Shown here: one piece after another, positions 1 through 64,000 of the stretch
Layout: each line of letters starts with the position of its first letter
Numbering within the stretch: the first letter of the stretch is position 1
Source: Pseudanabaena sp. FACHB-2040
GTDB lineage: Bacteria; Cyanobacteriota; Cyanobacteriia; Phormidesmidales; Phormidesmidaceae
Length of the DNA stretch: 64,000 nucleotides
Direction: 5' to 3'
Assembly (NCBI RefSeq): GCF_014696715.1
Contig: NZ_JACJQO010000018.1
Location: 1 to 64,000 of the forward strand
The notes under the pieces: model-generated
The model's input: the letters and a program-made list of their open reading frames with translations, nothing else
Database searches by the model: none
Told to the model about the DNA's origin: nothing
Position numbers and translations under genes: made by a program

Positions 1-111
1 AATGGCGCTGTGGACCCACACCGACTCCATCTCGAACTCGGAACGTGAAACGCAGCAGCGGCGAAAATAGTGAGGGGGTTGCCCCTTGTCAAAATAGCTC
101 GATGCCTGGTC
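1..111 (+). rRNA. rrf: 5S ribosomal RNA, 3' part
   Basis: The first 111 bases match the middle and 3' end of cyanobacterial 5S rRNA. The conserved CCATCTCGAACTCGGAACGTGAAA block lies near bases 26-51, and the closing AAAATAGCTCGATGCCTGGT block lies at 91-110. The 5' part lies upstream of the window, so this is the tail of an rRNA operon read on the plus strand. A Rho-independent terminator follows within 10 bases. The exact 3' end is set by homology to within about two bases. Confidence 0.93.
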
Positions 112-119
112 TATCTTCC

Positions 120-153
120 AAAAGCCCTCTTCCTTCAATGGATGAGGGCTTTT
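120..153 (+). terminator. Rho-independent terminator after 5S rRNA
   Basis: A perfect 10-bp inverted repeat, AAAAGCCCTC at 120-129 and GAGGGCTTTT at 144-153, closes a 14-base loop and ends in a T run. It lies directly downstream of the 5S gene, so it most likely ends the rRNA operon. Confidence 0.85.
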
Positions 154-356
154 GCTTTGAACAGCTTCTGTGGATGAGTGTTGGAATAGCCTTTTTGCTG
201 GCTGAGCCAACTAACGTCACCTTTCCGTCACATTTGCAAGGCTTCTTGGGAATGGAGGCCAGTGTTAATTTGTGGTTAGAGGTTTGGAGCATAACCCTTG
301 TCATAAAATGGGTTTCCAAAGCTGACGCTCTGTAGATAGGGGAGTAGCAAAGTTTT

Positions 357-1166
357 ATGAAAGGACTGAAAGGTAAAACGGCTCTAGTCACAGGAGCGAG
401 TTCAGGTATTGGCAAAGCGATCGCAATTCGTCTTGCTCAAGAGGGCTGCAACATTGCCATTAACTACCGCAAAGACCCAAGTGGGGCTGAAGACACTGAA
501 GAAAAGGCAATGCGTCAGGCTTGTAATGATGTAGATGCCTGCGGAGTTCGGTCCTTGCTGGTGCAGGGGGATGTCTCGAAGGAGTCGGACATTGTTGAGA
601 TGGTTGGCACCACGATTGAAAAGTTGGGGGGGCTAGATATTCTCATTAACAATGCGGGAATTCAAACCGAAAAAGCTGCCCACGAAATTGAGGCAGATGA
701 GCTAGATCAGGTGCTTAACGTCAACCTGAGGGGTGCTTTTCTCTGTGCGCGGGAGGCTTTAAGGCACTTTCTGGCAACGAACAAGTCTGGCGTCATTATC
801 AACATTTCGAGCGTGCACGAAATCATTCCTCGGCCTATGTATATCAGCTACTCCATGAGCAAAGGGGGAATGGGCAATTTGACGAAAACGCTGGCTCTGG
901 AATATGCCAAGGCTGGTATTCGAGTCAATGGCATTGCACCGGGGGCAACGGTGACGCCTATCAATGAAGCCTGGACCGAAGATCCGGAAAAACAGGCTGA
1001 GGTAGAGAGCCACATTCCCATGCGGCGAGCGGGGACGCCGGATGAGATGGCGGCAGCTGTAGCCTTTTTAGTTTCTGATGAGGCGACTTATATTACAGGC
1101 CAAACTCTATTTATTGATGGGGGCTTAACGCTTTACCCCGATTTTCAGGAGCCTTGGTCTGCCTAG
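357..1166 (+). CDS. SDR family oxidoreductase (glucose 1-dehydrogenase-like)
   Basis: A classical short-chain dehydrogenase/reductase of 269 residues, the normal length for the family. The nucleotide-binding TGASSGIG is at residues 12-19, NNAG at 98-101, the catalytic Ser near 152, and YSMSK with Tyr165 and Lys169. The C-terminal TGQTLFIDGG is typical of the family. It should be a cytosolic NAD(P)-dependent oxidoreductase. Overall resemblance is to bacterial glucose 1-dehydrogenases, but substrate cannot be read from sequence. A GGGGAG stretch lies 12 bases before the ATG. The gene stands alone between the rRNA terminator and the relic of a glucosidase gene, so it may once have belonged to a sugar-metabolism operon. 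Confidence 0.9.
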   Translation: MKGLKGKTALVTGASSGIGKAIAIRLAQEGCNIAINYRKDPSGAEDTEEKAMRQACNDVDACGVRSLLVQGDVSKESDIVEMVGTTIEKLGGLDILINNAGIQTEKAAHEIEADELDQVLNVNLRGAFLCAREALRHFLATNKSGVIINISSVHEIIPRPMYISYSMSKGGMGNLTKTLALEYAKAGIRVNGIAPGATVTPINEAWTEDPEKQAEVESHIPMRRAGTPDEMAAAVAFLVSDEATYITGQTLFIDGGLTLYPDFQEPWSA

Positions 1167-1202
1167 GCGAACTTAACTTTAGTTATCTAGCCAGGAAAAA
1201 TT

Positions 1203-1334
1203 ATGACGGTGGAAGAATGGAGGCTGGAGGAAGACCGCACCCGTCAAGCTTACTGGCGTCGTTAGAATCCCTACTTGGGTGAGCGCCAGTGAGAAACGAT
1301 GCGGGAGGATCACAACTCTGATGGCGACCTAGAT
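1203..1334 (+). pseudogene. N-terminal remnant of a GH63/MGH1-type glucosidase
   Basis: Starting at ATG 1203 the frame reads MTVEEWRLEEDRTRQAYWRR, stop, NPYLGERQ, stop, ETMREDHNSDGD. As I recall it, this is the conserved N-terminus of cyanobacterial MGH1-like (GH63-related) glucosidases, where the two stop positions are Trp (YWRRWGPYL and ERQWGTVRED). Both stops can arise by single G-to-A changes in TGG: TAG at 1263 and TGA at 1290. Nothing of the remaining protein is recognisable, because the 3' end of the GH38 gene begins 10 bases later. I infer that the large gene was lost by deletion and only its start survives. The family assignment is from memory of the motif and needs an alignment. Confidence 0.65.
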
Positions 1335-1343
1335 CCACTAGTG

Positions 1344-4300
1344 TCAAAGCTCGTCGACAGGGAGAATTTGATAGCTTGCTACCTGCCAGGGGGCTAGTTT
1401 GAGAGGGTCTTCAGGAAGCCTATCCTGAGGATCTTCTAGCAAATTTACGGGGGAAGCGAGGTTGATGGGCAGGGGGCTTTGCAGTGTCAGGTGTCCTGGA
1501 TTCCCGTAAGCTTCGTAGCAGCGCAAGATGAACTGATGGGGGTTCGCTTCTGCCTGCTTAAAGGCTGCCAGGATGAGGTTATTGTCTCCTAGCTCTAGAA
1601 AACTCACGGCGGCTCCCACCTCTAGCTGAGGTTGGCTCTGCTGGTTGGAGGCAGTGATGCTGTGTAGAGGCAGATTAAGGCTGTGGGCATGGTGAGCTGT
1701 TTGAGCCAGTTTCCAGTTGCCGGGATGGGGGTAGAGGGCGTAAGTGAAGTGGTGTTTTCCTCGATCAGCGGTGGGATCGGGCCAGAGGGGAGCTTTGAGC
1801 AAGGTTAGCCGCAGCTGTTGGGGGCTGGCGTCAAAGCCGTGTTTGCAGTCGGTCAGAAGGCTCACGCCATAGTCGTCTTGGCTGAGGTCGGCCCAGCGCA
1901 GAGCGGGCACTTCCCACTTGGCCTTTTCCTGAGGTGTTTGGGGTTGGGTGGAACGTGCGATCGCACCAAAAGGAATTTCGTAGGTCGCGTGGTCGGATTG
2001 CACTGTTAGCGGAAAGCTTGCCTTCAGCACTACCTGGCTTTCCTGCCAATCAACAGCGGTTTCAATCTTGAGAATGGGTGAGTGGCTGTCGAGAATGTAG
2101 TCCTGGGTGAAGGTGGACTGATTGAGCTGACGAACAACCCGGAGCCGTTGCCGCAGCGATCCCCACTCTATCCACTGGATTGCTTCTAGCTGAGCGGAGG
2201 GCAGGGGATGATCGGCGTAGTCGGGGGCAATATTCCAGGCATCCCAGTACTGGCCTTGATCTTTGAATGCCTGAAGCTGGTTGCCAGGGCCGCTCAATGT
2301 CTCCCGCTGATGGTGCTTATCAAAGAGGCTGGTGATGTCTCCAGTGTTGGGATCAATCTCAGCTTTGATAAATGGGTTTTCTAAATTCCAGTGATTTGGA
2401 GGTTGAGGGGATTCGGTTTCTACTGCTGGAGTCTGAACTAGCCAGAAAAGCCTGTACCCCACAGAAGGAACGGCAACAGCTAAGAAGAGAACAGTTTTGG
2501 ATTCAAATGTTCCTGAAGAATCTGAAAGCACCTGACCGGATACATCCTGAACCTGCCAGCGGTATCCTGGCTGTGGTTCATGGGGAGCCTGGATAGAAAC
2601 AACCTCTGAGCGCTTCCAGTTCAGGGGATTAAACAGCATTAGCGGGACGGCATCGGGTTGGGGCGGATTGGGTAGAGCGAGATGGGTTGCGATCGCACCC
2701 AACGCCTCCTGCAAAATCACGGTTCCTCTCTGAAGCGCTTCCTCCCACAGCTGATTGGCATCAGCAAAGACCTTTGGAATCGAAGACCCTGGCAGAATGT
2801 CGTGAAACTGATTGAACAGCGCGTTTTTCCAAGCTGCTTCGAGTTCAGCTTTGGGGTAAGGCCGGTGGCTGATTAAAGCCGCTAGAGCAGAGAACAGCTC
2901 CGCCTGGTAAAGCACATCCTCACAGCGGCGGTTGTACCATTTCTGATCGGCGTGGGTCGTGTAGCAACCTCGATGCAGCTCAAGGTAAAGCTCATCTTGC
3001 CAAACAGGAAGAGACGAATTCTTAGAATCGTGAACCGTGTCCTTCTCTTCTGTGGTTTGCTCTACTCCAGCCGTCAAGGGCGTTAGCTTTTCTACAAACT
3101 CGCCAACATGGCCAAAAGTTAGCTCTGGGAAAAACGGTGACTCGGCCCAGCGGCGCGCCTTTTCCAACATGTCTCGTGTCGGTCCGCCGCCATGATCGCC
3201 CACTCCCGGTAGCCAGAGGCTCTGGGAAAAACCCGTTTTCGCTTCCCATTCACAGGCGTAATGTGCCATCTCAACCGGCTCAATATCGCTGCCGATCAGC
3301 GGCAGCGTGAGGCTGCGAATGCGGGTACCGTCTAAACCCTCCCACCAGAACCAGTCGTGGGGAAAGGGGTTGGTGTCGTTCCAGCGGAGTTTTTGGGTGG
3401 CGAAGTAGCGGATGCCGCCCTGGGTGAAGAGTTGGGGCAACTGCCAGTTAAAGCCAAAGGTATCGGGTAGCCAAGCTACTTCGCTGACTTTGCCAAACTT
3501 CTCCCGGCAGTAGCGCTGCCCGTAGAGAAGCTGCCGAACGATCGATTCACCCCCGATAATGTTTAGCTCTGGCTCGACCCAAAGCCCAGCATCAATCGCC
3601 CACCGCCCCTGTCTGACCTGCTCCTGAATGCGCTGGAAAAGTTCGGGTCGATGCGCTTCCACCCAGGCGAAGAGGGCTGGGCTGGAGTGGGTGTAGGTGA
3701 GTTCAGGAAAGTCTTGTTGCAGGCAAAGTACAGACTGAAAAGTGCGTTCGGCAGCATTCCAGGTGTCGGCAACGGGCCAGAGCCAGGCCAGATCGAGATG
3801 GGCATGGCCGACGCAATGGATTTGGCGCTGCTTGATCCAGGTGCTCCAAGGGGTGAGTTGCTGACGCAGGGCCTGGAGGGATTCCTGAAAGTGGGGGCGA
3901 TTGTCTACATGCTCCCAGTCAATGATGGTTAGCTTTTGAGAGAAGTCTTCTAGCTGATCAGCGGCAAACTGCTGGAGGTATCGGTAAAGCACGGCCAGTT
4001 CATCCGCAACGAAGCCAGGTTCAGGCAAATCTTCATGGGTGGACTCGAAGATGAGGTGCGATCGCACCAAAGCTCCCTCATCATGCCCTGGACTAACCAG
4101 CCGCAAAGCAACCTCTACCGAGTCTCCGGGCACGATAGCATCACAGAGCGGCAGCCGCGTGAAGCAGTCAAAGATATCGCCCGTTTGCACCAAAGCCCCA
4201 TTGACATAGAGTTCGGCCAGGTCAGCCCACCAGCGCAGCGCCAGCTTAACCCTATAGCCTTGAAGGGAAAAACCTTGTAAAGCAGCCGGCCACTGCAGCT

Positions 4301-4541
4301 GCTGATAAAGCCATAAAACCTGTTGACCTCGGTTCCAGGGAATGTGGTGCCGCTGGTTCAAAGGGGCTAGGGGAAGGGATTCCTCCTCGGGCAGCTGATG
4401 GGGCGAATGGATGCCGTGGGGATCTGCTAAAAAACGCCAGCTCTCTAGAACCGAGCATTGGGAGAGGGACCGAAGCCGATGAAGGGTGTCCTCAATGAAT
4501 TTAAGCGATGGAAGTAGCGCAGGCGATCCAGAGGTGGTCAT
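1344..4541 (-). CDS. Glycoside hydrolase family 38 alpha-mannosidase
   Basis: 1065 residues, as expected for long bacterial GH38 enzymes, which hydrolyse terminal alpha-mannosides. GHAHLDLAWLWP at residues 245-256 is the GH38 metal-binding signature. WLPDTFGFN at 357-365 carries the catalytic nucleophile Asp360. A beta-sandwich-rich region of about 230 residues precedes the catalytic domain, and the C-terminal half matches the mannosidase middle and C-terminal domains. No signal peptide is visible, so it is probably cytosolic and may turn over internal or imported mannosides. The ATG at 4541 has no clear Shine-Dalgarno. Its 3' end lies next to the glucosidase remnant, which suggests a former glycan-degrading neighbourhood. 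Confidence 0.92.
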   Translation of the reverse strand: MTTSGSPALLPSLKFIEDTLHRLRSLSQCSVLESWRFLADPHGIHSPHQLPEEESLPLAPLNQRHHIPWNRGQQVLWLYQQLQWPAALQGFSLQGYRVKLALRWWADLAELYVNGALVQTGDIFDCFTRLPLCDAIVPGDSVEVALRLVSPGHDEGALVRSHLIFESTHEDLPEPGFVADELAVLYRYLQQFAADQLEDFSQKLTIIDWEHVDNRPHFQESLQALRQQLTPWSTWIKQRQIHCVGHAHLDLAWLWPVADTWNAAERTFQSVLCLQQDFPELTYTHSSPALFAWVEAHRPELFQRIQEQVRQGRWAIDAGLWVEPELNIIGGESIVRQLLYGQRYCREKFGKVSEVAWLPDTFGFNWQLPQLFTQGGIRYFATQKLRWNDTNPFPHDWFWWEGLDGTRIRSLTLPLIGSDIEPVEMAHYACEWEAKTGFSQSLWLPGVGDHGGGPTRDMLEKARRWAESPFFPELTFGHVGEFVEKLTPLTAGVEQTTEEKDTVHDSKNSSLPVWQDELYLELHRGCYTTHADQKWYNRRCEDVLYQAELFSALAALISHRPYPKAELEAAWKNALFNQFHDILPGSSIPKVFADANQLWEEALQRGTVILQEALGAIATHLALPNPPQPDAVPLMLFNPLNWKRSEVVSIQAPHEPQPGYRWQVQDVSGQVLSDSSGTFESKTVLFLAVAVPSVGYRLFWLVQTPAVETESPQPPNHWNLENPFIKAEIDPNTGDITSLFDKHHQRETLSGPGNQLQAFKDQGQYWDAWNIAPDYADHPLPSAQLEAIQWIEWGSLRQRLRVVRQLNQSTFTQDYILDSHSPILKIETAVDWQESQVVLKASFPLTVQSDHATYEIPFGAIARSTQPQTPQEKAKWEVPALRWADLSQDDYGVSLLTDCKHGFDASPQQLRLTLLKAPLWPDPTADRGKHHFTYALYPHPGNWKLAQTAHHAHSLNLPLHSITASNQQSQPQLEVGAAVSFLELGDNNLILAAFKQAEANPHQFILRCYEAYGNPGHLTLQSPLPINLASPVNLLEDPQDRLPEDPLKLAPWQVASYQILPVDEL

Positions 4542-4584
4542 GACTTCGGTAAGATTGGGACATTGAAGCCATTCAAGCAGGGTT

Positions 4585-5742
4585 ATGGCATCCTCGTCAC
4601 GCTCCTTTCAAAGCCAAACTATCAACCGTTTATTGGGAACCTATCACGGCTGGGCTCAAAGGGCCGAACGGGTTGTGAGGCGGCTGCAGGTAGGGGCTGC
4701 TTGGGCCTTGCAGGTCACGCTATACCCGGTTTATGTTGGGTTTCAGGCGGGGCGGCTGATTTATCGAAAAATTGCAGCGGCTGATCCGGTGGGTCAGCTG
4801 AGCCGTCTGCGGCAGCGCCAGCCTGCGCTCCATCGCGCTTGGATTGAGCCCAATCAAAGTGATGGGCCGATCAAGATCCTACTGGGATGGCTGCAGCAGC
4901 CGAGTAGCCCGCTCTTTGAAGGGTATCTGCCGCCTGCTCCGCTCAAAGGCTTGGTGCTGGCGGCTGGGCAGGCGCTTGATCTCTCGTCGTCAAGGCTGGC
5001 TAAAGTCTCCCAGCGCACCCGAATTCAAGGCATCGCAACGCAGCTTGAAGATCGCTCCCTAGTGCTGGTGGCCGCCGGGAACCAACTGTTGAATCTGCTG
5101 TCTATAGAAGAACAGGCTGCTTTGAGCCGAGCTATTGCCTGGCTCCTGGCAGAGCAGGGACACTACCATTGGCGACAGCAACAGCGATTGCAGGCTGGCA
5201 GACTACCTCTGCCTTCTCTCAATCGGCGATCTTGGTGGCCGGTTCAGCTATTTCACCATCTGATGCGGTGGATGATGATGGGGCCGGTGGCGACGATGAC
5301 TGACCTGTTTGGAGAAGCGGAAATGGTTCAACATCAAAGAGCCCTTCGCTTACTCCAGAGCCAGAATCAGGCGCGATCGCACATTCAACCCCTAGTCATG
5401 ACCGAAACCGCTTTCGTGGAGACAGTGCCGTTACTGCCAGCAGCCGACCCGGTGTTAACCCTACCGGCTATGGGCAGGCAAGGTGCGCTGGAGTTGAAGC
5501 AAGGTTCGTCAATCGTCAGCTCTGAGGGCAATCCTGATGGAGAAGTGACGGTAGTGTCTGATCGCCTGATTACGACTGCTTCCGAAACCCATCCGATCTG
5601 GATCGAGGCTAAGGCCGTCGTGGTTGACTATGTTGACCACCCGCTGGTATACCTGCTGCGGTGGATCGACAAAGGGCTGCTCTGGTTAGAAAGTTCGGCC
5701 GGGCAGGTATGGAGTTGGTTGCGATCGCACTTTACCCTCTAG
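4585..5742 (+). CDS. Conserved cyanobacterial protein of unknown function
   Basis: 385 residues that I do not recognise as a named family. The N-terminal 70 residues contain a hydrophobic, possibly membrane-associating stretch (AAWALQVTLYPVYVGFQAG, about 37-55). The middle is rich in Gln, Arg and Leu, and a second hydrophobic patch (WMMMGPVATMTDLFG) lies near residue 235. The C-terminal 25 residues are Trp/Leu-rich. AGGG lies 5 bases before the ATG at 4585. It is divergent from the mannosidase gene (43-base gap) and followed by psbI. Base composition and an internal GCGATCGC site are like those of its neighbours, so there is no sign of recent transfer. Confidence 0.7.
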   Translation: MASSSRSFQSQTINRLLGTYHGWAQRAERVVRRLQVGAAWALQVTLYPVYVGFQAGRLIYRKIAAADPVGQLSRLRQRQPALHRAWIEPNQSDGPIKILLGWLQQPSSPLFEGYLPPAPLKGLVLAAGQALDLSSSRLAKVSQRTRIQGIATQLEDRSLVLVAAGNQLLNLLSIEEQAALSRAIAWLLAEQGHYHWRQQQRLQAGRLPLPSLNRRSWWPVQLFHHLMRWMMMGPVATMTDLFGEAEMVQHQRALRLLQSQNQARSHIQPLVMTETAFVETVPLLPAADPVLTLPAMGRQGALELKQGSSIVSSEGNPDGEVTVVSDRLITTASETHPIWIEAKAVVVDYVDHPLVYLLRWIDKGLLWLESSAGQVWSWLRSHFTL

Positions 5743-5870
5743 CCCTAGCCGCCTTAGAGCCTCTAAAAAGACGTGGAGATGGGCTTGATCCCTAAGGGGG
5801 AAAGGACGTTTGGCGATATGATAGCTATAACTTTGCAAATTCCAGTTGCTGATTCATTGGAGAGCCATCA

Positions 5871-5987
5871 ATGCTGACCCTTAAGATTGTTGTTTACCTT
5901 GTAGTGACCTTCTTTGTGTCTTTGTTTGTATTCGGCTTCCTCAATGGAGACCCCGCTCGGAACCCCGGACGTCAAGATTCAGAATAA
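5871..5987 (+). CDS. psbI: Photosystem II reaction centre protein I
   Basis: A 38-residue protein beginning [20 protein letters not shown] and ending [14 protein letters not shown]. This is the full-length PsbI pattern: a single transmembrane helix near residues 4-24 followed by a conserved DPxRNPGR tail. PsbI sits in the thylakoid membrane next to D1 and CP43 and helps photosystem II assembly and stability. GGAGAG lies 7 bases upstream of the ATG. The gene is monocistronic, followed after about 95 bases by a hairpin terminator. Confidence 0.95.
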
Positions 5988-6082
5988 GCGTCGGTTCCTA
6001 AGGCCCCTACTCCCTGTGAGTAAGTTGGCCAGCGGAAAAGAAGCCAGAGCAAAGTCCCTGATTAAGCTACCTACTTGTACTC

Positions 6083-6110
6083 AAAGCCCGCTCTGACGGG
6101 CTTTATTTTT
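6083..6110 (+). terminator. Rho-independent terminator downstream of psbI
   Basis: AAAGCCCG at 6083-6090 pairs with CGGGCTTT at 6097-6104 around a 6-base loop and is followed by ATTTTT. It is 95 bases after the psbI stop and just before the next gene on the same strand. Confidence 0.8.
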
Positions 6111-6129
6111 AGTGCCCTGAAGAAGAAGC

Positions 6130-8421
6130 ATGCCCTTCCCGCTGATTCTGTCGGAAATCCCAGCTGTCTTCCCTGCGGCTGAGGTATCGCCACATCTGGC
6201 AGAAAGCACCGGCTCGGTAGACGCCGACGACCCGCTGCCGTTCTCAGCAAGTGCCAGCCCCACCGAGTTAGCCCCTCGCCCTGACCCAGCTGAAGCTCCA
6301 GTGAGCTTTTCTGCCCACTCCCTTTTGCTCGATTCAGAGCAGCTAGAGAGCAGTCAGGCGAGCCAGATTCCTCGAATTTCTCCCACCTCAGGCTTTCTGA
6401 CGCTAGATCCGCTAGCGCCCGTGATGCCTTTAAATACGCCAGCGAACGAGCCCAATTCAGGCTTGGGGCAGGGTGTGGGAGCGCCAACGCCAGTACCCAC
6501 TGAACAGTTCAACCATTCAACCCTCTGGAATGACGGAGCCTTTCCTCTACCAGCTTTGGCGGGACTAGAGGCAGCCAGTCCAGAGCCTGCTACTGAGCCT
6601 ACCCAAAACCCGCCGCTGCTGCTGCGGGCAGATCGGCAAACCTACAGCCCATCTAGCCAAATCGTCACCGCCTCTGGCAACGTGCAGGTTCAGTTTGGTG
6701 ATGCCCAGCTATTTTCCAACCGGCTGTGGGCCAACCTGCGAAACCGTTTTCTCAGAGCCGAAGAAGATGTCCTCTTCAACCGCAACAATCAGATTATTGC
6801 CGGTAGTTCTGCTACCTATAACCTGCTTCAAGGATCAGGCAGCATTCTCGAAGCCCAGGGAGAACTGTCTCTAACCGAGGTTGAAAGGGACTTTTCTGCG
6901 GATTTTCAAGTTGTCGGCTCCTCCTCCCAAGTTGTAGCCCCAGCTAGCCGACCTATCCAGGAGCAGGGAACGATTTCCTCTGTCACCAGCCCCGGCGGCC
7001 TGAGCCTAGGAACTGATAACAGGAATTTGGCTGGCGGAGAGGAAGGCGACATTAACCGGCTGCGGTTTGAGGCCGAGCGCATTGATTTTGATGCGACTGG
7101 CTGGTATGCCGAAGGCATTCGGCTGACCAATGACCCCTTCTCCCCGCCGGAGATTGAATTCAGGGGAGATACCGCCCGACTAACTGCAATTAGCCCAGAA
7201 GAAGATGAGCTTGTCATTACCAATGCCCGAGTGGTTTTTGACCAGGGCTTTTCCATTCCGCTGCTGCGCGATCGCATCACTTTTCGGCGGGGACAAGTCG
7301 ACCCCAGTGAGCTAAACCCTATCCCAACGAATGTCGGGATAGATGGCCAGGATCGGGGTGGTTTCTTTGTTGAACGGGCATTTTCCTTTAGTCCCGGGGG
7401 ACTGTGGCAACTCTCGGTGAGGCCCCAGTTTTACCTGCAGAGGTGGGTCACCGAGTCTGGGAGCAATATTGCCGATCCGGCCAACTTTGGGGTAGTTGCT
7501 TCTCTAAATGGCCCCCTTGGCCCCCGCACGTTAATAACGGCTACGGCCAGCCTGCCAGGGCTTGATCTCGCAAACCTGAACGAGCGTCTGAGGGCTAGCG
7601 TTCGTGGTCAGCAGCTAATTGGTGACCACATCCTCAATTTGGAATACAGCTACCGCGACCGCCTGTTCAACGGTTCTTTGGGATTTCAGGATGTCCAGTC
7701 CAGCCTTGGGGCAGTGCTGTTGTCGCCCGTCGTTCCGCTAGGAGATACCCAAATTAATCTGACCTATCAGCTATCGGGGCAATATGTTACGGCAGGGACT
7801 GATCGCCCTGAACTGATTGGAGCGAATAATGCTAGCAATCTCACCAGTCTGTTTAGATTTCAGGGCAGCGCGACTCTCGATCGGGCGTTTTTGCTGTGGC
7901 AGGGCCAGGGTTTACCGCCCACGCCTACCCAGGGGCTGCGCTATTCTCCCCGACCAGTCGTGCCGTTTCTCCAGCTAGCAACCAGGCTAAGGGGGATTGC
8001 AACTTATTACAGCAGCGACGATCTTCAGGAAAGTCTAACGGCGAGTGTTCGTTTAGAAGGCCAGTTTGGTCATTTTTCTCGCCCATTTCTAGACTATACC
8101 CAGTTCAATCTAGGCTATTCTAGAACCTTTGTAGGAGGGGCAACCTCTCCTTTTCTATTTGACCGCAACGTAGACCAGAACGTACTTTCGGGCGGGCTAC
8201 TACAGCAGATTTATGGCCCCTTCCGAGCAGGCTTTCAAACCGCACTCAACCTAGACACCGGACGATTTATTGAAACGGATCTGGTGTTTGAATACAGCCG
8301 TCGGGCCTATGGCTTTCTTCTTCGCTACAATCCTGCCCAAACCTCAGGCTATCTGGGCTTTCGGCTGAGTAATTTTGATTGGGTAGGACGTAGTAGCCCC
8401 TTTGATAGTCGAGACTATTAA
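6130..8421 (+). CDS. DUF3769 outer-membrane protein, LptD-like
   Basis: 763 residues. The first 150 are Pro/Ala/Ser-rich and low in complexity. Residues near 165-370 resemble an OstA/LptA-type beta-jellyroll: a RADRQTYSPSSQIVTASGNV start, FSNRLWANL and repeated short strands. The remaining 390 residues are alternating amphipathic strands (FSPGGLWQLSVRPQFYLQRW, NLEYSYRDRLFNGSLGFQ) typical of an outer-membrane barrel. This is the DUF3769 architecture, considered the cyanobacterial counterpart of LptD, which inserts lipopolysaccharide into the outer membrane. Its likely partners, lptA, lptB and lptF/G, lie about 29 kb away at 35730-38337. No classical signal peptide is seen after ATG 6130, which leaves the start uncertain. 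Confidence 0.82.
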   Translation: MPFPLILSEIPAVFPAAEVSPHLAESTGSVDADDPLPFSASASPTELAPRPDPAEAPVSFSAHSLLLDSEQLESSQASQIPRISPTSGFLTLDPLAPVMPLNTPANEPNSGLGQGVGAPTPVPTEQFNHSTLWNDGAFPLPALAGLEAASPEPATEPTQNPPLLLRADRQTYSPSSQIVTASGNVQVQFGDAQLFSNRLWANLRNRFLRAEEDVLFNRNNQIIAGSSATYNLLQGSGSILEAQGELSLTEVERDFSADFQVVGSSSQVVAPASRPIQEQGTISSVTSPGGLSLGTDNRNLAGGEEGDINRLRFEAERIDFDATGWYAEGIRLTNDPFSPPEIEFRGDTARLTAISPEEDELVITNARVVFDQGFSIPLLRDRITFRRGQVDPSELNPIPTNVGIDGQDRGGFFVERAFSFSPGGLWQLSVRPQFYLQRWVTESGSNIADPANFGVVASLNGPLGPRTLITATASLPGLDLANLNERLRASVRGQQLIGDHILNLEYSYRDRLFNGSLGFQDVQSSLGAVLLSPVVPLGDTQINLTYQLSGQYVTAGTDRPELIGANNASNLTSLFRFQGSATLDRAFLLWQGQGLPPTPTQGLRYSPRPVVPFLQLATRLRGIATYYSSDDLQESLTASVRLEGQFGHFSRPFLDYTQFNLGYSRTFVGGATSPFLFDRNVDQNVLSGGLLQQIYGPFRAGFQTALNLDTGRFIETDLVFEYSRRAYGFLLRYNPAQTSGYLGFRLSNFDWVGRSSPFDSRDY

Positions 8422-8526
8422 GGAATGAACAGTCACTTTTGAGACTCAGCCCTTAAGATGCAGGTAGGGGTATGCTACCTACGGTTTGTTATTCTTCAAC
8501 TGGGTTTATCTGATAGGCCCATCGTT

Positions 8527-9336
8527 ATGGCAATCACAGACCCTCGTCAAGAAATTGAACAAGTTTGTATTCTGCTGGAAAAATACTTTGACCTTGGCTC
8601 CTGTGAAGTAGATGCAGTGATGACCGACTGGCTACAGCAGTTTGAACTGATGTGGATTCAGAGCGCAATTGTAGAAGCCCTTTATCAGGGCAGATACAAA
8701 ATTCTCTCCGTCGATCACATCTTGCGCTTGTGGGGGCGGCGAGGTCAGCCTCTGCGTCACTACAACCGAGAGTTTGAAGCCATCTTCTCAGGTCAGCCCG
8801 TCCTATTTCCCAACCCACTGCCAACCAGTGAACTAAAGCCCGCCACAAAGCCGCGTATACCGCTGCTCCCCGCTGCCCCCTTGCCTGCTGAAGAAACGGA
8901 CTCACCCCATCGAGACAATCCGTTTCTCCAGCCGCAGCCTGGTCAATGGGGCTATCTCTCGGCTCAGCCGCCCGACCCATCCCCTGAAGAAATAGAAGCA
9001 CCAGCAGTCGAAGATCCCTGGGAGAGCGCAGTACCAGAAGCTGCCTCCGAAGCTGTATCCACAGACGGCCCAGCCGAAGAACTTTGGGCTGAGCTGTCTG
9101 TAAATCATCCGGGTGTCTATACAGCCTCCTCCGAGGCGAGTCCGGGGCCGTTGGGCATTGAGCCTTTCAAGCCGTTGCCCTCACTCCACCAAAAAACTGA
9201 AGGCTGGCTTGGCGCTCCGGTCGATATGAGTGCAGGTCATCCTGAACCCATTCAAACCTTTGTTCCTCAGGTAAACTCGACTGAACTGGATCAGCGATTG
9301 CAGGCAGTGGCCCGCAGACCCGAACACTCCTCTTAG
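8527..9336 (+). CDS. Conserved cyanobacterial hypothetical protein
   Basis: 269 residues from the ATG at 8527; an alternative in-frame ATG lies 69 bases upstream. The first 100 residues are a compact, mostly helical domain containing LLEKYFDLGSCEVD and YQGRYKILSVDHILRLWGRRG. The rest is a Pro/Glu-rich, probably disordered tail without known motifs. The N-terminal domain looks like a conserved cyanobacterial family, but I cannot assign a function. It lies 105 bases after the DUF3769 gene on the same strand and converges with the DUF4912 gene, whose stop is 28 bases away. Confidence 0.75.
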   Translation: MAITDPRQEIEQVCILLEKYFDLGSCEVDAVMTDWLQQFELMWIQSAIVEALYQGRYKILSVDHILRLWGRRGQPLRHYNREFEAIFSGQPVLFPNPLPTSELKPATKPRIPLLPAAPLPAEETDSPHRDNPFLQPQPGQWGYLSAQPPDPSPEEIEAPAVEDPWESAVPEAASEAVSTDGPAEELWAELSVNHPGVYTASSEASPGPLGIEPFKPLPSLHQKTEGWLGAPVDMSAGHPEPIQTFVPQVNSTELDQRLQAVARRPEHSS

Positions 9337-9364
9337 CCCTATCAGGTTCCTGGAAAGGGGAGAT

Positions 9365-11818
9365 TTAAGGGGTGGGCCACTCATCTTGGGCTTCGTCTTG
9401 GGTGTTGGTGTTGCGATCTGGCGTTTCGCGCTCGAAGGATAGGTGAATAGAGCGGCTTTGCTCTCCATCTGTCGCAACTGCCATGATTGGGTAGTCAATC
9501 ACGCCATCCTGGAAGGACATTTGCAATCGGAAAGTACCGTCAGGACTGAGCCTAATCGGCTGTCCGCCAATGGTGACTGTGGCATCGGGCTCTGTTGCTC
9601 CGTACACGATCAGTTCGGCATCAGCAACCAGCCAAAACTTACGGGGACGAATGGGCGGCATAGAGGCGGCAAAGCCGATCCCAGAAAGAGTTGGTAAAGC
9701 TCCAGACACAGTTGGCAGGGCCCCAGACACAGTTGGCAGGGCCCAAAGGCCTATGCCAGAAGGAAATCCGTAGGAACTGACTGATTGGCCAGGAGTCAGC
9801 GAACCTGGAACATGCTGCATAGATCCAAACAGAGAACCGGCTACCCGAAGCGATTCGGTAGACTGGGCCAGGGCAAACAGGCTTTCATGAATGGGAGACG
9901 TGCCAGTGGCTCTTTGCTCGGGCGGAACTAGGGTGAATAGGGTCTGACCCCGCAAATCTTCATCCCAACCCACCGTGAGGAAGTGATCTTCTATCCAGTC
10001 GGAAGGGTAGACGGGCGGAACGTGAATAGTATTGGAGCGGGCCAGCACCAGCCATCGGCTATCAGCAGTGAGATAGCCAATTTCGGCCAGATAGTTGCGA
10101 TCGCTCACCGGAATCGGCAGATGCCAGTCTCGGGCCATCTCCTCACAGTCGTACTGCTGCAGGCTGTGGGAATTTTGATAGTTCAGGTTTACGTCGGTGA
10201 CATCATACAGCCGCAGCGCCAAGCGCTCTCCTCCTTGACGGCGAAGCTGCTCCTTGTGCTCACTCGGAGTGTCCCAGTAGACATAGGCCCATTGAGGGTC
10301 GCGCGGCAATAGGACAATACGGCTTTCCCCGTAGCCATTTGGCAAGTCCGACAAGCCCTGATCAACATCAGAGAGATCTAGATCCTCGATTGGCCGACCG
10401 ACTACGTTGTACTTGCTAGCCTCAATGATGGACTGGTCTTCTGTGTTGGCAGCCGTGGCTCCAGCGGCAAGTCCGGCTGCGCCTGCTCCGGCGGCCAGAC
10501 CTGCTGCGCTCGCCATTAGGGGATTTGTAGGCAGGTAGGGAGAAGGAGGTTCGGCTGGTGGTTGTGGCGAGGGCCGCGCGGGTTGAGGCGCTGGCTCGGG
10601 CTCAAGTACCTCGGGCTCAACCACCTCGGATTCAAGTGCCTCGGGCACCGCTGGTGCTGCTGCTGTCGTTGGTTCCGGCTCAACTGATAGCGGTGCAGGG
10701 GCAGGTGGAACGGGATCTGCTTCGGTTACTTCTGGGATAGAGGGAACCTGTTCAAAGTCAGCCAGGATTAACTCAGGTTCGGTAGTGAAAGCTTCTGGAG
10801 TCGAAGCGGGTTCAGGTTCAGCTGATACTGGGATGGGATCAAAGTCAGCCAGGATCGGCTCAGGCTCAGTGGGGACGGCTTCTAGAGCAAAGGCAGTGGG
10901 TTCAGGTTCAATTGATGCCGGACTAGGATCAAAGTCAGCCAGGATTAGCTCAGGCTCAGTGGGGACGGCTTCTGGAGCAGAGACAGCGGGTTCAACTGGT
11001 GCCGGACTAGGCTCAATAGGATCTGGTGCAGGTGGAATCGGGGTCAACTCGGCCACTGCCGGCGTGGAGGGCACAGCATCAGCTGGTACCGGAGTAGGCT
11101 CGAAGTCAGCCAGTACTGGATTAGGCTCAACGGGGGGAGCTTCGGATATGGGAGGTGCGGGCTCAGCGTCAGCTGGTACTGGACTGGGCTCAATGGGGGC
11201 TGACTCGGCTACTGCTGGTGTAGGGGGCGTGGGTTCAAAATCAGCCAATACTGGATCAGACTCGATAGGGGCAGCTTCTGGCTGAGGAATAGCCGGGGGG
11301 GCAGCGCTAGGGCCAACTGGTGGCGTGGTGGGAGGCTGAGGAATTGGCGTAACTCCGTCGTCGACAGGGGTAACCGCAGGGGTACGCCTGCGCATTAGGC
11401 CCCATAGAAGACCGCCTAAAAGTCCCAGGGGCAGCAAAATCCACAACCAGGTTGAACCGCCTTGATTCTGGGTCCGATCCGTTCCATTCGGTCCTGCTGC
11501 AACCTCAAAATCAGCGGGCGAGGTGGGAGCGGTGGCTATTGTCTCATGAGCCTGAGCAACAACTCTCAGAGCACCGGCAGCTACAGCGTCTTCCTGCGGA
11601 CGGGCAGCAATAATATCCTGGCCCTGAGCGGCAGTGACATGGCTTAAAGAAGTAGCAACGTCGTTAGTTAGGGAAGATGCGATCGCTTCATCATAGCTGC
11701 CTGTCTCCAGTGCAATCTTAGACAGTAGGGCTTGAGCTTGACCTGCGGGAAAAGCGGCTGCTTGAGGGAGACAAGCAGAAAGCAGTAAGGCTGCCAGAAT
11801 AGGAGATTTATGGCGCAT
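9365..11818 (-). CDS. DUF4912 protein with N-terminal signal, TM segment and repetitive Pro/Glu linker
   Basis: 817 residues. MRHKSPILAALLLSAC looks like a signal sequence with a lipobox-like LSAC (Cys16), though cleavage after QAAA is also possible. A transmembrane helix lies near residues 123-142 (LWILLPLGLLGGLLWGLM) followed by RRR. Then come about 270 residues of Pro/Glu/Ala repeats in which LADF(E/D) occurs five times. The folded part, near residues 465-640, is DUF4912: SRIVLLPRDPQWAYVYWDTP, then LRLYDVTD and DWHLPIP. A short 7-residue repeat (ALPTVSG) follows, then a C-terminal strand-rich domain. This suggests an envelope-anchored protein holding DUF4912 away from the membrane on a stalk. 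Function is unknown. Confidence 0.85.
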   Translation of the reverse strand: MRHKSPILAALLLSACLPQAAAFPAGQAQALLSKIALETGSYDEAIASSLTNDVATSLSHVTAAQGQDIIAARPQEDAVAAGALRVVAQAHETIATAPTSPADFEVAAGPNGTDRTQNQGGSTWLWILLPLGLLGGLLWGLMRRRTPAVTPVDDGVTPIPQPPTTPPVGPSAAPPAIPQPEAAPIESDPVLADFEPTPPTPAVAESAPIEPSPVPADAEPAPPISEAPPVEPNPVLADFEPTPVPADAVPSTPAVAELTPIPPAPDPIEPSPAPVEPAVSAPEAVPTEPELILADFDPSPASIEPEPTAFALEAVPTEPEPILADFDPIPVSAEPEPASTPEAFTTEPELILADFEQVPSIPEVTEADPVPPAPAPLSVEPEPTTAAAPAVPEALESEVVEPEVLEPEPAPQPARPSPQPPAEPPSPYLPTNPLMASAAGLAAGAGAAGLAAGATAANTEDQSIIEASKYNVVGRPIEDLDLSDVDQGLSDLPNGYGESRIVLLPRDPQWAYVYWDTPSEHKEQLRRQGGERLALRLYDVTDVNLNYQNSHSLQQYDCEEMARDWHLPIPVSDRNYLAEIGYLTADSRWLVLARSNTIHVPPVYPSDWIEDHFLTVGWDEDLRGQTLFTLVPPEQRATGTSPIHESLFALAQSTESLRVAGSLFGSMQHVPGSLTPGQSVSSYGFPSGIGLWALPTVSGALPTVSGALPTLSGIGFAASMPPIRPRKFWLVADAELIVYGATEPDATVTIGGQPIRLSPDGTFRLQMSFQDGVIDYPIMAVATDGEQSRSIHLSFERETPDRNTNTQDEAQDEWPTP
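9681..9743 (-). repeat. 21-bp in-frame tandem repeat in the DUF4912 gene
   Basis: CCAGACACAGTTGGCAGGGCC occurs perfectly at 9702-9722 and 9723-9743, with a degenerate copy at 9681-9701. On the coding (minus) strand each unit encodes ALPTVSG or a variant. The 21-base period keeps the reading frame, so copy number can vary by slippage without breaking the protein. Confidence 0.85.
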
Positions 11819-12075
11819 TTTTAATCAGGTGAGCCTACAGAGTGGGCCGCTTATTTAAAACTTTATAAAAGGAGACACGCTAAATATCGCAGTATTCGCC
11901 TGACCCGTCAATGGAGATTCAAAGGTTCTGATCTACCTATCTAATCAAGATAGGTTTTCCTCTGCGCCTCCCCTTAAATGCAAAGCCTCATGCTCTTACC
12001 TAATGAGAACTTTTGCTCCACCAAAGCTAGAGAGTCAGCATATTTTTTATTGCCTCCCTCTGCCTTTCCCACCTC

Positions 12076-12381
12076 TCAAGAACCTCCCTTTTGCCCCCGA
12101 CGTTTACCCGATCGCTTTGAGGAGCGATGGGCTGATCCGGGCTGAGTCTGATGGGTGCCAAAATATTTTTCACTGCGGTAGCGCAGCCAAACTCGCAACG
12201 CCTGGGGAACTTTGTCTTTTTGCTCCGGAGTTAGGGTGCTGTATAGCGCCAGGGCCTGCTCTCGCTCTTTACGGCAGGCAGCATTTTTGTGAGCATCCCA
12301 TAGGCTACGAGCGGCTCTAATGCGGCGGCAGACCTCTTTAATGAGATCCTCGCCTTCCAGGGGACGATCTGGGATGGGCAT
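12076..12381 (-). CDS. Small conserved cyanobacterial protein, unknown function
   Basis: 101 residues starting MPIPDRPLEGEDLIKEVCRR. It is basic and mostly helical, with WDAHKNAACRKEREQALALY and LTPEQKDKVPQALRVWLRYR, ending in a Lys/Arg/Gly-rich tail. It resembles a widespread small cyanobacterial family of unknown role. The ATG at 12381 is preferred because GAGGT lies about 8 bases upstream and the conserved part begins there. An in-frame start at 12429 would add 16 residues. The basic tail would suit nucleic-acid or ribosome contact, but that is only an inference. Confidence 0.7.
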   Translation of the reverse strand: MPIPDRPLEGEDLIKEVCRRIRAARSLWDAHKNAACRKEREQALALYSTLTPEQKDKVPQALRVWLRYRSEKYFGTHQTQPGSAHRSSKRSGKRRGQKGGS

Positions 12382-12479
12382 AGTAGCGACCTCAGGTTTA
12401 AGCCAGGCTGCAGTGGAGGCAGCAACCATTTGAGTCTAAGCTAAGGGGTTGTGTCCTTACCAAGACAGGTTTGAAAAGT

Positions 12480-13271
12480 ATGCAGGTTGCCACCTGGAAC
12501 GTAAACTCGATCCGGATGAGGTTAAACCATGTGGTTGACTGGTTGCAGGCTCGACCGGTCGATGTGCTCTGCCTTCAAGAAACTAAGGTAGTTGATGAGC
12601 TATTTCCAGGTGCTGCTTTTGAGGCAGTGGGCTATCACCCCTATATCTATGGACAAAAAACCTACAACGGAGTGGCCCTGCTCAGCCGTCAACCGCTCGA
12701 TGATGTCAAACTAGGGTTTGTCGGGGTCTTGGACCCGGTTGAAGTAGGAGATCTTGATGAGCAAAAGCGGGTTATCGCTGGCGTTACAAAAGGCGTTTGT
12801 ATTGTTAATCTCTATGTGCCGAATGGCTCCTCCGTGGGCAGTGACAAATATGCCTACAAATTGCGTTGGTTGGCGCTGCTGCAGAAATATTTGGCTGCCC
12901 TACTAACCCAGTATCAGCAGGTGAACGTCTGCGGCGACTTCAACATCGCTCTCGAAGATCGAGACATTTATGATCCTGCTGGTAAAGAGACTCACATCAT
13001 GGCCTCTCCAGTTGAACGGGAGGCTTTACAGGCAGTGCTCTCGGTTGGGTTAAAAGACGCTTTTCGCAAGTTCACTCAGGAGGGAGGGCATTACAGTTGG
13101 TGGGACTACCGAGCTGCCTCCTTTCGTCGCAACCACGGCTGGCGGATTGATCACCACTATCTGTCTCCTACTCTCTATGAACAGGCTCAGCGCTGCACAA
13201 TCGATGTTGAGCCGCGCCAACAAGAGCAGCCTAGCGACCACACTCCAGTTATTGTTGAATACCTAGTTTAG
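12480..13271 (+). CDS. xth: Exodeoxyribonuclease III
   Basis: 263 residues from ATG 12480 (MQVATWNVNSIRMR, the usual ExoIII start); a TTG 9 bases earlier is less likely. It belongs to the ExoIII/AP endonuclease (EEP) family. LCLQETK carries the metal-binding Glu, then come NLYVPNGSS and NVCGDFNIAL with the active-site Asp-Asn. YSWWDYR and the C-terminal GWRIDHHYLS and PSDHTPVIVEY carry the catalytic Asp-His. It cuts abasic sites and removes 3' blocking groups in base excision repair. It is divergent from the preceding small gene and followed by a long non-coding gap. Confidence 0.94.
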   Translation: MQVATWNVNSIRMRLNHVVDWLQARPVDVLCLQETKVVDELFPGAAFEAVGYHPYIYGQKTYNGVALLSRQPLDDVKLGFVGVLDPVEVGDLDEQKRVIAGVTKGVCIVNLYVPNGSSVGSDKYAYKLRWLALLQKYLAALLTQYQQVNVCGDFNIALEDRDIYDPAGKETHIMASPVEREALQAVLSVGLKDAFRKFTQEGGHYSWWDYRAASFRRNHGWRIDHHYLSPTLYEQAQRCTIDVEPRQQEQPSDHTPVIVEYLV

Positions 13272-13678
13272 GTTTTCTTGAAGGGTATCCTCGCGTTCCC
13301 ATGTCTCCGCGTCTTCCATTCCACCAACAGTGCTCTCTGCGTCAAGTTTGCTGGAATGAGGCAGTAGAATATAGGCGAGATGGCCAATTAGCTGTACGGC
13401 TGGCAGTCGAGAGATGGTCCAGGTAACGTCTCCTTATCGCAATCGAGGAGTCTAAGTAGGAGAGAATGTACTAGCCTAGCGAACAGCTTTTTTCTGGTCG
13501 CCTTTTCGAGGGAAAGAAGCCCGTGGTTCGCTAATAGAGGTCACAGGACCAGGCTGGATAAGAACTGAGAAAAGCTTTTAAGCTCAGGCAACGGGTGCCT
13601 TGGCAAGAAAGTTCCTGGCCTTGAAGGCTCTAGGCAAGTGCCCAGGCAGAATGTGTGGCGTAGATCGGTTGATGGTTC
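13272..13678. other. 407-bp intergenic region with a repeat and a structured element
   Basis: No convincing gene is seen between xth and the SNF2 helicase. It holds a short polypyrimidine repeat (CGCGTTCCC-ATGTCTCCGCGTCTTCC, 13292-13317) and a long hairpin (13477-13533). Smaller stems follow, such as GGCA-ACGG-GTGCC near 13589 and GCCTTGAAGGC near 13619. It does not match RNase P RNA, tmRNA, SRP RNA or a tRNA that I recognise. Confidence 0.6.
13477..13533 (+). ncRNA. Candidate structured RNA or leader hairpin upstream of the SNF2 gene
   Basis: The outer stem TAGCGAAC (13477-13484) pairs with GTTCGCTA (13526-13533). The inner stem GCTTTTTTC (13486-13494) pairs with GAAAGAAGC (13512-13520) with one G-U pair when read on plus. 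They are separated by an asymmetric bulge, and the apical loop is about 17 bases. The two co-axial stems total 17 pairs. The element ends 145 bases before the SNF2 start codon, so it could be part of a 5' leader or a separate small RNA. No family match is claimed. Confidence 0.35.
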
Positions 13679-16600
13679 ATGACAATCTTACACGGCAGTT
13701 GGCTTCCGGAGCGTCAGCAGTTTTTCCTTTGGGGAGAAGCCTGGCAGCGAACTGAGACACAGTCATTTCCTGCTGCTGCCGGGGTGTATGAACATCCCTA
13801 CAGCTTGGCGCAAATCGATCTGGCTGCCTGGTTAAAAGCTCAGGCTCAGCGCGAGTCTAATGGAGAGGGCGTGACTGCCTCAGGACTGGTGCTGCCGGGC
13901 GGTATTTTGGCCGGATTGACTCCAGAGGTAGCGCCGCCGGAACCAGCTAAGCGCCGCCGAGGTAAAGCACCAGCGACTTCAACTGCCCCAGTCACGGCTC
14001 AACCGATTACCTACCCTTGGGTCAAAATGCCTCTGGTGCTGCCGACAGGTTTGGAGAAGGGCTATCTCCAGCCGATTCACTCGGCCGCGGCTGAGTTTCC
14101 CAGCGCGCTTTATCCCTGGTGGGTCAGTGGATGGCTGGTGCCGCCGCCGGTGGCGCTGACGATTTTGCTGAAGCTGCCTTTGGGCCAGTCTGTTGGAGAG
14201 GCCGCTTCTAATCTGGGCTCTGACCTGCGCTACTGGGGGCACGTCGCCCGATGGGGGCTGGATCTGCTGGCTCGAGGGAAGGTGCTGCCTGCGATCGCAC
14301 TTACCAGCCAGCGTCAAGAAGCCTTTTGGCAGCCCTTGCTCGACAGCGCCGTAGATCAAGACCGACTGCGGCAGTTTGCTCGCAGAATGCCCGCCTCCTG
14401 CCTGAGTGTTTGTCGAGGCGGAGATGGCAGCAGCGATCACCCAGACGTTCAGGGGCCGTTTGTAGAGCTGTTGCCGCCGCCCGAGGATCTGCTGCTACAG
14501 TTTCTCAGCCAGATCATTGACAGTCGAGTGCGAACCACCGCCAAGACCCAGCCGGTACCCGCCACCACCCCCCTGAGCCGAGAATTGCCGGTCCGCGAGT
14601 GGCTCAGCGCTCTGTCTAACCCCAATCCAGTGCTAGAAGCCAGCCCTGCTACCACATCCCGTCTGCGCGATGCCCTAGCTACCTGGACTGCCCCCCTCCA
14701 AAACCAGACAGAGCAGACAGCTCAGTTTCGTACTCGCTTCGTGCTTTCGCCGCCCCAGCAGCAGGGGGGCGACTGGCATTTGGCCTATGCGCTGCAGTCG
14801 GTCGTTGATCCAGACTGGTCTGTCAGCGCGGAGTTGATCTGGCAGCATCCGGTAGATCAGTTTCAGATTCGGGGGCAAACCATTGAGTCGCCTCAAGAAA
14901 CGCTCCTAGGAGGTTTAGGTCGGGCAGCTCGTCTGTATGAACCGATTCGCCAGAGCCTACTAGGCCAGCAGCCTGCGGGGTGTGCCCTCGATCCGATTCA
15001 GGCCTACGAATTTATTCGGGCAGTGGTGTGGCGGCTGCAGGATAACGGCTTTAGCGTTGAGCTACCGGCAGGGCTCACTGGGCAGGCTAGCAGCTTAGAT
15101 AGCCGCATTGGTCTCAAGATCAAGGCAGAGGTGCCAGGCCGAGGTCAGCGGTTGGGCCTAAAAAGCCTGCTGAACTTCCAGTGGGAGCTGTCTTTAGCCG
15201 GTGAGACGCTGACTAAAGCTGATTTTGAGGGGCTGTTGGCCCAGCGCTCGCCCCTAGTAGAAATCAACGGCAAATGGGTAGAGCTGCGGCCCCAGGAGGT
15301 CAAAGCCGCCCAGGTATTTTTGACCAGCCGCAAAACCGAAACGCCTCTTTCCGTCGAAGATGCCCTCCGAATTAGCACTGGCGATACCCAGGTCATCGAC
15401 AAGCTACCTGTCGTTAGCTTTGAAGCCTCAGGAGCGCTGCAGGCGCTGATTGACACGCTGACCACCGGCAACCAGACGTTGGCTCCCCTGACCGAACCCG
15501 ATGGTTTTAAGGGGCAGCTGCGACCTTATCAGGCCAGAGGGGTAGCTTGGCTAGCGTTTCTGGAGCAGTGGGGCTTAGGGGCCTGTTTGGCCGACGATAT
15601 GGGATTAGGCAAAACGATTCAGCTGATCGCCTTTCTGCTGCATCTGCGTCAAGAGGGGTTTCTAAACTCGCCTACCGTGCTGGTTTGCCCCACCTCGGTC
15701 TTGGGCAACTGGGAGCGGGAGGTCAAGCGGTTTGCTCCAGATCTCAAGACCCTGGTGCACCACGGAGATAAACGGTTTCGGGGGGCTGCTCTGCTGAGAA
15801 GCATCAAGTCAGTGCAGCTGGTCATCACTAGCTACCCGCTGGTCTTCCGTGACTTGAAGGATCTGCAGGCAGTGGCCTGGCAAGGGATTGTGCTAGACGA
15901 AGCCCAAAACATCAAAAATCCCGAGGCTAAGCAGGCAAAGGCTGTACGGCAGCTAGAAGGGCAGTTCCGCATCGCGTTGACCGGCACCCCAGTGGAAAAC
16001 CGCCTCGGCGAACTGTGGTCGATCCTGGACTTTCTAAACCCAGGTTATCTGGGACCGCGCAACTTCTTTCAGCGTCGCTTTGCCGCTCCAATTGAGAAAT
16101 ACGGCGATACGGCTTCACTCCAGATGTTGCGATCGCTTGTGCAGCCCTTCATTTTGCGCCGCCTCAAAACCGACCGCGACATCATTCAAGATCTGCCTGA
16201 AAAGCAGGAAATGACCGTCTTTTGTGGCCTCTCCGCCGAACAAGCTGCCCTTTATCAGAAAACGGTTGATCAGTCGCTGGAGGCTTTGAACGAGGCAGAG
16301 GGTGTTCAGCGGCGCGGCCAGATTCTGGCTTTGCTCACCCGGCTTAAGCAGATCTGTAACCATCCAGCCCAGTTCCTGCAGGAAGATAGCCTTGGCGGGC
16401 TCACCCGCTCCGGGAAACTGCAGCGTCTTAATGAAATGGTCGAGGAAATGCTTTCGGAAGGTGACCGGGCCTTGATCTTTACCCAGTTCGCTGAGTGGGG
16501 CAAGCTGCTCAAAGCTCACCTAGAGCATCACTTTAGAGAAGAATCGCTGTTTCTCTACGGCAGCACTTCCAAGCAGCAGCGGGAGACCATGGTTGACCGC

Positions 16601-16957
16601 TTTCAGCTCGATCCCAACGGGCCGCGCCTGTTTATTTTGTCCCTCAAGGCGGGCGGGGTGGGGCTCAACCTAACCCGAGCCAACCACGTTTTCCACTTCG
16701 ACCGCTGGTGGAACCCTGCCGTCGAAAATCAAGCGACAGATAGAGCTTTTCGCATCGGTCAGACCCGCAATGTCCAGGTGCACAAGTTTGTCTGTACCGG
16801 CACCTTAGAAGAGCGCATCCACGAAATGATCGAGAGCAAGCAGGCGCTCTCGGAGCAGGTGGTTGGCGCGGGAGAAGCTTGGCTAACTGAGCTAGGCACC
16901 GACCAGCTGCGAAACTTGCTGCTGTTAGATCGCAGTGCCGTGATCGACGACGAATAG
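13679..16957 (+). CDS. SNF2-family DEAD/DEAH-box helicase
   Basis: 1092 residues. The first 600 form the N-terminal region usual for bacterial SNF2 helicases. The ATPase core has DDMGLGKT (Walker A, residues 639-646), DEAQ (740-743) and LTGTPVENRLGELWSI. The second lobe carries ALIFTQFAEWGKLL, LSLKAGGVGLNLTRANHV and DRAFRIGQTRNVQVHKF. Such enzymes use ATP to translocate on double-stranded DNA and displace bound proteins or polymerase; here it is a stand-alone cytosolic protein with no SWIM domain in the same chain. The ATG at 13679 lacks a strong Shine-Dalgarno. Codon use and HIP1 sites fit the chromosome. Confidence 0.93.
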   Translation: MTILHGSWLPERQQFFLWGEAWQRTETQSFPAAAGVYEHPYSLAQIDLAAWLKAQAQRESNGEGVTASGLVLPGGILAGLTPEVAPPEPAKRRRGKAPATSTAPVTAQPITYPWVKMPLVLPTGLEKGYLQPIHSAAAEFPSALYPWWVSGWLVPPPVALTILLKLPLGQSVGEAASNLGSDLRYWGHVARWGLDLLARGKVLPAIALTSQRQEAFWQPLLDSAVDQDRLRQFARRMPASCLSVCRGGDGSSDHPDVQGPFVELLPPPEDLLLQFLSQIIDSRVRTTAKTQPVPATTPLSRELPVREWLSALSNPNPVLEASPATTSRLRDALATWTAPLQNQTEQTAQFRTRFVLSPPQQQGGDWHLAYALQSVVDPDWSVSAELIWQHPVDQFQIRGQTIESPQETLLGGLGRAARLYEPIRQSLLGQQPAGCALDPIQAYEFIRAVVWRLQDNGFSVELPAGLTGQASSLDSRIGLKIKAEVPGRGQRLGLKSLLNFQWELSLAGETLTKADFEGLLAQRSPLVEINGKWVELRPQEVKAAQVFLTSRKTETPLSVEDALRISTGDTQVIDKLPVVSFEASGALQALIDTLTTGNQTLAPLTEPDGFKGQLRPYQARGVAWLAFLEQWGLGACLADDMGLGKTIQLIAFLLHLRQEGFLNSPTVLVCPTSVLGNWEREVKRFAPDLKTLVHHGDKRFRGAALLRSIKSVQLVITSYPLVFRDLKDLQAVAWQGIVLDEAQNIKNPEAKQAKAVRQLEGQFRIALTGTPVENRLGELWSILDFLNPGYLGPRNFFQRRFAAPIEKYGDTASLQMLRSLVQPFILRRLKTDRDIIQDLPEKQEMTVFCGLSAEQAALYQKTVDQSLEALNEAEGVQRRGQILALLTRLKQICNHPAQFLQEDSLGGLTRSGKLQRLNEMVEEMLSEGDRALIFTQFAEWGKLLKAHLEHHFREESLFLYGSTSKQQRETMVDRFQLDPNGPRLFILSLKAGGVGLNLTRANHVFHFDRWWNPAVENQATDRAFRIGQTRNVQVHKFVCTGTLEERIHEMIESKQALSEQVVGAGEAWLTELGTDQLRNLLLLDRSAVIDDE

Positions 16958-16987
16958 ATTAGCTATCGATTTAGCTGGCTCTGCTTT

Positions 16988-17173
16988 TTATTGACCAAAC
17001 TGCAGCCGCACCTGTTCTACCAAATCAGCGGTAACGGTTTCTAGTGCCTGGCTGCGGGCTACGGCTTCAATTCGATTTCTAGCCTGAGATCGCACAAAAA
17101 ACGGAATGCTGTTGAGCTTGTCTTTGGCCTCAGCCGTCCACTGGGGCAAATCGGTGGGTTGTCGCTCGATCAT
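16988..17173 (-). CDS. Small PCP_red-domain protein
   Basis: 61 residues. The segment [20 protein letters not shown] followed by [20 protein letters not shown] matches the PCP_red domain (PF08369) otherwise found at the C-terminus of the ChlB/BchB subunit of light-independent protochlorophyllide reductase. Here nearly the whole protein is this domain: three helices and no Fe-S cysteines. Such stand-alone proteins occur in cyanobacteria, and their role is unproven; contact with a porphyrin or a reductase subunit is inference from the domain name. It converges with the SNF2 gene, whose stop is 30 bases away. Confidence 0.8.
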
Positions 17174-17531
17174 CGTGCTTTTTCTGGGAAAACCTTCTTC
17201 CTATCCTAATAGTCGCGGTCAGTCTATGTAATTTCCGATAAAAACTTCAATGTAATCAGGAATCTCCCTAAGTGGTGACGTAGATTAAAGTGTCTGCTGA
17301 TAGGTATCCCCTTAAAGTCAGACAATCTCAGCAAACTTAAGTAGCCATTTCAGAGGCGTTGGCCTGTCTCGGCGGTGGCCTATTAGGTCTTTGTTCGGGT
17401 CTATCTATGGGCCTGCAGGCATTGGTACATGGAACCTGGCCTGCTGTTCCAAAGTCTTAGAAACCTGGGCACACTAGGCCAGAAGAGGCTCCGACTTCCC
17501 CCCTGTCCGTATATACAACCGAGCGATTGTC
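17174..17531. other. 358-bp region upstream of sigC
   Basis: I see no gene here. It separates the divergent PCP_red gene from sigC and must carry promoters for both. The stretch near 17225-17345 is relatively AT-rich, but I cannot fix a -10/-35 pair with confidence. Confidence 0.5.
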
Positions 17532-18788
17532 ATGGTAGCAACACCCCACCCCAGCAGCAATATGGAATACGGCCAAGCGTCCCCTGATTTTGAGAAGTCT
17601 GCCGTAGCGGCAGGAGCCGATAACTTCGATGTCGGCAAACTAGCTGAAGCAGACCCCGAACTTGCTGACTTTGAGGCAGATGCTGCTGCCCTGCTCCAGG
17701 GACGTCGCACGACCGACCTTGTGCGGATGTATTTACAGGAAATTGGCCGGGTAAACCTGCTTCGTCGCGACGAGGAGGTAGCCGAGGCCCAGCACGTGCA
17801 GCGCTACATGCAGTTGCTGGAAATGCTGGAGCAGTCGGCTGAGCAGGAAGGAGGTATTTTGGCTACCTACAGTAACCTGCTCAAGGTTCGAGATCGCTTG
17901 ACCTCACACCTAGGTTATCGCCCCTCTCTAGAGCGCTGGGCTAGTGAGGGTGGCGTACCAGTCGAAGAACTGAAGCCAACCCTTTCCCAAGGCAAGCGGC
18001 GGTGGGCGCAACTGGCTCAAATGCCCGTTGCTGAGTTGGAAGTCATGATGACAGAGGGCACCCGCGCTAAGGAGCACATGATTAAGGCCAACCTGCGGTT
18101 GGTCGTGTCTGTTGCTAAGAAGTATCAAAACCGGGGCCTGGAACTGCTGGATTTGATTCAGGAGGGCACGCTGGGTCTAGAGCGGGCAGTCGAAAAATTT
18201 GACCCGACCAAGGGGTATCGCTTTAGCACCTACGCTTATTGGTGGATTCGTCAGGGGATTACGCGGGCGATCGCAACTCAGAGCCGCACTATCCGCCTAC
18301 CGGTGCACATTACCGAAAAGCTCAACAAAATCAAGAAGGCTCAACGCAAGCTGTCTCAAGAAAATGGCCGCACGCCTACGGTAGACGACATTGCTCGCGA
18401 ACTGGACATGACCGGGCCACAGGTGCGCGAGGTGCTGCTGCGGGTGCCCCGATCAGTTTCCCTGGAGACCAAGGTGGGCAAAGAGCGTGACACTGAACTC
18501 GGCGACCTGCTAGAGGCCGACAGCATCTCTCCTGAAGATATGCTGATGCGCGAGTCTCTGCGACGAGATTTGCAGCAGCTCATGACCGACCTCACCAGCC
18601 GCGAACGAGACGTGATTCAGATGCGCTTTGGTCTAGGAGACGGCAACCCCTACTCCCTAGCAGAAATTGGTCGGGCGCTAGATCTTTCCCGAGAGCGGGT
18701 GCGCCAGATTGAGTCCAAAGCGCTGCAAAAACTGCGTCAGCCTAAGCGCCGCAACCGCATTCGCGACTATCTGGAAGCCCTGGGTTAA
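17532..18788 (+). CDS. sigC: Group 2 sigma factor, SigC type
   Basis: 418 residues of the sigma-70 family. Region 1.2 (DLVRMYLQEIGRVNLL) starts near residue 61. A 70-90 residue insert follows, with RDRLTSHLGYRPSLERWA, which is characteristic of cyanobacterial SigC. Region 2 covers KANLRLVVSVAKKYQNRG through YAYWWIRQGITRAIA, region 3 IRLPVHITEKLNKIKKAQ, and region 4 ends with the helix-turn-helix SLAEIGRALDLSRERVRQIE. There is no long N-terminal region 1.1 as in SigA. Group 2 factors redirect RNA polymerase under stress, nutrient shift or stationary phase. It is monocistronic with its own strong terminator. SigC rather than another group 2 type is judged from the insert. Confidence 0.88.
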   Translation: MVATPHPSSNMEYGQASPDFEKSAVAAGADNFDVGKLAEADPELADFEADAAALLQGRRTTDLVRMYLQEIGRVNLLRRDEEVAEAQHVQRYMQLLEMLEQSAEQEGGILATYSNLLKVRDRLTSHLGYRPSLERWASEGGVPVEELKPTLSQGKRRWAQLAQMPVAELEVMMTEGTRAKEHMIKANLRLVVSVAKKYQNRGLELLDLIQEGTLGLERAVEKFDPTKGYRFSTYAYWWIRQGITRAIATQSRTIRLPVHITEKLNKIKKAQRKLSQENGRTPTVDDIARELDMTGPQVREVLLRVPRSVSLETKVGKERDTELGDLLEADSISPEDMLMRESLRRDLQQLMTDLTSRERDVIQMRFGLGDGNPYSLAEIGRALDLSRERVRQIESKALQKLRQPKRRNRIRDYLEALG

Positions 18789-18800
18789 ACGCTGTTGGCA

Positions 18801-18842
18801 GGGGCAAAGCATTCTGAACCAATGCTTTGCCCCTTATTTTTT
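18801..18842 (+). terminator. Strong Rho-independent terminator of sigC
   Basis: GGGGCAAAGCATT at 18801-18813 is a perfect 13-bp inverted match of AATGCTTTGCCCC at 18821-18833 with a 7-base loop, followed by TTATTTTTTG. It lies 12 bases after the sigC stop codon. Confidence 0.93.
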
Positions 18843-18843
18843 G

Positions 18844-18879
18844 CCTAAAAAGAGCCGCCAGAGAGTGCCTCTGGCGGCT
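18844..18879 (-). terminator. Minus-strand terminator for the 54-residue protein gene
   Basis: AGCCGCCAGAG (18853-18863) pairs perfectly with CTCTGGCGGCT (18869-18879) around a 5-base loop. Read on minus it is followed by CTTTTTAGG, so it ends transcripts coming from the small gene at 18955-19119. It sits back to back with the sigC terminator. Confidence 0.8.
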
Positions 18880-18954
18880 TAGTCTGCGTAGATTGGATGT
18901 CAGGAGAATGAAACGGCTAGGAACTTTTTAGGAAAAACTTGTCGGAAGATGAGC

Positions 18955-19119
18955 TTAGGCGTAGTGGTCAATAACGACGGCAGATAGGGCGGCAAAAACG
19001 GTAATGCCTAGTGCCACTAGCGGGTTTTGACCCTGAGCGACGGCAAAGGAAGTAATTACGCCTGCGCCTAACCCTGCGGTGACAGCAGCCTCTACCCAGT
19101 CTTTACGAGCCTTGTACAT
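18955..19119 (-). CDS. 54-residue small membrane protein, unknown
   Basis: Translates from ATG 19119 to MYKARKDWVEAAVTAGLGAG, then VITSFAVAQGQNPLVALG and a C-terminal hydrophobic segment ending VVIDHYA. There are two moderately hydrophobic stretches (about residues 11-28 and 33-50), so it could be a helical hairpin in the membrane. It has its own terminator on the minus strand, which supports real expression. I do not recognise a family with a proven function. Confidence 0.65.
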   Translation of the reverse strand: MYKARKDWVEAAVTAGLGAGVITSFAVAQGQNPLVALGITVFAALSAVVIDHYA

Positions 19120-19289
19120 ACGACAAAAGAACCCCTCAGAGGTATCAAACTAGTTCTCAAGCTATCATCCGGGGGGAGGGCATTTGCGATCGCACCCCCG
19201 ACCTGAAACTAAGCTTTAGGTAGAGATAGTTTTCTTTACATACTGCCAGTCGAGTATTGCCGAATATTAAATTTGTAGGATTAAGGCTA

Positions 19290-19754
19290 TCACTCAGTCT
19301 TACGAATATTGCCTGCTTTGATCCAGCCTTCCTGTCCGTTTTCAGTAACTCGGACTTTAACCCATTGGTTGTCCGGGCTTTCCTCCAACACCACAACGGC
19401 GTCGTTATTGTCAATGCCGCCTAACTGGGCAAACGTGGTGCCTGGACCTTCCCGCAGCACCAGACCAATAGGCTGGACCACAACGGCTTCATAGGCTCCC
19501 TCCTCCAGCTCAGGAGTAGGAGGGGGGTCGGGGGTAGGCGCTGCCTCTGCCGGGGCCGCCGCGGCTTCGGCTTCGCCTGCTTGAGTTTGGGGTGGCTGCG
19601 GCAGCGCATCGTTCTCAAAGGCTGGCTTAGGCGGCAGCACCGCCAGCCGTGCCATGAAGTAGCGAGCAGTTGCCACTCCCGCTAAAGACAGCAGCAGCAG
19701 GGCTGTCACAACCCCTAACACCAGCTTAGATAATCCCGTGAGAAATCCTTTCAT
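19290..19754 (-). CDS. Membrane-anchored SH3-domain protein
   Basis: 154 residues. One N-terminal transmembrane helix (LSKLVLGVVTALLLLSLAGV, about 8-27) is followed by a Pro/Ala/Glu-rich linker (about 40-85). The C-terminal bacterial SH3 domain includes PIGLVLREGPGTTFAQLGGI, VVVLEES and WVKVRV, ending GQEGWIKAGNIRKTE. Bacterial SH3 domains in the envelope often bind peptidoglycan or partner proteins; that role is inferred. It lies 48 bases downstream of ycf46 on the same strand and may be the last gene of that cluster. Confidence 0.85.
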   Translation of the reverse strand: MKGFLTGLSKLVLGVVTALLLLSLAGVATARYFMARLAVLPPKPAFENDALPQPPQTQAGEAEAAAAPAEAAPTPDPPPTPELEEGAYEAVVVQPIGLVLREGPGTTFAQLGGIDNNDAVVVLEESPDNQWVKVRVTENGQEGWIKAGNIRKTE

Positions 19755-19802
19755 AATTGTCAGTCCGTCCCCAGCTAGCCTACGGTTATAGCACAGGGAC
19801 GG

Positions 19803-21326
19803 TCACTCAGGCTGCTGAATTTGCTGCTTCAGCCGATTACTTAATTCATTGCCTCGAGAGGCCAAGCGCGCCTTGCCAGAAGCGGCCCAAGCCTGCAACG
19901 CTTCAATCTGCTCCTGGGCGGTACGGGCTAGGGGCACAATTTGGCTGGCGGCCTCTAAAACGTCGTCTGTCGTGAAGTCCCGGTTTTGGCTAAAGCCAAT
20001 GTGCATGGCTTCAATAAGGGCCTGCTCAATCTCAGCCCCAGAGAAATCGGGCGTTTCGTAGGCCAGGCGAGAGAGGTCGTAACTCTGCACATTGTGTGGG
20101 CGTAAACGGCCTAAATGAACGCCAAAGATGGCCTGCCGCTCTTCTTGGCTGGGCAGGCCCACAAAGAAAATTTCATCGAAACGGCCCCGTCGCAACATTT
20201 CTGGTGGCAGCGCCTGAATATTGTTGGCGGTAGCGACGACAAAGACAGGAGAGGTCTTTTCGGCCATCCATGTGATGAAGGTGCCAAAGACCCGACTGGT
20301 GGTGCCAGAGTCGCTGCGGCCATCGAGCCCGGCAAAGGCCTTATCAATTTCGTCAATCCACAAAATGCAGGGAGCCAACGCCTCTGCTAGCTGAATCATC
20401 TGGCGGGTACGAGACTCAGATTCGCCCACTAAGCCGCCAAACAGCCGCCCTACGTCTAGCCGCAGCAGGGGAAGGTGCCAATGGTGGGCAATGGCTTTGG
20501 CCGTGAGAGACTTGCCGGTGCCCTGAATGCCGATCAGCAGCAACCCTCGGGGATGGGGCAGGCCGTATTGGCGGGCTCGCTCTGAGAAAGCACTGCCACG
20601 TCTGAGCAGCCAGTCCTTGAGGTTGTCGAGACCGCCAATATCAGAAATTTGCTCGGTGGCTGGGTAGAAGTCGAGAATCTGGGTCTGCCGGATGGTCTGC
20701 CGCTTCTCCTCCAGAATTAAGTCCAGGTCGCTGGCCTGAAACGATCCATGGGCAGCAATGGCGCGGGCCAACACCCGCCGAATGCGCTCTAGGGAAAGTC
20801 CCTGACAGGTTTGCACCAGCTCGTCAATTAAGGCGGCAGAGAGAGAGCTGCCGGTTGCCAGCAGCAGTCGCTCGACCTCGGTTCGAATCTCAGCCGGGGC
20901 AGGTAGGGCAAAGTCTAGAACTGTGACTAGCTCACTAAGGTCGTCTGGAATAGCGAGCTGGGGAGACAGAATAACAATGTTCTTGGGCTGGGACTTGAGT
21001 AGTCGGGCCAAATTCCGCAGCTTTCGAGAGATGGCAGTGTCATCCAAAAAGCGATGGTAGTCGCGCAGGATAAAAATTGCTGCCGCTGATGCCGGCAGTT
21101 TTTCAATCAGCTCTAGGGCCTGAAGTGGATTGCGGCGACCAAATCCAGCATCATTGAGGTTGCCCTGGTAGCCGTCAACAAAGTCCCAGACATAGACGCC
21201 CCGACCGCCCTGATCTCGGGCACAATGTGCGATCGCACCCTCTGCCCGTTCCTCCTCGGAGGTGGCAATGTAAACGATGGGGTACCGTGCCCGGATCAGA
21301 AGACTGAGTTCGTCTGCAAAGTTCAT
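19803..21326 (-). CDS. ycf46: AAA ATPase Ycf46
   Basis: 507 residues from the ATG at 21326, MNFADELSLLIRARYPIVYI, which is the expected Ycf46 start; a TTG 15 bases upstream is less likely. The N-terminal half is the Ycf46-specific domain (VYVWDFVDGYQGN, IFILRDYHRFLDD). The C-terminal half is an AAA module: GIQGTGKSLTAKAIA (Walker A), ILWIDEIDKAF (Walker B), MLRRGRFDEIFFVGLP (arginine finger region). Ycf46 is encoded in some plastids and in cyanobacteria and has been linked to photosynthesis and inorganic carbon uptake. It follows DUF177 by 71 bases on the same strand. Confidence 0.92.
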   Translation of the reverse strand: MNFADELSLLIRARYPIVYIATSEEERAEGAIAHCARDQGGRGVYVWDFVDGYQGNLNDAGFGRRNPLQALELIEKLPASAAAIFILRDYHRFLDDTAISRKLRNLARLLKSQPKNIVILSPQLAIPDDLSELVTVLDFALPAPAEIRTEVERLLLATGSSLSAALIDELVQTCQGLSLERIRRVLARAIAAHGSFQASDLDLILEEKRQTIRQTQILDFYPATEQISDIGGLDNLKDWLLRRGSAFSERARQYGLPHPRGLLLIGIQGTGKSLTAKAIAHHWHLPLLRLDVGRLFGGLVGESESRTRQMIQLAEALAPCILWIDEIDKAFAGLDGRSDSGTTSRVFGTFITWMAEKTSPVFVVATANNIQALPPEMLRRGRFDEIFFVGLPSQEERQAIFGVHLGRLRPHNVQSYDLSRLAYETPDFSGAEIEQALIEAMHIGFSQNRDFTTDDVLEAASQIVPLARTAQEQIEALQAWAASGKARLASRGNELSNRLKQQIQQPE

Positions 21327-21397
21327 ACCGCTGCCCTGCAATGACCACTTCTAGCCTAGGGTAACCTGGCCGATACGAGGTGCGGCTTTGGGCTGAG

Positions 21398-21928
21398 CTA
21401 TTGAGCGGTGTCTTCGGGCAGATGCACCTTCAGTTGAGCTAGGGCCGCCCAGCGGCGATCCACATCGCTAGCCTTGGCGTTACTTTGCTTTAGCGAAATA
21501 CCCTGGCAGTCGGCACTGCAGATCTGTTGTTGGGGCAGCGCTAGACAAAGCTGCTCATAGAGCCAACCTTGCGGCGAGAAATAGCCGTCGGGCGGTAGGG
21601 TTTCTACCAGATCCTCGACAGCGACTTCCCGTTCTAACGAGTAGTTCTCAGCCTCAACATCAGGATCTTGCAGCCAAATCAGTTCCTTAGGAGCAACCAA
21701 CAGCCGATGGTTGTAATTTTGCAGGCAACGGTGGCAAGTCAGGGTAATAATGGCTTCACCCCGACCCTGCACTTCCAGATAGTTGCCTTGGTGTGTGACT
21801 GTGACTTCTCCCCGCACAGGAGTCAACGTTTCTAGTTCTGGGTAGTAAGTCTCGATATCGATCGCTTTGGTCTTTGCCGGAGCCTGCAACAGGTTCGGAA
21901 TGTAGACCGCTTCCGTACTAGGTTTCAT
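21398..21928 (-). CDS. DUF177/YceD family protein
   Basis: 176 residues. The core has GEVTVTHQGNYLEVQGRGEA, ITLTCHRCLQNY with a CxxC pair, and the later QICSADCQGI with a second Cys pair. This four-cysteine pattern is typical of DUF177 (YceD), whose members influence 23S rRNA accumulation and ribosome assembly. The start overlaps the end of the R3H gene by 11 bases, which indicates translational coupling. Its place beside yidC and rnpA rather than rpmF is the cyanobacterial arrangement. Confidence 0.85.
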   Translation of the reverse strand: MKPSTEAVYIPNLLQAPAKTKAIDIETYYPELETLTPVRGEVTVTHQGNYLEVQGRGEAIITLTCHRCLQNYNHRLLVAPKELIWLQDPDVEAENYSLEREVAVEDLVETLPPDGYFSPQGWLYEQLCLALPQQQICSADCQGISLKQSNAKASDVDRRWAALAQLKVHLPEDTAQ

Positions 21929-22427
21929 GACCTTCTTGAAGTCCCGCCTGGCGGACCACTAGACGACGATCCGGCTCTCTGCCTCGGCTAAAGGTTTCTA
22001 GTCCTTCATGGATCTTGAGGAAATGATGGACTTGGCGGCGTTCAGCTGAAGACAAATCCCGAATTTCAAATTCCTTCCCGGTGGCCTGAGCCTGCTCTGC
22101 CGCCTGGGCTGCTATGGCCTCAAGCTCAGCCTGCCGGCGAGCTCGATACCCTGCTAATTCAATCGTAAAGGCTTGCTGCCCGTCTGTGTCTTTGCCCAGG
22201 TTAAGCAGCGTGTTGGCTAGATACTGCATCGAATCTAGCGTTGCCCCTCGGGGACCAATCAGCCCTTCTACCTGAGCTTGAGAAAGATGGGTTTCATCGA
22301 TAACCAACCAGCAGCTAGAACCGGCAGCATCTTCAACCAGCTGGGGGGAAACAGTTGCCTCGAGCCCTTGAAACGAAAGCAGACTTTCTAACCAGGACAC
22401 TCCTGCGGCTTGAGATTGTTCGTTCAT
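21918..22427 (-). CDS. jag: Jag-type KH/R3H RNA-binding protein
   Basis: 169 residues. There is a KH-like domain (VEGLIGPRGATLDSMQYLAN, about residues 73-92) carrying the GxxG loop, and an R3H domain (SSAERRQVHHFLKIHEGLET, about 126-145) with the Arg-x3-His motif. The long N-terminal Jag domain of Firmicutes is missing or very short. Jag/KhpB-type proteins bind RNA, and their genes are regularly found beside yidC, as here (6-base gap). It is probably co-transcribed with yidC and DUF177. Confidence 0.88.
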   Translation of the reverse strand: MNEQSQAAGVSWLESLLSFQGLEATVSPQLVEDAAGSSCWLVIDETHLSQAQVEGLIGPRGATLDSMQYLANTLLNLGKDTDGQQAFTIELAGYRARRQAELEAIAAQAAEQAQATGKEFEIRDLSSAERRQVHHFLKIHEGLETFSRGREPDRRLVVRQAGLQEGHET

Positions 22428-22433
22428 AGGAGA

Positions 22434-23582
22434 TCAGGCTTTTTTCTTAGACCGGCTGCCAGGTTCAAAGGGAAGCGCCTGGCGACCATCTCCACTACTG
22501 GCTTTAGCGGCTTCAGCATCTACAATTTTTTGCAGATTCTCAGGCAGCGGTTCGCGTGAAAGGATGAAAGACTGTAGGGTTTGGAAGATGTTCGCAATCA
22601 GCATGTACATCAGAACGCCAGCAGGCAGCGGGAAGAACAGGAACATGCCCGAGAAGATGATTGGCGTGAACTTGTTGACCGCGTTTTGCTGAGGGTTGTC
22701 GCTGGTGGGGCCTTGACCCGACAGAACCTGGTTGGCATAGAGGCTAACGCCAAAGAGCAACACCATAATCAAGATATCCCAGTGGATGTCGCCCCCATCT
22801 CCGGTCACGCCCACCCGGCCTAGGGCCTTGATGAATAGAAACCCTTTGTTGGAAGCTAGCCCCGGAACCTTTATCTGAACTGTGGCGTCTCCTGGAGCTA
22901 AGGCTTTGATATTGCCTGCTTCGTCAACTTCAATCAGCTCTTGGCCTTTAGTGACCTCCACCTTAACTGGCAGAGTCTCCTCGGGATTATTCTCAGCGAT
23001 CAGGTCAGACAGCGACCGTCCGTCTGCGGTCTGCAGCTTGATGTCTGTTTTCTCGCCTACCAGCAGCCGGTTGCCGCTCGGCACAACGGCTGTTACAGGA
23101 ACGTGAACCCCATCGGCAACGTAGACAGTCTGAGGGGAGGTCGAAAAAGTCTGCGGCTGAATTTGCTCGACTTTTTCCTGCGGAAAGATCTGGAAGTTGA
23201 CGTTGTAGGGAATGTCTGAAAACGGCGAGCCCCGAAGCGTGGCAAAGAGGGCAAAGAGAATAGGCATTTGCACCAGCACTGGCAAGCACCCAGCCAGCGG
23301 GTTGCCAAACTCCTTGTAAACCTTGCCCATCTCCTCCTGGAGCTTAGCCGGATCGTCTTTGTGGCGCTCTTGAAGTTCCTTGACCCGCTTTTGCATAGCG
23401 GGTTGGGCGACCTTCATGCGACGCATGTTGCGGATCGATCCAGCATTTAAAGGGTAGAGCGCGAACCGGATGACCAGGGTCAACGCCACAATTGCCAATC
23501 CATAGCTCGGCACAATCCCGTAGAAAAAATCCAGGATTGGCCGCATGATGTTGTCAGAAAGAAATCCGATACCGAAGTCCAT
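22434..23582 (-). CDS. yidC: Membrane protein insertase YidC/Oxa1/Alb3
   Basis: 382 residues. The N-terminus has a helix [20 protein letters not shown] and then [20 protein letters not shown], the conserved hydrophilic-groove helix with its Arg. The cytoplasmic hairpin [20 protein letters not shown] and [20 protein letters not shown] follow. A soluble lumenal/periplasmic insert of about 130 residues precedes the last two helices. The tail is basic (SRSKKKA). It inserts membrane proteins such as photosynthetic subunits, alone or with Sec, in plasma and thylakoid membranes. It sits in the rpmH-rnpA-yidC neighbourhood. Confidence 0.94.
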
Positions 23583-23658
23583 GCGCGCTCTGCCCTAAAC
23601 GTGGCCTCAATTTCAATTACGACTCTACTCTATCTGAAAGAGTCTCAACCAGTTGAAA

Positions 23659-24054
23659 TTACCGGCTACCCAGTGTCCCGCTCACGGCGCGGGCCTGGGG
23701 TGAAATTTTTTCGTTGATATAGTCGTACACGCCCCGAAAGTTGGGCATGGCTCTAAGCTCTAGACGGTTGCCGTCTTTGAGGGTGACGACCATGTCGCCC
23801 CATAGCCCAATACCACGAGGTACGGTGACGATTTTGGCGATCTCGGAGTAGACGATATCAGTGCGATCGCGACCGCCCCAGCCACCTGTGACCGAAATCC
23901 GCCGGTTGGTAATGCGGTAGCGCAGCCAGATAGCGCGAGTTACAGCACCTACGGTCAGGGGGATGCAGATCACCGTGAAGGCCAGCAGCACATTGATAAT
24001 AAGATCCCCAATATGAGGACCCCCTTCGTAAAACACATCCTCACGAATGCCCAT
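23659..24054 (-). CDS. Bacterial PH-domain membrane protein
   Basis: 131 residues from ATG 24054. It has one strong transmembrane segment (IGDLIINVLLAFTVICIPLT, about 15-34) followed by a PH-like module: ITNRRISVTGGWGGRDRTDI, YSEIAKIVTVPRGIGLWGDM, then VTLKDGNRLELRAMPN. It matches the bPH2/YdbS-like family of unknown role. The start lies inside the end of rnpA (14-base overlap), so the two are translationally coupled. Its position between rnpA and yidC suggests it belongs to the same operon. Confidence 0.82.
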   Translation of the reverse strand: MGIREDVFYEGGPHIGDLIINVLLAFTVICIPLTVGAVTRAIWLRYRITNRRISVTGGWGGRDRTDIVYSEIAKIVTVPRGIGLWGDMVVTLKDGNRLELRAMPNFRGVYDYINEKISPQARAVSGTLGSR

Positions 24055-24427
24055 CAATTACCTCAAGCTTTGAAAGTAGCTGCTCTAATTCTCGCAAAAA
24101 TTCGCCATATTCGCATTCAACTGAGTCAGGGCGCACGATCACGACGATCTGTAGGCCGCAGCGAATCGATGGCAAGAGCTGACGGATTGCTGCCCGAACC
24201 TGGCGCTTAAGCCGATTACGGATAACCGCCCGTTTGCTAACTTTCTGGCTAATGGAAATGCCAAATTTAGGAGGATCTGCTTTAACCTCGTTTAACCCAG
24301 GTGAAGCAGCCGTGTTTTGGGCCAATACTCGCACTACAAGGTGCTCAGAAACCGCTTTGCTGCCGTGCCGGTAAACGGCGGAGAACTCTCGGGAGTGTCT
24401 CAGGCGATGTTGCTTGGGTAAAGCCAC
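24041..24427 (-). CDS. rnpA: Ribonuclease P protein component
   Basis: 128 residues starting at GTG 24427 (MALPKQHRLRHSREFSAVYR). It contains FGISISQKVSKRAVIRNRLK followed by RQVRAAIRQ, the RNR signature that binds the P RNA. The early LRHSREFSAVYRHGSK is also conserved. It supports the ribozyme in 5' processing of tRNA precursors. It lies 95 bases downstream of rpmH, the nearly universal pairing, and overlaps the PH-domain gene. Confidence 0.94.
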   Translation of the reverse strand: MALPKQHRLRHSREFSAVYRHGSKAVSEHLVVRVLAQNTAASPGLNEVKADPPKFGISISQKVSKRAVIRNRLKRQVRAAIRQLLPSIRCGLQIVVIVRPDSVECEYGEFLRELEQLLSKLEVIDGHS

Positions 24428-24522
24428 CTAACTGTCTCGCCAAGAGAACTATAAACTCACTGTCCTACCCATTTTCCCAAAGGGGGCTGGGTGTAACAAG
24501 GACATTTGCAGCACTCAGGAGA

Positions 24523-24660
24523 TTACACGGCCAGACGAGCCCGACCCTTGCGGCGACGGGCTTTGATTACGTTCTGTCCATTTGAAGTTCTCATTCTGGC
24601 CCGAAACCCTGAGGTTCGTTTCTGTTTTCGGTTGGTCCCTTCTAGGGTGCGCTTAGTCAT
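24523..24660 (-). CDS. rpmH: 50S ribosomal protein L34
   Basis: 45 residues: [20 protein letters not shown], then [20 protein letters not shown] and ARLAV. This is complete L34, extremely basic and of normal length. It begins the minus-strand cluster leading into rnpA and yidC. ATG 24660 is the only plausible start. Confidence 0.97.
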
Positions 24661-24737
24661 TGATCAGTCTCCCGTACGCCAAATCTCTAAAAAGTCACAA
24701 ATGAGAATTGTAGCACTCTAGAGGCTGGCTACCATAG

Positions 24738-25301
24738 CTATTCGGCAGAAACTTCTAAGGGCCAGGTGCCAGCATACTGTCGAATGACGTCGCCTTGATA
24801 CATCATTTTCAAGTTGAAGTAGTGGACGCCAAATCGCCGAGGATTTTGAACGTTGGAGATCACCACGACTAGGTTGGAGCGGGCCGGGATGGGTTCGCTG
24901 GGGTAAATCTCGATGCGGCGGTTGGCCTCGTCCCAGATCACGTCATCAACGGGAATAACGGAGTCTCCGCGGTAGCGGCCTTGGCGCAATTCGATGTTGT
25001 CAGCGTTGAACTGGCCCTGAAAAGTCTCTGGGTAGGTGATTTCCATCTCTAGTACCTCGCGAGGCAGCTTGTTGTTGGCAACTCGCAGGTAGTAGCGGGC
25101 ATTGGGGCTGCTGGGTCGATTGCGGTCAATGCTGTAGGCCAGCCGGTTTTCAGGGGCGAGGCCGCCAAAGATGGTGATGCCGCTAGTGGTCTCTTGTGCC
25201 ATGAGGCGGCTAGAGATCATTGGCGCGAAACCCGTTGCGATCGCAAGCCCCAACGTGATTAGGCCTACAGCGGCAGCGCGAGACTTGAGTTTAATTGTCA
25301 T
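24738..25301 (-). CDS. DUF2808 secreted protein
   Basis: 187 residues from ATG 25301 (MTIKLKSRAAAVGLITLGLA); the reading frame extends further upstream to 25499 but the conserved signal peptide starts here. The signal is followed by a likely cleavage after SSRLMAQ. The mature part has GGLAPENRLAYSIDRNRPSS, RYYLRVANNKLPREVLEMEI and HYFNLKMMYQGDVIRQYAGT, the pattern of DUF2808, a cyanobacterial exported family of unknown function. GGGAG lies 11 bases upstream. It is upstream of rpmH on the same strand but separated by 77 bases. Confidence 0.82.
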   Translation of the reverse strand: MTIKLKSRAAAVGLITLGLAIATGFAPMISSRLMAQETTSGITIFGGLAPENRLAYSIDRNRPSSPNARYYLRVANNKLPREVLEMEITYPETFQGQFNADNIELRQGRYRGDSVIPVDDVIWDEANRRIEIYPSEPIPARSNLVVVISNVQNPRRFGVHYFNLKMMYQGDVIRQYAGTWPLEVSAE

Positions 25302-25580
25302 AAGTCCATAACTCCCAAGAAAAAACGAGCAGGGATAGGCAAATAGAGGGATTGTCAATTCTTCCCGCTGATGCGATGACGTTGCTTTTGTCCCAAAGGT
25401 GCCCAGGTCAAGGCTCTCTCCCCTAAGGACACTAAGAGCAAGCTTTAACGAAACACAGGGTCGATCCAACTTCGCCCTTGACAAGTCGGATCCTACCATT
25501 TGTTCAGCCGTTCTCTATAGAGCAAACAGCGGGGATTGCTGCAGCCTATCCTAAGAGGCAGAGTGAGCGGTAAGGGATTT

Positions 25581-26042
25581 ATGACAGTTGAGATAACGGC
25601 CCAAGTTCGCCGGGCTACGCTGGCGGATGGTGATGCGATCGCACAATTTAACCTGGCAATGGCTCAGGAAACCGAGGGCAAAGCGCTGGATGCGGCAACT
25701 GTGGGAGCCGGTGTAGTGTCGCTAATGCACCAGCCCCAATATGGTTTCTATACCGTGGTCGAGACGCAGACAGGCTTGGCTGGGTGTTTGCTGATTACCT
25801 ACGAATGGAGCGACTGGCGCAACGGCCTGATCTGGTGGATTCAGAGTGTATACGTCCATCCAGACTACCGGCGGCAGGGCCTTTTTAAGCAGCTCTATGC
25901 CCAGGTGCGCGAGTGGGCTCAAGCAGAGGAAGCCTGCGGTCTGCGGCTGTACGTAGAGGCAGCGAATCACTCGGCCCAATCTACCTATACTGCGCTGGGC
26001 ATGAAACCCGCTGGATATCAGGTCTTTGAGGCTCTGTTTTAG
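25581..26042 (+). CDS. GNAT family N-acetyltransferase
   Basis: 153 residues from ATG 25581 with AAGGG close upstream; a TTG start at 25536 is less likely. The acetyl-CoA binding motif is SVYVHPDYRRQGLFKQLYAQ (V-x-P-x-x-R-x-x-G). The rest is the usual GNAT fold, beginning RRATLADGDAIAQFNLAMAQ and ending HSAQSTYTALGMKPAGYQVF. It transfers an acetyl group to an unidentified amine. It stands alone between DUF2808 and dps. Confidence 0.85.
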   Translation: MTVEITAQVRRATLADGDAIAQFNLAMAQETEGKALDAATVGAGVVSLMHQPQYGFYTVVETQTGLAGCLLITYEWSDWRNGLIWWIQSVYVHPDYRRQGLFKQLYAQVREWAQAEEACGLRLYVEAANHSAQSTYTALGMKPAGYQVFEALF

Positions 26043-26185
26043 GGAGTTTCTGGAAATAGGGCAGCCAGATTGCAAGTCGTAGTCATAACGACTATGATTA
26101 AGAGGTGAACATTCAGTTTGAGTGATAGTATTCAGGCAAGTGTGGATTAGCCCGATCGCTTGCCAATTCTTTGGAGAAGATTTCT

Positions 26186-26716
26186 ATGGTTGCAACCCCG
26201 ACTAAAACTGAGGCTGCCCGGCGTTTCTACCCCACTCGCATCGATCTGCCGGTGGAGGTGCGATCGCAAGTTGTGAACCTGCTCAACCAGACCCTAGCAG
26301 CCACCCTGGATCTCAAAACCCAGAGCAAACAGGCCCACTGGAACGTCAAAGGCATGGACTTTTACCAACTCCATGAGCTGTTTGATGAACTCGCCTCAGA
26401 GCTTGAAGAATATGTTGATATGGTAGCTGAGCGAGTCACCGCGCTAGGCGGCACCGCTCTGGGCACGGCCCGCATTGCAGCGGCAGAGTCGATCTTGCCG
26501 GAGTATCCGCTAGAGGCTATTGATGGGGCGGACCACGTAACGGCGCTGGCCGAGCGGTTTGCGGTCTATGCCAAGCACCTACGGGAAGCCATTGACGAGT
26601 CTGACAACGCAGGCGACGCCGATACGGCTGACCTCTATACCGAGATCTCTCGTACCATTGACAAGCGTCTCTGGTTCTTGGAGGCACACCTAGTGAAGAA
26701 GGCTGATTTGGCCTAG
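26186..26716 (+). CDS. dps: Dps-family ferritin-like DNA-protection protein
   Basis: 176 residues from ATG 26186, preceded by GGAGAAGA 6-8 bases upstream; the in-frame TTG at 26171 is less likely. KQAHWNVKGMDFYQLHELFD followed by ELASELEEYVDMVAERV is the Dps ferroxidase pattern, with the His of AHWN, the His/Asp of LHELFD and the downstream Glu. Dps oxidises Fe(II) with hydrogen peroxide and stores iron in a 12-subunit shell, protecting DNA. An imperfect palindrome (TAGTC-ATAAC-GACTA, 26080-26094) lies in its upstream region and could be a regulator site. A terminator follows at 26834. Confidence 0.92.
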   Translation: MVATPTKTEAARRFYPTRIDLPVEVRSQVVNLLNQTLAATLDLKTQSKQAHWNVKGMDFYQLHELFDELASELEEYVDMVAERVTALGGTALGTARIAAAESILPEYPLEAIDGADHVTALAERFAVYAKHLREAIDESDNAGDADTADLYTEISRTIDKRLWFLEAHLVKKADLA

Positions 26717-26833
26717 GCGCTAGGGGTTGGATGGAGACAGGGGACGCGGAGACGTAGAGAGGGCTAGCCTCTGCTTACCGGTTTTTCTTTGTTAGGCTCG
26801 ATCTGGTTTTTTAGAACACTCCCAACGGTTGAT

Positions 26834-26871
26834 GGAGCTACAGCGCTGCTGTGGCTCCGTTTTTTGTTTTT
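26834..26871 (+). terminator. Rho-independent terminator after dps
   Basis: GGAGCTACAGC (26834-26844) pairs with GCTGTGGCTCC (26848-26858) with one mismatch and a 3-base loop, and is followed by GTTTTTTGTTTTT. It lies 118 bases after dps, beyond a short purine-rich repeat. Confidence 0.85.
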
Positions 26872-26897
26872 ATTCTCTGGGTTTGCGACTGAGTTTG

Positions 26898-27536
26898 CTA
26901 CTGGGAATAGCGTTGACGCTGCCAACGGTTGATAAAAGATTCACCGATGGTGGCCATTGAGCGCAGCTGATCTAGCTGTTTCTCCAGTTCTTCGAGCTGC
27001 TGCTGCTGTTGACGGGACTGTTGAGACAACGCAAGGTGCTCTGCCTGCTGGGCCGACTGTGACTGCCGCTCCTGGGATAGCGCTGCTTTCAGGCTGGTAA
27101 GCTGCTGGTTGAGGTAGCTGATCTGGCGCTGGAGCTGTTCGACTTCGGTGCTTTGCCCTGGCATTGGTTGAACTGGGCTAGGGCCGTCTTGCTCGGAGAT
27201 TTTTTGGCTGGCGGTTTTCTGAACTGGCTCGAGCGAGGGTTTGGTGTCAGGTTCGGCTGCCTGGGCGACAGGATCTGGCGGCGGTGCTGCTAACGCTGTG
27301 GGTGCTGAAGTAGGCGGTGCGGTGGCTGAGCTATCTAGAGAAACGCCCTCTGGAGATGCTTTAAAGCAGGTGGTGGCGGTATCGCTGTTTAGGGCTAGGG
27401 TGCCTTGAGTCAAGTGCTCGATGACTTCGGAGCGGTTTAGCTGCGTGTGATCTGCGATCGCATCTAGCGCCTCCAAACAAGCCGGGCTTAAGGACAGGTT
27501 GAGGCGAACTTTTTTGCCGGTAATCCAATCAAGCAT
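26898..27536 (-). CDS. Ribbon-helix-helix/coiled-coil protein, unknown
   Basis: 212 residues in three parts. Residues 1-50 look like a ribbon-helix-helix DNA-binding fold: strand KVRLNLSLSP, helix ACLEALDAIADHTQ, then LNRSEVIEHLTQGTLAL. Residues 60-130 are a Pro/Ala/Ser-rich linker. Residues 130-200 form a clear coiled coil (VEQLQRQISYLNQQLTSLKA and QQQQQLEELEKQLDQLRSMA). RHH proteins dimerise, and the coiled coil could add a second oligomerisation surface. It may be a plasmid-partition-like or chromosome-organising regulator, but no target is known. It stands alone, 134 bases from mobA. Confidence 0.72.
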   Translation of the reverse strand: MLDWITGKKVRLNLSLSPACLEALDAIADHTQLNRSEVIEHLTQGTLALNSDTATTCFKASPEGVSLDSSATAPPTSAPTALAAPPPDPVAQAAEPDTKPSLEPVQKTASQKISEQDGPSPVQPMPGQSTEVEQLQRQISYLNQQLTSLKAALSQERQSQSAQQAEHLALSQQSRQQQQQLEELEKQLDQLRSMATIGESFINRWQRQRYSQ

Positions 27537-27670
27537 TGCAATGTCTCCAGTCGCAGGGGAATTTGCCTTCGGTTTAGGGAATCCCTTTTCCTCAGACGTT
27601 TTTTTATCGTTTAGTCGTCAAAGAGCGGCCGCTCAAGGTTCTTCCTCAAGGGTTCTCCCTGGTTTTTTCC

Positions 27671-28291
27671 TTAAATCTTTCCTGATGCCGAAGTCATTTG
27701 CTGCAGGCTGGCAACATCTCCAGGAGTATTGAGGTTAAACAGCAGAGCGGGATCAGCGTCGGCAATAACGGTCACGGGCTGATGGTCTAGCCACCGCTGA
27801 AACGATCGACCCCCAGTTTGAATAAATGCTTCTAGGTGAGGCAGACAGCTTTGCCGATAGAATCCACAGAGCGGTTCCCAGCGGCCTTTGAGTTGAGGCA
27901 GGTAGGCCAGAGTGGATGGCGGTAGGCTCTCTAGCTGGTGCGCCCAGGTCTGTAGGACAGCGGCCTTGAGATGAGGCAAATCACAGGCTAAGACCATCAC
28001 CCACTCTGACTCAACCTGGGCCAGCCCTTGGGCCAACCCCACTAGGGGACCGTGGGACTGGGGCACTTCCTGCGGCAAAAACTGCTCCTGCACAAAGGTA
28101 ACGGCAGCAGGTACCACTGCTTGGTAACGATCTGGCCAGGGCGTGACAACTTTGACCGTGGGGGTGCAGGCCAACGCAACTTCACAGGTGCGCCCGAGTA
28201 AGGGCGTTCCCTCCACGTCAATCAGGGCTTTGTCGTACCCCATGCGTGAGCTTTGTCCCCCGGCCAGAATGAGAGCAGTGACTTGAGCCAT
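27671..28291 (-). CDS. mobA: Molybdenum cofactor guanylyltransferase
   Basis: 206 residues. It begins with LILAGGQSSRMGYDKALIDV, the nucleotide-binding signature of MobA. VMVLACDLPHLKA carries the conserved Asp for metal/GTP, and FNLNTPGDVASLQ is the usual C-terminal motif. MobA joins GMP to molybdopterin to make the bis-MGD cofactor used by enzymes such as cyanobacterial nitrate reductase. No other molybdenum genes are visible in this window. It is followed by a region without a clear terminator. Confidence 0.9.
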   Translation of the reverse strand: MAQVTALILAGGQSSRMGYDKALIDVEGTPLLGRTCEVALACTPTVKVVTPWPDRYQAVVPAAVTFVQEQFLPQEVPQSHGPLVGLAQGLAQVESEWVMVLACDLPHLKAAVLQTWAHQLESLPPSTLAYLPQLKGRWEPLCGFYRQSCLPHLEAFIQTGGRSFQRWLDHQPVTVIADADPALLFNLNTPGDVASLQQMTSASGKI

Positions 28292-28365
28292 AGCGTTATT
28301 GGGGAGGGGAATGGGTTACTTGAGCTCAGGATAGGCAATTTGCGAACGGTTGGCCTCTCTCCTTG

Positions 28366-28596
28366 TCAAGGTTCTACCAAAACCTCGACCCATTTTCGGC
28401 GAGAATTAGCCCCTGCTTTGATGGAAATCCGAGATTTGGGTAGGCCCAGTTCTTTGGCGATTAGCTGAATCAGTTCTTTATTGGCCTTGCCGTCAACGGG
28501 GGGAGAGCGCAGATAAACAACCCAAATGCCCGCATCTGTCTTGTCAATTTTCTGCTGCTTGGTGTTGGGTTTGACCTGGACTTCCAAAATGCTCAT
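28366..28596 (-). CDS. DUF167/YggU family protein
   Basis: 76 residues from ATG 28596 (MSILEVQVKPNTKQQKIDKT). WVVYLRSPPVDGKANKELIQ is the DUF167 signature, followed by LIAKELGLPKSRISIKAGAN. The family is small, conserved from bacteria to eukaryotes and of unknown function. Its start overlaps the stop of the upstream membrane-protein gene by four bases (ATGA), so the two are translationally coupled. Confidence 0.88.
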   Translation of the reverse strand: MSILEVQVKPNTKQQKIDKTDAGIWVVYLRSPPVDGKANKELIQLIAKELGLPKSRISIKAGANSRRKWVEVLVEP

Positions 28597-29294
28597 GACG
28601 GCCCAGCAGCAAGGCGACGCAGGCGCATCGCATCGGCCCAAGCCAAGCCTTTGATGAAATAAATCACGGCGGTCAGTACCGACACCAGCATGAGAAAAAG
28701 CCGAATGCCCCAGCCAGCCCCGTTGAATATCAGCGAAAAGATTCCCGGCTGTACGCCGCTAAATCGAGTTAGCTCCGAGCGAAACCACTTTTGATCGTCG
28801 GTCAGGCGCTGCAGCCCTTCCAGCGTGGTTGGCAGGATGGGCATCTGAGTGGTGTAGCGGAAATACCCCCAAAAGCCATCGCTGCCGCTAGCACTTTTAA
28901 GCGCCCGATTAGCAATTTGGTTCGCTTGGCCAAAATTTAGTTCTGAAGAGGCTGATATCTGGTTGAGCCAGAGGGTTTGCCGCACCCAGTAACTGCTAAA
29001 GAAGACGAGGGGAATTGCGATCGCAAGAACCAGCGATTTTTTCCAAAGGGGCAGGCGAGGCGGAAAGTACATCGTGGCCGCTCCCAGACTAAACCCCAGC
29101 ACAGCAAACACTACCACGTTGATGAATTCAACAATTTCTAGGCTCTTTAACCAGCCTCCCAAAATCGGAATGGGGTGAAGAAATACCTCAGCCGTCCACG
29201 CTACCAACGCTTTGAGCACCATTAGCCCCAGGATGACGAGGAGGGCAGTCAACAGGTATTGCACAACGGGGGATTTGGATTTGATTGGCAGCAT
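28593..29294 (-). CDS. Conserved membrane protein, unknown function
   Basis: 233 residues with at least four hydrophobic segments: about 11-33 (YLLTALLVILGLMVLKALVA), 57-76 (FINVVVFAVLGFSLGAATMY), 85-104 (SLVLAIAIPLVFFSSYWVRQ) and 199-218 (RLFLMLVSVLTAVIYFIKGL). A soluble stretch with FWGYFRYTTQMPILPTTLEG lies before the last helix. I do not recognise a family. It is coupled to the DUF167 gene by an ATGA overlap. Confidence 0.75.
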   Translation of the reverse strand: MLPIKSKSPVVQYLLTALLVILGLMVLKALVAWTAEVFLHPIPILGGWLKSLEIVEFINVVVFAVLGFSLGAATMYFPPRLPLWKKSLVLAIAIPLVFFSSYWVRQTLWLNQISASSELNFGQANQIANRALKSASGSDGFWGYFRYTTQMPILPTTLEGLQRLTDDQKWFRSELTRFSGVQPGIFSLIFNGAGWGIRLFLMLVSVLTAVIYFIKGLAWADAMRLRRLAAGPS

Positions 29295-29695
29295 GGGTTA
29301 AAGCCCTCGGGAGAGGGGCGGCTAGCTAGCGACTACTCTCGCCACAGTCGCCAATACGCTGGAAAGAACCCCTAAAAGGTTGACGGGCGACCTGAATGCG
29401 CCCATAATCCTCCGCTCGTGCCGAAAAGTCAAATACTTTTGCATTGTTTTCCGAATGTTCAGCAGTGTTCAGCAATGTTCAAACGCGCCGAGGATGTTCT
29501 AATGCTGTTGTTTGCAATGAACCGTCCGCCTGTTTGGATCCGGCGTGATGCCGTTTTCAGCGAATCCCCGCGCCTTTAGGCCAGAGAGGATGTCAATCAG
29601 CCCCTCACCTTCCCAACAGGCCATGACGGTTTGTTGAAGACCCTTGAGAAATAGCAGAAAATTCAGTACATTTGTTCTAATTTTGAGGGCTGGCT
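29295..29695. other. 401-bp intergenic region between divergent membrane-protein genes
   Basis: It separates the 233-residue membrane-protein gene (minus) from the DUF2721 gene (plus). It contains two near copies of AGCARTGTTCA (29461-29481). It also contains one short minus-strand frame (29499-29624) listed separately. No tRNA or terminator was recognised. Confidence 0.5.
29499..29624 (-). CDS. Possible small protein (41 residues), weak
   Basis: A minus-strand frame from ATG 29624 reads MACWEGEGLIDILSGLKARG then FAENGITPDPNRRTVHCKQQH. Upstream of the ATG the frame stays open for at least 16 codons. The residue mix looks protein-like rather than random, but no family is recognised and no Shine-Dalgarno is obvious. 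It could equally be a decayed fragment of a longer gene. Confidence 0.22.
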   Translation of the reverse strand: MACWEGEGLIDILSGLKARGFAENGITPDPNRRTVHCKQQH

Positions 29696-30250
29696 ATGGC
29701 AATCACCGTGGAACAAACGACTCAGCTGATTCAGCTCATCCTCAACTCGGCGCTGATGATGGCGATCTCACTGGCCTGGTGGGGCGTGGTGTGGCTGCGG
29801 CACAGTGCGATCTCAACCCAACTGCAGGCTCACCAGCGGCGCATGGCCCACCTGAGAGGGGCCGAGGGGCACAGCCTGGATCAAATCGCCCACCAGCGGC
29901 AGCTGCGACTACAGATCCAGGCCCGCTACCGCCTCACCCGCCACAGCGCGCTAGTAATGCACGTAGTTTTGCTGGCACTCGTGAGCAGCGTTTTTAGCCT
30001 GGCATTACGAACGCTGATGGGCGGCAACTGGCTGATTCCGCTGGCGCTGGTGCTGTTTGTACTGGGCATTGGGGGACTGCTGCTAAGCGTTGGGCTAGCG
30101 CTGCTGGAGTTCTATCAAATGGGACTGCTAGAAGAAGCTGCACCCACGCGCACCCGCTCTCGTCGATCCCCTATGCTGGCTTTGCCCGAGGCTAATAGAG
30201 CGCAGACTCAGCGGCCATCTACTGCGCTGCTAGAGCGGGTGGGTATGTAG
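29696..30250 (+). CDS. DUF2721-type membrane protein
   Basis: 184 residues with three hydrophobic helices: residues about 12-33 (LIQLILNSALMMAISLAWWG), 84-103 (ALVMHVVLLALVSSVFSLAL) and 113-137 (PLALVLFVLGIGGLLLSVGL). A charged helical stretch (QAHQRRMAHLRGAEG, RQLRLQIQARYRL) lies between the first two. The arrangement fits DUF2721, a small membrane family of unknown role. GAGGG precedes the ATG by 7 bases. It is monocistronic and followed by G-rich and C-rich repeats. Confidence 0.65.
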   Translation: MAITVEQTTQLIQLILNSALMMAISLAWWGVVWLRHSAISTQLQAHQRRMAHLRGAEGHSLDQIAHQRQLRLQIQARYRLTRHSALVMHVVLLALVSSVFSLALRTLMGGNWLIPLALVLFVLGIGGLLLSVGLALLEFYQMGLLEEAAPTRTRSRRSPMLALPEANRAQTQRPSTALLERVGM

Positions 30251-30350
30251 GCAGAGGGTAAAGGGCAAAGGGTATAGGGTCAAAGGGGTTAGTGTGGCCA
30301 CTGCCTTGGACGGATAGAAGATTGGGAGAACGTTGTGAAAGTCTTTTGCC

Positions 30351-30400
30351 AAACCCTCCCCTCACTTCCCCACCTTCCCTGACTTCCCACGTCCCCGCTT
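30351..30400. repeat. Polypyrimidine dispersed repeat
   Basis: A C/T-rich stretch with the shared words CTTCCCCACCTTCCCTGAC and CCCACGTCCCCGC, in the gap before the aminotransferase gene. It is preceded by G-rich text (GGGTAAAGGGCAAAGGGTATAG, with the run near 30255-30280). It belongs to the same family as the repeats at 32852, 32935, 41697, 42475 and 47342. Confidence 0.55.
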
Positions 30401-30490
30401 TTCAAAAGGCTCTCCATTCGCTCGTTTCTGGCTAGGCGAAACTTTGCTAATGTGCGTACACAAACCGATGCTTATTGTCTGGGAGGGGCT

Positions 30491-31654
30491 ATGAACTTTG
30501 CGGCCCGGATGGCGCGTTTAGGGACTGAATCGGCCTTTGAGGTGCTGGCTCGGGCCAAACGCTTAGAGGCCGAGGGGCGTTCGGTGATTCACCTGGAGAT
30601 TGGTCAGCCCGATTTTAAGACGGCTGAGCCAATTTGTGCGGCGGCCTACCGAGCGATGCAGGCTGGATATACGGGTTACGGCCCAGCGGCAGGGCTGCCT
30701 GATTTAAGAGCTGCGATCGCAGATCACATTGCTGCAACCCGTCGAATCTCGGTTCAGCCAGAGCAGGTAGTTGTGATGCCGGGGGCTAAGCCGGTTATTT
30801 TCTTCACGCTGTTGGCCCTGATTGAGGCGGGTGACGAGGTAATTTACCCCAACCCTGGGTTTCCTATTTACGAGTCGGTGATTAACTTTGTCGGCGGCCA
30901 GGCTGTGCCCCTGCCCCTGTTAGAAGCGGTGGACTTTCGCTTTCGAGTAGAGGATCTGCAGGCCCGGATCACAGATCGCACCAAGCTGCTGATCTTAAAT
31001 TCACCTCAAAACCCGACTGGAGGCGTGCTGACGCAGGAAGATTTGGGTGCGATCGCACATTTAGCGCAGCAGCACGACTTCTATGTTCTAGCTGACGAGA
31101 TCTACTCTCGCATGCTCTATGAGGCTGAGCATCACAGCATTCTTAGCCTGCCGGGAATGCCCGAGCGAACGATCTTGCTAGAGGGCTTCTCCAAGACCTA
31201 CGCAATGACTGGCTGGCGGCTAGGTTACGCCGTTGCCCCGTTGACGGTAGCTCAAAAGTTAGAGCAGCTGATGATCAACTCCAACTCCTGCACTGCTTCG
31301 TTCACCCAAATAGCTGGAGTTGCGGCGTTGACTGGGCCACAAACCTTTGTAGAGGAGATGGTCAGCGAGTTTCAGCGGCGGCGAGACGCGATTGTAGCAG
31401 GGCTAAACGCCATTGAGGGGATCTCCTGCCGCCTGCCGCAGGGCGCGTTCTACGCCTTTCCCAACGTCCAGGGTCTGCCGTTGGGGGACCGAGAACTGGC
31501 CGACCACCTGCTCGAAAAAGCGGGCGTTGCCCTATTGGCAGGCAGCTCTTTTGGCCAGTATGGGCAGGGCTATCTGCGGGTGTCTTACGCCAACTCATTA
31601 GAGAACATTCACATCGCCCTAGAGCGAATAGCCCAAGCCGTAAAGCAGCTGTAG
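30491..31654 (+). CDS. Class I/II pyridoxal-phosphate aminotransferase
   Basis: 387 residues from ATG 30491, which has a strong GGGAGGGG directly upstream; an in-frame GTG at 30452 is less likely. Fold-type I motifs are present: VIHLEIGQPDFKT, YPNPGFPIYES, NSPQNPTGG, VLADEIYSRM and LEGFSKTYAMTGWRLGYAV with the PLP-binding Lys. It resembles the aspartate/aromatic aminotransferase subfamily, but amino-acid substrate cannot be set. It converges with mtnA, with only 5 bases between the stops. A role as the final transaminase of methionine salvage is possible but is only a guess from position. Confidence 0.9.
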   Translation: MNFAARMARLGTESAFEVLARAKRLEAEGRSVIHLEIGQPDFKTAEPICAAAYRAMQAGYTGYGPAAGLPDLRAAIADHIAATRRISVQPEQVVVMPGAKPVIFFTLLALIEAGDEVIYPNPGFPIYESVINFVGGQAVPLPLLEAVDFRFRVEDLQARITDRTKLLILNSPQNPTGGVLTQEDLGAIAHLAQQHDFYVLADEIYSRMLYEAEHHSILSLPGMPERTILLEGFSKTYAMTGWRLGYAVAPLTVAQKLEQLMINSNSCTASFTQIAGVAALTGPQTFVEEMVSEFQRRRDAIVAGLNAIEGISCRLPQGAFYAFPNVQGLPLGDRELADHLLEKAGVALLAGSSFGQYGQGYLRVSYANSLENIHIALERIAQAVKQL

Positions 31655-31659
31655 AACGG

Positions 31660-32724
31660 CTAGGGCTGAACCCCCACCCGACAGTGGATCAGCTGGGAGG
31701 GTGCGATCGCACCCTGCTCGGTAATAAATGCGGTAATCAGGTTAGCTGGAGTGACGTCGGCAGAGGGATTGTAATACCTAGCTCCCTCGGGAGCGGTAAC
31801 CATTTCGCCAACGCTGTAGATTGCCTCGGCGGGCCCTTCTGAGACGCTGATATCCTGCCCCGACTCTAGGGCAAAATCCACAGTTGACAGGGGAGCCGCA
31901 ACGAAAAAGGGAACGTTGTGAGCCTTGGCTGCCAGAGCCAGACTATAGGTGCCAATCTTGTTGATCGTGTCGCCGTTAGCGGCAATTCGATCTGCGCCCA
32001 CCAAAACGGCGTGAATCAAGCCCTGCTGGATGCAGTAAGCTGCCATGCTGTCAGTCACGATCGTAACCGGGATTTTTTCCTGAACACATTCCCAAGCAGT
32101 CAATCGCGATCCCTGAAAATTGGGTCGAGTCTCGCCCGCATAGACGCCTGCTAACCGGCCCTCGCGCCAGGCAGAGCGCACTACCCCAAGGGAGGTGCCG
32201 TAGCCAGAGGTGGCCAGCGCCCCGTGGTTGCAGTGCGTATAGAGGGTGAGCTGAGCTGGGGAGTCGGGCAGAGCGGCGACCCCATGATCGCCAATGGCAT
32301 GGCACGTGAGAAAGTCCTCAGCTTGAATGGCCTGGGCAGCAGCCAGCAGGTGTGTCCTTACCTCTGCCACAGAACCCTCTGCCGTCTGAGCCTGCCGCAG
32401 CATCCGAACCACAGCCCAGCGCAAATTCTCTTTGTCCGGCCGGACATTTTTCAGCGTCTCGCAGATGGCCTCTAACCGTTCCAAAAAGGCACTGCGGTCT
32501 TCTGTGTTAATCTCGCAGGCACCCAGATAGATGCCGTAAGCAGCCGCAATGCCCAGCGCAGAACTGCCTTGAACGATGCGGGACCGGATCGCCCGAACGA
32601 CATCTTCACAGCGATGAATTGCGACGACTGAATACTCGTTGGGCAACCGCCGCTGGTCAATCAAGATAATCTGATCCCGCTGCCAACGAACCGGAAAAAC
32701 GTGGGTATCGGAGGTCTCAATCAT
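31660..32724 (-). CDS. mtnA: S-methyl-5-thioribose-1-phosphate isomerase
   Basis: 354 residues from ATG 32724. RSRIVQGSSALGIAAAYG is the conserved Arg-rich phosphate-binding region. LYTHCNHGALATSGYGTSLG carries the catalytic Cys, and VGADRIAANGDTINKIGTYS carries the catalytic Asp and the NKIGT motif. It converts methylthioribose-1-phosphate to methylthioribulose-1-phosphate in methionine salvage. No other mtn gene lies in the window. An upstream TTG in frame (32730) could add two residues. Confidence 0.94.
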   Translation of the reverse strand: MIETSDTHVFPVRWQRDQIILIDQRRLPNEYSVVAIHRCEDVVRAIRSRIVQGSSALGIAAAYGIYLGACEINTEDRSAFLERLEAICETLKNVRPDKENLRWAVVRMLRQAQTAEGSVAEVRTHLLAAAQAIQAEDFLTCHAIGDHGVAALPDSPAQLTLYTHCNHGALATSGYGTSLGVVRSAWREGRLAGVYAGETRPNFQGSRLTAWECVQEKIPVTIVTDSMAAYCIQQGLIHAVLVGADRIAANGDTINKIGTYSLALAAKAHNVPFFVAAPLSTVDFALESGQDISVSEGPAEAIYSVGEMVTAPEGARYYNPSADVTPANLITAFITEQGAIAPSQLIHCRVGVQP

Positions 32725-32851
32725 AGGCAACCCAGGCCGCTAAAAAACGAGGAACTGACCCCAGTATGGAGTTTTCTGTCAGCCTGTCAAGAAAGGAGAC
32801 AGGGGCAGTTGAGAAGATAGAGCAGCAAAGCCTTGATTCTTCAGACCCTTG

Positions 32852-32980
32852 CTTTCCCATCTCCCTCACCTTCCCCATCTGGCCTCCCTAGTTTTCGCAT
32901 AAAGGGGGCAGGACACAGACACCTCTCTTACAGGTTCCCCGCGTCCCCACGTCTCCGTGCCTCCCCCCCTCCGCGTCTAA
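32852..32980. repeat. Two polypyrimidine dispersed repeats
   Basis: The first block, 32852-32880, contains CTCCCTCACCTTCCCCATC, repeated identically at 47402-47420. The second block, 32935-32979, has GCGTCCCCACGTCTCCGTGC and ends CCGCGTCTAA, where the CTA is the reverse complement of the dxs stop codon. They occupy most of the mtnA-dxs gap. Confidence 0.7.
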
Positions 32981-34884
32981 ACCCGCAGAACCGGCTTTTC
33001 GACCGCAAAGGTCGCCAGAATTTTAGCAGCCATTTGAGCCGGAGTTAGGCCCAACTCAGCCTTAGATTCTTCTGGCGTAGCATGATCGACCAGCAAATCA
33101 GGAATACCTAGGCGCAACACTGGAACATTCACCTGGGCATCTAACAGCGCTTCAGCTAGGCCGCTGCCAAAGCCGCCCACGATGCACCCTTCTTCTAGCG
33201 TCACCACTCGGCCAATTTCCTTGGCTAGGGGCAAAATCAGCTCGGTGTCGAGGGGCTTAGCAAAGCGGGCGTTAACCACCGTCGCCTCAATGCCGTGCTC
33301 GCTGAGGATCTCGGCGGTTTGCATAGCCGGATTGACCATAGAGCCATAGCCAACCAGGAGAATGTCTTCGCCCCGGCGCAGTTGCTCTCCCTTGCCGATG
33401 GGCAGGGGTTCCCAGCCCTCCTCCATGAGAGGCACGCCGTAGCCGTTGCCTCGGGGGTAGCGCATCGCAATAGGGCCTTGAGTGTAGCCAATGCCGGTGA
33501 CGACCATGCGCTGCAGCTCAGCCTCATCTTTGGGGGCCATTAACACCATGTTGGGAATGGAGCGTAGGTAGGCAATGTCGTACATGCCTTGGTGGGTAGG
33601 GCCATCTGCACCGACGATGCCTGCCCGATCTAGGCAGAAAAAGACGGGGACTTTCTGAATGCAGACGTCGTGAATGATCTGATCAAAGGCCCGCTGTAGG
33701 AAGGTGGAGTAAATGGCGACAACAGGACGGATGCCCTCGCAGGCCAAACCAGCGGCTAGGGTGACGGCGTGCTGCTCAGCAATGCCCACGTCAATGTACT
33801 GCTTGGGCAGCTTGGCCTGGAGCTTATCAAGCCCAGTTCCGGTGGCCATCGCAGCGGTGATGCCGACAATTTTGGGATTGTCTTCGGCCAGCTTGATCAG
33901 AGTTTCGGCAAAGACTTTGGAGTAGCCGGGCGGCTTGGGTTTGGTGGAGGGAACGCCCTTGCCAGTAGCAAGGTTGAAGGGCGATTGGGCGTGGTAGCCA
34001 ACCTGATCTTTTTCTGCGATCGCATAGCCCTTGCCCTTAGTCGTGGCCACATGCACCAGCACTGGGCCGATGTGTTTGTGGGCCTGCTTAAAGGTGCTGA
34101 TTAGTTCCTCTAGATTGTGGCCATCCACCGGCCCCATGTAGGTAAAGCCCAGCTCCTCAAATACGGCACCCACTTTGGGCACTGCTAACCGCTTCATGCC
34201 TTCCTTGACCCGGCTCAGCTCGGGAGAGAGAGACTCACCGACAAAGGGCAGATGCTTAAACTGCTCCTCTAGGTTGTCTGTCAGGAACTGCATGGGCGGG
34301 CTGAGGCGAATCTTGTTCAGATAGCGGGGAATGGCCCCCACATTGGGGGAGATTGACATCTCGTTGTCGTTGAGCACCACGACCAGGTTGGTGTTGGGCA
34401 AATGTCCGGCGTGATTGATGGCCTCTAGGGCCATGCCCCCGGTTAAGGCACCGTCACCGATGATGGCGACAACCTTGTAATCATCGCCCTGCAGGTCACG
34501 GGCCATTGCCATTCCCAGAGCCGCAGAGATGCTGGTGGAGGCATGGCCAGCCCCGAAGTGATCAAACTTACTCTCGCTGCGCTTGAGGTAGCCCGCCACC
34601 CCATCTTTTTGCCGCAGAGTATGAAAATTGCTGTAACGCCCGGTCAACAGCTTGTGAGGATATGCCTGGTGCCCGACGTCCCAAACCACCTTATCTCGGT
34701 CTAAATCAAGGGTTTGATAGAGGCCTAGGGTCAGTTCTACGACTCCTAGACCTGGCCCCAGGTGCCCACCGCTAGTAGCGACTGTCTCCAGGTGCTTTTC
34801 CCGGATCTGGCGGCCGATTTCCTCCAGCTGACGAATGGATAGACCGTGCAGTTGGTTGGGGTGAGTTAATTCACTCAGGTGCAT
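32977..34884 (-). CDS. dxs: 1-deoxy-D-xylulose-5-phosphate synthase
   Basis: 635 residues, full length. The thiamin-pyrophosphate motif is [20 protein letters not shown], with [20 protein letters not shown] near the start. [20 protein letters not shown] and IVTLEEG-like [16 protein letters not shown] lie in the C-terminal transketolase domains. It condenses pyruvate and glyceraldehyde-3-phosphate, the first step of the MEP pathway that feeds carotenoid, phytol and quinone synthesis. The stop codon directly abuts a polypyrimidine repeat. It is divergent from the Cys-patterned secreted protein gene (206-base gap). Confidence 0.96.
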
Positions 34885-35090
34885 ACTGAATTATCCTCTG
34901 AGTCATGCAAATTGGAATTTCCTGCTAACCTTCACTGTAGAAGATTCGCGCAACGAGAAAGGATGCTTTCCAACGGAGTGTGCAAGAATCACTGTAGCGG
35001 CTCTTAGATCACCGTTGTTCTCATTAATCAACACCGTGTAACCGGGGTTGATGCTCGTTAATCAAGCGATATAACCTTTAACGTTCTGTT

Positions 35091-35615
35091 ATGGTTCATT
35101 CTCGGTTCTCCTCAGTCCCCTTCCAGTGGCCTGCAATACACTTTGCGATCGCAGCTCTGATGGCTGCTCCCCTTTCCTTCGCAGGGCAACGACCAGCGGC
35201 TGCTAACGACTATGAATCCTGCGCCCGAGATCTGGTCACGGCAGGCATTGAAGCTGCTATCGCCGCTAACGCCTGCGGCACTACCTTACGTCCTGTAGAC
35301 GTTTCGACCTGTGTCACAGGAGTGGTGGATGTAGCTGATGTGTCAGCCCTGTCGGCTTTATCTGCCTGCAGCCGCGATCGCCGCCCCCGAGAACTGGCTA
35401 CCTGTGTCACCAACATCCATACGGCTCTAGCCGTCACCAATTCCTCAGAAGTGCTAAACAACTGCCGTTTAAGCATTTTGCCTGAGCGCTACTCCTCCTG
35501 CGTAGTGGGCCTTAGCGATGGGGCGGGTTTGGGGCTGGTAGAGTCTCTCAACCAGTGCATTAGCGCTGGGTATCGGCCTGTCGGACTGGCCCCTACCTTA
35601 ATTCCAGCCCAATAG
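35091..35615 (+). CDS. Secreted Cys-patterned cyanobacterial protein, unknown
   Basis: 174 residues. A signal peptide spans about residues 1-39 (IHFAIAALMAAPLSFAG, then RPAAAND). The mature part carries eight Cys in a repeated spacing: CARDLVTAGI, ACGTTLRPVDVSTCVTGV, ACSRDRRPRELATCVTNI, NCRLSILPERYSSCVVGL, QCISAGYRP. This gives about four units of C-x(10-13)-C-x(~20-23), suggesting stacked helical hairpins held by disulfides. I do not know a function. It is transcribed away from dxs, and an imperfect hairpin (ATCAAC 35027-35032 with GTTGAT 35047-35052) lies in the shared upstream region. Confidence 0.72.
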   Translation: MVHSRFSSVPFQWPAIHFAIAALMAAPLSFAGQRPAAANDYESCARDLVTAGIEAAIAANACGTTLRPVDVSTCVTGVVDVADVSALSALSACSRDRRPRELATCVTNIHTALAVTNSSEVLNNCRLSILPERYSSCVVGLSDGAGLGLVESLNQCISAGYRPVGLAPTLIPAQ

Positions 35616-35635
35616 CGCCAGCCTCAACCGATATC

Positions 35636-35677
35636 GGTGACCGTAGAGACCCAATCAACTGTATCTCTGCGGTCACC
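35636..35677. terminator. Hairpin between convergent genes, terminator-like
   Basis: GGTGACCG-T-AGAGA (35636-35649) pairs with TCTCT-G-CGGTCACC (35664-35677): 13 pairs with one T-G wobble opposite, and a 14-base loop. No T run follows on either strand, so it may be a weak bidirectional terminator or an RNA 3'-end stabiliser for the Cys-patterned protein gene and lptF/G. Confidence 0.5.
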
Positions 35678-35729
35678 TAAAGGGCGTGAGGAGCCAACCC
35701 CAAGCCTCTCAACGTTTGCCCAAAAAAGC

Positions 35730-36902
35730 CTAGCGGGAAGCTTTGAGCAATAGGAAAACCCCTGCCACCGATCCCAGCAGCGTAGGCAGCCAGGCAGCCA
35801 AGAACGGCGACAAAAATCCGACTTCACCCATCGCATTGGTGATGAAAGACAGCAGGTAGTAGCCGAAGATAATCACAATGCTGACCCCAAAGCTGGTGGC
35901 CTTACTGGTGCGCTGGGGCCGGACGCCAATTGAAGCCCCCACCAAGCCGAACACAACACAGACAAAAGGCAGCGCATACTTCTGCTGAATCCGAGTTTCC
36001 CAGCGGCGAATGCTGCGTTCATCACCGCTCTTGCGCACCAAATCTAGCTGGCGGGTAGCTTCGGCAATGTTCATCTCGGTGTCATTTTTGGTGCGCGACG
36101 CTAAATCTAAGGGCGTGCGCGGCAGCTGCAGTTCCTGGTTGTCAAAGGTAACAATATTGCGAAAAGAGCCGTCGGGCGACACGACGTAAATCGTGCCGTT
36201 ATAGAAATTCCAGGTGTTTTTGCCAAAATCCCAGGTGGCTGCCTCGGAGCTAACGACCTGATTTAGCCCCTTTTGGGAGAAATCGAGAATGGTCAGGCCA
36301 TACATCGTTTCGCCATCGAACCTGCGGGCGTAGAACAATCGCTTTAGCTCTTGAGCATCGCTGTTGTCTGAGGCGGGCTGAAACTCCTGGTAGAAAATGT
36401 TGCGTTCCTGAAACGGCGGGCGCTCTGAGTTGAGGGCCTGCTCTAGGGTGATCGCGGCCTGGTAGTTGGCGGCTGGGGTAATCAGCTCATTAAAGAGAAA
36501 AGTTAGCCCAGTGACCAGCATACTCAGCACTACCGCCGGGGCAATAATGCGCCGCACACTCACGCCGCACCCCCGCAGGGCAATTAGCTCGCTGTCGCTA
36601 GATAACCGGCTGTAGGTCATCATGGTCGACAGCAGGGTAGACATAGGGAAGGCCAGAACGATAAACTCCGGCAGCTTCAGAGCGAAGATTTGAATGGCTA
36701 GGGTGACGGCAAGACCCGACTCAGTGACTCGCCGGATCAGCTCAAACAGCGCCCCGATGGAAATGCCGATAGACGAAAATGCACCTACCCCAAAGAAAAA
36801 GGGCAGCGTGAGTTCCCTGGCGATGTAGCGATCCATCAGGGAAATGCCGGGCAGCCAGGCCCAGCGGCGAAAATCAGGCAGAGGAGGCGTGCTGGTTGCC
36901 AT
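35730..36902 (-). CDS. LptF/LptG (YjgP/YjgQ) family permease
   Basis: 390 residues. There are three N-terminal and three C-terminal transmembrane helices around a periplasmic domain of about 150 residues. LMDRYIARELTLPFFFGVGA, then VTLAIQIFALKLPEFIVLAF and SDSELIALRGCGVSVRRII at the front, and SKATSFGVSIVIIFGYYLLS and FLSPFLAAWLPTLLGSVAGV at the end, are the family hallmarks. Cyanobacteria usually have one such gene, probably acting as a homodimer with LptB to extract lipopolysaccharide from the inner membrane. It follows lptB by 57 bases on the same strand. Confidence 0.92.
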   Translation of the reverse strand: MATSTPPLPDFRRWAWLPGISLMDRYIARELTLPFFFGVGAFSSIGISIGALFELIRRVTESGLAVTLAIQIFALKLPEFIVLAFPMSTLLSTMMTYSRLSSDSELIALRGCGVSVRRIIAPAVVLSMLVTGLTFLFNELITPAANYQAAITLEQALNSERPPFQERNIFYQEFQPASDNSDAQELKRLFYARRFDGETMYGLTILDFSQKGLNQVVSSEAATWDFGKNTWNFYNGTIYVVSPDGSFRNIVTFDNQELQLPRTPLDLASRTKNDTEMNIAEATRQLDLVRKSGDERSIRRWETRIQQKYALPFVCVVFGLVGASIGVRPQRTSKATSFGVSIVIIFGYYLLSFITNAMGEVGFLSPFLAAWLPTLLGSVAGVFLLLKASR

Positions 36903-36959
36903 CGAAAATCCCTTGCGGACAATAAATAAGCAAGACGAAGCGGCGTAAAAGAAACCAGG

Positions 36960-37688
36960 CTAAAGCTTGAAGTCTTTGCCCAGGTAGTGCTCTCGCACGA
37001 GAGGATTGTTATACAGGTCGTCGGCGTTGCCAGCAGCTAAGATCTGGCCTTCGCTCATGATGTAAGCCCGATCAATGATGCTCAGCGTCTCGCGAACATT
37101 GTGGTCTGTGATGAGAATGCCCATGTTGCGATCGCGCAGCTGGCTGACAATCTCTTGAATCTCAGACACGGCAATGGGATCAACTCCGGCAAAGGGCTCA
37201 TCTAGAAAAAGAAACTTTGGCCCATCAACTCCAGCTGCGATCGCCCTTGCCAATTCTGTTCGCCGCCGCTCCCCTCCCGATACCTGAACCCCCAGGGTCT
37301 TGGCAACCTTTTCCAGGCGAAACTCCTTCAGCAAATTTCGCAGTCTGGCATCAAACTCCTCGGCGGGGACTTTGGTTTGCTGCATCACCAGCAAAATATT
37401 GTCTTTAACCGACAGATTGCGAAAGATGCTGGGTTCCTGAGCCAAGTAGCCAATACCCAGGCGAGCCCGCTCGTGCATTGGCAAATCGGTAATGTCAATC
37501 TGGTCAAGGCAAACCCGCCCCACATCGGGCCGCTCTAGACCAGTCGCAATATAGAACGTAGTCGTCTTGCCTGCCCCATTTGGCCCCAGCAGGCCAACAA
37601 TCTCTCCTTGGGCTACAGAAAGACTCACCTGGTTGACCACCTGGCGCTTCCCGTAAGTCTTTTGAACAGCTTCTAGGATGATTTTCAA
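36960..37688 (-). CDS. lptB: LPS export ABC transporter ATP-binding protein
   Basis: 242 residues. Walker A GPNGAGKT is at 35-42, followed by the Q-loop LAQEPSIFRNLSVKDN. The ABC signature VSGGERRRTELARAIA, Walker B FLFLDEPFAGVDP and the switch His in LITDHNVRETL are all present, matching LptB rather than generic transporters. It powers lipopolysaccharide transport with LptF/G. It lies between lptA and lptF/G in a minus-strand set, with gaps of 100 and 57 bases. Confidence 0.95.
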   Translation of the reverse strand: MKIILEAVQKTYGKRQVVNQVSLSVAQGEIVGLLGPNGAGKTTTFYIATGLERPDVGRVCLDQIDITDLPMHERARLGIGYLAQEPSIFRNLSVKDNILLVMQQTKVPAEEFDARLRNLLKEFRLEKVAKTLGVQVSGGERRRTELARAIAAGVDGPKFLFLDEPFAGVDPIAVSEIQEIVSQLRDRNMGILITDHNVRETLSIIDRAYIMSEGQILAAGNADDLYNNPLVREHYLGKDFKL

Positions 37689-37788
37689 GGGAACGGCTGG
37701 AGAATTAATTTAATTCAAAGCTGGATAATTGTATCAAGCTTGTTGTGTAGCATTGTAAACCAGCAGCACAGTAGCCCGCTCTAGACAG

Positions 37789-38337
37789 CTATCGAGCTGG
37801 ATTGAGGGGGGCACTGGTATCAGGAGTGGTGGGTCCAACTGGGCTGACCTCCAACGACCGGGGCGGTTCTGGCGCAGGCTGTACCAAAGTGGGCGGAGCG
37901 GCAGGTTGGCTAGCGGCAGCTGGGCTGGGTTCTGGCAACACGTAAATAGTTTCGACCTGCTGGTTAGGCTGGGGCAGGGCGACAAAGCGATCCTCATCAA
38001 TCAGATAGGTGACTGTCTCGGCTCGCAGGCGGTTACCCTCCTGCAACACCACGACATCGCCGCTCAAAACAAGCCGCCGCTCATTACTGAAGTACTGAGC
38101 CTGGGCTGATGTGGCATAGATATCCTGAGCCGGATACTCGACTTTGACATTGCCTCTAGCGCTAATCACGCCAGTTGCCGCATTAGCTTCCTGGACATCG
38201 GCGCGAAGTGTAATGGCCCCTCCTGTCTGAGCCTGGGCCCGGGGAGGCAACAGAGATACAGCACTGCCCAGCCCCAGCGACAGCAGCATTCCGAGAGACA
38301 AGAGAGTGGGGTAATACCGGCGAAAACCACGGGCCAT
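37789..38337 (-). CDS. lptA: LptA/OstA-like periplasmic LPS transport protein
   Basis: 182 residues from ATG 38337; a TTG at 38349 is the other choice. The signal peptide spans about residues 8-36 (YPTLLSLGMLLSLGLGSAVS, then PRAQAQ). The core is the OstA domain: ITLRADVQEANAATGVISAR, GNVKVEYPAQDIYATSAQAQ and YFSNERRLVLSGDVVVLQEG, with the beta-strand spacing of LptA. The tail is Pro/Ala-rich. It bridges lipopolysaccharide across the periplasm, from LptF/G to an LptD-type barrel (candidate at 6130-8421). Confidence 0.88.
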   Translation of the reverse strand: MARGFRRYYPTLLSLGMLLSLGLGSAVSLLPPRAQAQTGGAITLRADVQEANAATGVISARGNVKVEYPAQDIYATSAQAQYFSNERRLVLSGDVVVLQEGNRLRAETVTYLIDEDRFVALPQPNQQVETIYVLPEPSPAAASQPAAPPTLVQPAPEPPRSLEVSPVGPTTPDTSAPLNPAR

Positions 38338-38552
38338 AGGGGAAGACAACTGGCTACTCCGGAGCGTTATTGATGCGGTTTGTATCCTTTGACGATACCA
38401 GTTTCAGACAGTTTCATCCACGGCGATATGGACCCCTGAAAAATTGTCACTTTGAAGCTCTTATTAAGTTTTTTAATCAGCTATCTCGGATCTCATCAGA
38501 CAGTGCATACTTTTGGCATTTTCTATCGGTTAGGTTAAATCGCCAGCTATCC

Positions 38553-39020
38553 CTAGCTACCAGAACTATCTGTACTAGAGTGATCTGTCAGCGAAATGTG
38601 TAGGGGAGGTAGAGTAAGGTCGAATTCTCTAATTTTAATCGGGGTGAGCCCAGGTGTAACGGCATTAGCCATGACCCTGACCTGCTCTGGCCCCAACGTC
38701 TGCAGTGCCTCTAACCAGGCAAACCCAGAATCTACCAACTCGGTGACGTCGACCCCCTGGTATTCGGGTTCGTACTGCTGCAGCCGCTGTAAACTTTCTC
38801 CCAGCAGAATAGCGGCCCCCCGCCAGTTGTGGTTGCCCAAGTGGTACAGGGCTACAGCGGATTGCAAAATTCCCTGGTAAAAAGGCTTTTCGAACACTGG
38901 AGCCGTCATCCAGATCGCCTCCAGCGTGTCGTGGCAGGCATAGTACTCTCCCTGATTGAATTGCTCAATGCCCGCTAAAAATTCCTCAGGGGGAGGCGAA
39001 CTCAGGTCAACTTCAGACAT
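38553..39020 (-). CDS. DUF309 domain-containing protein
   Basis: 155 residues from ATG 39020. FLAGIEQFNQGEYYACHDTL then EAIWMTAPVFEKPFYQGILQ is the DUF309 signature, a helical fold with conserved Asn, His, Glu and Asp residues suggestive of metal binding. ALYHLGNHNWRGAAILLGES follows. The family is of unknown activity. The start 21 bases upstream would be GTG. It is divergent from glmM (91-base gap). Confidence 0.85.
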   Translation of the reverse strand: MSEVDLSSPPPEEFLAGIEQFNQGEYYACHDTLEAIWMTAPVFEKPFYQGILQSAVALYHLGNHNWRGAAILLGESLQRLQQYEPEYQGVDVTELVDSGFAWLEALQTLGPEQVRVMANAVTPGLTPIKIREFDLTLPPLHISLTDHSSTDSSGS

Positions 39021-39111
39021 AATGCTCGCTAAAACTGGCACAGATTTGTAGGTTCATCCTAAATCAGAGGTGCTATTCTCCAGTGTGTGGTGAGGAGTGT
39101 AAATACTTATT

Positions 39112-40587
39112 ATGGTAAGTTCCCCAATTAAACCAGCGGGTGGTATTGCCGCTGATCCGGCTGAGATTTCCTTAAATACCCCAAATAGCTCTGAAGGTCT
39201 TAGCTGGGGGGTTCTCGATTTGCCTAAGTCCCCGCTCTTTGGTACAGACGGTATCCGAGGCAAGGCGGGAGACCTGCTAAGTGCGCCCTTGGCAATGCAG
39301 ATTGGCTACTGGGCGGGGCAGGTGCTACGCGCTCAGCAGAACCAGGCTGCTCCAGTTATTTTGGGCCAAGACTCACGCAACTCCGGCGATATGCTCGCGG
39401 CAGCGCTGACAGCAGGTTTGACCTCTGCGGGCCTGGAGGTCTGGAACTTAGGCCTCTGCCCTACCGCGACTGTGGCCTACCTGACCGACGCCTGTAAGGC
39501 GCTGGGAGGCGTCATGATTTCGGCCAGCCACAACCCTCCCGAAGACAATGGTATTAAGTTCTTTGGGGCTGAGGGTACTAAGCTCAGTAGTTCGCTGCAG
39601 GCCCAGATTGAGCAAGCGCTCCGCTTCGGCATGATTGTGCCGGGAGAGGTGGATTCATCATGGGGCCGCTGCTACCATCGCCCTGAATTGGTGAACCGCT
39701 ACGTCTCTTTTCTCCACGAACCGCTGCAGCCTGGCCTCAATTTGCAGGGTATGCGGATTGTGCTTGACATGGCCTGGGGAGCCGCTACTCGCCTGGCTGT
39801 GCCGGTATTTGAAGCGACGGGCGCTGAAGTCATTGGTATTCATGGTTTGCCCGATGGCGATCGCATTAACGTCAACTGTGGCTCTACCCATCTAGAACCC
39901 CTAAAAGCAGCGGTTCAGCTTCACGGAGCCGATGTCGGCTTTGCCTTTGATGGCGATGCTGATCGGGTGATTGCCGTGGATGCCCGAGGGCGCGTCGTTG
40001 ATGGTGACTATATTCTTTACTTCTGGGGCAAGCGGTTAAACGAAGCCCACAACCTGCCTGGCAGCACCATTATCTCTACTGTGATGGCCAATCTAGGGTT
40101 TGAGCGAGCCTGGAAGGGGTTGGGTGGTCAGCTGGTGCGGACTCAGGTGGGTGATCAGCACGTCCATGCCGAGATGGTGAAGCGGGGCGCTAAGCTGGGC
40201 GGCGAACAGTCGGGCCATATTCTTTGCCACCACTACAGCATGACCGGCGACGGCATTCTCACAGCACTGCACCTGGCTTCTCTGGTCCGAGATTTGGGGG
40301 GTTCCCTAGCTGCTTTGGTGGATCAGAGCTTTGAAACTTATCCACAGCGGCTACAAAATATCCGGGTGGAAGACCGGGAGCGGCGGCTACATTGGCAGGA
40401 CTGCGACCCTGTTGTTAAGGCCGTTGCCGAAGCTGAACAGGCAATGGGTGAACAGGGCCGGGTGCTGGTACGCCCTTCCGGCACCGAGCCGGTAATCCGG
40501 GTCATGGTTGAGGCTGCTAATCGGGAACTGGTAGACCTTTGGACCAATCGCATCTCTGCAATGGTGACCCGTTACCTGGCCGTTTGA
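39112..40587 (+). CDS. glmM: Phosphoglucosamine mutase
   Basis: 491 residues. The core begins near residue 38 ([20 protein letters not shown]), so the first 37 residues are an N-terminal extension without motif. The active-site Ser139 is in [19 protein letters not shown]. The metal-binding loop is [13 protein letters not shown], the sugar-binding loop is GGEQSGHI, and the phosphate loop is [16 protein letters not shown]. It converts glucosamine-6-phosphate to glucosamine-1-phosphate for peptidoglycan and lipopolysaccharide. The ATG at 39112 has no strong Shine-Dalgarno; a later start is possible. Confidence 0.94.
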
Positions 40588-40593
40588 TGAACA

Positions 40594-40623
40594 AGGCGGC
40601 GGAAGTCAGTAGTTCCGCCGCCT
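40594..40623 (+). terminator. Stem-loop after glmM
   Basis: AGGCGGCGGAA (40594-40604) pairs perfectly with TTCCGCCGCCT (40613-40623) around an 8-base loop, 7 bases after the glmM stop. The following text (GAAATACTCTC) has no T run, so termination strength is uncertain. It may instead stabilise the 3' end. Confidence 0.5.
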
Positions 40624-40682
40624 GAAATACTCTCATTCCCTCGCTGAATACACCTGGATACAACAAGTGCCTAGAAGCAGCC

Positions 40683-41183
40683 CTAGCTGGCCAACAAATT
40701 GAGCTGCCGGGGGTAAGCCGGTTTAGTTGGACGGGCGGGGGTTTCTTCCTCAGCCTGTCGCTGCTCTTCTTTAAGGTAAGTTCGCAAGGAATCAAAGCCT
40801 AGGTAGTTCAATACGGCGTACCCATGTTTGCAGCAGCCTCGCCCAAAGGCTTGCCTCTGCCAGTAGTAATCTTCACAATCGCACTCAAGGCGATCGCGTA
40901 GACAAGAGACCTGGTGGCGAGACTGAGACTCAGGGTTTGTCACTGTGAACTGCCCTGGGTCGCGCAGCCAGTCGGTGACTTGGAGCTGAGCCGCCTCAGC
41001 CTGACGGTGTTGAACGAAGTGCGACTTCATTTGAGCTTTGGAAATGAAAGTAGGGCGCTGTCCCTTTACAGCAACCCAAATGACTTTGAAAAATTCTCGT
41101 AGCTGTACTGGGGTTGATGGACTCAGCCCCAGCATCCGCCGAACTGCGGCGGCTGAGTAGAGCATGGTCGAGCGAGTAGCCAT
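40683..41183 (-). CDS. SWIM zinc-finger protein
   Basis: 166 residues. The C-terminal half contains a SWIM-type motif: CDCEDYYWQRQAFGRGCCKH, i.e. C-x-C-x(n)-C-x-H, which can bind zinc and nucleic acid or protein. The N-terminal half has RRMLGLSPSTPVQLREFFKV and a basic stretch. No nuclease or helicase domain is present in this chain. It is divergent from a small RHH-like gene, and the 160-base gap between them is filled with repeats that look like operators. The protein may be a DNA-binding regulator, but this is inference. Confidence 0.72.
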   Translation of the reverse strand: MATRSTMLYSAAAVRRMLGLSPSTPVQLREFFKVIWVAVKGQRPTFISKAQMKSHFVQHRQAEAAQLQVTDWLRDPGQFTVTNPESQSRHQVSCLRDRLECDCEDYYWQRQAFGRGCCKHGYAVLNYLGFDSLRTYLKEEQRQAEEETPARPTKPAYPRQLNLLAS

Positions 41184-41210
41184 CGGTAATTAAAACTCTG
41201 TATATCTATT

Positions 41211-41293
41211 ATGCCGCGTTACACGGAAGATTTCCCGTGTAACGCCGTTCGGCTTACCGCCATTTAGGGGCTTGCGGATGCCGCGTTACACGG
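41211..41293. promoter_or_regulatory. Operator-like repeat array between divergent genes
   Basis: A perfect 16-bp direct repeat, ATGCCGCGTTACACGG, occurs at 41211-41226 and 41278-41293. An inverted arm, CCGTGTAACGCCG, lies at 41235-41247, so the first and second copies form a near-perfect palindrome (GTTACACGG...CCGTGTAAC). The array sits between the SWIM gene start (41183) and the RHH-like gene start (41352), a position typical of an autoregulatory operator. Confidence 0.55.
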
Positions 41294-41351
41294 TTTTGGT
41301 GATACACTCTTTTGCTAAAGTACGGATAGCACGACTGGGTGAGTGAGGGGT

Positions 41352-41609
41352 ATGAAACAGGACAGATTTGAACCTAGCATCGAGGCCCATTCTGAACTCA
41401 GGCTGAACCAGCCGCGCGGAGAAGCAGGGCGATTTGCCAGTATGTACCAGGAGAAGCGGGGCGATGCGATCGCACTTCGCCTCCCCGTCAGCCTAGACCA
41501 AGCCCTGCGTCAAGCCGTCGGCTGGCAGTCCAAAGCCGACAACGCCACACTCAAAGCCTGGATCGAAGACGCGATTGCTGCGAAGCTGAAGGAAGAGGGT
41601 GAAGGGTAG
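41352..41609 (+). CDS. Small RHH-like DNA-binding protein
   Basis: 85 residues from ATG 41352; GTG 41343 would add three. The N-terminal 40 residues are polar (RGEAGRFASMYQEKRG). Then DAIALRLPVSLDQALRQAVG gives a strand and helix, and LKAWIEDAIAAKLKEEGEG a second helix. This is the ribbon-helix-helix/CopG plan seen in antitoxins and small repressors. No toxin partner is recognisable immediately downstream. Its most likely target is the repeat array at 41211-41293. Confidence 0.6.
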   Translation: MKQDRFEPSIEAHSELRLNQPRGEAGRFASMYQEKRGDAIALRLPVSLDQALRQAVGWQSKADNATLKAWIEDAIAAKLKEEGEG

Positions 41610-41696
41610 AAGGCAGAAGGTAAGACATTGCTCTGGTCTGCACAGTAGACGTGTCTCGAACAATAGGACAGCTATAGAAAAGAAAAGACTTTTTGA

Positions 41697-41788
41697 CTAG
41701 ACCCGCTTCCCTATCTTCCCCACCTCTACGCGTCCCCGTGTCCCCGTCTCCCTGCTTTCTCCTCCCTGCCCCTATCTCCCCCGCCTCC
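41697..41788. repeat. Polypyrimidine dispersed repeat
   Basis: About 90 bases of C/T-rich text with the words ACGCGTCCCCGTGTCCCCGTC and CCCCTATCTCCCCCGCCTCC (41728-41788), ending at the ABC permease start codon. An in-frame upstream start at 41693 lies inside the repeat and translates to Pro/Ser-rich nonsense, so it is not used. Confidence 0.65.
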
Positions 41789-42430
41789 ATGTCCCTATTC
41801 CACTCCGCCTACACCTACACCCTGGAAAACTTAGATCGCTTCACAACGGCCTTTCAGCAGCACCTGGGGCTGGTCTTTTTGCCCTTAGCAGTGGGGCTGC
41901 TGGTAGGGCTACCGTTGGGGCTTTGGAGTGCGCGCTCTCAAGTTGTCTCGGCGGTCATGATCAACAGCTTTAATGCCTTACGGGTGATCCCCAGTCTGGC
42001 GGTGCTGTTTTTGGCAATTCCCTATTTTGGCTTGAGCTTTTGGTCAGCTGTACTGGCCCTGACCCTGCTGGTGATGCCGCCTATCTTGATCAGTACGGAT
42101 GTGGCTTTTCGCACCATCGACCCGGCCATTCGAGAAGCGGCTACAGGCATGGGCATGCCGCCGGCCGACATTCTGCGCCGGGTAGAGATTCCTCTAGCGC
42201 TGCCAGTTGTGATTGCTGGCATCAAGACAGCTGCTGTTGAAGTAATTGCCAGTGCGACGCTGGCCGCTTTTGTTGGGGCAGGCGGATTAGGAACTTTTGT
42301 AGTCTTGGGCTTTGCTGTCTACGATCCGGCCATTCTGCTGATTGGTGCTGTGCCGGTAGCGCTGCTGGCCCTAATCGCCGAGGTCAGTTTAAGTGCCCTA
42401 CAAAGAGCTGTTCAACCCCCCACCGCCTAG
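41789..42430 (+). CDS. ABC transporter permease, OpuB/ProW-like
   Basis: 213 residues from ATG 41789. It has five or six transmembrane helices and the inner-membrane permease signature EAATGMGMPPADILRRVEIP followed by LALPVVIAGIKTAAVEVIAS. FVGAGGLGTFVVLGFAVYDP is typical of osmoprotectant (OpuB/ProW) permeases. An ATP-binding subunit and a binding protein are absent from the neighbourhood, so partners must be elsewhere or lost. There is no Shine-Dalgarno because the upstream sequence is a C/T repeat. Confidence 0.85.
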   Translation: MSLFHSAYTYTLENLDRFTTAFQQHLGLVFLPLAVGLLVGLPLGLWSARSQVVSAVMINSFNALRVIPSLAVLFLAIPYFGLSFWSAVLALTLLVMPPILISTDVAFRTIDPAIREAATGMGMPPADILRRVEIPLALPVVIAGIKTAAVEVIASATLAAFVGAGGLGTFVVLGFAVYDPAILLIGAVPVALLALIAEVSLSALQRAVQPPTA

Positions 42431-42474
42431 CTGCTCACGTTGCCGCTTAGGCGAGCGACAGAGAGAAGTCAGAT

Positions 42475-42524
42475 CCCTCTTCTGCGTCCCCGCGTTCCCC
42501 TCTTCTCTGCGTCTGCCCCCATAG
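42475..42524. repeat. Polypyrimidine dispersed repeat
   Basis: CTTCTGCGTCCCCGCGTTCCC followed by CTCTTCTCTGCGTCTGCCCCC, with the motif GCGTCCCCGCGT shared with other copies. It lies in the gap between the ABC permease (plus) and speA (minus), just before the speA stop. Confidence 0.55.
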
Positions 42525-42528
42525 CTCT

Positions 42529-44526
42529 TTAAGGCGACAGATACGTATACCGACTCATGCTGTGCTCATAGTGCTGCAGCAGGAGCTGAGACTCTTGCAG
42601 GGTGATTCTGCGGTCTTGGAGCGCCTGCTCAGTGCGGCGACGGATATTTTCGATCAGATCCTCGGAGTCGTACTGGACGTAGCTCAGCACTTCCTTCATC
42701 GTGTCGCCCTTGACGACATGCTCGATCTGGTAGCCCTTGGGCGTTAGGTGGATGTGAACGGTGTTGGTGTCGCCAAACAGGTTGTGCAGACTGCCCATGA
42801 TTTCCTGATAGGCCCCGCCTAAAAACAGGCCTAAATAGTAGGGCTCTGCAGGCTTGAGCGAATGCAGCTCCATCACATGCTTAACGTCGCGCAGGTCAAT
42901 GAACTGGTCAATTTTGCCGTCGCTGTCACAGGTCAGGTCGGCCAGGGTGCCGCGACAGGTGGGTTCTTCATTGAGGCGGTGAATGGGCATGATCGGAAAC
43001 AGCTGATCAATGGCCCAGGTATCGGGCACCGACTGGAAGACGGACATATTGATGTAGTAGATCGAAGCCATCATTCTGTCTAGGTCTTCTAGGTCATCGG
43101 GCACATACTCCTCGTTGCGCACAATGTCCTGAATCTTGCGGCAGCAGGCCCAAAATAGGCGCTCTATCTTAGCCCGGTCGGTTAGCCTGAGATAGCCGAA
43201 GTTAAATAAACTAATCGCCTCGTCCTTAAACTGGATGGCGTCGTTGTAAGCTTCCTGGTAGTTGTTCAGGTGAATACCCTGGTAGGTTTCATACAGCTCC
43301 TGAACGATGGCGTGCTCTTCTTCGCTTGGCGGCTCAATCGTGTTTTCGGTAGGGACGCTGCTAGTGCCTAGAACATCAAAGACAAGAACGGACTGATGAG
43401 ATGCGATCGCACGTCCACTCTCACTAATCAGCGTGGGTACGGGCAGCTCGCGGGCTTTACAGGCTTCCTTGACCTCAGCCACTACGTCGTTCGCGTAGTT
43501 TTGGGTGCTGTAGTTTTTAGAAGCATAGAAGTTGGTCTTAGAGCCGTCGTAGTCCACCCCCAGTCCGCCGCCCACGTCCAGGTACTGCATATTGGCCCCC
43601 AGCGAAGCCAGCTCCACATAGACCTGACAGGCTTCCCTCAGTGCGTCTTTGACCACGCTAATGGCAGAAATTTGAGAGCCGATATGAAAATGCAGCAGCT
43701 GCAGACAGTCCAGCATGTCCGCCTGCTTCAGCCGCTCCACCACATTGAGAATTTCTAGAATCGTGAGCCCAAACTTAGCCCGATCTCCGGCAGATCCGCC
43801 CCAGCGGCCGACGCCTTTGTTGCTGAGTTTGGCCCGCACGCCCAGGATAGGTCGAATGCCCAGATGGCGACTGGCCTCAATCGCCAGTTCTACCTCTTCC
43901 ACCTGCTCCAGTACGATAATCGGCAGCTGCCCAATCCGCTGACCCAACATCGCAGTTTCGACGTATTCCCGATCCTTGTAGCCATTGCAGACCAGCAGAG
44001 AACCGGGTGTGTTGAGGGTCGCCAGCGCAATCAACAGCTCCGCTTTAGACCCGGCTTCTAGCCCAAACTGGTGGGGCTTACCGAAGCGCACTAAGTCTTC
44101 AACTAAGTGCCGCTGCTGATTGCATTTGACCGGAAATACGCCCCGATAAACGCCATCGTAGTTGTAGCGAGCGATGGCTTTGGAAAAGCACGCATTCAGT
44201 CGCTCGATCCGGTCTTCCAAAATATCCGAGAACCGGATTAAGATCGGCAGGCTGAGGTTGCGTTGCTTGAGCGATTCAACTAGCTCAAACAGATCGAGCG
44301 AACCGCCCCGATCGGCTTGAGGCGACACTGTGATATGACCCGCCGCGTTGATTGAAAAGTAAGGGTCGCCCCATCCTTGAATGCGGTACAGCTCTTCGCT
44401 ATTTTCAATCGTCCACTTCTGCTGCTTGGGCGCAGGGAGAGCAGGCGTTTCTAAGGAGTCTAGGGCTACTTTTTTAGAACGCTGTTCCCGTCTCAGCCGT
44501 TGTTCAGTTGCGTCCATAGTACCCAT
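42529..44526 (-). CDS. speA: Biosynthetic arginine decarboxylase
   Basis: 665 residues. Fold-type III PLP enzyme: FPVKCNQQRHLVEDLV carries the PLP Lys, GLEAGSKAEL and VCNGYKDREYV follow, and LLHFHIGSQ and LDVGGGLGVDYDG are phosphate-binding elements. RVISESGRAI-like LISESGRAIASHQSVLVFDV is also present. The total length matches biosynthetic SpeA, which makes agmatine from arginine for putrescine and spermidine. GGGAG lies 3-4 bases before the ATG at 44526; another ATG is at 44517. Confidence 0.95.
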   Translation of the reverse strand: MGTMDATEQRLRREQRSKKVALDSLETPALPAPKQQKWTIENSEELYRIQGWGDPYFSINAAGHITVSPQADRGGSLDLFELVESLKQRNLSLPILIRFSDILEDRIERLNACFSKAIARYNYDGVYRGVFPVKCNQQRHLVEDLVRFGKPHQFGLEAGSKAELLIALATLNTPGSLLVCNGYKDREYVETAMLGQRIGQLPIIVLEQVEEVELAIEASRHLGIRPILGVRAKLSNKGVGRWGGSAGDRAKFGLTILEILNVVERLKQADMLDCLQLLHFHIGSQISAISVVKDALREACQVYVELASLGANMQYLDVGGGLGVDYDGSKTNFYASKNYSTQNYANDVVAEVKEACKARELPVPTLISESGRAIASHQSVLVFDVLGTSSVPTENTIEPPSEEEHAIVQELYETYQGIHLNNYQEAYNDAIQFKDEAISLFNFGYLRLTDRAKIERLFWACCRKIQDIVRNEEYVPDDLEDLDRMMASIYYINMSVFQSVPDTWAIDQLFPIMPIHRLNEEPTCRGTLADLTCDSDGKIDQFIDLRDVKHVMELHSLKPAEPYYLGLFLGGAYQEIMGSLHNLFGDTNTVHIHLTPKGYQIEHVVKGDTMKEVLSYVQYDSEDLIENIRRRTEQALQDRRITLQESQLLLQHYEHSMSRYTYLSP

Positions 44527-44662
44527 GTTCTCCCACTGTCAAGGTTCATGACTAGAGCCAGCAGATCGAATAGAACTGCTGCTATAGTGCGCTCAAATTG
44601 TAACAAAAGACAGAAGACAGCTGACCCATGACAGGCCCATCTAAATGTTGATTTCTATCGAC

Positions 44663-45610
44663 CTACTTGGAAGAGGTTGAGGTGTTTTCATCTGTGGTTT
44701 CGTGGCCTAAAGGGGGACGGTAAAACGCCTTCAACGTGTCTAGAAAAGCGAAAACGGCAGGTGGCTGTAGGGCATCAGCCAACACAATCGCGCCGATGAT
44801 ACGCGCTAGAGGATTAGGCAGGCTAGCAATCTGGACGCCTTCAGGAATAGGTTCGGCAGCCAGGCGGGCCATGATGGAAGCGCCTAGCCCACTTCTCACC
44901 ATCCCCAGAATAGTGGAGTCTTCCTTAACCATATAGGCAGGCTGCAGGTGCTGTCCGTGGCGGGCTAGGTGACGCTCAATATACTCGCGATCGCCATCGT
45001 AGTTGGGGCCTAAAATTAGGGGGTGGGCGGCCAGTTCCTCCCAGGTGAAGGGGTGGGGCGGTGGCTGTTGGGAGGGCGGCAGTAGAATAATGTAGCGATC
45101 GTGCAGTACTTCCCAAGCCTCAAACTCAGGGCTGGTGGGCAGGTAGGTAAAGCCAATGTCGGCCCGGCCCTGGCGCAGGTCGTCTTCGGCCTGGTTGTAG
45201 TGCTGGTACTCGTCAATGGCGACGCTGATGCCAGGGTATTTCTGGCGAAAGTGCTGGATCACTTCTGGCAGAATGTGGGTGGCGACGCTGCGAAAGGCGG
45301 CAATTCGAACCTGGCCGCTTGTGAGCCCCTTAGAGAGATGGGCTTTGCGACCAATGTTGTCTAGGGATTGCATAATCTGACGGGCATCTTCCGTGATCTG
45401 CTCGCCAATTGGTGTGAGGACCGCGCCCTGTCGTCCCCGGCTGAGAAGAATTACGCCTAGCTCTTCTTCTAGGGTTGCGATCGCATGGCTCACCGCCGAC
45501 TGCGACAGGTCCATTTGTAGCGCGGCATCGCTAAAAGAGCCGGTGTCAGCAATTGCTACCAGCGCCCGCAGCTGCGACAGCTTCATTCGATGCGGATATC
45601 CCTCACCCAT
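44663..45610 (-). CDS. LysR-family transcriptional regulator
   Basis: 315 residues. The helix-turn-helix is at residues 9-65 (MKLSQLRALVAIADTGSF, then QSAVSHAIATLEEELGV). The C-terminal effector domain follows (VRIAAFRSVATHILPEVIQH). AGGAG lies 8 bases before the ATG at 45610, so this start is preferred over ATG 45586. It is transcribed divergently from the sugar-kinase gene, and a LysR-type T-N11-A box lies between them, so it probably controls its own promoter and that of the kinase. The effector is unknown. Confidence 0.9.
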   Translation of the reverse strand: MGEGYPHRMKLSQLRALVAIADTGSFSDAALQMDLSQSAVSHAIATLEEELGVILLSRGRQGAVLTPIGEQITEDARQIMQSLDNIGRKAHLSKGLTSGQVRIAAFRSVATHILPEVIQHFRQKYPGISVAIDEYQHYNQAEDDLRQGRADIGFTYLPTSPEFEAWEVLHDRYIILLPPSQQPPPHPFTWEELAAHPLILGPNYDGDREYIERHLARHGQHLQPAYMVKEDSTILGMVRSGLGASIMARLAAEPIPEGVQIASLPNPLARIIGAIVLADALQPPAVFAFLDTLKAFYRPPLGHETTDENTSTSSK

Positions 45611-45672
45611 GTAGACTTCTCCTGAACCTCACCTAAGCAGGGAAGTGGGGAACTGTTTTGCCAGCCCTAATT

Positions 45673-45689
45673 TATGCCCATGCTGCATA
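45673..45689. promoter_or_regulatory. LysR-type box (T-N11-A inverted repeat)
   Basis: TATGC-CCATGCT-GCATA is a perfect 5-bp inverted repeat with a 7-base spacer and contains the T-N11-A core expected for LysR regulators. It lies 63 bases upstream of the LysR start and about 210 bases upstream of the divergent sugar-kinase gene. Confidence 0.5.
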
Positions 45690-45901
45690 TTAGCCTGACC
45701 CCTCAAGCTCAGAAGGCTAACCCCCCTAATTTCCTTGGCCTTGAGCTTTGCTCGTCAGGAAGGCTGAAGTGACTAGCTAGTAAGGAATCCAGAAAAGTCT
45801 ATGGCAGCTTCGAGGAATTCCTATCGCTGACTTTAGCCAATGCCTTGGCTAGGGTTCCGCCTTAGGCAATAGTGTGAGGAGAGGTTTCAGCGAGAAGCGC
45901 C

Positions 45902-47227
45902 ATGACAGGCCAGCCGAAAATTATCGTTCTAGATGATGATCCGACCGGGTCTCAAACCGTTCATAGCTGCTTGCTGCTGCTGCAGTGGGATGTGGATACT
46001 CTGCGGCTGGGTCTACAAGACAGTTCGCCGATCTTCTTTGTTCTCACCAATACGCGCGCCCGCACGCCAGAAGAGGCGGATCAGGTCACGCGAGAAGTGT
46101 GCCACAACCTCAAAATTGCCCTGGAGCTAGAAAAGATTCAAGAATTCCTGGTGGTCAGCCGCTCCGACTCAACTTTGCGGGGGCACTATCCGGTAGAGAC
46201 GGATGCGATCGCAGCCGAACTAGGCCCCTTCGATGCCCACTTTCTAATTCCTGCCTTTTTCGAAGGCGGCCGCATCACCCGAGATAGCACTCACTATCTA
46301 ATTGTCAACGGCGTACCTACGCCAGTTCACGAAACCGAATTTGCCAAAGATTCCGTCTTTGGCTACAGCTACAGCTACCTGCCCGACTACGCTGAGGAAA
46401 AGACCCAGGGCCGCATCAAAGCCGATGAAGTGCAGCGGTTTTTGCTGGCCGACATCCGAGCGGGCTCTCTCGATCGCCTGATGCAGCTCCAGAGCAACGT
46501 TTGCTGCGCGGTTGATGGCGAAACCCAAACCGACTTGAATCAGTTTGCTCAAGATGTCCTGACCGCTGCTGCTCAGGGCAAGCGCTTCCTGTTTCGCAGC
46601 GCTGCTAGCATCCTCACTGCCCTAGCTGCCCTGCCAACCCAGCCAGTCGATGCCGACCATATGCGAACCTATGTGCGAGCAGGCCAACCCGGAGCAGTTA
46701 TCATTGGCTCTCACGTCAAGAAGACCACCCAGCAACTCACTGAACTGCTTCAGGAACCCGGCATCGTTGGCCTTGAGGTAGCCATAGAAAAACTCCGCCA
46801 GGGCGACGCAGATACCCAACAGGCCCTGCTGCAAAGCGTGCTTGAGCAAGTTCATGCCATTCATGCTGAGGGCAAAACACCTGCCATCTACACCAGCCGA
46901 GAAGAGTTAGCCTTTGATTCCATCCAAGCACGGCTAGACTTTGGCGTGCAGGTATCAGCCCTGCTCATGAACATTGTGCAAGGACTGCCAGAGGCCATCG
47001 GCTTTCTCATCAGCAAGGGCGGCATTACCTCCAACGACACCCTCAGCACCGGACTAACCCTAAGAACCGCCCGCCTGCTGGGTCAAATTCTGCCCGGCGT
47101 TTCCATCGTCAGAACCCCAGAGAGCCATCCCCAGTTTCCTAACCTGCCCGTCGTGCTATTCCCTGGCAACGTCGGCGATGAGCACGCTTTGGCAACGGTC
47201 TATCGACGCTTGGCAGAGGTGGGGTAG
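45902..47227 (+). CDS. Four-carbon acid sugar kinase family protein
   Basis: 441 residues of the DUF1537/YgbK (OtnK/DtnK) family. The N-terminal sugar-binding domain begins IIVLDDDPTGSQTVHSCLLL and includes FVLTNTRARTPEEADQV and VVSRSDSTLRGHYPVETDAI. The C-terminal nucleotide-binding domain includes GFLISKGGITSNDTLSTGLT and PVVLFPGNVGDEHALATVYR. Family members phosphorylate C4 acid sugars such as erythronate or threonate. Which one acts here is unknown, and no aldolase or dehydrogenase partners are beside it. It is controlled probably by the divergent LysR protein. Confidence 0.88.
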   Translation: MTGQPKIIVLDDDPTGSQTVHSCLLLLQWDVDTLRLGLQDSSPIFFVLTNTRARTPEEADQVTREVCHNLKIALELEKIQEFLVVSRSDSTLRGHYPVETDAIAAELGPFDAHFLIPAFFEGGRITRDSTHYLIVNGVPTPVHETEFAKDSVFGYSYSYLPDYAEEKTQGRIKADEVQRFLLADIRAGSLDRLMQLQSNVCCAVDGETQTDLNQFAQDVLTAAAQGKRFLFRSAASILTALAALPTQPVDADHMRTYVRAGQPGAVIIGSHVKKTTQQLTELLQEPGIVGLEVAIEKLRQGDADTQQALLQSVLEQVHAIHAEGKTPAIYTSREELAFDSIQARLDFGVQVSALLMNIVQGLPEAIGFLISKGGITSNDTLSTGLTLRTARLLGQILPGVSIVRTPESHPQFPNLPVVLFPGNVGDEHALATVYRRLAEVG

Positions 47228-47294
47228 GACAACGTGGGGAGAGAGAATAAGACGATGCGGGGAGGGGGAGCGGGGAAGAAGAGTGGGGGAGATA

Positions 47295-47453
47295 GGGAAG
47301 GTGAGGGAGCCAGAGCTAAGAGTTTTTTCACATCTCTGTAGCCATTCATCTACCCATCTCCCAATCTCCCCAATCTCCCCAATCTCCCCAATCTCCCCAA
47401 TCTCCCTCACCTTCCCCATCCTCTCCGCGTCCCCGCGTCCCCCTTCCCCGTGT
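47295..47453. repeat. Polypyrimidine repeat with tandem 9-mers and a 15-bp inverted repeat
   Basis: GGGAAGGTGAGGGAG (47295-47309) is the exact reverse complement of CTCCCTCACCTTCCC (47402-47416), enclosing 92 bases. Between them lies a tandem of the 9-base unit CAATCTCCC, about five copies (47370-47405), and GCGTCCCCGCGTCCCCC follows. The block fills the gap between the convergent sugar-kinase and hslO genes, and its last bases (GTGTCTAG) hold the hslO stop codon. Confidence 0.75.
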
Positions 47454-48365
47454 CTAGTTTGAGGCTCCGGCCCTGTCTACTCGCAGATCCTCAATCAGCT
47501 TCGCCAAATGATCGCTGCTGGCCTGGTAGACCTCGTTGCAGAAGTGGCAGGTGGCTTCTGCGCCGTCATCTTTCTCGATCATGTCCTGCAGTTCGGCTTC
47601 GCCCAGCAGCTTCAGTGCTCCTAGCATGCGGTCAAAGGTGCAGGGACAGTGGAACCGGACTAGCTGGGTTTCTGACAGGATTTCCAGACCCATGTCGCCA
47701 ACGAGGTCTTCGAAGATTTGGGGTAGGGTCTTGTTGGCTTTGAGAAGGGGAGTGAAGCCGCTCAGCGCAGCAATGCGGGACTCTAGAGTGGCAACCATCT
47801 CTTCATCCTCAGCGGCCCTAGGGAGAATCTGGAGCAACAGCCCGCCCGACGCTTCTACCCCATTGGCTCCCACAAAAACCCCTAGGATCAGCGCTGAGGG
47901 GGTTTGCTCAGAGTTCACCAAATACTGCGTGAGATCGTCGCCGATTTCGCCCGATACTAGCTCCACCGTGCTGGAGTAGGGATAGCCATAGCCAATATCC
48001 CGCACCACATAAACATAGCCTTGACGGCCAACGGCACCGCCCACATCGAGTTTGCCGATGGCATTGGGGGGTAGCTCGACCGTTGGGTTGTCTACATAGC
48101 CCCGCACTGTGCCATCTACCCCAGCGTCAACCAAAATGCCGCCTAGGGGACCGTCGCCACGGACACGGATGTTGACCCGGGCTTGCGATCGCTTCATGCT
48201 AGAAGCCAGCAACAGCCCTGCTGACATCGTGCGCCCTAACGCAGCCGTTGCTACGTAGGAGAGTCCGTGGCGCTGCCGAGCTGTCTCAACTGCTCGGTTG
48301 GTGATGACGCCTACAACCCGGATGCCGCCCTCTGCGGCTGTTGCTCGGATGAGTTGATCTGCCAT
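47454..48365 (-). CDS. hslO: Hsp33 redox-regulated chaperone
   Basis: 303 residues. The N-terminal Hsp33 fold has VGVITNRAVETARQRHGLSY and RVRGDGPLGGILVDAG. The C-terminal zinc/redox switch has Cys240, Cys242, Cys273 and Cys276 in the CPC and CHFC spacing (HCPCTFDR, ATCHFCNEV). Oxidation releases zinc, forms disulfides and turns on holdase activity, useful against oxidative stress in a photosynthetic cell. The stop codon abuts the polypyrimidine repeat. It is divergent from the next small gene. Confidence 0.95.
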   Translation of the reverse strand: MADQLIRATAAEGGIRVVGVITNRAVETARQRHGLSYVATAALGRTMSAGLLLASSMKRSQARVNIRVRGDGPLGGILVDAGVDGTVRGYVDNPTVELPPNAIGKLDVGGAVGRQGYVYVVRDIGYGYPYSSTVELVSGEIGDDLTQYLVNSEQTPSALILGVFVGANGVEASGGLLLQILPRAAEDEEMVATLESRIAALSGFTPLLKANKTLPQIFEDLVGDMGLEILSETQLVRFHCPCTFDRMLGALKLLGEAELQDMIEKDDGAEATCHFCNEVYQASSDHLAKLIEDLRVDRAGASN

Positions 48366-48510
48366 GCCAGCGCCCTAAAAATTCTTAATACTTTACCTAC
48401 TGCCATTGTAGAAGGTGGAATGGCCTGTCAGGCTGATTCCTACTGACCGATCCCCATCGGCTGATCCCTTTGGCATACTGGAAAATGGTCTGTCAACGGT
48501 CACCGATGCC

Positions 48511-48900
48511 ATGTTAGGCACTTTTCAGCACAGCAGCCTACGAATCGAAGTGGATGCCGCCGCATCTGACATCCGAGAAAGCCTGATTGCTCCTAGTCAG
48601 TTCAAGTGCTGGCTGTGGCCCCAACGGTTTACAGAAGGCTTGCCCGATGCCCTAACTTTGGGGCAAATCTTTAAGAGCTCTGTGGGACCGATCGAGATTC
48701 AACACGAAGTCAAGGCCATCAGCGATACCCACCTGCATCTGCTGATGTCGGGCGGGGTAGATGGATTTCATGAGTGGCACTGGGGCGATGGCTGGGTTCA
48801 GACACGCTTAGAGGGCGTTTCTGTGTTGCCTCTAAACCTGGCTCAAAGCCTTAATCTGTGGCGCTTGAAGCAATTTTTGAGCCAGCCTAAGGAGGGCTAA
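48511..48900 (+). CDS. Conserved hypothetical protein, SRPBCC-like
   Basis: 129 residues from ATG 48511; an in-frame start near 48415 would add 32 residues but shows no family resemblance. The fold features SLRIEVDAAASDIRESLIAP, LTLGQIFKSSVGPIEIQHEV, GGVDGFHEWHWGDGWVQTRL and SVLPLNLAQSLNLWRLKQFL. This pattern of strands and a long C-terminal helix resembles SRPBCC/START ligand-binding proteins. I know no function. It is divergent from hslO and convergent with the USP gene. Confidence 0.6.
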   Translation: MLGTFQHSSLRIEVDAAASDIRESLIAPSQFKCWLWPQRFTEGLPDALTLGQIFKSSVGPIEIQHEVKAISDTHLHLLMSGGVDGFHEWHWGDGWVQTRLEGVSVLPLNLAQSLNLWRLKQFLSQPKEG

Positions 48901-48951
48901 ATCGGAGGCGATGACTGGGGGCCGGGGGCTAGCCCTAGCAAGCATGGCCCC

Positions 48952-49398
48952 TTAAGAACCGTCGCCCTGCAGCCTAGACTTAATCACCATGACCGAACAG
49001 TGGGCATCTTCTAGCACCTGGCTGCTGACAGATCCTTGCAAAATGCGGTTTAGCCCTGTCAGGCCCCGATTGCCCAGAATAATCAGATCGGCTTCGTAGA
49101 TGTTTGCCAAACGAACGATCTCTTCAGCCGGATCCCCTAACGCTACTTCAATGTAAGTTGTGGCTGCAGGCAAGTCAGCTTGATGGGAGCGCAGCTCTTC
49201 TTCGATTTGCTGCTGGGTAATCTCTGCTGGAGCTGAACCGGGCAGCGTGACGTCCCGACTAGGTACGTCCTCCAGAGGCAACATGACGTGAGACAAAATC
49301 AGCGTTGCTTCTGGGTGCCACCGGATCTGGTTAATGGCCTCCACAAGATCATCTGCCAGCTTGGGTTCATCCAGCGCTACCAAAATCGTCTTAAACAC
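48952..49398 (-). CDS. Universal stress protein (UspA family)
   Basis: 148 residues from a GTG at 49398, giving the usual family start VFKTILVALDE; a TTG at 49464 would add 22 residues. IYEADLIILGNRGLTGLNRI followed by LQGSVSSQVLEDAHCSVMVI is the ATP-binding G-x2-G-x9-G-S/T signature of Usp proteins. These small cytosolic dimers help survival under stress. It follows hisD on the same strand at about 150 bases and may be its second cistron. Confidence 0.85.
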   Translation of the reverse strand: MFKTILVALDEPKLADDLVEAINQIRWHPEATLILSHVMLPLEDVPSRDVTLPGSAPAEITQQQIEEELRSHQADLPAATTYIEVALGDPAEEIVRLANIYEADLIILGNRGLTGLNRILQGSVSSQVLEDAHCSVMVIKSRLQGDGS

Positions 49399-49552
49399 AA
49401 GTTTCTCAGAAAGGTCAGGGAGTCGATCAGGTACCGGTAGATGCAGCTTGTAGCGTTCTGCCAACGCCTATCCTTGCTGGTGAGTGGGAGCTTTGGAGAT
49501 CAGATTGCTAACGGCCCGCACTCGGGTTACGTGGATACTGCCCAGTGGTGCA

Positions 49553-50899
49553 TTATCCCTCAGAGTCGGGATCTTGTAGGGGGGAACGGTTGGACGCCCC
49601 TGGATTGTTTTGGATGCGCAGCCGCACCGACTCGCCGTGGGAAGGTAACCCTTCGGCTCGAGTGAGAGCTGCGATCGCATCCGACACCTTCTGCAGCGCT
49701 GTCTGCGAGTACTGAATCAGGCTAGAGTGCTTCATAAAGGTCTCTGTGCCCAAGGCTGAAGCATAGCGGGCTGCACCGGAGGTTGGCAGGGTGTGGTTCG
49801 GGCCTGCGAGGTAGTCTCCTACCGCTTCGGGCGTAGCATGGCCCAAGAAGATAGCGCCAGCGTGGCGAATGTGCTCTAGGAGATCCCAAGGCTCAGCCAC
49901 CTCTAGCTCGAGGTGTTCGGGGGCAAACTCGTTAGAGAGCAGTGCCGCTGTCTCCAGTGAATCTACGACAACGGCTACGCTGTAGTTGGCAATGGCTTTT
50001 TCTGTCAGGGTTTGACGCGGGTGCCCCTCAAGTTGACGGCCCACTTCCTTTGCCACTTTTTCAGCTAGGGCAGCATCGGGCGTAATTAAAATAGCAGCCG
50101 CTATCGGATCGTGCTCGGCCTGGGCTAGCATGTCTGCTGCTACGTGGGTTGGGTTAGCGCTGCTGTCAGCGATAATGAGTACCTCTGACGGCCCTGCCAG
50201 GGAGTCAATTCCCACTGTGCCAAACACAAGCTTTTTCGCCAGCGTGACGTAAATGTTGCCAGGTCCAGTGATCACATCTACTTTGGGCACAGTTTCAGTG
50301 CCGTAGGCCAAAGCTGCAACTGCTTGCGCCCCACCCACCCGATAAATTTCTGAGATCCCCGCTTCCTGGGCCGCTACTAATACAGCAGGATTCAAGGTCA
50401 AGCTGTCTCCTGGGGGTGTCACCATGACGATGCGCTGCACGCCAGCAACTCTAGCCGGAATGGCGTTCATCAAAACGGTACTAGGATAAGCTGCTCGGCC
50501 TCCCGGGATGTAAATGCCGGCTCGATCGACTGGCGTATACCGCTTGCCTAGAACTACCCCATCTTCCTCAAACTGCACCCAACTCTTAGGCATCCGCTGC
50601 CGATGAAAGGCCTCAATGTTTCGGCAGGCCACGCGAACAGCATCTATGAACTCTTTGGAAACCTGCTGATAGGCAGCATCCAGCTCTGGCCCTCGAATCC
50701 GCAGCTGCTCTGGAGTCAAGGTGAGCTGATCGAAATCAGCAGTGTACCGAATCAGCGCCTGATCTCCCTGCCGCTTCACCGTTTGAAGGACTTCGCGGAC
50801 GGTCGCCTCCTTGTGAACAACCTGATCGTCATGGGTGCGAGCACAGATGCGCTGCAGCTCCGTTCTGGCCTCGGTTGGCTGATGTATGATGCGCAGCAT
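49553..50899 (-). CDS. hisD: Histidinol dehydrogenase
   Basis: 448 residues from ATG 50899 (MLRIIHQPTEARTELQRICA), the expected start; an in-frame start at 50953 adds 18 residues. The signature AGPSEVLIIADSSANPTHVA is followed by ADMLAQAEHDP, and FAPEHLELEV and AGPNHTLPTSGAARYASAL hold zinc and catalytic residues. It oxidises histidinol to histidine in two NAD-dependent steps, completing histidine synthesis. No other his gene is in the window, as is usual in cyanobacteria, where these genes are scattered. It is divergent from rpsT. Confidence 0.95.
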   Translation of the reverse strand: MLRIIHQPTEARTELQRICARTHDDQVVHKEATVREVLQTVKRQGDQALIRYTADFDQLTLTPEQLRIRGPELDAAYQQVSKEFIDAVRVACRNIEAFHRQRMPKSWVQFEEDGVVLGKRYTPVDRAGIYIPGGRAAYPSTVLMNAIPARVAGVQRIVMVTPPGDSLTLNPAVLVAAQEAGISEIYRVGGAQAVAALAYGTETVPKVDVITGPGNIYVTLAKKLVFGTVGIDSLAGPSEVLIIADSSANPTHVAADMLAQAEHDPIAAAILITPDAALAEKVAKEVGRQLEGHPRQTLTEKAIANYSVAVVVDSLETAALLSNEFAPEHLELEVAEPWDLLEHIRHAGAIFLGHATPEAVGDYLAGPNHTLPTSGAARYASALGTETFMKHSSLIQYSQTALQKVSDAIAALTRAEGLPSHGESVRLRIQNNPGASNRSPLQDPDSEG

Positions 50900-51120
50900 T
50901 AGGTCGTGTTTCGTTGAGGTAAACCAGTTCTGAAGACAGTTCTGAAGATTCACCCGTTCGTCAAGCAGTCCAACAAGCAGACAGACTGCCCCGGAGGCTG
51001 GGTCTTACCATCCTAGTCGATCTCTAGCTTAACGTGGATCTCAGGGTAGGACATCAATTCGCTGGATTAAGTGCTATGATACTTTATCCGGTCAATATTC
51101 CAAGCAAGCTAGGGCGAACT

Positions 51121-51420
51121 GTGGCAAATATCAAGTCTGCACAAAAGCGTATTCAAACTTCTGAACGCAACCGACTCCGCAATAAGTCTTACAAGTCTGC
51201 TGTTAAGACGATGATCAAAAACTACCTGGCAGCGGTAGACGAATATGCAGCCAATCCCTCTCCGGAAGCGATGGCTACTGTTCAAACTCGCATGTCTGCT
51301 GCCTTTAGCAAGATTGACAAGGCCGTAAAGCGGGGCGTTATTCATCCCAATGCGGGGGCTCGCCGCAAATCCCATCTGGCTCGCACCCTAAAGCAGCACG
51401 AGACTCCGGTGGCTTCCTAA
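51121..51420 (+). CDS. rpsT: 30S ribosomal protein S20
   Basis: 99 residues from a GTG at 51121: [20 protein letters not shown], the conserved S20 start. [14 protein letters not shown], then [20 protein letters not shown] and RKSHLARTL follow. The longer frame starting at 51034 would add a meaningless leader. S20 binds 16S rRNA helices early in 30S assembly. It begins the plus-strand run rpsT-tatD-rpoB-rpoC1-rpoC2, which is a conserved cyanobacterial order. Confidence 0.94.
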
Positions 51421-51469
51421 GGGTGTGCAGCCCACTACAGCTAGCCGTTGACTCATTGCTTGGGGATTC

Positions 51470-52318
51470 ATGCAACTCGTTGACACCCACGTTCACATAA
51501 ACTTTGAAACCTTTTCATCTGATTTGAACGAGGTGGCTCAAGCTTGGCGAAAAGCAGGTGTGGCTCACTTGGTCCATTCCTGCGTTGAGCCAGACGAATT
51601 TCCGGCCATTCGGGCAATTGCCGATCGCTTTCCTGAAGTGTCTTTTGCAGTGGGGCTTCACCCACTTGATATGGATAAGTGGTCAGCCGAGCTGCCTAAA
51701 CGGATTGCCAGTCTGGCTCAGTCTGATCCCCGAGTAGTCGCCATCGGAGAGATAGGGCTGGACTTTTATAAGTCCAGCGATCAAGAAACTCAAAAAGCAG
51801 CTTTTCAGACTCAGCTGGAGATTGCTCGGTTCCTTGGGCTGCCGGTAATTATCCACTGTCGAGATGCTGCCGTTCCGATGGCCGAATTGCTAGGATTGTT
51901 TTGGCAGCAGCAAGGTCCGGTGAAGGGCGTAATGCACTGCTGGTCTGGAACACCAGAAGAAACTCAGCTGTTTCTAGATCTGGGTTTCTACATCAGCTTT
52001 AGCGGTATTGTGACCTTTAAAAATGCTCATCAGGTAAAAGCTGCCGCTGCAATGGTGCCGTGCGATCGCATTTTGGTAGAAACCGATTGTCCTTTTCTCT
52101 CGCCTGAGCCCCGCCGTAAAGAGCGACGCAACCAGCCTGCATACGTTCGCCATGTAGCAGAATATCTGGCCCAGCTTCGGGGTGTTGATCTGGAAAAATT
52201 TGCTGCCCAGACAACGGCGAATGCAGTTCGGCTGTTTAATCTACCGCTAGAACAGTCCACTTCCGCTTTGGGAGGATCCTCTGATTTACAAGAGCTTGCC
52301 GCCTGCCCTCCTCAATAG
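51470..52318 (+). CDS. tatD: TatD-family deoxyribonuclease/metal hydrolase
   Basis: 282 residues. Metal ligands are visible: DTHVHINFE (His7, His9), [11 protein letters not shown] (Glu), VIIHCRDA (His), MHCWSG (His) and [10 protein letters not shown] (Asp). TatD proteins are 3'-5' exonucleases and are linked to DNA repair and quality control. The gap to rpsT is 49 bases, so both are probably on one transcript. A stem-loop overlaps its stop codon. Confidence 0.92.
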
Positions 52319-52344
52319 TCAAGTTTTATTAAAAAGCTTGACTA
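52316..52344 (+). terminator. Stem-loop at the tatD stop codon, likely terminator
   Basis: TAGTCAAG (52316-52323) pairs with CTTGACTA (52337-52344), and TTTT/AAAA within the loop extends the stem. The following text is TTTCGG, a weak T run. It overlaps the tatD stop and precedes the long rpoB leader, so it probably separates the two transcripts. Confidence 0.55.
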
Positions 52345-52806
52345 TTTCGGTAAAATGCGTTCGTTTATAGTGAGCATGCTTTACAGGGCGATCAGCAGCA
52401 GACAAGCCACACGGACCTGGTTCGTGGGGTGTTTTGTTGCTGGCAGGGGAATCAAGGTGCTGTTTCGGTTTGTCGTTTGAGATAGCTGCTGAGCTAGCTG
52501 ACAAGGTAGACGAGATTATTGCTGCTGTGGTTTCTAGCCAGACTGCCCAACTCTCTACAGGCCCCTAACTCTCTACAGGCGTTAAACACCTTTTATTCCA
52601 TCTGCTTTTCACGCCTAGCCCTTTCGTTAGCCCACCCTCTAAAATTTTCCTTTCTTAGGTGTTTCTAAGTGTTTCTAAACTAAGCAACCCGTGACCTAGA
52701 CATTTTTATTTAACCGACAGCTTATTCAATCGCTATTGACGAGTGCGCCCCCGCACTTTCCTCGTTCAACTTCTGTACCCAGAGCCTGGCTCGCTTGAGG
52801 AGACGC
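52345..52806. other. Long rpoB upstream region
   Basis: About 460 bases with no gene I trust. It contains a 14-bp direct repeat AACTCTCTACAGGC at 52549-52562 and 52567-52580. A TTGACT word at 52338-52343 near the terminator could be part of a promoter. The rpoB Shine-Dalgarno GAGGAG ends this region. Its length suits a regulated leader for the rpo operon. Confidence 0.5.
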
Positions 52807-55800
52807 ATGACTGACCAGAACTACACCACCCCAAACTTTGTCCTACCAGACCTTGTTGAAATCCAACGCTCCAGTTTTCGCTGGTTTCTGGAAGAGGGCT
52901 TGATTGAGGAACTGGAAAGTTTTTCCCCAATCACAGACTACACCGGCAAGCTAGAACTGCATTTCCTCGGCAAAGATTACAAGCTCAAGAGTCCCAAGTA
53001 CGATGTGGACGAAGCCAAGCGTCGGGACGCTACTTATGCAGTTCAAATGTATGTCCCGACCCGCCTGATCAACAAAGAAACTGGGGAAATCAAGGACCAG
53101 GAAGTTTTCATTGGCGATCTGCCGCTAATGACCGATCGGGGTACCTTTATTATCAACGGTGCTGAGCGGGTGATTGTCAACCAAATCGTCCGTAGCCCCG
53201 GCGTTTATTACAAAGCAGAAATCGACAAAAACGGTCGCCGCACCTACAACGCCAACCTGATCCCTAACCGAGGAGCCTGGTTGAAGTTTGAGACAGACAA
53301 AAACGATCTGGTTTGGGTGCGGATCGATAAGACCCGCAAGCTCTCTGCTCAAGTCCTTCTGAAAGCCTTAGGTCTCACAGACGGCGAGATCTTTGATGCT
53401 CTGCGAAACCCAGAGTATTTTCAGAAGACCATTGAAAAAGAAGGGCAGTTCAGTGAAGAAGAAGCCCTGCTTGAGCTGTACCGCAAGCTGCGCCCCGGTG
53501 AGCCTCCCACCGTTGCAGGCGGAGAACAGCTGCTGCATTCTCGCTTCTCCGATCCCAAGCGCTATGACCTAGGTCGAGTGGGTCGTTATAAGCTCAACCG
53601 CAAGCTGCGCCTGAACGTCCCTGAATCCACTCGCGTTCTGACTCCTCAAGACATCCTGGCCGCAATCGATTACCTGATCAACCTAGAATTCGATGTCGGC
53701 AATATCGATGACATTGACCACTTGGGCAACCGTCGAGTTCGGTCTGTAGGCGAGCTGCTGCAAAACCAGGTGCGAGTCGGTCTTAACCGCTTAGAGCGGA
53801 TAATCCGCGAGCGCATGACTGTTTCTGACGCCGATTCGCTAACGCCTGCTTCTCTGGTTAACCCCAAACCTCTGGTTGCCGCCATTAAAGAGTTTTTCGG
53901 CTCTAGCCAGCTCTCCCAGTTCATGGACCAAACCAACCCGTTGGCCGAGCTAACTCACAAGCGCCGTTTGAGCGCCCTCGGTCCTGGAGGTCTAACCCGT
54001 GAGCGGGCAGGCTTTGCTGTGCGAGACATTCACCCCTCCCACTACGGCCGGATTTGCCCCATCGAAACACCAGAAGGTCCGAATGCGGGTCTAATCGGTT
54101 CCCTAGCTACTCACGCTCGCGTCAATGAGTTTGGCTTTATCGAAACGCCCTTCTATAAGGTTGAAGGGGGACGAGTGCGCAAAGACCTCCTTCCCGCTAA
54201 TATGACCGCCGATGAGGAGGACGATCTGCGGGTTGCACCTGGCGATATCGCTACTGATGAGAATGGCTACATCATTGGCGATACGGTGCCGGTTCGCTAC
54301 CGCCAGGACTTTACGACTACGACCTCCGATGAGGTGGACTATGTCGCGGTTTCGCCGGTACAGATTATTTCGGTAGCCACCTCACTGATTCCTTTCCTAG
54401 AGCACGACGATGCTAACCGGGCTCTCATGGGCTCTAACATGCAGCGTCAGGCAGTACCGCTGCTGCGTCCGGAGCGGCCCCTAGTTGGTACAGGATTAGA
54501 GGCTCAGGCTGCCCGTGACTCGGGCATGGTGATTATCAGCCGTACGGATGGTGAAGTGATCTTCCTAGATGCCAACTACATTCGGGTGCGGAGTTCCGAA
54601 GGCCGGGTGCATGAGTACGAACTGCAAAAGTACCAGCGCTCCAACCAGGACACCTGCTTAAACCAGCGTCCTCTAGTTTTCCCCGGCGAACAGGTGAAGG
54701 CGGGCCAGGTACTAGCTGACGGCTCGGCTACTGAAGGCGGAGAATTGGCGCTGGGTCAGAACGTAACCATCTCCTACATGCCTTGGGAAGGCTACAACTA
54801 CGAGGACGCCATCTTAATCAGTGAGCGGCTGGTGTATGAAGACGTCTACACCTCCATTCACATTGAGAAGTACGAAATCGAAGCTCGGCAGACCAAGCTA
54901 GGCCCTGAGGAGATCACTCGGGAAATTCCCAACGTTGGTGAAGACGCGCTGCGTCAGCTAGACGAAACCGGCATCATCCGGATTGGGGCTTGGGTTGATG
55001 CTAGCGACATCCTGGTGGGTAAAGTGACGCCTAAAGGAGAGTCGGACCAGCCGCCTGAAGAAAAGCTGCTGCGGGCCATCTTCGGTGAAAAAGCCAGGGA
55101 CGTGCGGGATAACTCTCTGCGGGTTCCCAACGGTGAGAAAGGGCGCGTAGTTGATGTTCGGGTCTTCACGCGAGAGCAGGGCGACGAACTGCCTCCAGGG
55201 GCCAATATGGTCGTTCGGGTCTATGTAGCTCAGAAACGGAAGATTCAGGTCGGTGACAAGATGGCTGGTCGCCACGGCAATAAGGGCATCATTTCCCGGA
55301 TTTTGCCGATTGAGGACATGCCCTACCTGCCTGATGGCTCCACCGTCGACATCGTACTCAATCCGCTGGGCGTGCCTTCGCGGATGAACGTGGGCCAGGT
55401 GTTTGAATGTCTACTCGGTTGGGCTGCTGAAAATCTAGATGTTCGCTTTAAGGTCATTCCCTTTGACGAGATGTACGGCCAGGAAGCCTCTCGTAACTCT
55501 ACCCACGGCAAACTTCAGGAAGCCAGAGACTTAACCGGCAAAGACTGGGTATTTAACCCTGACGAACCCGGCAAAATCCAGGTTTATGACGGTCGTACGG
55601 GTGAGCCTTTTGACCGGCCTGTGACTGTGGGTAAAGCCTACATGCTGAAGCTGGTGCACCTGGTAGACGACAAGATTCACGCACGGTCTACTGGTCCCTA
55701 CTCTCTCGTGACGCAACAGCCTCTAGGCGGTAAGGCGCAGCAGGGCGGCCAGCGATTCGGAGAGATGGAAGTGTGGGCTCTGGAAGCCTTTGGGGCGGCC

Positions 55801-56106
55801 TACACCCTGCAGGAGTTGCTAACCGTGAAGTCTGACGATATGCAGGGCCGTAACGAGGCGCTCAATGCGATCGTCAAAGGCAAATCAATTCCACGTCCGG
55901 GTACGCCTGAGTCCTTTAAGGTGCTCATGCGAGAGCTGCAATCTCTCTGCTTGGATATTGCCGTTCACAAAGTCGAAACTCGCGAAGATGGTACCAGCCG
56001 AGATTCAGAGGTTGACCTGATGGTTGATCTAAGCAATCGCCGCACCCCCTCCCGGCCTACCTACGAGTCCATCACCCGAGACGAACTCGAAGAAGTCGAG
56101 GATTAA
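52807..56106 (+). CDS. rpoB: RNA polymerase beta subunit
   Basis: 1099 residues from ATG 52807, with GAGGAG 5-6 bases upstream; a TTG at 52795 is less likely. Conserved blocks in order: [40 protein letters not shown], the rifampicin/active-centre region [80 protein letters not shown] and the C-terminal [20 protein letters not shown]. Together these form the beta half of the catalytic centre. Cyanobacterial beta lacks some of the enterobacterial insertions, which accounts for the shorter chain. rpoC1 follows after 118 bases. Confidence 0.97.
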
Positions 56107-56142
56107 TCCTCACTCTACCCAGGTGCGAAAGAGGGTGATGAC

Positions 56143-56159
56143 AGCAGGGTTTCCCTGCT
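56143..56159 (+). other. Intercistronic hairpin between rpoB and rpoC1
   Basis: AGCAGGG (56143-56149), loop TTT, CCCTGCT (56153-56159) is a perfect 7-bp stem. An outer pairing of GATGA (56137-56141) with TCATC (56166-56170) extends it across a small internal loop. There is no T run, so it is more likely an mRNA processing or stability element than a terminator. Confidence 0.45.
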
Positions 56160-56224
56160 TCTAGTTCATCCCCTCCAAGCCCCAGCCTCCCACTTAGCAC
56201 GCGCTTAGAAGGAAATCACTGAGC

Positions 56225-58099
56225 ATGCCCAAGCTAGAACAGCGTTTCGATTACGTCAAAATTGGTCTGGCCTCTCCTGATCGCATTCGTCAGTGGGGAG
56301 AGCGGACGTTGCCTAATGGCATGTTGGTCGGCGAAGTGACCAAGCCAGAAACCATCAACTACCGCACCCTCAAGCCTGAGATGGACGGGCTTTTCTGTGA
56401 GCGCATTTTTGGCCCAGCCAAGGATTGGGAATGCCACTGCGGTAAATACAAGCGAGTTCGTCACCGTGGTATTGTCTGCGAACGGTGCGGGGTAGAGGTG
56501 ACTGAATCTCGGGTTCGCCGCCATCGCATGGGCTATATCAAGCTGGCAGCGCCCGTTGCCCACGTCTGGTATCTCAAAGGCATTCCCAGCTATATCGCTA
56601 TTTTGCTGGATATGCCCCTGCGGGATGTTGAGCAGATTGTCTACTTCAATGCCTATGTTGTCCTTGATCCTGGCAATGCTGACAATCTCAGCTATAAGCA
56701 GCTGCTGACAGAGGACCAGTGGATTGAAATTGAGGACCAGCTCTATGACGAAGAGTCTCAGCTCTCAGGCGTAGAGGTCGGCATTGGAGCCGAAGCGCTG
56801 CAGCGGCTGTTAGAAGATCTAGCCTTGGAATCTGAAGCAGAGCGGCTGCGGGAAGAGATTACTACCGCCAAAGGCCAGAAGCGAGCCAAGCTGATCAAAC
56901 GTCTGCGGGTGATCGACAACTTCGTCGCCACGGGCTCTAAGCCTGACTGGATGGTGCTGTCTTATATTCCGGTTATTCCGCCCGACCTGCGCCCGATGGT
57001 GCAACTTGACGGTGGACGCTTTGCCACCTCTGACCTAAACGACCTGTATCGCCGAGTGATCAACCGGAACAACCGGTTGGCCCGACTCCAGGAAATCTTG
57101 GCTCCTGAGATCATCGTTCGCAATGAAAAGCGGATGCTGCAGGAAGCAGTAGACGCCCTAATCGACAATGGTCGTCGGGGTCGAACTGTAGTTGGTGCCA
57201 ACAATCGGCCTCTGAAGTCCCTATCCGACATCATTGAGGGTAAACAGGGGCGCTTCCGGCAGAACCTGCTGGGTAAGCGAGTAGACTACTCTGGCCGTTC
57301 TGTGATTGTCGTGGGTCCTAAGCTGAAGATTCACCAGTGCGGCTTGCCTCGAGAAATGGCAATCGAGCTGTTTCAGCCATTCGTGATTCATCGGCTTATC
57401 CGCCAAGGGCTAGTCAACAATATCAAGGCTGCCAAGAAGCTTATTCAGCGCAATGATCCCAGCGTTTGGGATGTGCTGGAAGAGGTGATTGAGAGCCATC
57501 CAGTGATGTTGAACCGGGCACCTACCCTCCACCGTCTTGGAATTCAAGCGTTTGAGCCGATTCTAGTAGAAGGCCGCGCGATTCAGCTGCACCCGCTGGT
57601 GTGTCCTGCCTTTAACGCCGACTTCGATGGTGACCAGATGGCGGTGCACGTACCCCTGTCCTTAGAAGCCCAGGCTGAGGCTCGACTGCTGATGCTGGCC
57701 TCCAACAACATTCTGTCTCCAGCAACTGGGCGACCCATCATCACCCCAAGTCAGGACATGGTCTTGGGCTGTTATTACCTAACGGCTACTAACCCTACTG
57801 AACAAAAGGGGTCAGGGCGCTACTTCGCCAGTATGGAAGACGCGATCATGGCCTTTGAACATGGTCTGGTCAGCCTTCATGCCGACGTTTGGCTGCGGTT
57901 TGAAGGGGAGGTTGAAACGGACGTCCCCGACACCGAAGTTCTAGAAGAAAACAAAGGTGAAGACGGGTCAATCACCCGCATTTATCGCCAGCGTCGCATA
58001 CGAGAAGATGCGACAGGCAATGTCATCTCTCAGTACATCAGGACCACACCAGGACGGATTATCTACAACAAGACTATTCAAGAAGCCTTGGCCAGCTAG
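56225..58099 (+). CDS. rpoC1: RNA polymerase gamma subunit (beta-prime N-terminal part)
   Basis: 624 residues. The N-terminal zinc ribbon is Cys70, Cys72, Cys85 and Cys88 ([18 protein letters not shown]). [20 protein letters not shown] is the switch/rudder region. The catalytic metal site NADFDGD is at 464-470, followed by QMAVHVPLS. The chain ends shortly after, exactly where the cyanobacterial and plastid split of beta-prime occurs. GGAAATCACTGAGC with GAAGGAA precedes the ATG. It works with rpoC2. Confidence 0.97.
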
Positions 58100-58185
58100 A
58101 GAGTCCATCTGAAATCGCTCAGAAGGGGAAGGCGTTCCCCCACTTCGCTTACGCAGATACATCAAAACGAGGGCAGAGAAACGTA

Positions 58186-61100
58186 ATGGCTGATCAAGGG
58201 TCTAACCAGAAGACAGTAATGTTCCGTAACCGGATCATTGACAAGAAGCAGCTAAAGAATTTGATGTCCTGGTCCTTTACCCAATACGGGACAGCGCGGA
58301 CAGCCCATATGGCCGACGCGCTTAAGGATTTAGGTTTCCGGTATGCGACTCGGGCGGGTGTTTCTATCAGTGTGGAAGACTTGCAGGTTCCTGCTAGTAA
58401 GCGCGAACTGCTTGAGGCTGCTGAAGAAAATATCCGCGTTACTGAGGAGCGCTACACTCGGGGCGAAATCACTGAGGTAGAGCGTTTCCAGAAAGTAATT
58501 GACACTTGGAATAGCACCAGCGAAGAGCTGAAGGACCAGGTCGTCAAAAACTTTAAGGAGAACAGCCCCCTTAACTCTGTCTACATGATGGCCTTCTCGG
58601 GGGCCCGAGGAAATATCTCCCAGGTTCGTCAGCTGGTGGGTATGCGGGGCTTGATGGCTAACCCCCAAGGGGAAATTATCGACCTGCCGATCAAAACCAA
58701 CTTCCGAGAAGGGCTGACTGTTACTGAGTACGTTATCTCTTCCTATGGAGCTCGTAAGGGCCTGGTAGATACGGCACTACGAACGGCAGACTCTGGCTAT
58801 CTAACCCGTCGTCTGGTAGACGTGTCTCAGGATGTGATTATCCGAGAGATCGACTGCGGTACGGATCGGGGCATTCCCCTCCGCAGCATGACGGATGGAG
58901 AACGGGTTCTGATTCCGCTGGAAGATAAACTCCTGGGCCGGATTGTCGCTGAAGACGTGATTCACCCCAAGACGGGTGAAGTAATGGCTGTGCGCAATCA
59001 GGATATTTCTCCTGACCTCGCTAAGGAGATTTATGAGGCTGGGGTAGAGGAGGTGATGACGCGTTCTGCTCTAACCTGTGAAGCTACGCGCTCTGTCTGC
59101 CGCCACTGCTATGGCTGGAGTCTGGCTCACTCTGAAATGGTGGACCTAGGTGAAGCCGTTGGTATTATCGCGGCTCAATCCATTGGGGAGCCAGGAACGC
59201 AGCTAACCATGCGGACTTTCCACACCGGCGGTACCTTCACTGGGGAAATGGCTCCTCAAATCCGAGCCAAGCGCGGTGGTGTGGTGCGACTGCCCAAGCG
59301 GCTTAAGAGCCGGGCATTTCGGACCCGTCACGGAGAAGATGCTCTGGTTATGGAAGCTAATAGCGAGCTGACCATCGAGTACGATGGCAAATCTCGGAAG
59401 GAAGCTCTGCCCCAAGGCACGATCCTTTTTGTTAAGGACGGCGAAACTGTTCAAAAGGAGCAGCTGCTGGCGGAACTGCCGAGCTCAGGCCGCGTCCGCA
59501 AAATCACAGAGAAGGCCACTAAAGACGTGCCGTCTGACCTGGCTGGAGAGGTGCAGTTTGCTGGTTTGGTACAGGAAGAGAAAAAGGACCGTCAAGGCAA
59601 CACAACCCGGCTAGCTCAGCGGGGTGGTCTGCTTTGGGTGCTGTCAGGCGAGGTGTATAACCTACCGCCTGGAGCTGAGCCTGTGGTGCGCAACGGCGAT
59701 CAGATTCAGGCTGACGGCATTTTGGCTGAAACCAAGCTGATGAGCGAGCGGGGCGGAGTAGTGCGCCTGCCCGAGAACTCTGAGGACAAAGGGGTGCGTG
59801 AGGTTGAGATCATCACGGCCTCAGTGCTGCTGAACCAGGCTCAAGTTACGGTGGAGAGCGGCCAAGGGCGAGAGCACTACGTGCTTGAGACGACTAACGG
59901 CCAGCGGTTCTCCCTGATTGCGACGCCAGGGACTAAAGTGACTAACCACCAGGTTGTAGCTGAACTAGAAGATGATCGCTACCGCACTCAGACGGGTGGC
60001 ATTATCAAGTTCTCTGGCGTGGAAGTGGCTAAGAAGGGCAAGGCCAAGCAGGGCTATGAGGTTGTGCAGGGTGGCACTATTCTCTGGATTCCCGAGGAGG
60101 CTCACGAAGTCAACAAGGACATCTCTCTGCTGATGGTAGAGGATGGCCAGTATGTAGAAGCTGGCACCGAAGTGGTCAAAGACATCTTCTGTCAGAACAG
60201 CGGTGTGGTAGAAGTCACGCAGAAGAACGACATTTTGCGGGAGATTGTGGTCAAGCCTGGGGATATCCATATGGTGGATTCCCCCGAGGATGTTATGGAT
60301 CGCGATGGCACTTTGGTACAGGCGGGTGAAGAAATCATGCCTGGCCTAGTGGCATCGGCTCTGCACTATGTCGAGTATGTTGAAACGCCTGAAGGCCCTG
60401 CCCTGCTGCTGCGTCCAGTGGATGAGTTTCCGGTTTCGGATCAGCCGCCGGTGCCTAGCCAGGACTCGGTGAGCGATGCTGGCGGCAGCATTCAGCTGCG
60501 AGCGATTCAGCGAGTGCCCTACAAGGATGGCGATCGCGTCAAGTCTGTAGAGGGTATAGAACTACTGCGGACCCAGCTGGTGCTGGAGATTAACGAAGAT
60601 GCGCCCCATGTAATAGCTGACATCGAACTGGTTCCTGATGACAGTGATCCTGACGTCATGCGGCTGCAGATGGTAATTCTGGAAACGCTGGTGATTCGTC
60701 GGGATGTAGTGGCCGACCAGACTCAGGGCAGCACGGTAACGCGGCTGCTGGTGGAAGATGGTCAAACTATTGAGCCGGGATCGGTGGTTGCTCGTACCGA
60801 GATCCAGTGTAAGGAAACAGGTGAAATTCGAGGAATTCGGCAAGGGGCAGAAGCCATTCGCCGGGTTCTAGTAGTGCGCGAGGCCGATCGGTTCACCGTT
60901 GATCTGCAGGGTAAGACGCCTTCAGTGTCTGTTGGGGGGCTGGTTGTGGCGGGCAGTGAGATTGCTCCGGGCATCCGAATTGATGAATCGGGTGAGGTCA
61001 CAGCCATTGAAAATGGGCAAATGCAGCTGCGAATTGCTCGTCCTTATCGGGTATCGACGGGTGCAGTACTGCACATTGACGATGGTGACTTGGTGCAGCG

Positions 61101-62178
61101 GGGGGATAACCTGGTGCTGCTGGTGTTTGAACGGGCAAAGACAGGAGACATCATTCAGGGTCTACCCCGAATTGAAGAACTGTTGGAAGCTCGTAAGCCC
61201 AAAGAAGCCTGTGTTCTATCGGAGCGTCCTGGTACTGCGCAGGTGGTGTACGCGGACGACGAGACGGTTGAGGTGAAGATTATTGAGGAGGATGGGGTGG
61301 TCACAGATTACCCAATCACTTCAGGTAGTCCGGTGCTGGTTTCTGACGGGCAGCAAGTGCAGGCTGCTGAAGCGCTAACTGATGGCCCTGCCAATCCGCA
61401 CCAGATTCTGGAGATCTTCTTTAAGTTCTACCTCAGCCAAGGTATGGGCACCCACGATGCGGCAATGGCCAGCCTACAGAAGGTTCAAACCTTCCTGGTG
61501 AATGAGGTGCAGTCGGTGTACCAGTCTCAGGGGATTGATATTTCTGACAAGCACATTGAGGTGATCGTCCGTCAGATGACCTCCAAGGCCCGGATCGACG
61601 ATGGTGGTGACACCACCATGCTGCCTGGTGAGCTGGTAGAAATCTACCAGGTTGAGCAGGTGAACGAGGCTATGTCGATCACAGGCGGTGCTCCGGCTGA
61701 ATATACTCCCATGCTGCTGGGCATTACTAAGGCTTCTCTAAATACAGACAGCTTTATCTCGGCTGCGAGCTTCCAGGAGACGACGCGCGTCTTGACTGAG
61801 GCAGCGATTGAAGGGAAGTCTGACTGGCTGCGGGGCCTTAAGGAGAACGTCATTATCGGTCGTTTGATTCCGGCGGGGACAGGCTTTAACGCCTACGAAG
61901 AGACTAGCAGTGCCTCGGAGTACGACGCTGGCTACGATACGGCCATTTTGGATGATGACATGTCTCTGCAGGAAGTCGTGCTAGATGATCGAACCGCTCG
62001 GACTTACGAGATGGAAGGAAACTTTGGCATGCTGGCTGACGATGATGTCGTTGGCGGTCGGTTTGACGAAGACGATGCTGTCGATGACGAGGATGACGAG
62101 GATTCTCCTAAGGGCCTAGGCGATCCAGGGTTGTTGGATGACGACCTTCTGATTGACGATCATACCCAGGCTCTGTAG
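58186..62178 (+). CDS. rpoC2: RNA polymerase beta-prime subunit (C-terminal part)
   Basis: 1330 residues. The front carries [20 protein letters not shown] and [20 protein letters not shown] (bridge/trigger region), [20 protein letters not shown] with the second zinc site, and [20 protein letters not shown]. About 600 residues of strand-rich insert (SI3 built of repeated barrel-sandwich hybrids) follow, with short repeats such as [14 protein letters not shown]. The end resumes with [20 protein letters not shown] and [20 protein letters not shown], and a very acidic tail (DDEDDEDSP). This long insert is a cyanobacterial trait. A terminator follows 36 bases after the stop. Confidence 0.97.
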
Positions 62179-62214
62179 CTGCGCTTGAAAGTTGAATAGG
62201 CGGGTTGAATAAAT

Positions 62215-62254
62215 AAAAAGCTCCCCTAGGTAACAGCCTAGGGGAGCTTTTTTT
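62215..62254. terminator. Bidirectional terminator between rpoC2 and the GUN4 genes
   Basis: AAAAAGCTCCCCTAGG (62215-62230) pairs perfectly with CCTAGGGGAGCTTTTT (62237-62252) around a 6-base loop and runs into further T bases. On minus the same structure also ends in a T run. It serves the rpo operon and probably the convergent GUN4 genes. Confidence 0.93.
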
Positions 62255-62263
62255 GAGTTCGGC

Positions 62264-62785
62264 TTAAATTAGGCTGCAGCGATCAAGCCGCAGCATCATG
62301 GCGTCTAACATACGAGTGTCGCCAAACCCTGCGCCTCGTCCGGTGCCAAAGCCGCCAGTAAGCCAGGAGGTAGCCCAGTTGAGTTTCCAATACCAGAGAG
62401 CTGGTAAATGGCCTCGGGGGGCGCTGAGGCTGAAGTTGAGAAAGTCGTAGAACTTGAAAAAGGCGACGGGCTTGACCTGAAATAGAATCCAGCCTACCTG
62501 CTGGCTAAACTGAAAGGCTTCGTACTGGGCTTCCTGGATGTAGATGTCGCGCTGCTGGGAAAAGCCGAACTGGCCTTGGCTGGCTTCGATCCAGAGGTAG
62601 TCGAGTTCGTGCAGCAGCGGGCAGGGAAGGGTTGCGATCGCATCAATATCCAGCCAGCCCTCCGACAATCGATTGCTCGCCTGCAGCATTAGCCAGAAGG
62701 TGATTTGATCGGCGGCCTGCCATTCTTCCTGCTGCAGAAGCATTTTGAGATCGTCTGTTGTCCAGGGTGAAGCAGCTTGGATCAT
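62264..62785 (-). CDS. GUN4-domain protein
   Basis: 173 residues. The C-terminal two-thirds have GUN4 features: LLQQEEWQAADQITFWLMLQ, IDAIATLPCPLLHELDYLWI, GQFGFSQQRDIYIQEAQY and SLSAPRGHLPALWYWK. It lacks the N-terminal bundle of the canonical chlorophyll regulator. GUN4 binds porphyrins and activates Mg-chelatase; stand-alone domains like this one are of unproven role, and some motifs here deviate from the standard. It is 5 bases after the next GUN4 gene and must be co-transcribed with it. Confidence 0.8.
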   Translation of the reverse strand: MIQAASPWTTDDLKMLLQQEEWQAADQITFWLMLQASNRLSEGWLDIDAIATLPCPLLHELDYLWIEASQGQFGFSQQRDIYIQEAQYEAFQFSQQVGWILFQVKPVAFFKFYDFLNFSLSAPRGHLPALWYWKLNWATSWLTGGFGTGRGAGFGDTRMLDAMMLRLDRCSLI

Positions 62786-62790
62786 GGTGG

Positions 62791-64000
62791 CTACGGATTA
62801 GGGGAAGAAGCAGACTGCAGAATTTGGCAGGCGTTGATCAGGCGGCTCAGAAAGGTGTCAACGATGATTTCGTCAATAACATAGCCCCCCTCCAAGCTAG
62901 AACAGCACCAGCGCCAGGTCGGCAGATGGCCCTCGGGGGCCTCCCGGCTAAACTGCAGCTGGTTGTAGGGCTGGCTGGACTGAATCAAGGGCGTGTTGCC
63001 TAGGCTAAAGCCTTCAGACCAGCCCACTGCTCGCAAAAATTCCTGGGGCTGAGCCTGCACCTCCTCAAAGATCTGAGCCTGCACCTTGAAGCCAAAGCGG
63101 TTGTCGCTGTAGCGCCGCCATAGCTGGTCAACCGTTAGCAGATCCAGACAGGGCAGCTGCTCTAGAGTTGTGTGATCGACAATACGGACATCTTGTAGAG
63201 GTTGATTGGCACTGCCAGTCTGACCCACCAGGTTAAAGGCTTTGAGCAAGGCTCGCTCAGTCTCTCGGTCGGCCTCCTGCCATTTGCCCTGCCAAAGCAG
63301 CTCCCGCAGACGGCTGTAGTCGGCTCCCACAGCCGTCTGAATGCTGCCGTAGCGACGGGCGATTTCTGCTTGTTCAATGGCTCTGGCCTCTTCGGCAGGG
63401 ATATTCCAGATTATGCGGGCTTGCTCCAGTCGGCCCTGGTCGTACTGTAAGGGGTAGAGGGTGGTTTCGATGGCTTTAGCGAACTCGATTCGGTAATGCT
63501 CAACGGTCGCCTGCCGATCAGCCGCCGCCTGCTCCTGCAGTTCTGCCTGTAGTCGAGTATTTTCCTGCATCAGGGTGTTTACGGCTTCAGTCTCTTTTTC
63601 GCTGCGCTTGACGTCAGCATCGGACTGAATCTTGTACAGCACTTCCTCAAAAATGGCTAGCTCATCTTCGGCAGGCAGCTTGAGGTTGACAGCATATTCT
63701 TTAAGGATCTCGCGGCTCTCGTTGGTGGGCGGAAACTGGCGGCCTAGCTCTTCAACTAACACCTCTCGATAGCGCTGTTGTTTGGCTTGACGGGTGCGGT
63801 AAGGGCCTAGGGCTTTAGCCAACAATCGTTCGGCTTCGGGCGGGGGAATATCGAGCTGTTGGCGGATCCACTCCAGGTTGGCGATCTCGGCAGGCGAAAA
63901 TTCGCCATAAGTGCGGGCATAGGTTTCGGCCTTGGCGAGGAAGGTGCGGCGGGGCGGCACCAGCAGTTCGGCAGCCTGGATTGTGGCTGCTAACTCCTCC
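62791..64000 (-). CDS. GUN4-domain protein with long helical N-terminus (5' end outside window)
   Basis: The stop is at 62791 and the frame stays open to the window edge. The GTG at 63960 is unlikely to be the true start because 13 sense codons (EELAATIQAAELL) precede it without a stop. The N-terminal part is helical and charged: EIANLEWIRQQLDIPPPEAE, then RLLAKALGPYR, with a coiled coil near NTLMQENTRLQAELQEQAAA. The C-terminal domain is GUN4: YSRLRELLWQGKWQEADRET, ERALLKAFN, LPCLDLLTVDQLWRRYSDNR and FSREAPEGHLPTWRW. It may scaffold porphyrin binding to another partner. Function is unproven. Confidence 0.78.
   Translation of the reverse strand, partial: EELAATIQAAELLVPPRRTFLAKAETYARTYGEFSPAEIANLEWIRQQLDIPPPEAERLLAKALGPYRTRQAKQQRYREVLVEELGRQFPPTNESREILKEYAVNLKLPAEDELAIFEEVLYKIQSDADVKRSEKETEAVNTLMQENTRLQAELQEQAAADRQATVEHYRIEFAKAIETTLYPLQYDQGRLEQARIIWNIPAEEARAIEQAEIARRYGSIQTAVGADYSRLRELLWQGKWQEADRETERALLKAFNLVGQTGSANQPLQDVRIVDHTTLEQLPCLDLLTVDQLWRRYSDNRFGFKVQAQIFEEVQAQPQEFLRAVGWSEGFSLGNTPLIQSSQPYNQLQFSREAPEGHLPTWRWCCSSLEGGYVIDEIIVDTFLSRLINACQILQSASSPNP

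Follow-up and report, generated by a model that had tools for sequence, protein, structure and literature searches.

Our results show that a 13-bp operator-like site, present three times between a small gene and a divergent SWIM-type zinc-finger gene, associates with the small gene and not with the SWIM gene. Phages and plasmids carry near-identical words ahead of their small-gene relatives, so the array looks like a phage control switch retained by the chromosome. The locus is probably a phage-type divergon preserved in a cyanobacterial chromosome, in which a ribbon-helix-helix (RHH)-like protein would bind the three sites and repress both genes. The pair lies in the window, which is the whole stretch of 64,000 nucleotides that was analyzed (G000:C18:1-64000, from a genome of 6,283,586 bases in 44 contigs). 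A limited literature search found no description of such a system, in keeping with the original prediction, which had called it undescribed.

A repeat array confined to the space between two divergent genes

The SWIM-type zinc-finger gene occupies positions 40683-41183 on the minus strand (an ORF of 166 amino acids). The RHH-like small gene runs on the plus strand from an ATG at 41352 to 41609 and encodes 85 amino acids, or 88 if a GTG at 41343 is the start. Between the two divergent ORFs lie 168 bp, for which a perfect 16-bp direct repeat at 41211 and 41278 and an intervening inverted arm had been described. Both copies of the repeat (41211-41226 and 41278-41293, plus strand) proved exact. 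The inverted arm (CCGTGTAACG, 41235-41244) is exact as well and pairs with 41217-41226 to form a perfect 10-bp inverted repeat, the sole pair of its kind (gap of 4-12) genome-wide.

Dispersal of the 16-mer through the genome would have refuted the original prediction, and it was not seen. With up to two mismatches the 16-mer occurred at two places in the 6,283,586-base genome, both of them here (reversed control, 2). All three genomic copies of the 10-mer CGTTACACGG, at 41217 (plus), 41235 (minus), and 41284 (plus), fall within 77 bp of the intergenic region, compared with 14 genome occurrences of the same word read backwards. When one mismatch was allowed, the 13-mer CCGCGTTACACGG was found at four genome places, three at this locus (reversed control, 8). 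The near-confinement of the 10-mer and 13-mer to the intergenic region therefore indicates that the word belongs to this locus, as expected of the operator-like array of the compact module originally proposed, and confirmed that the repeat observation is real and above chance. The only other near-match to the 13-mer in the genome, with one mismatch, is at G000:C21:63848-63860.

The array repeats a pseudo-palindrome of 13 bp, CCGCGTWACACGG; CCGCGTTACACGG is laid out as CCGCGT-T-ACACGG. Site 1 (CCGCGTTACACGG, 41214-41226, plus strand) and site 2 (CGGCGTTACACGG on the minus strand, 41235-41247) together make the inverted repeat 41217-41244, and site 3 (CCGCGTTACACGG, 41281-41293, plus strand) precedes the small gene, at a distance of 67 bp from site 1. 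The left end of site 1 abuts a CATAAT on the minus strand (41208-41213), noticed by eye, which could be the -10-like hexamer of the SWIM gene. A consensus promoter scan returned no sigma-70-like site where one was expected and did not report CATAAT. The inverted pair of sites 1 and 2 is kept in two related genomes, G001 (locus L004) and G005 (locus L005). In the latter it reads GTTACAGGG/CCCTGTAAC, CAC having become CAG in both arms together. Site 3 is kept in G001 and absent from G005.

Identity of the two encoded proteins

The genes had been described as a divergent SWIM zinc-finger and RHH-like pair. The divergence and the SWIM ligands stood; the window SWIM protein scored 12.8 bits against the Pfam SWIM model, under the cut-off of 19.6, and no Pfam RHH model matched the small protein at E≤1. 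Across the SWIM family, 11 of the 12 members matched the Pfam model at E≤1, with a best value of 4.6e-5, and the CxC..CxH ligands (C101, C103, C118, and H120) were invariant in all 12 alignment rows. In a larger set of 22 rows, from which L072 and L078 were left out, one copy (L077:4372-4776) is missing the second ligand pair, an apparent truncation or frameshift.

The AlphaFold2 model of the SWIM protein had a mean pLDDT of 88. Foldseek searches with this model turned up no match at E≤0.001 among PDB or viral structures, and the viral list included some SWIM-named proteins (Faunusvirus and Bacillus phage SP-15) at E values of 0.014-0.15. A second structure comparison yielded Z scores of at most 3.6, which the tool's own note places in the chance range. 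The C-terminal half superposed on ZSWIM8 (Z 3.6, rmsd 2.7, 57 residues, 25% identity), a Z that may be chance, and residues 4-66 matched PURA/Pur-alpha/Whirly at Z≤3.6, which again may be chance. Sequence searches of solved structures returned nothing at E<0.1 and matched no solved SWIM protein.

Alignments of the small-protein family revealed a conserved N-terminal QPR..G.FAS...RG stretch, followed by IALRLP and two predicted helices. Pfam and NCBIfam gave nothing useful for the small protein; the best Pfam RHH match in the family was to RHH_6 (E 0.19, one of seven members), which is not above chance. The AlphaFold2 monomer, built from 3 sequences, showed helices only, at low confidence (pLDDT 65.6). 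When a profile of nine relatives was compared with 13 RHH_1 proteins from related genomes, the two aligned in register (prob 81.5, score 29.4), and none of 200 column shuffles scored as high (≤13.4). A ribbon-helix-helix-like identity is thus plausible from the profile comparison, but neither Pfam nor the structure model bore out the fold.

Distribution of the pair among cyanobacterial genomes

Among 59 relatives, 12 encode a match to the SWIM protein, and a search of the 388 genomes of the class with its profile detected 48. The small protein matched in 3 of 59 relatives and in 3 of the 63 genomes of the window's order; its profile detected 6 of 388 genomes when built from three rows and 9 of 388 when built from seven, three of these nine being weak. 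Weak matches in G070 and G079 were set aside because they overlap unrelated ORFs.

The pair recurred beyond the window, so the other refuting outcome, a pair not conserved together, did not arise either. In all three order genomes with the small gene (G000, G001, and G005), it adjoins the SWIM gene divergently, with the sites between them. These loci represent two different chromosomal neighborhoods, one shared by G000 and G001 and another in G005. SWIM copies without the small gene occur in G022 and G032, with a 63% identical SWIM protein and no word. Overall, 9 of 12 SWIM-bearing loci are without the word, and the SWIM genes lacking the small gene lack it. Conversely, the viral contig L180 carries a relative of the small gene with no SWIM gene nearby.

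By eye, the G032 SWIM gene, whose small gene is lost, retains GCGGCATGCTAGAGATAG before its start (L007:1440-1500). This word is close to GCGGCATACTAGAAATAG of G005 and is apparently a promoter remnant minus the operator.

The site tracks the small gene outside the genus

Small-gene relatives in more distant genomes and on plasmids carry versions of the site upstream. Two CCGCGTAACACGG copies precede the relative in G212 and on a matching Leptolyngbya boryana plasmid; CCGTGATACGCGG precedes that of G096, CCGCGTAACAACGG that of G113, and CCGCGTAACTCGG that of an Oscillatoria acuminata plasmid, and in G287 GTTACACGG lies a few bases before the start of the gene. The O. acuminata relative is annotated from an internal start at 5067, within a longer frame that begins at 4986 (L088:4986-5228).

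We scored each locus by the fewest mismatches to the window 13-mer within 250 bp upstream, against 1000 dinucleotide shuffles per locus. The best site had one mismatch in G005 (0 of 1000 shuffles at least as good) and G212 (1 of 1000), two in G096 (2 of 1000) and O. acuminata (8 of 1000), three in G113 (70 of 1000), and four in G287 (522 of 1000), and by these counts the G113 and G287 loci taken alone are not significant. Summed over the six loci, the mismatches came to 13, and none of 2000 permuted motifs reached so low a sum (mean 28.1, minimum 20). Sites without an adjacent SWIM gene were found in G212 and its L. boryana counterpart, in G113 and G096, on the O. acuminata plasmid, and on the viral contig L159.

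The small protein has a further weak relative in G379 (locus L096), upstream of which no site was detected within four mismatches. Two GGGGACA[CT]GG words lie upstream of this gene (L096:1462-1632), perhaps a drifted operator.

Viral, prophage, and plasmid relatives

Profile scans of viral contigs with small-protein alignments, run prior to the motif-first test, found none, and a phage collection gave no match for either window protein. In the motif-first test, a DNA scan of the viral contig collection with ATNCCGCGTWACACGG returned 26 contigs, among which one (L159) encodes a small-protein relative (E 1e-20) and none a SWIM gene. The L159 gene starts at 1275, about 45 bp downstream of the motif, and is preceded by sites at 1155 (identical to the window 13-mer), 1219 (one base off), and 1256 (GTTGTTACACGG). 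L159 was also the sole viral contig matched by a two-site pattern with sites 36-66 apart; whether direct or inverted as in the window, more closely spaced pairs of sites matched no viral contig.

A protein search added a second viral contig, L181 (89% identical protein), whose sites are degenerate only, with four mismatches. An ORF for a GIY-YIG-type homing endonuclease lies just upstream of its small-gene relative (L181:9478-9975), in the position taken in the related contig L180 by the divergent gene and two strong sites. In L159 and L180, and for these only, the repressor-like gene was seen to head a phage early operon, with operator-like sites between. The phage nature of L180 and L181 rests on their source collection and on genes in common with the G287 locus, which has a large terminase gene and in which the SWIM gene and the small-gene relative are about 3 kb apart; that locus and L180/L181 have five protein families in common, the small gene included.

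Plasmid records matching the two window proteins numbered one and three. With relatives on plasmids, in a prophage-type terminase locus, and on viral contigs, the suggestion of a mobile-element regulator gained ground.

Neighbors of the SWIM gene and other RHH-like genes beside it

The recurrent neighbors at 31 SWIM loci with flanks, a count from which L078 was left out, were a small Cys-containing protein (12 loci), a SLOG/DprA-like protein (7), and DUF932 (4). A Sak4-like gene was present at six loci and one for a Rad52-like annealing protein at six others, or 12 of 31 without overlap. At another 12 of the 31 loci, the flanks covered contained no gene of the five recurrent mobile-type classes. 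As L049 and L086 are apparently one Synechococcus PCC 6312 locus, the 31 loci amount to about 30 independent ones. A large terminase gene lies close to the SWIM gene at two further loci (G287 and G212), and no Sak4-like or Rad52-like gene is near the window copy. One published paper mentions SWIM-associated SWI2/SNF2 ATPases in mobile systems (PMC5512222). Since the SWIM family occurs largely in phage-like or plasmid gene sets, with single-strand-annealing genes as frequent neighbors, our guess from the neighborhood is that the SWIM protein is a recombination accessory protein.

By eye, the SWIM gene also lies near another divergent short RHH-like gene in G147/PCC 6312, G100, G287, G212, and G006, and in most of these the intervening DNA has repeats or palindromes of its own. 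Where the SWIM gene faces this other RHH-like gene on a PCC 6312 plasmid and in G100, there are three palindromic TATAACGGG-type copies (L049:1926-2137, L086:5791-6000, and L051:1253-1500). L086 and L051 have a second related copy of that other RHH-like gene. At prophage-type loci with terminase genes, the palindromes CGTGTATACACG (twice, near form; L085:5109-5244) and GCGTATAC (twice; L081:5772-6107) sit between the other RHH-like gene and SWIM. Because different RHH-like genes and repeats accompany it, the divergent pairing of SWIM with an RHH-like gene seems to be a recurrent one in which the regulator varies.

Evolution and selection

An unrooted tree of 26 SWIM proteins was built, with L077 left out. 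It placed the window copy in one clade (support 99/95) with those of G001, G005, Oscillatoria CS-180, and Leptolyngbya SIOISBB; the G287 copy is its next neighbor and joins weakly (84/69). The five copies lie beside chromosomal genes (PGM/PMM, ABC permease, amine-oxidase-type, SLH, DUF815, and ResB or RskA-type), with an IS110-type transposase gene also near the SIOISBB copy. The CS-180 and SIOISBB loci are without the small gene and without the word, and the repressor and operator are retained in three of the five.

Between G000 and G001, dN was 0.036 and dS 1.03 for the SWIM gene (dN/dS about 0.035), 0.126 and 0.715 for the small gene (about 0.18), and 0.044 and 0.82 for the neighboring phosphomutase gene (about 0.05). 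The window copy is under purifying selection. The sequence after the phosphomutase gene differs among relatives (30 loci), and an empty insertion site therefore could not be delimited.

Discussion

The phage origin of the module and the dimerization, binding, and repression ascribed to the small protein are inferred from sequence. The small plus-strand gene would encode a dimeric, RHH-like DNA-binding protein that recognizes the 13-bp pseudo-palindrome at the three window sites. Occupancy of site 1, which abuts the -10-like hexamer, would repress the divergent SWIM gene, and binding at site 3 would amount to autorepression of the small gene. The SWIM protein, for its part, would descend from a family whose members belong largely to phage-like or plasmid gene sets.

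SWIM fingers are capable of DNA binding, and the pair of sites nearest a gene lies at the SWIM start, both of which would suit a model in which the array is regulated by the SWIM protein instead of the small one. That model is improbable given that small-gene relatives carry the site with no SWIM gene adjacent on two plasmids, in two further genomes, and in a viral contig, whereas the site is missing from SWIM genes that have no small-gene partner. The same association bears on the nature of the array. Repeated and inverted words also mark attachment sites, transposon ends, and replication iterons, and this site does travel with mobile elements; yet it is always upstream of the same small gene and not at element ends, and its direct and inverted copies, together with the co-changed arms in G005, fit a dimer site. 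We accordingly give little credence to an attachment, transposon-end, or iteron site, or an RNA hairpin, in place of an operator. Still less probable is a toxin-antitoxin pair of RHH-like antitoxin and SWIM toxin, which the original prediction had entertained while seeing no toxin motif. RHH antitoxins do autoregulate through palindromic operators, but type II pairs are co-transcribed and obligate, and here the genes are divergent and each partner occurs alone, SWIM genes persisting partnerless in G022 and G032 and a small-gene relative in L180. PADLOC, searched for toxin-antitoxin and defense systems with four proteins, had no match at E≤1, and Pfam showed no toxin family.

Purifying selection and chromosomal neighbors would be natural for an ordinary host gene pair whose phage copies were captured from hosts, and an unrooted tree does not prove the direction of transfer. 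Against such a history, the chromosomal copies make up just one small clade among others of phage and plasmid type, and few host genomes have the small gene (6 of 388 and 3 of 63); we regard a host origin as unlikely.

A phage-type divergon retained by the chromosome thus remains our preferred reading. If it holds, the locus is a case of a control switch and one gene retained in a chromosome under selection, and an operator and its likely regulator are defined, from sequence alone, for little-known cyanobacterial phages and plasmids. The SWIM family, with its Sak4-like and Rad52-like neighbors, may point the way to bacterial proteins equivalent to the SWIM recombination factors of eukaryotes. 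Operator specificity might have been kept, one 13-bp site being identical in the window and in L159, and on this ground the small protein might act as a captured immunity repressor that silences the early operon when a related phage enters. The repressor brought in by a phage, or lost repression, would then switch on the SWIM gene, whose product would interfere with or borrow the phage annealing machinery. This proposal is speculative and on balance rather unlikely; if true, it would describe a one-repressor, one-effector anti-phage device built of phage parts.

Comparison with known systems

The small protein resembles RHH regulators (the MetJ/Arc/CopG superfamily; Pfam PF01402, RHH_1) in the strand-helix-helix register given by the profile comparison, its short length, and the palindromic sites beside its own gene. 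It differs from them in the absence of a Pfam RHH match above chance and in its own N-terminal stretch, and whereas the RHH fold is a beta-alpha-alpha unit that dimerizes through its strand, the window model is an all-helical, low-confidence monomer. With Shu2/SWS1 of the Shu complex, the window SWIM family shares the CxC..CxH ligands, and its RecA-fold Sak4-like or Rad52-like neighbors recall the RAD51-paralogue partner of SWS1. A Shu2/SWS1-type mediator works with a RAD51/RecA-fold partner, whereas for the window family the likeness is one of neighborhood only.

In phage divergons such as P22 immI with Mnt and Arc, a small autorepressor lies between divergent early operons. L159 and L180 share this plan, in that a small repressor-like gene and a gene set of early type point away from each other, with several operator-like sites between them. 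The window differs in having one target gene left, among chromosomal neighbors.
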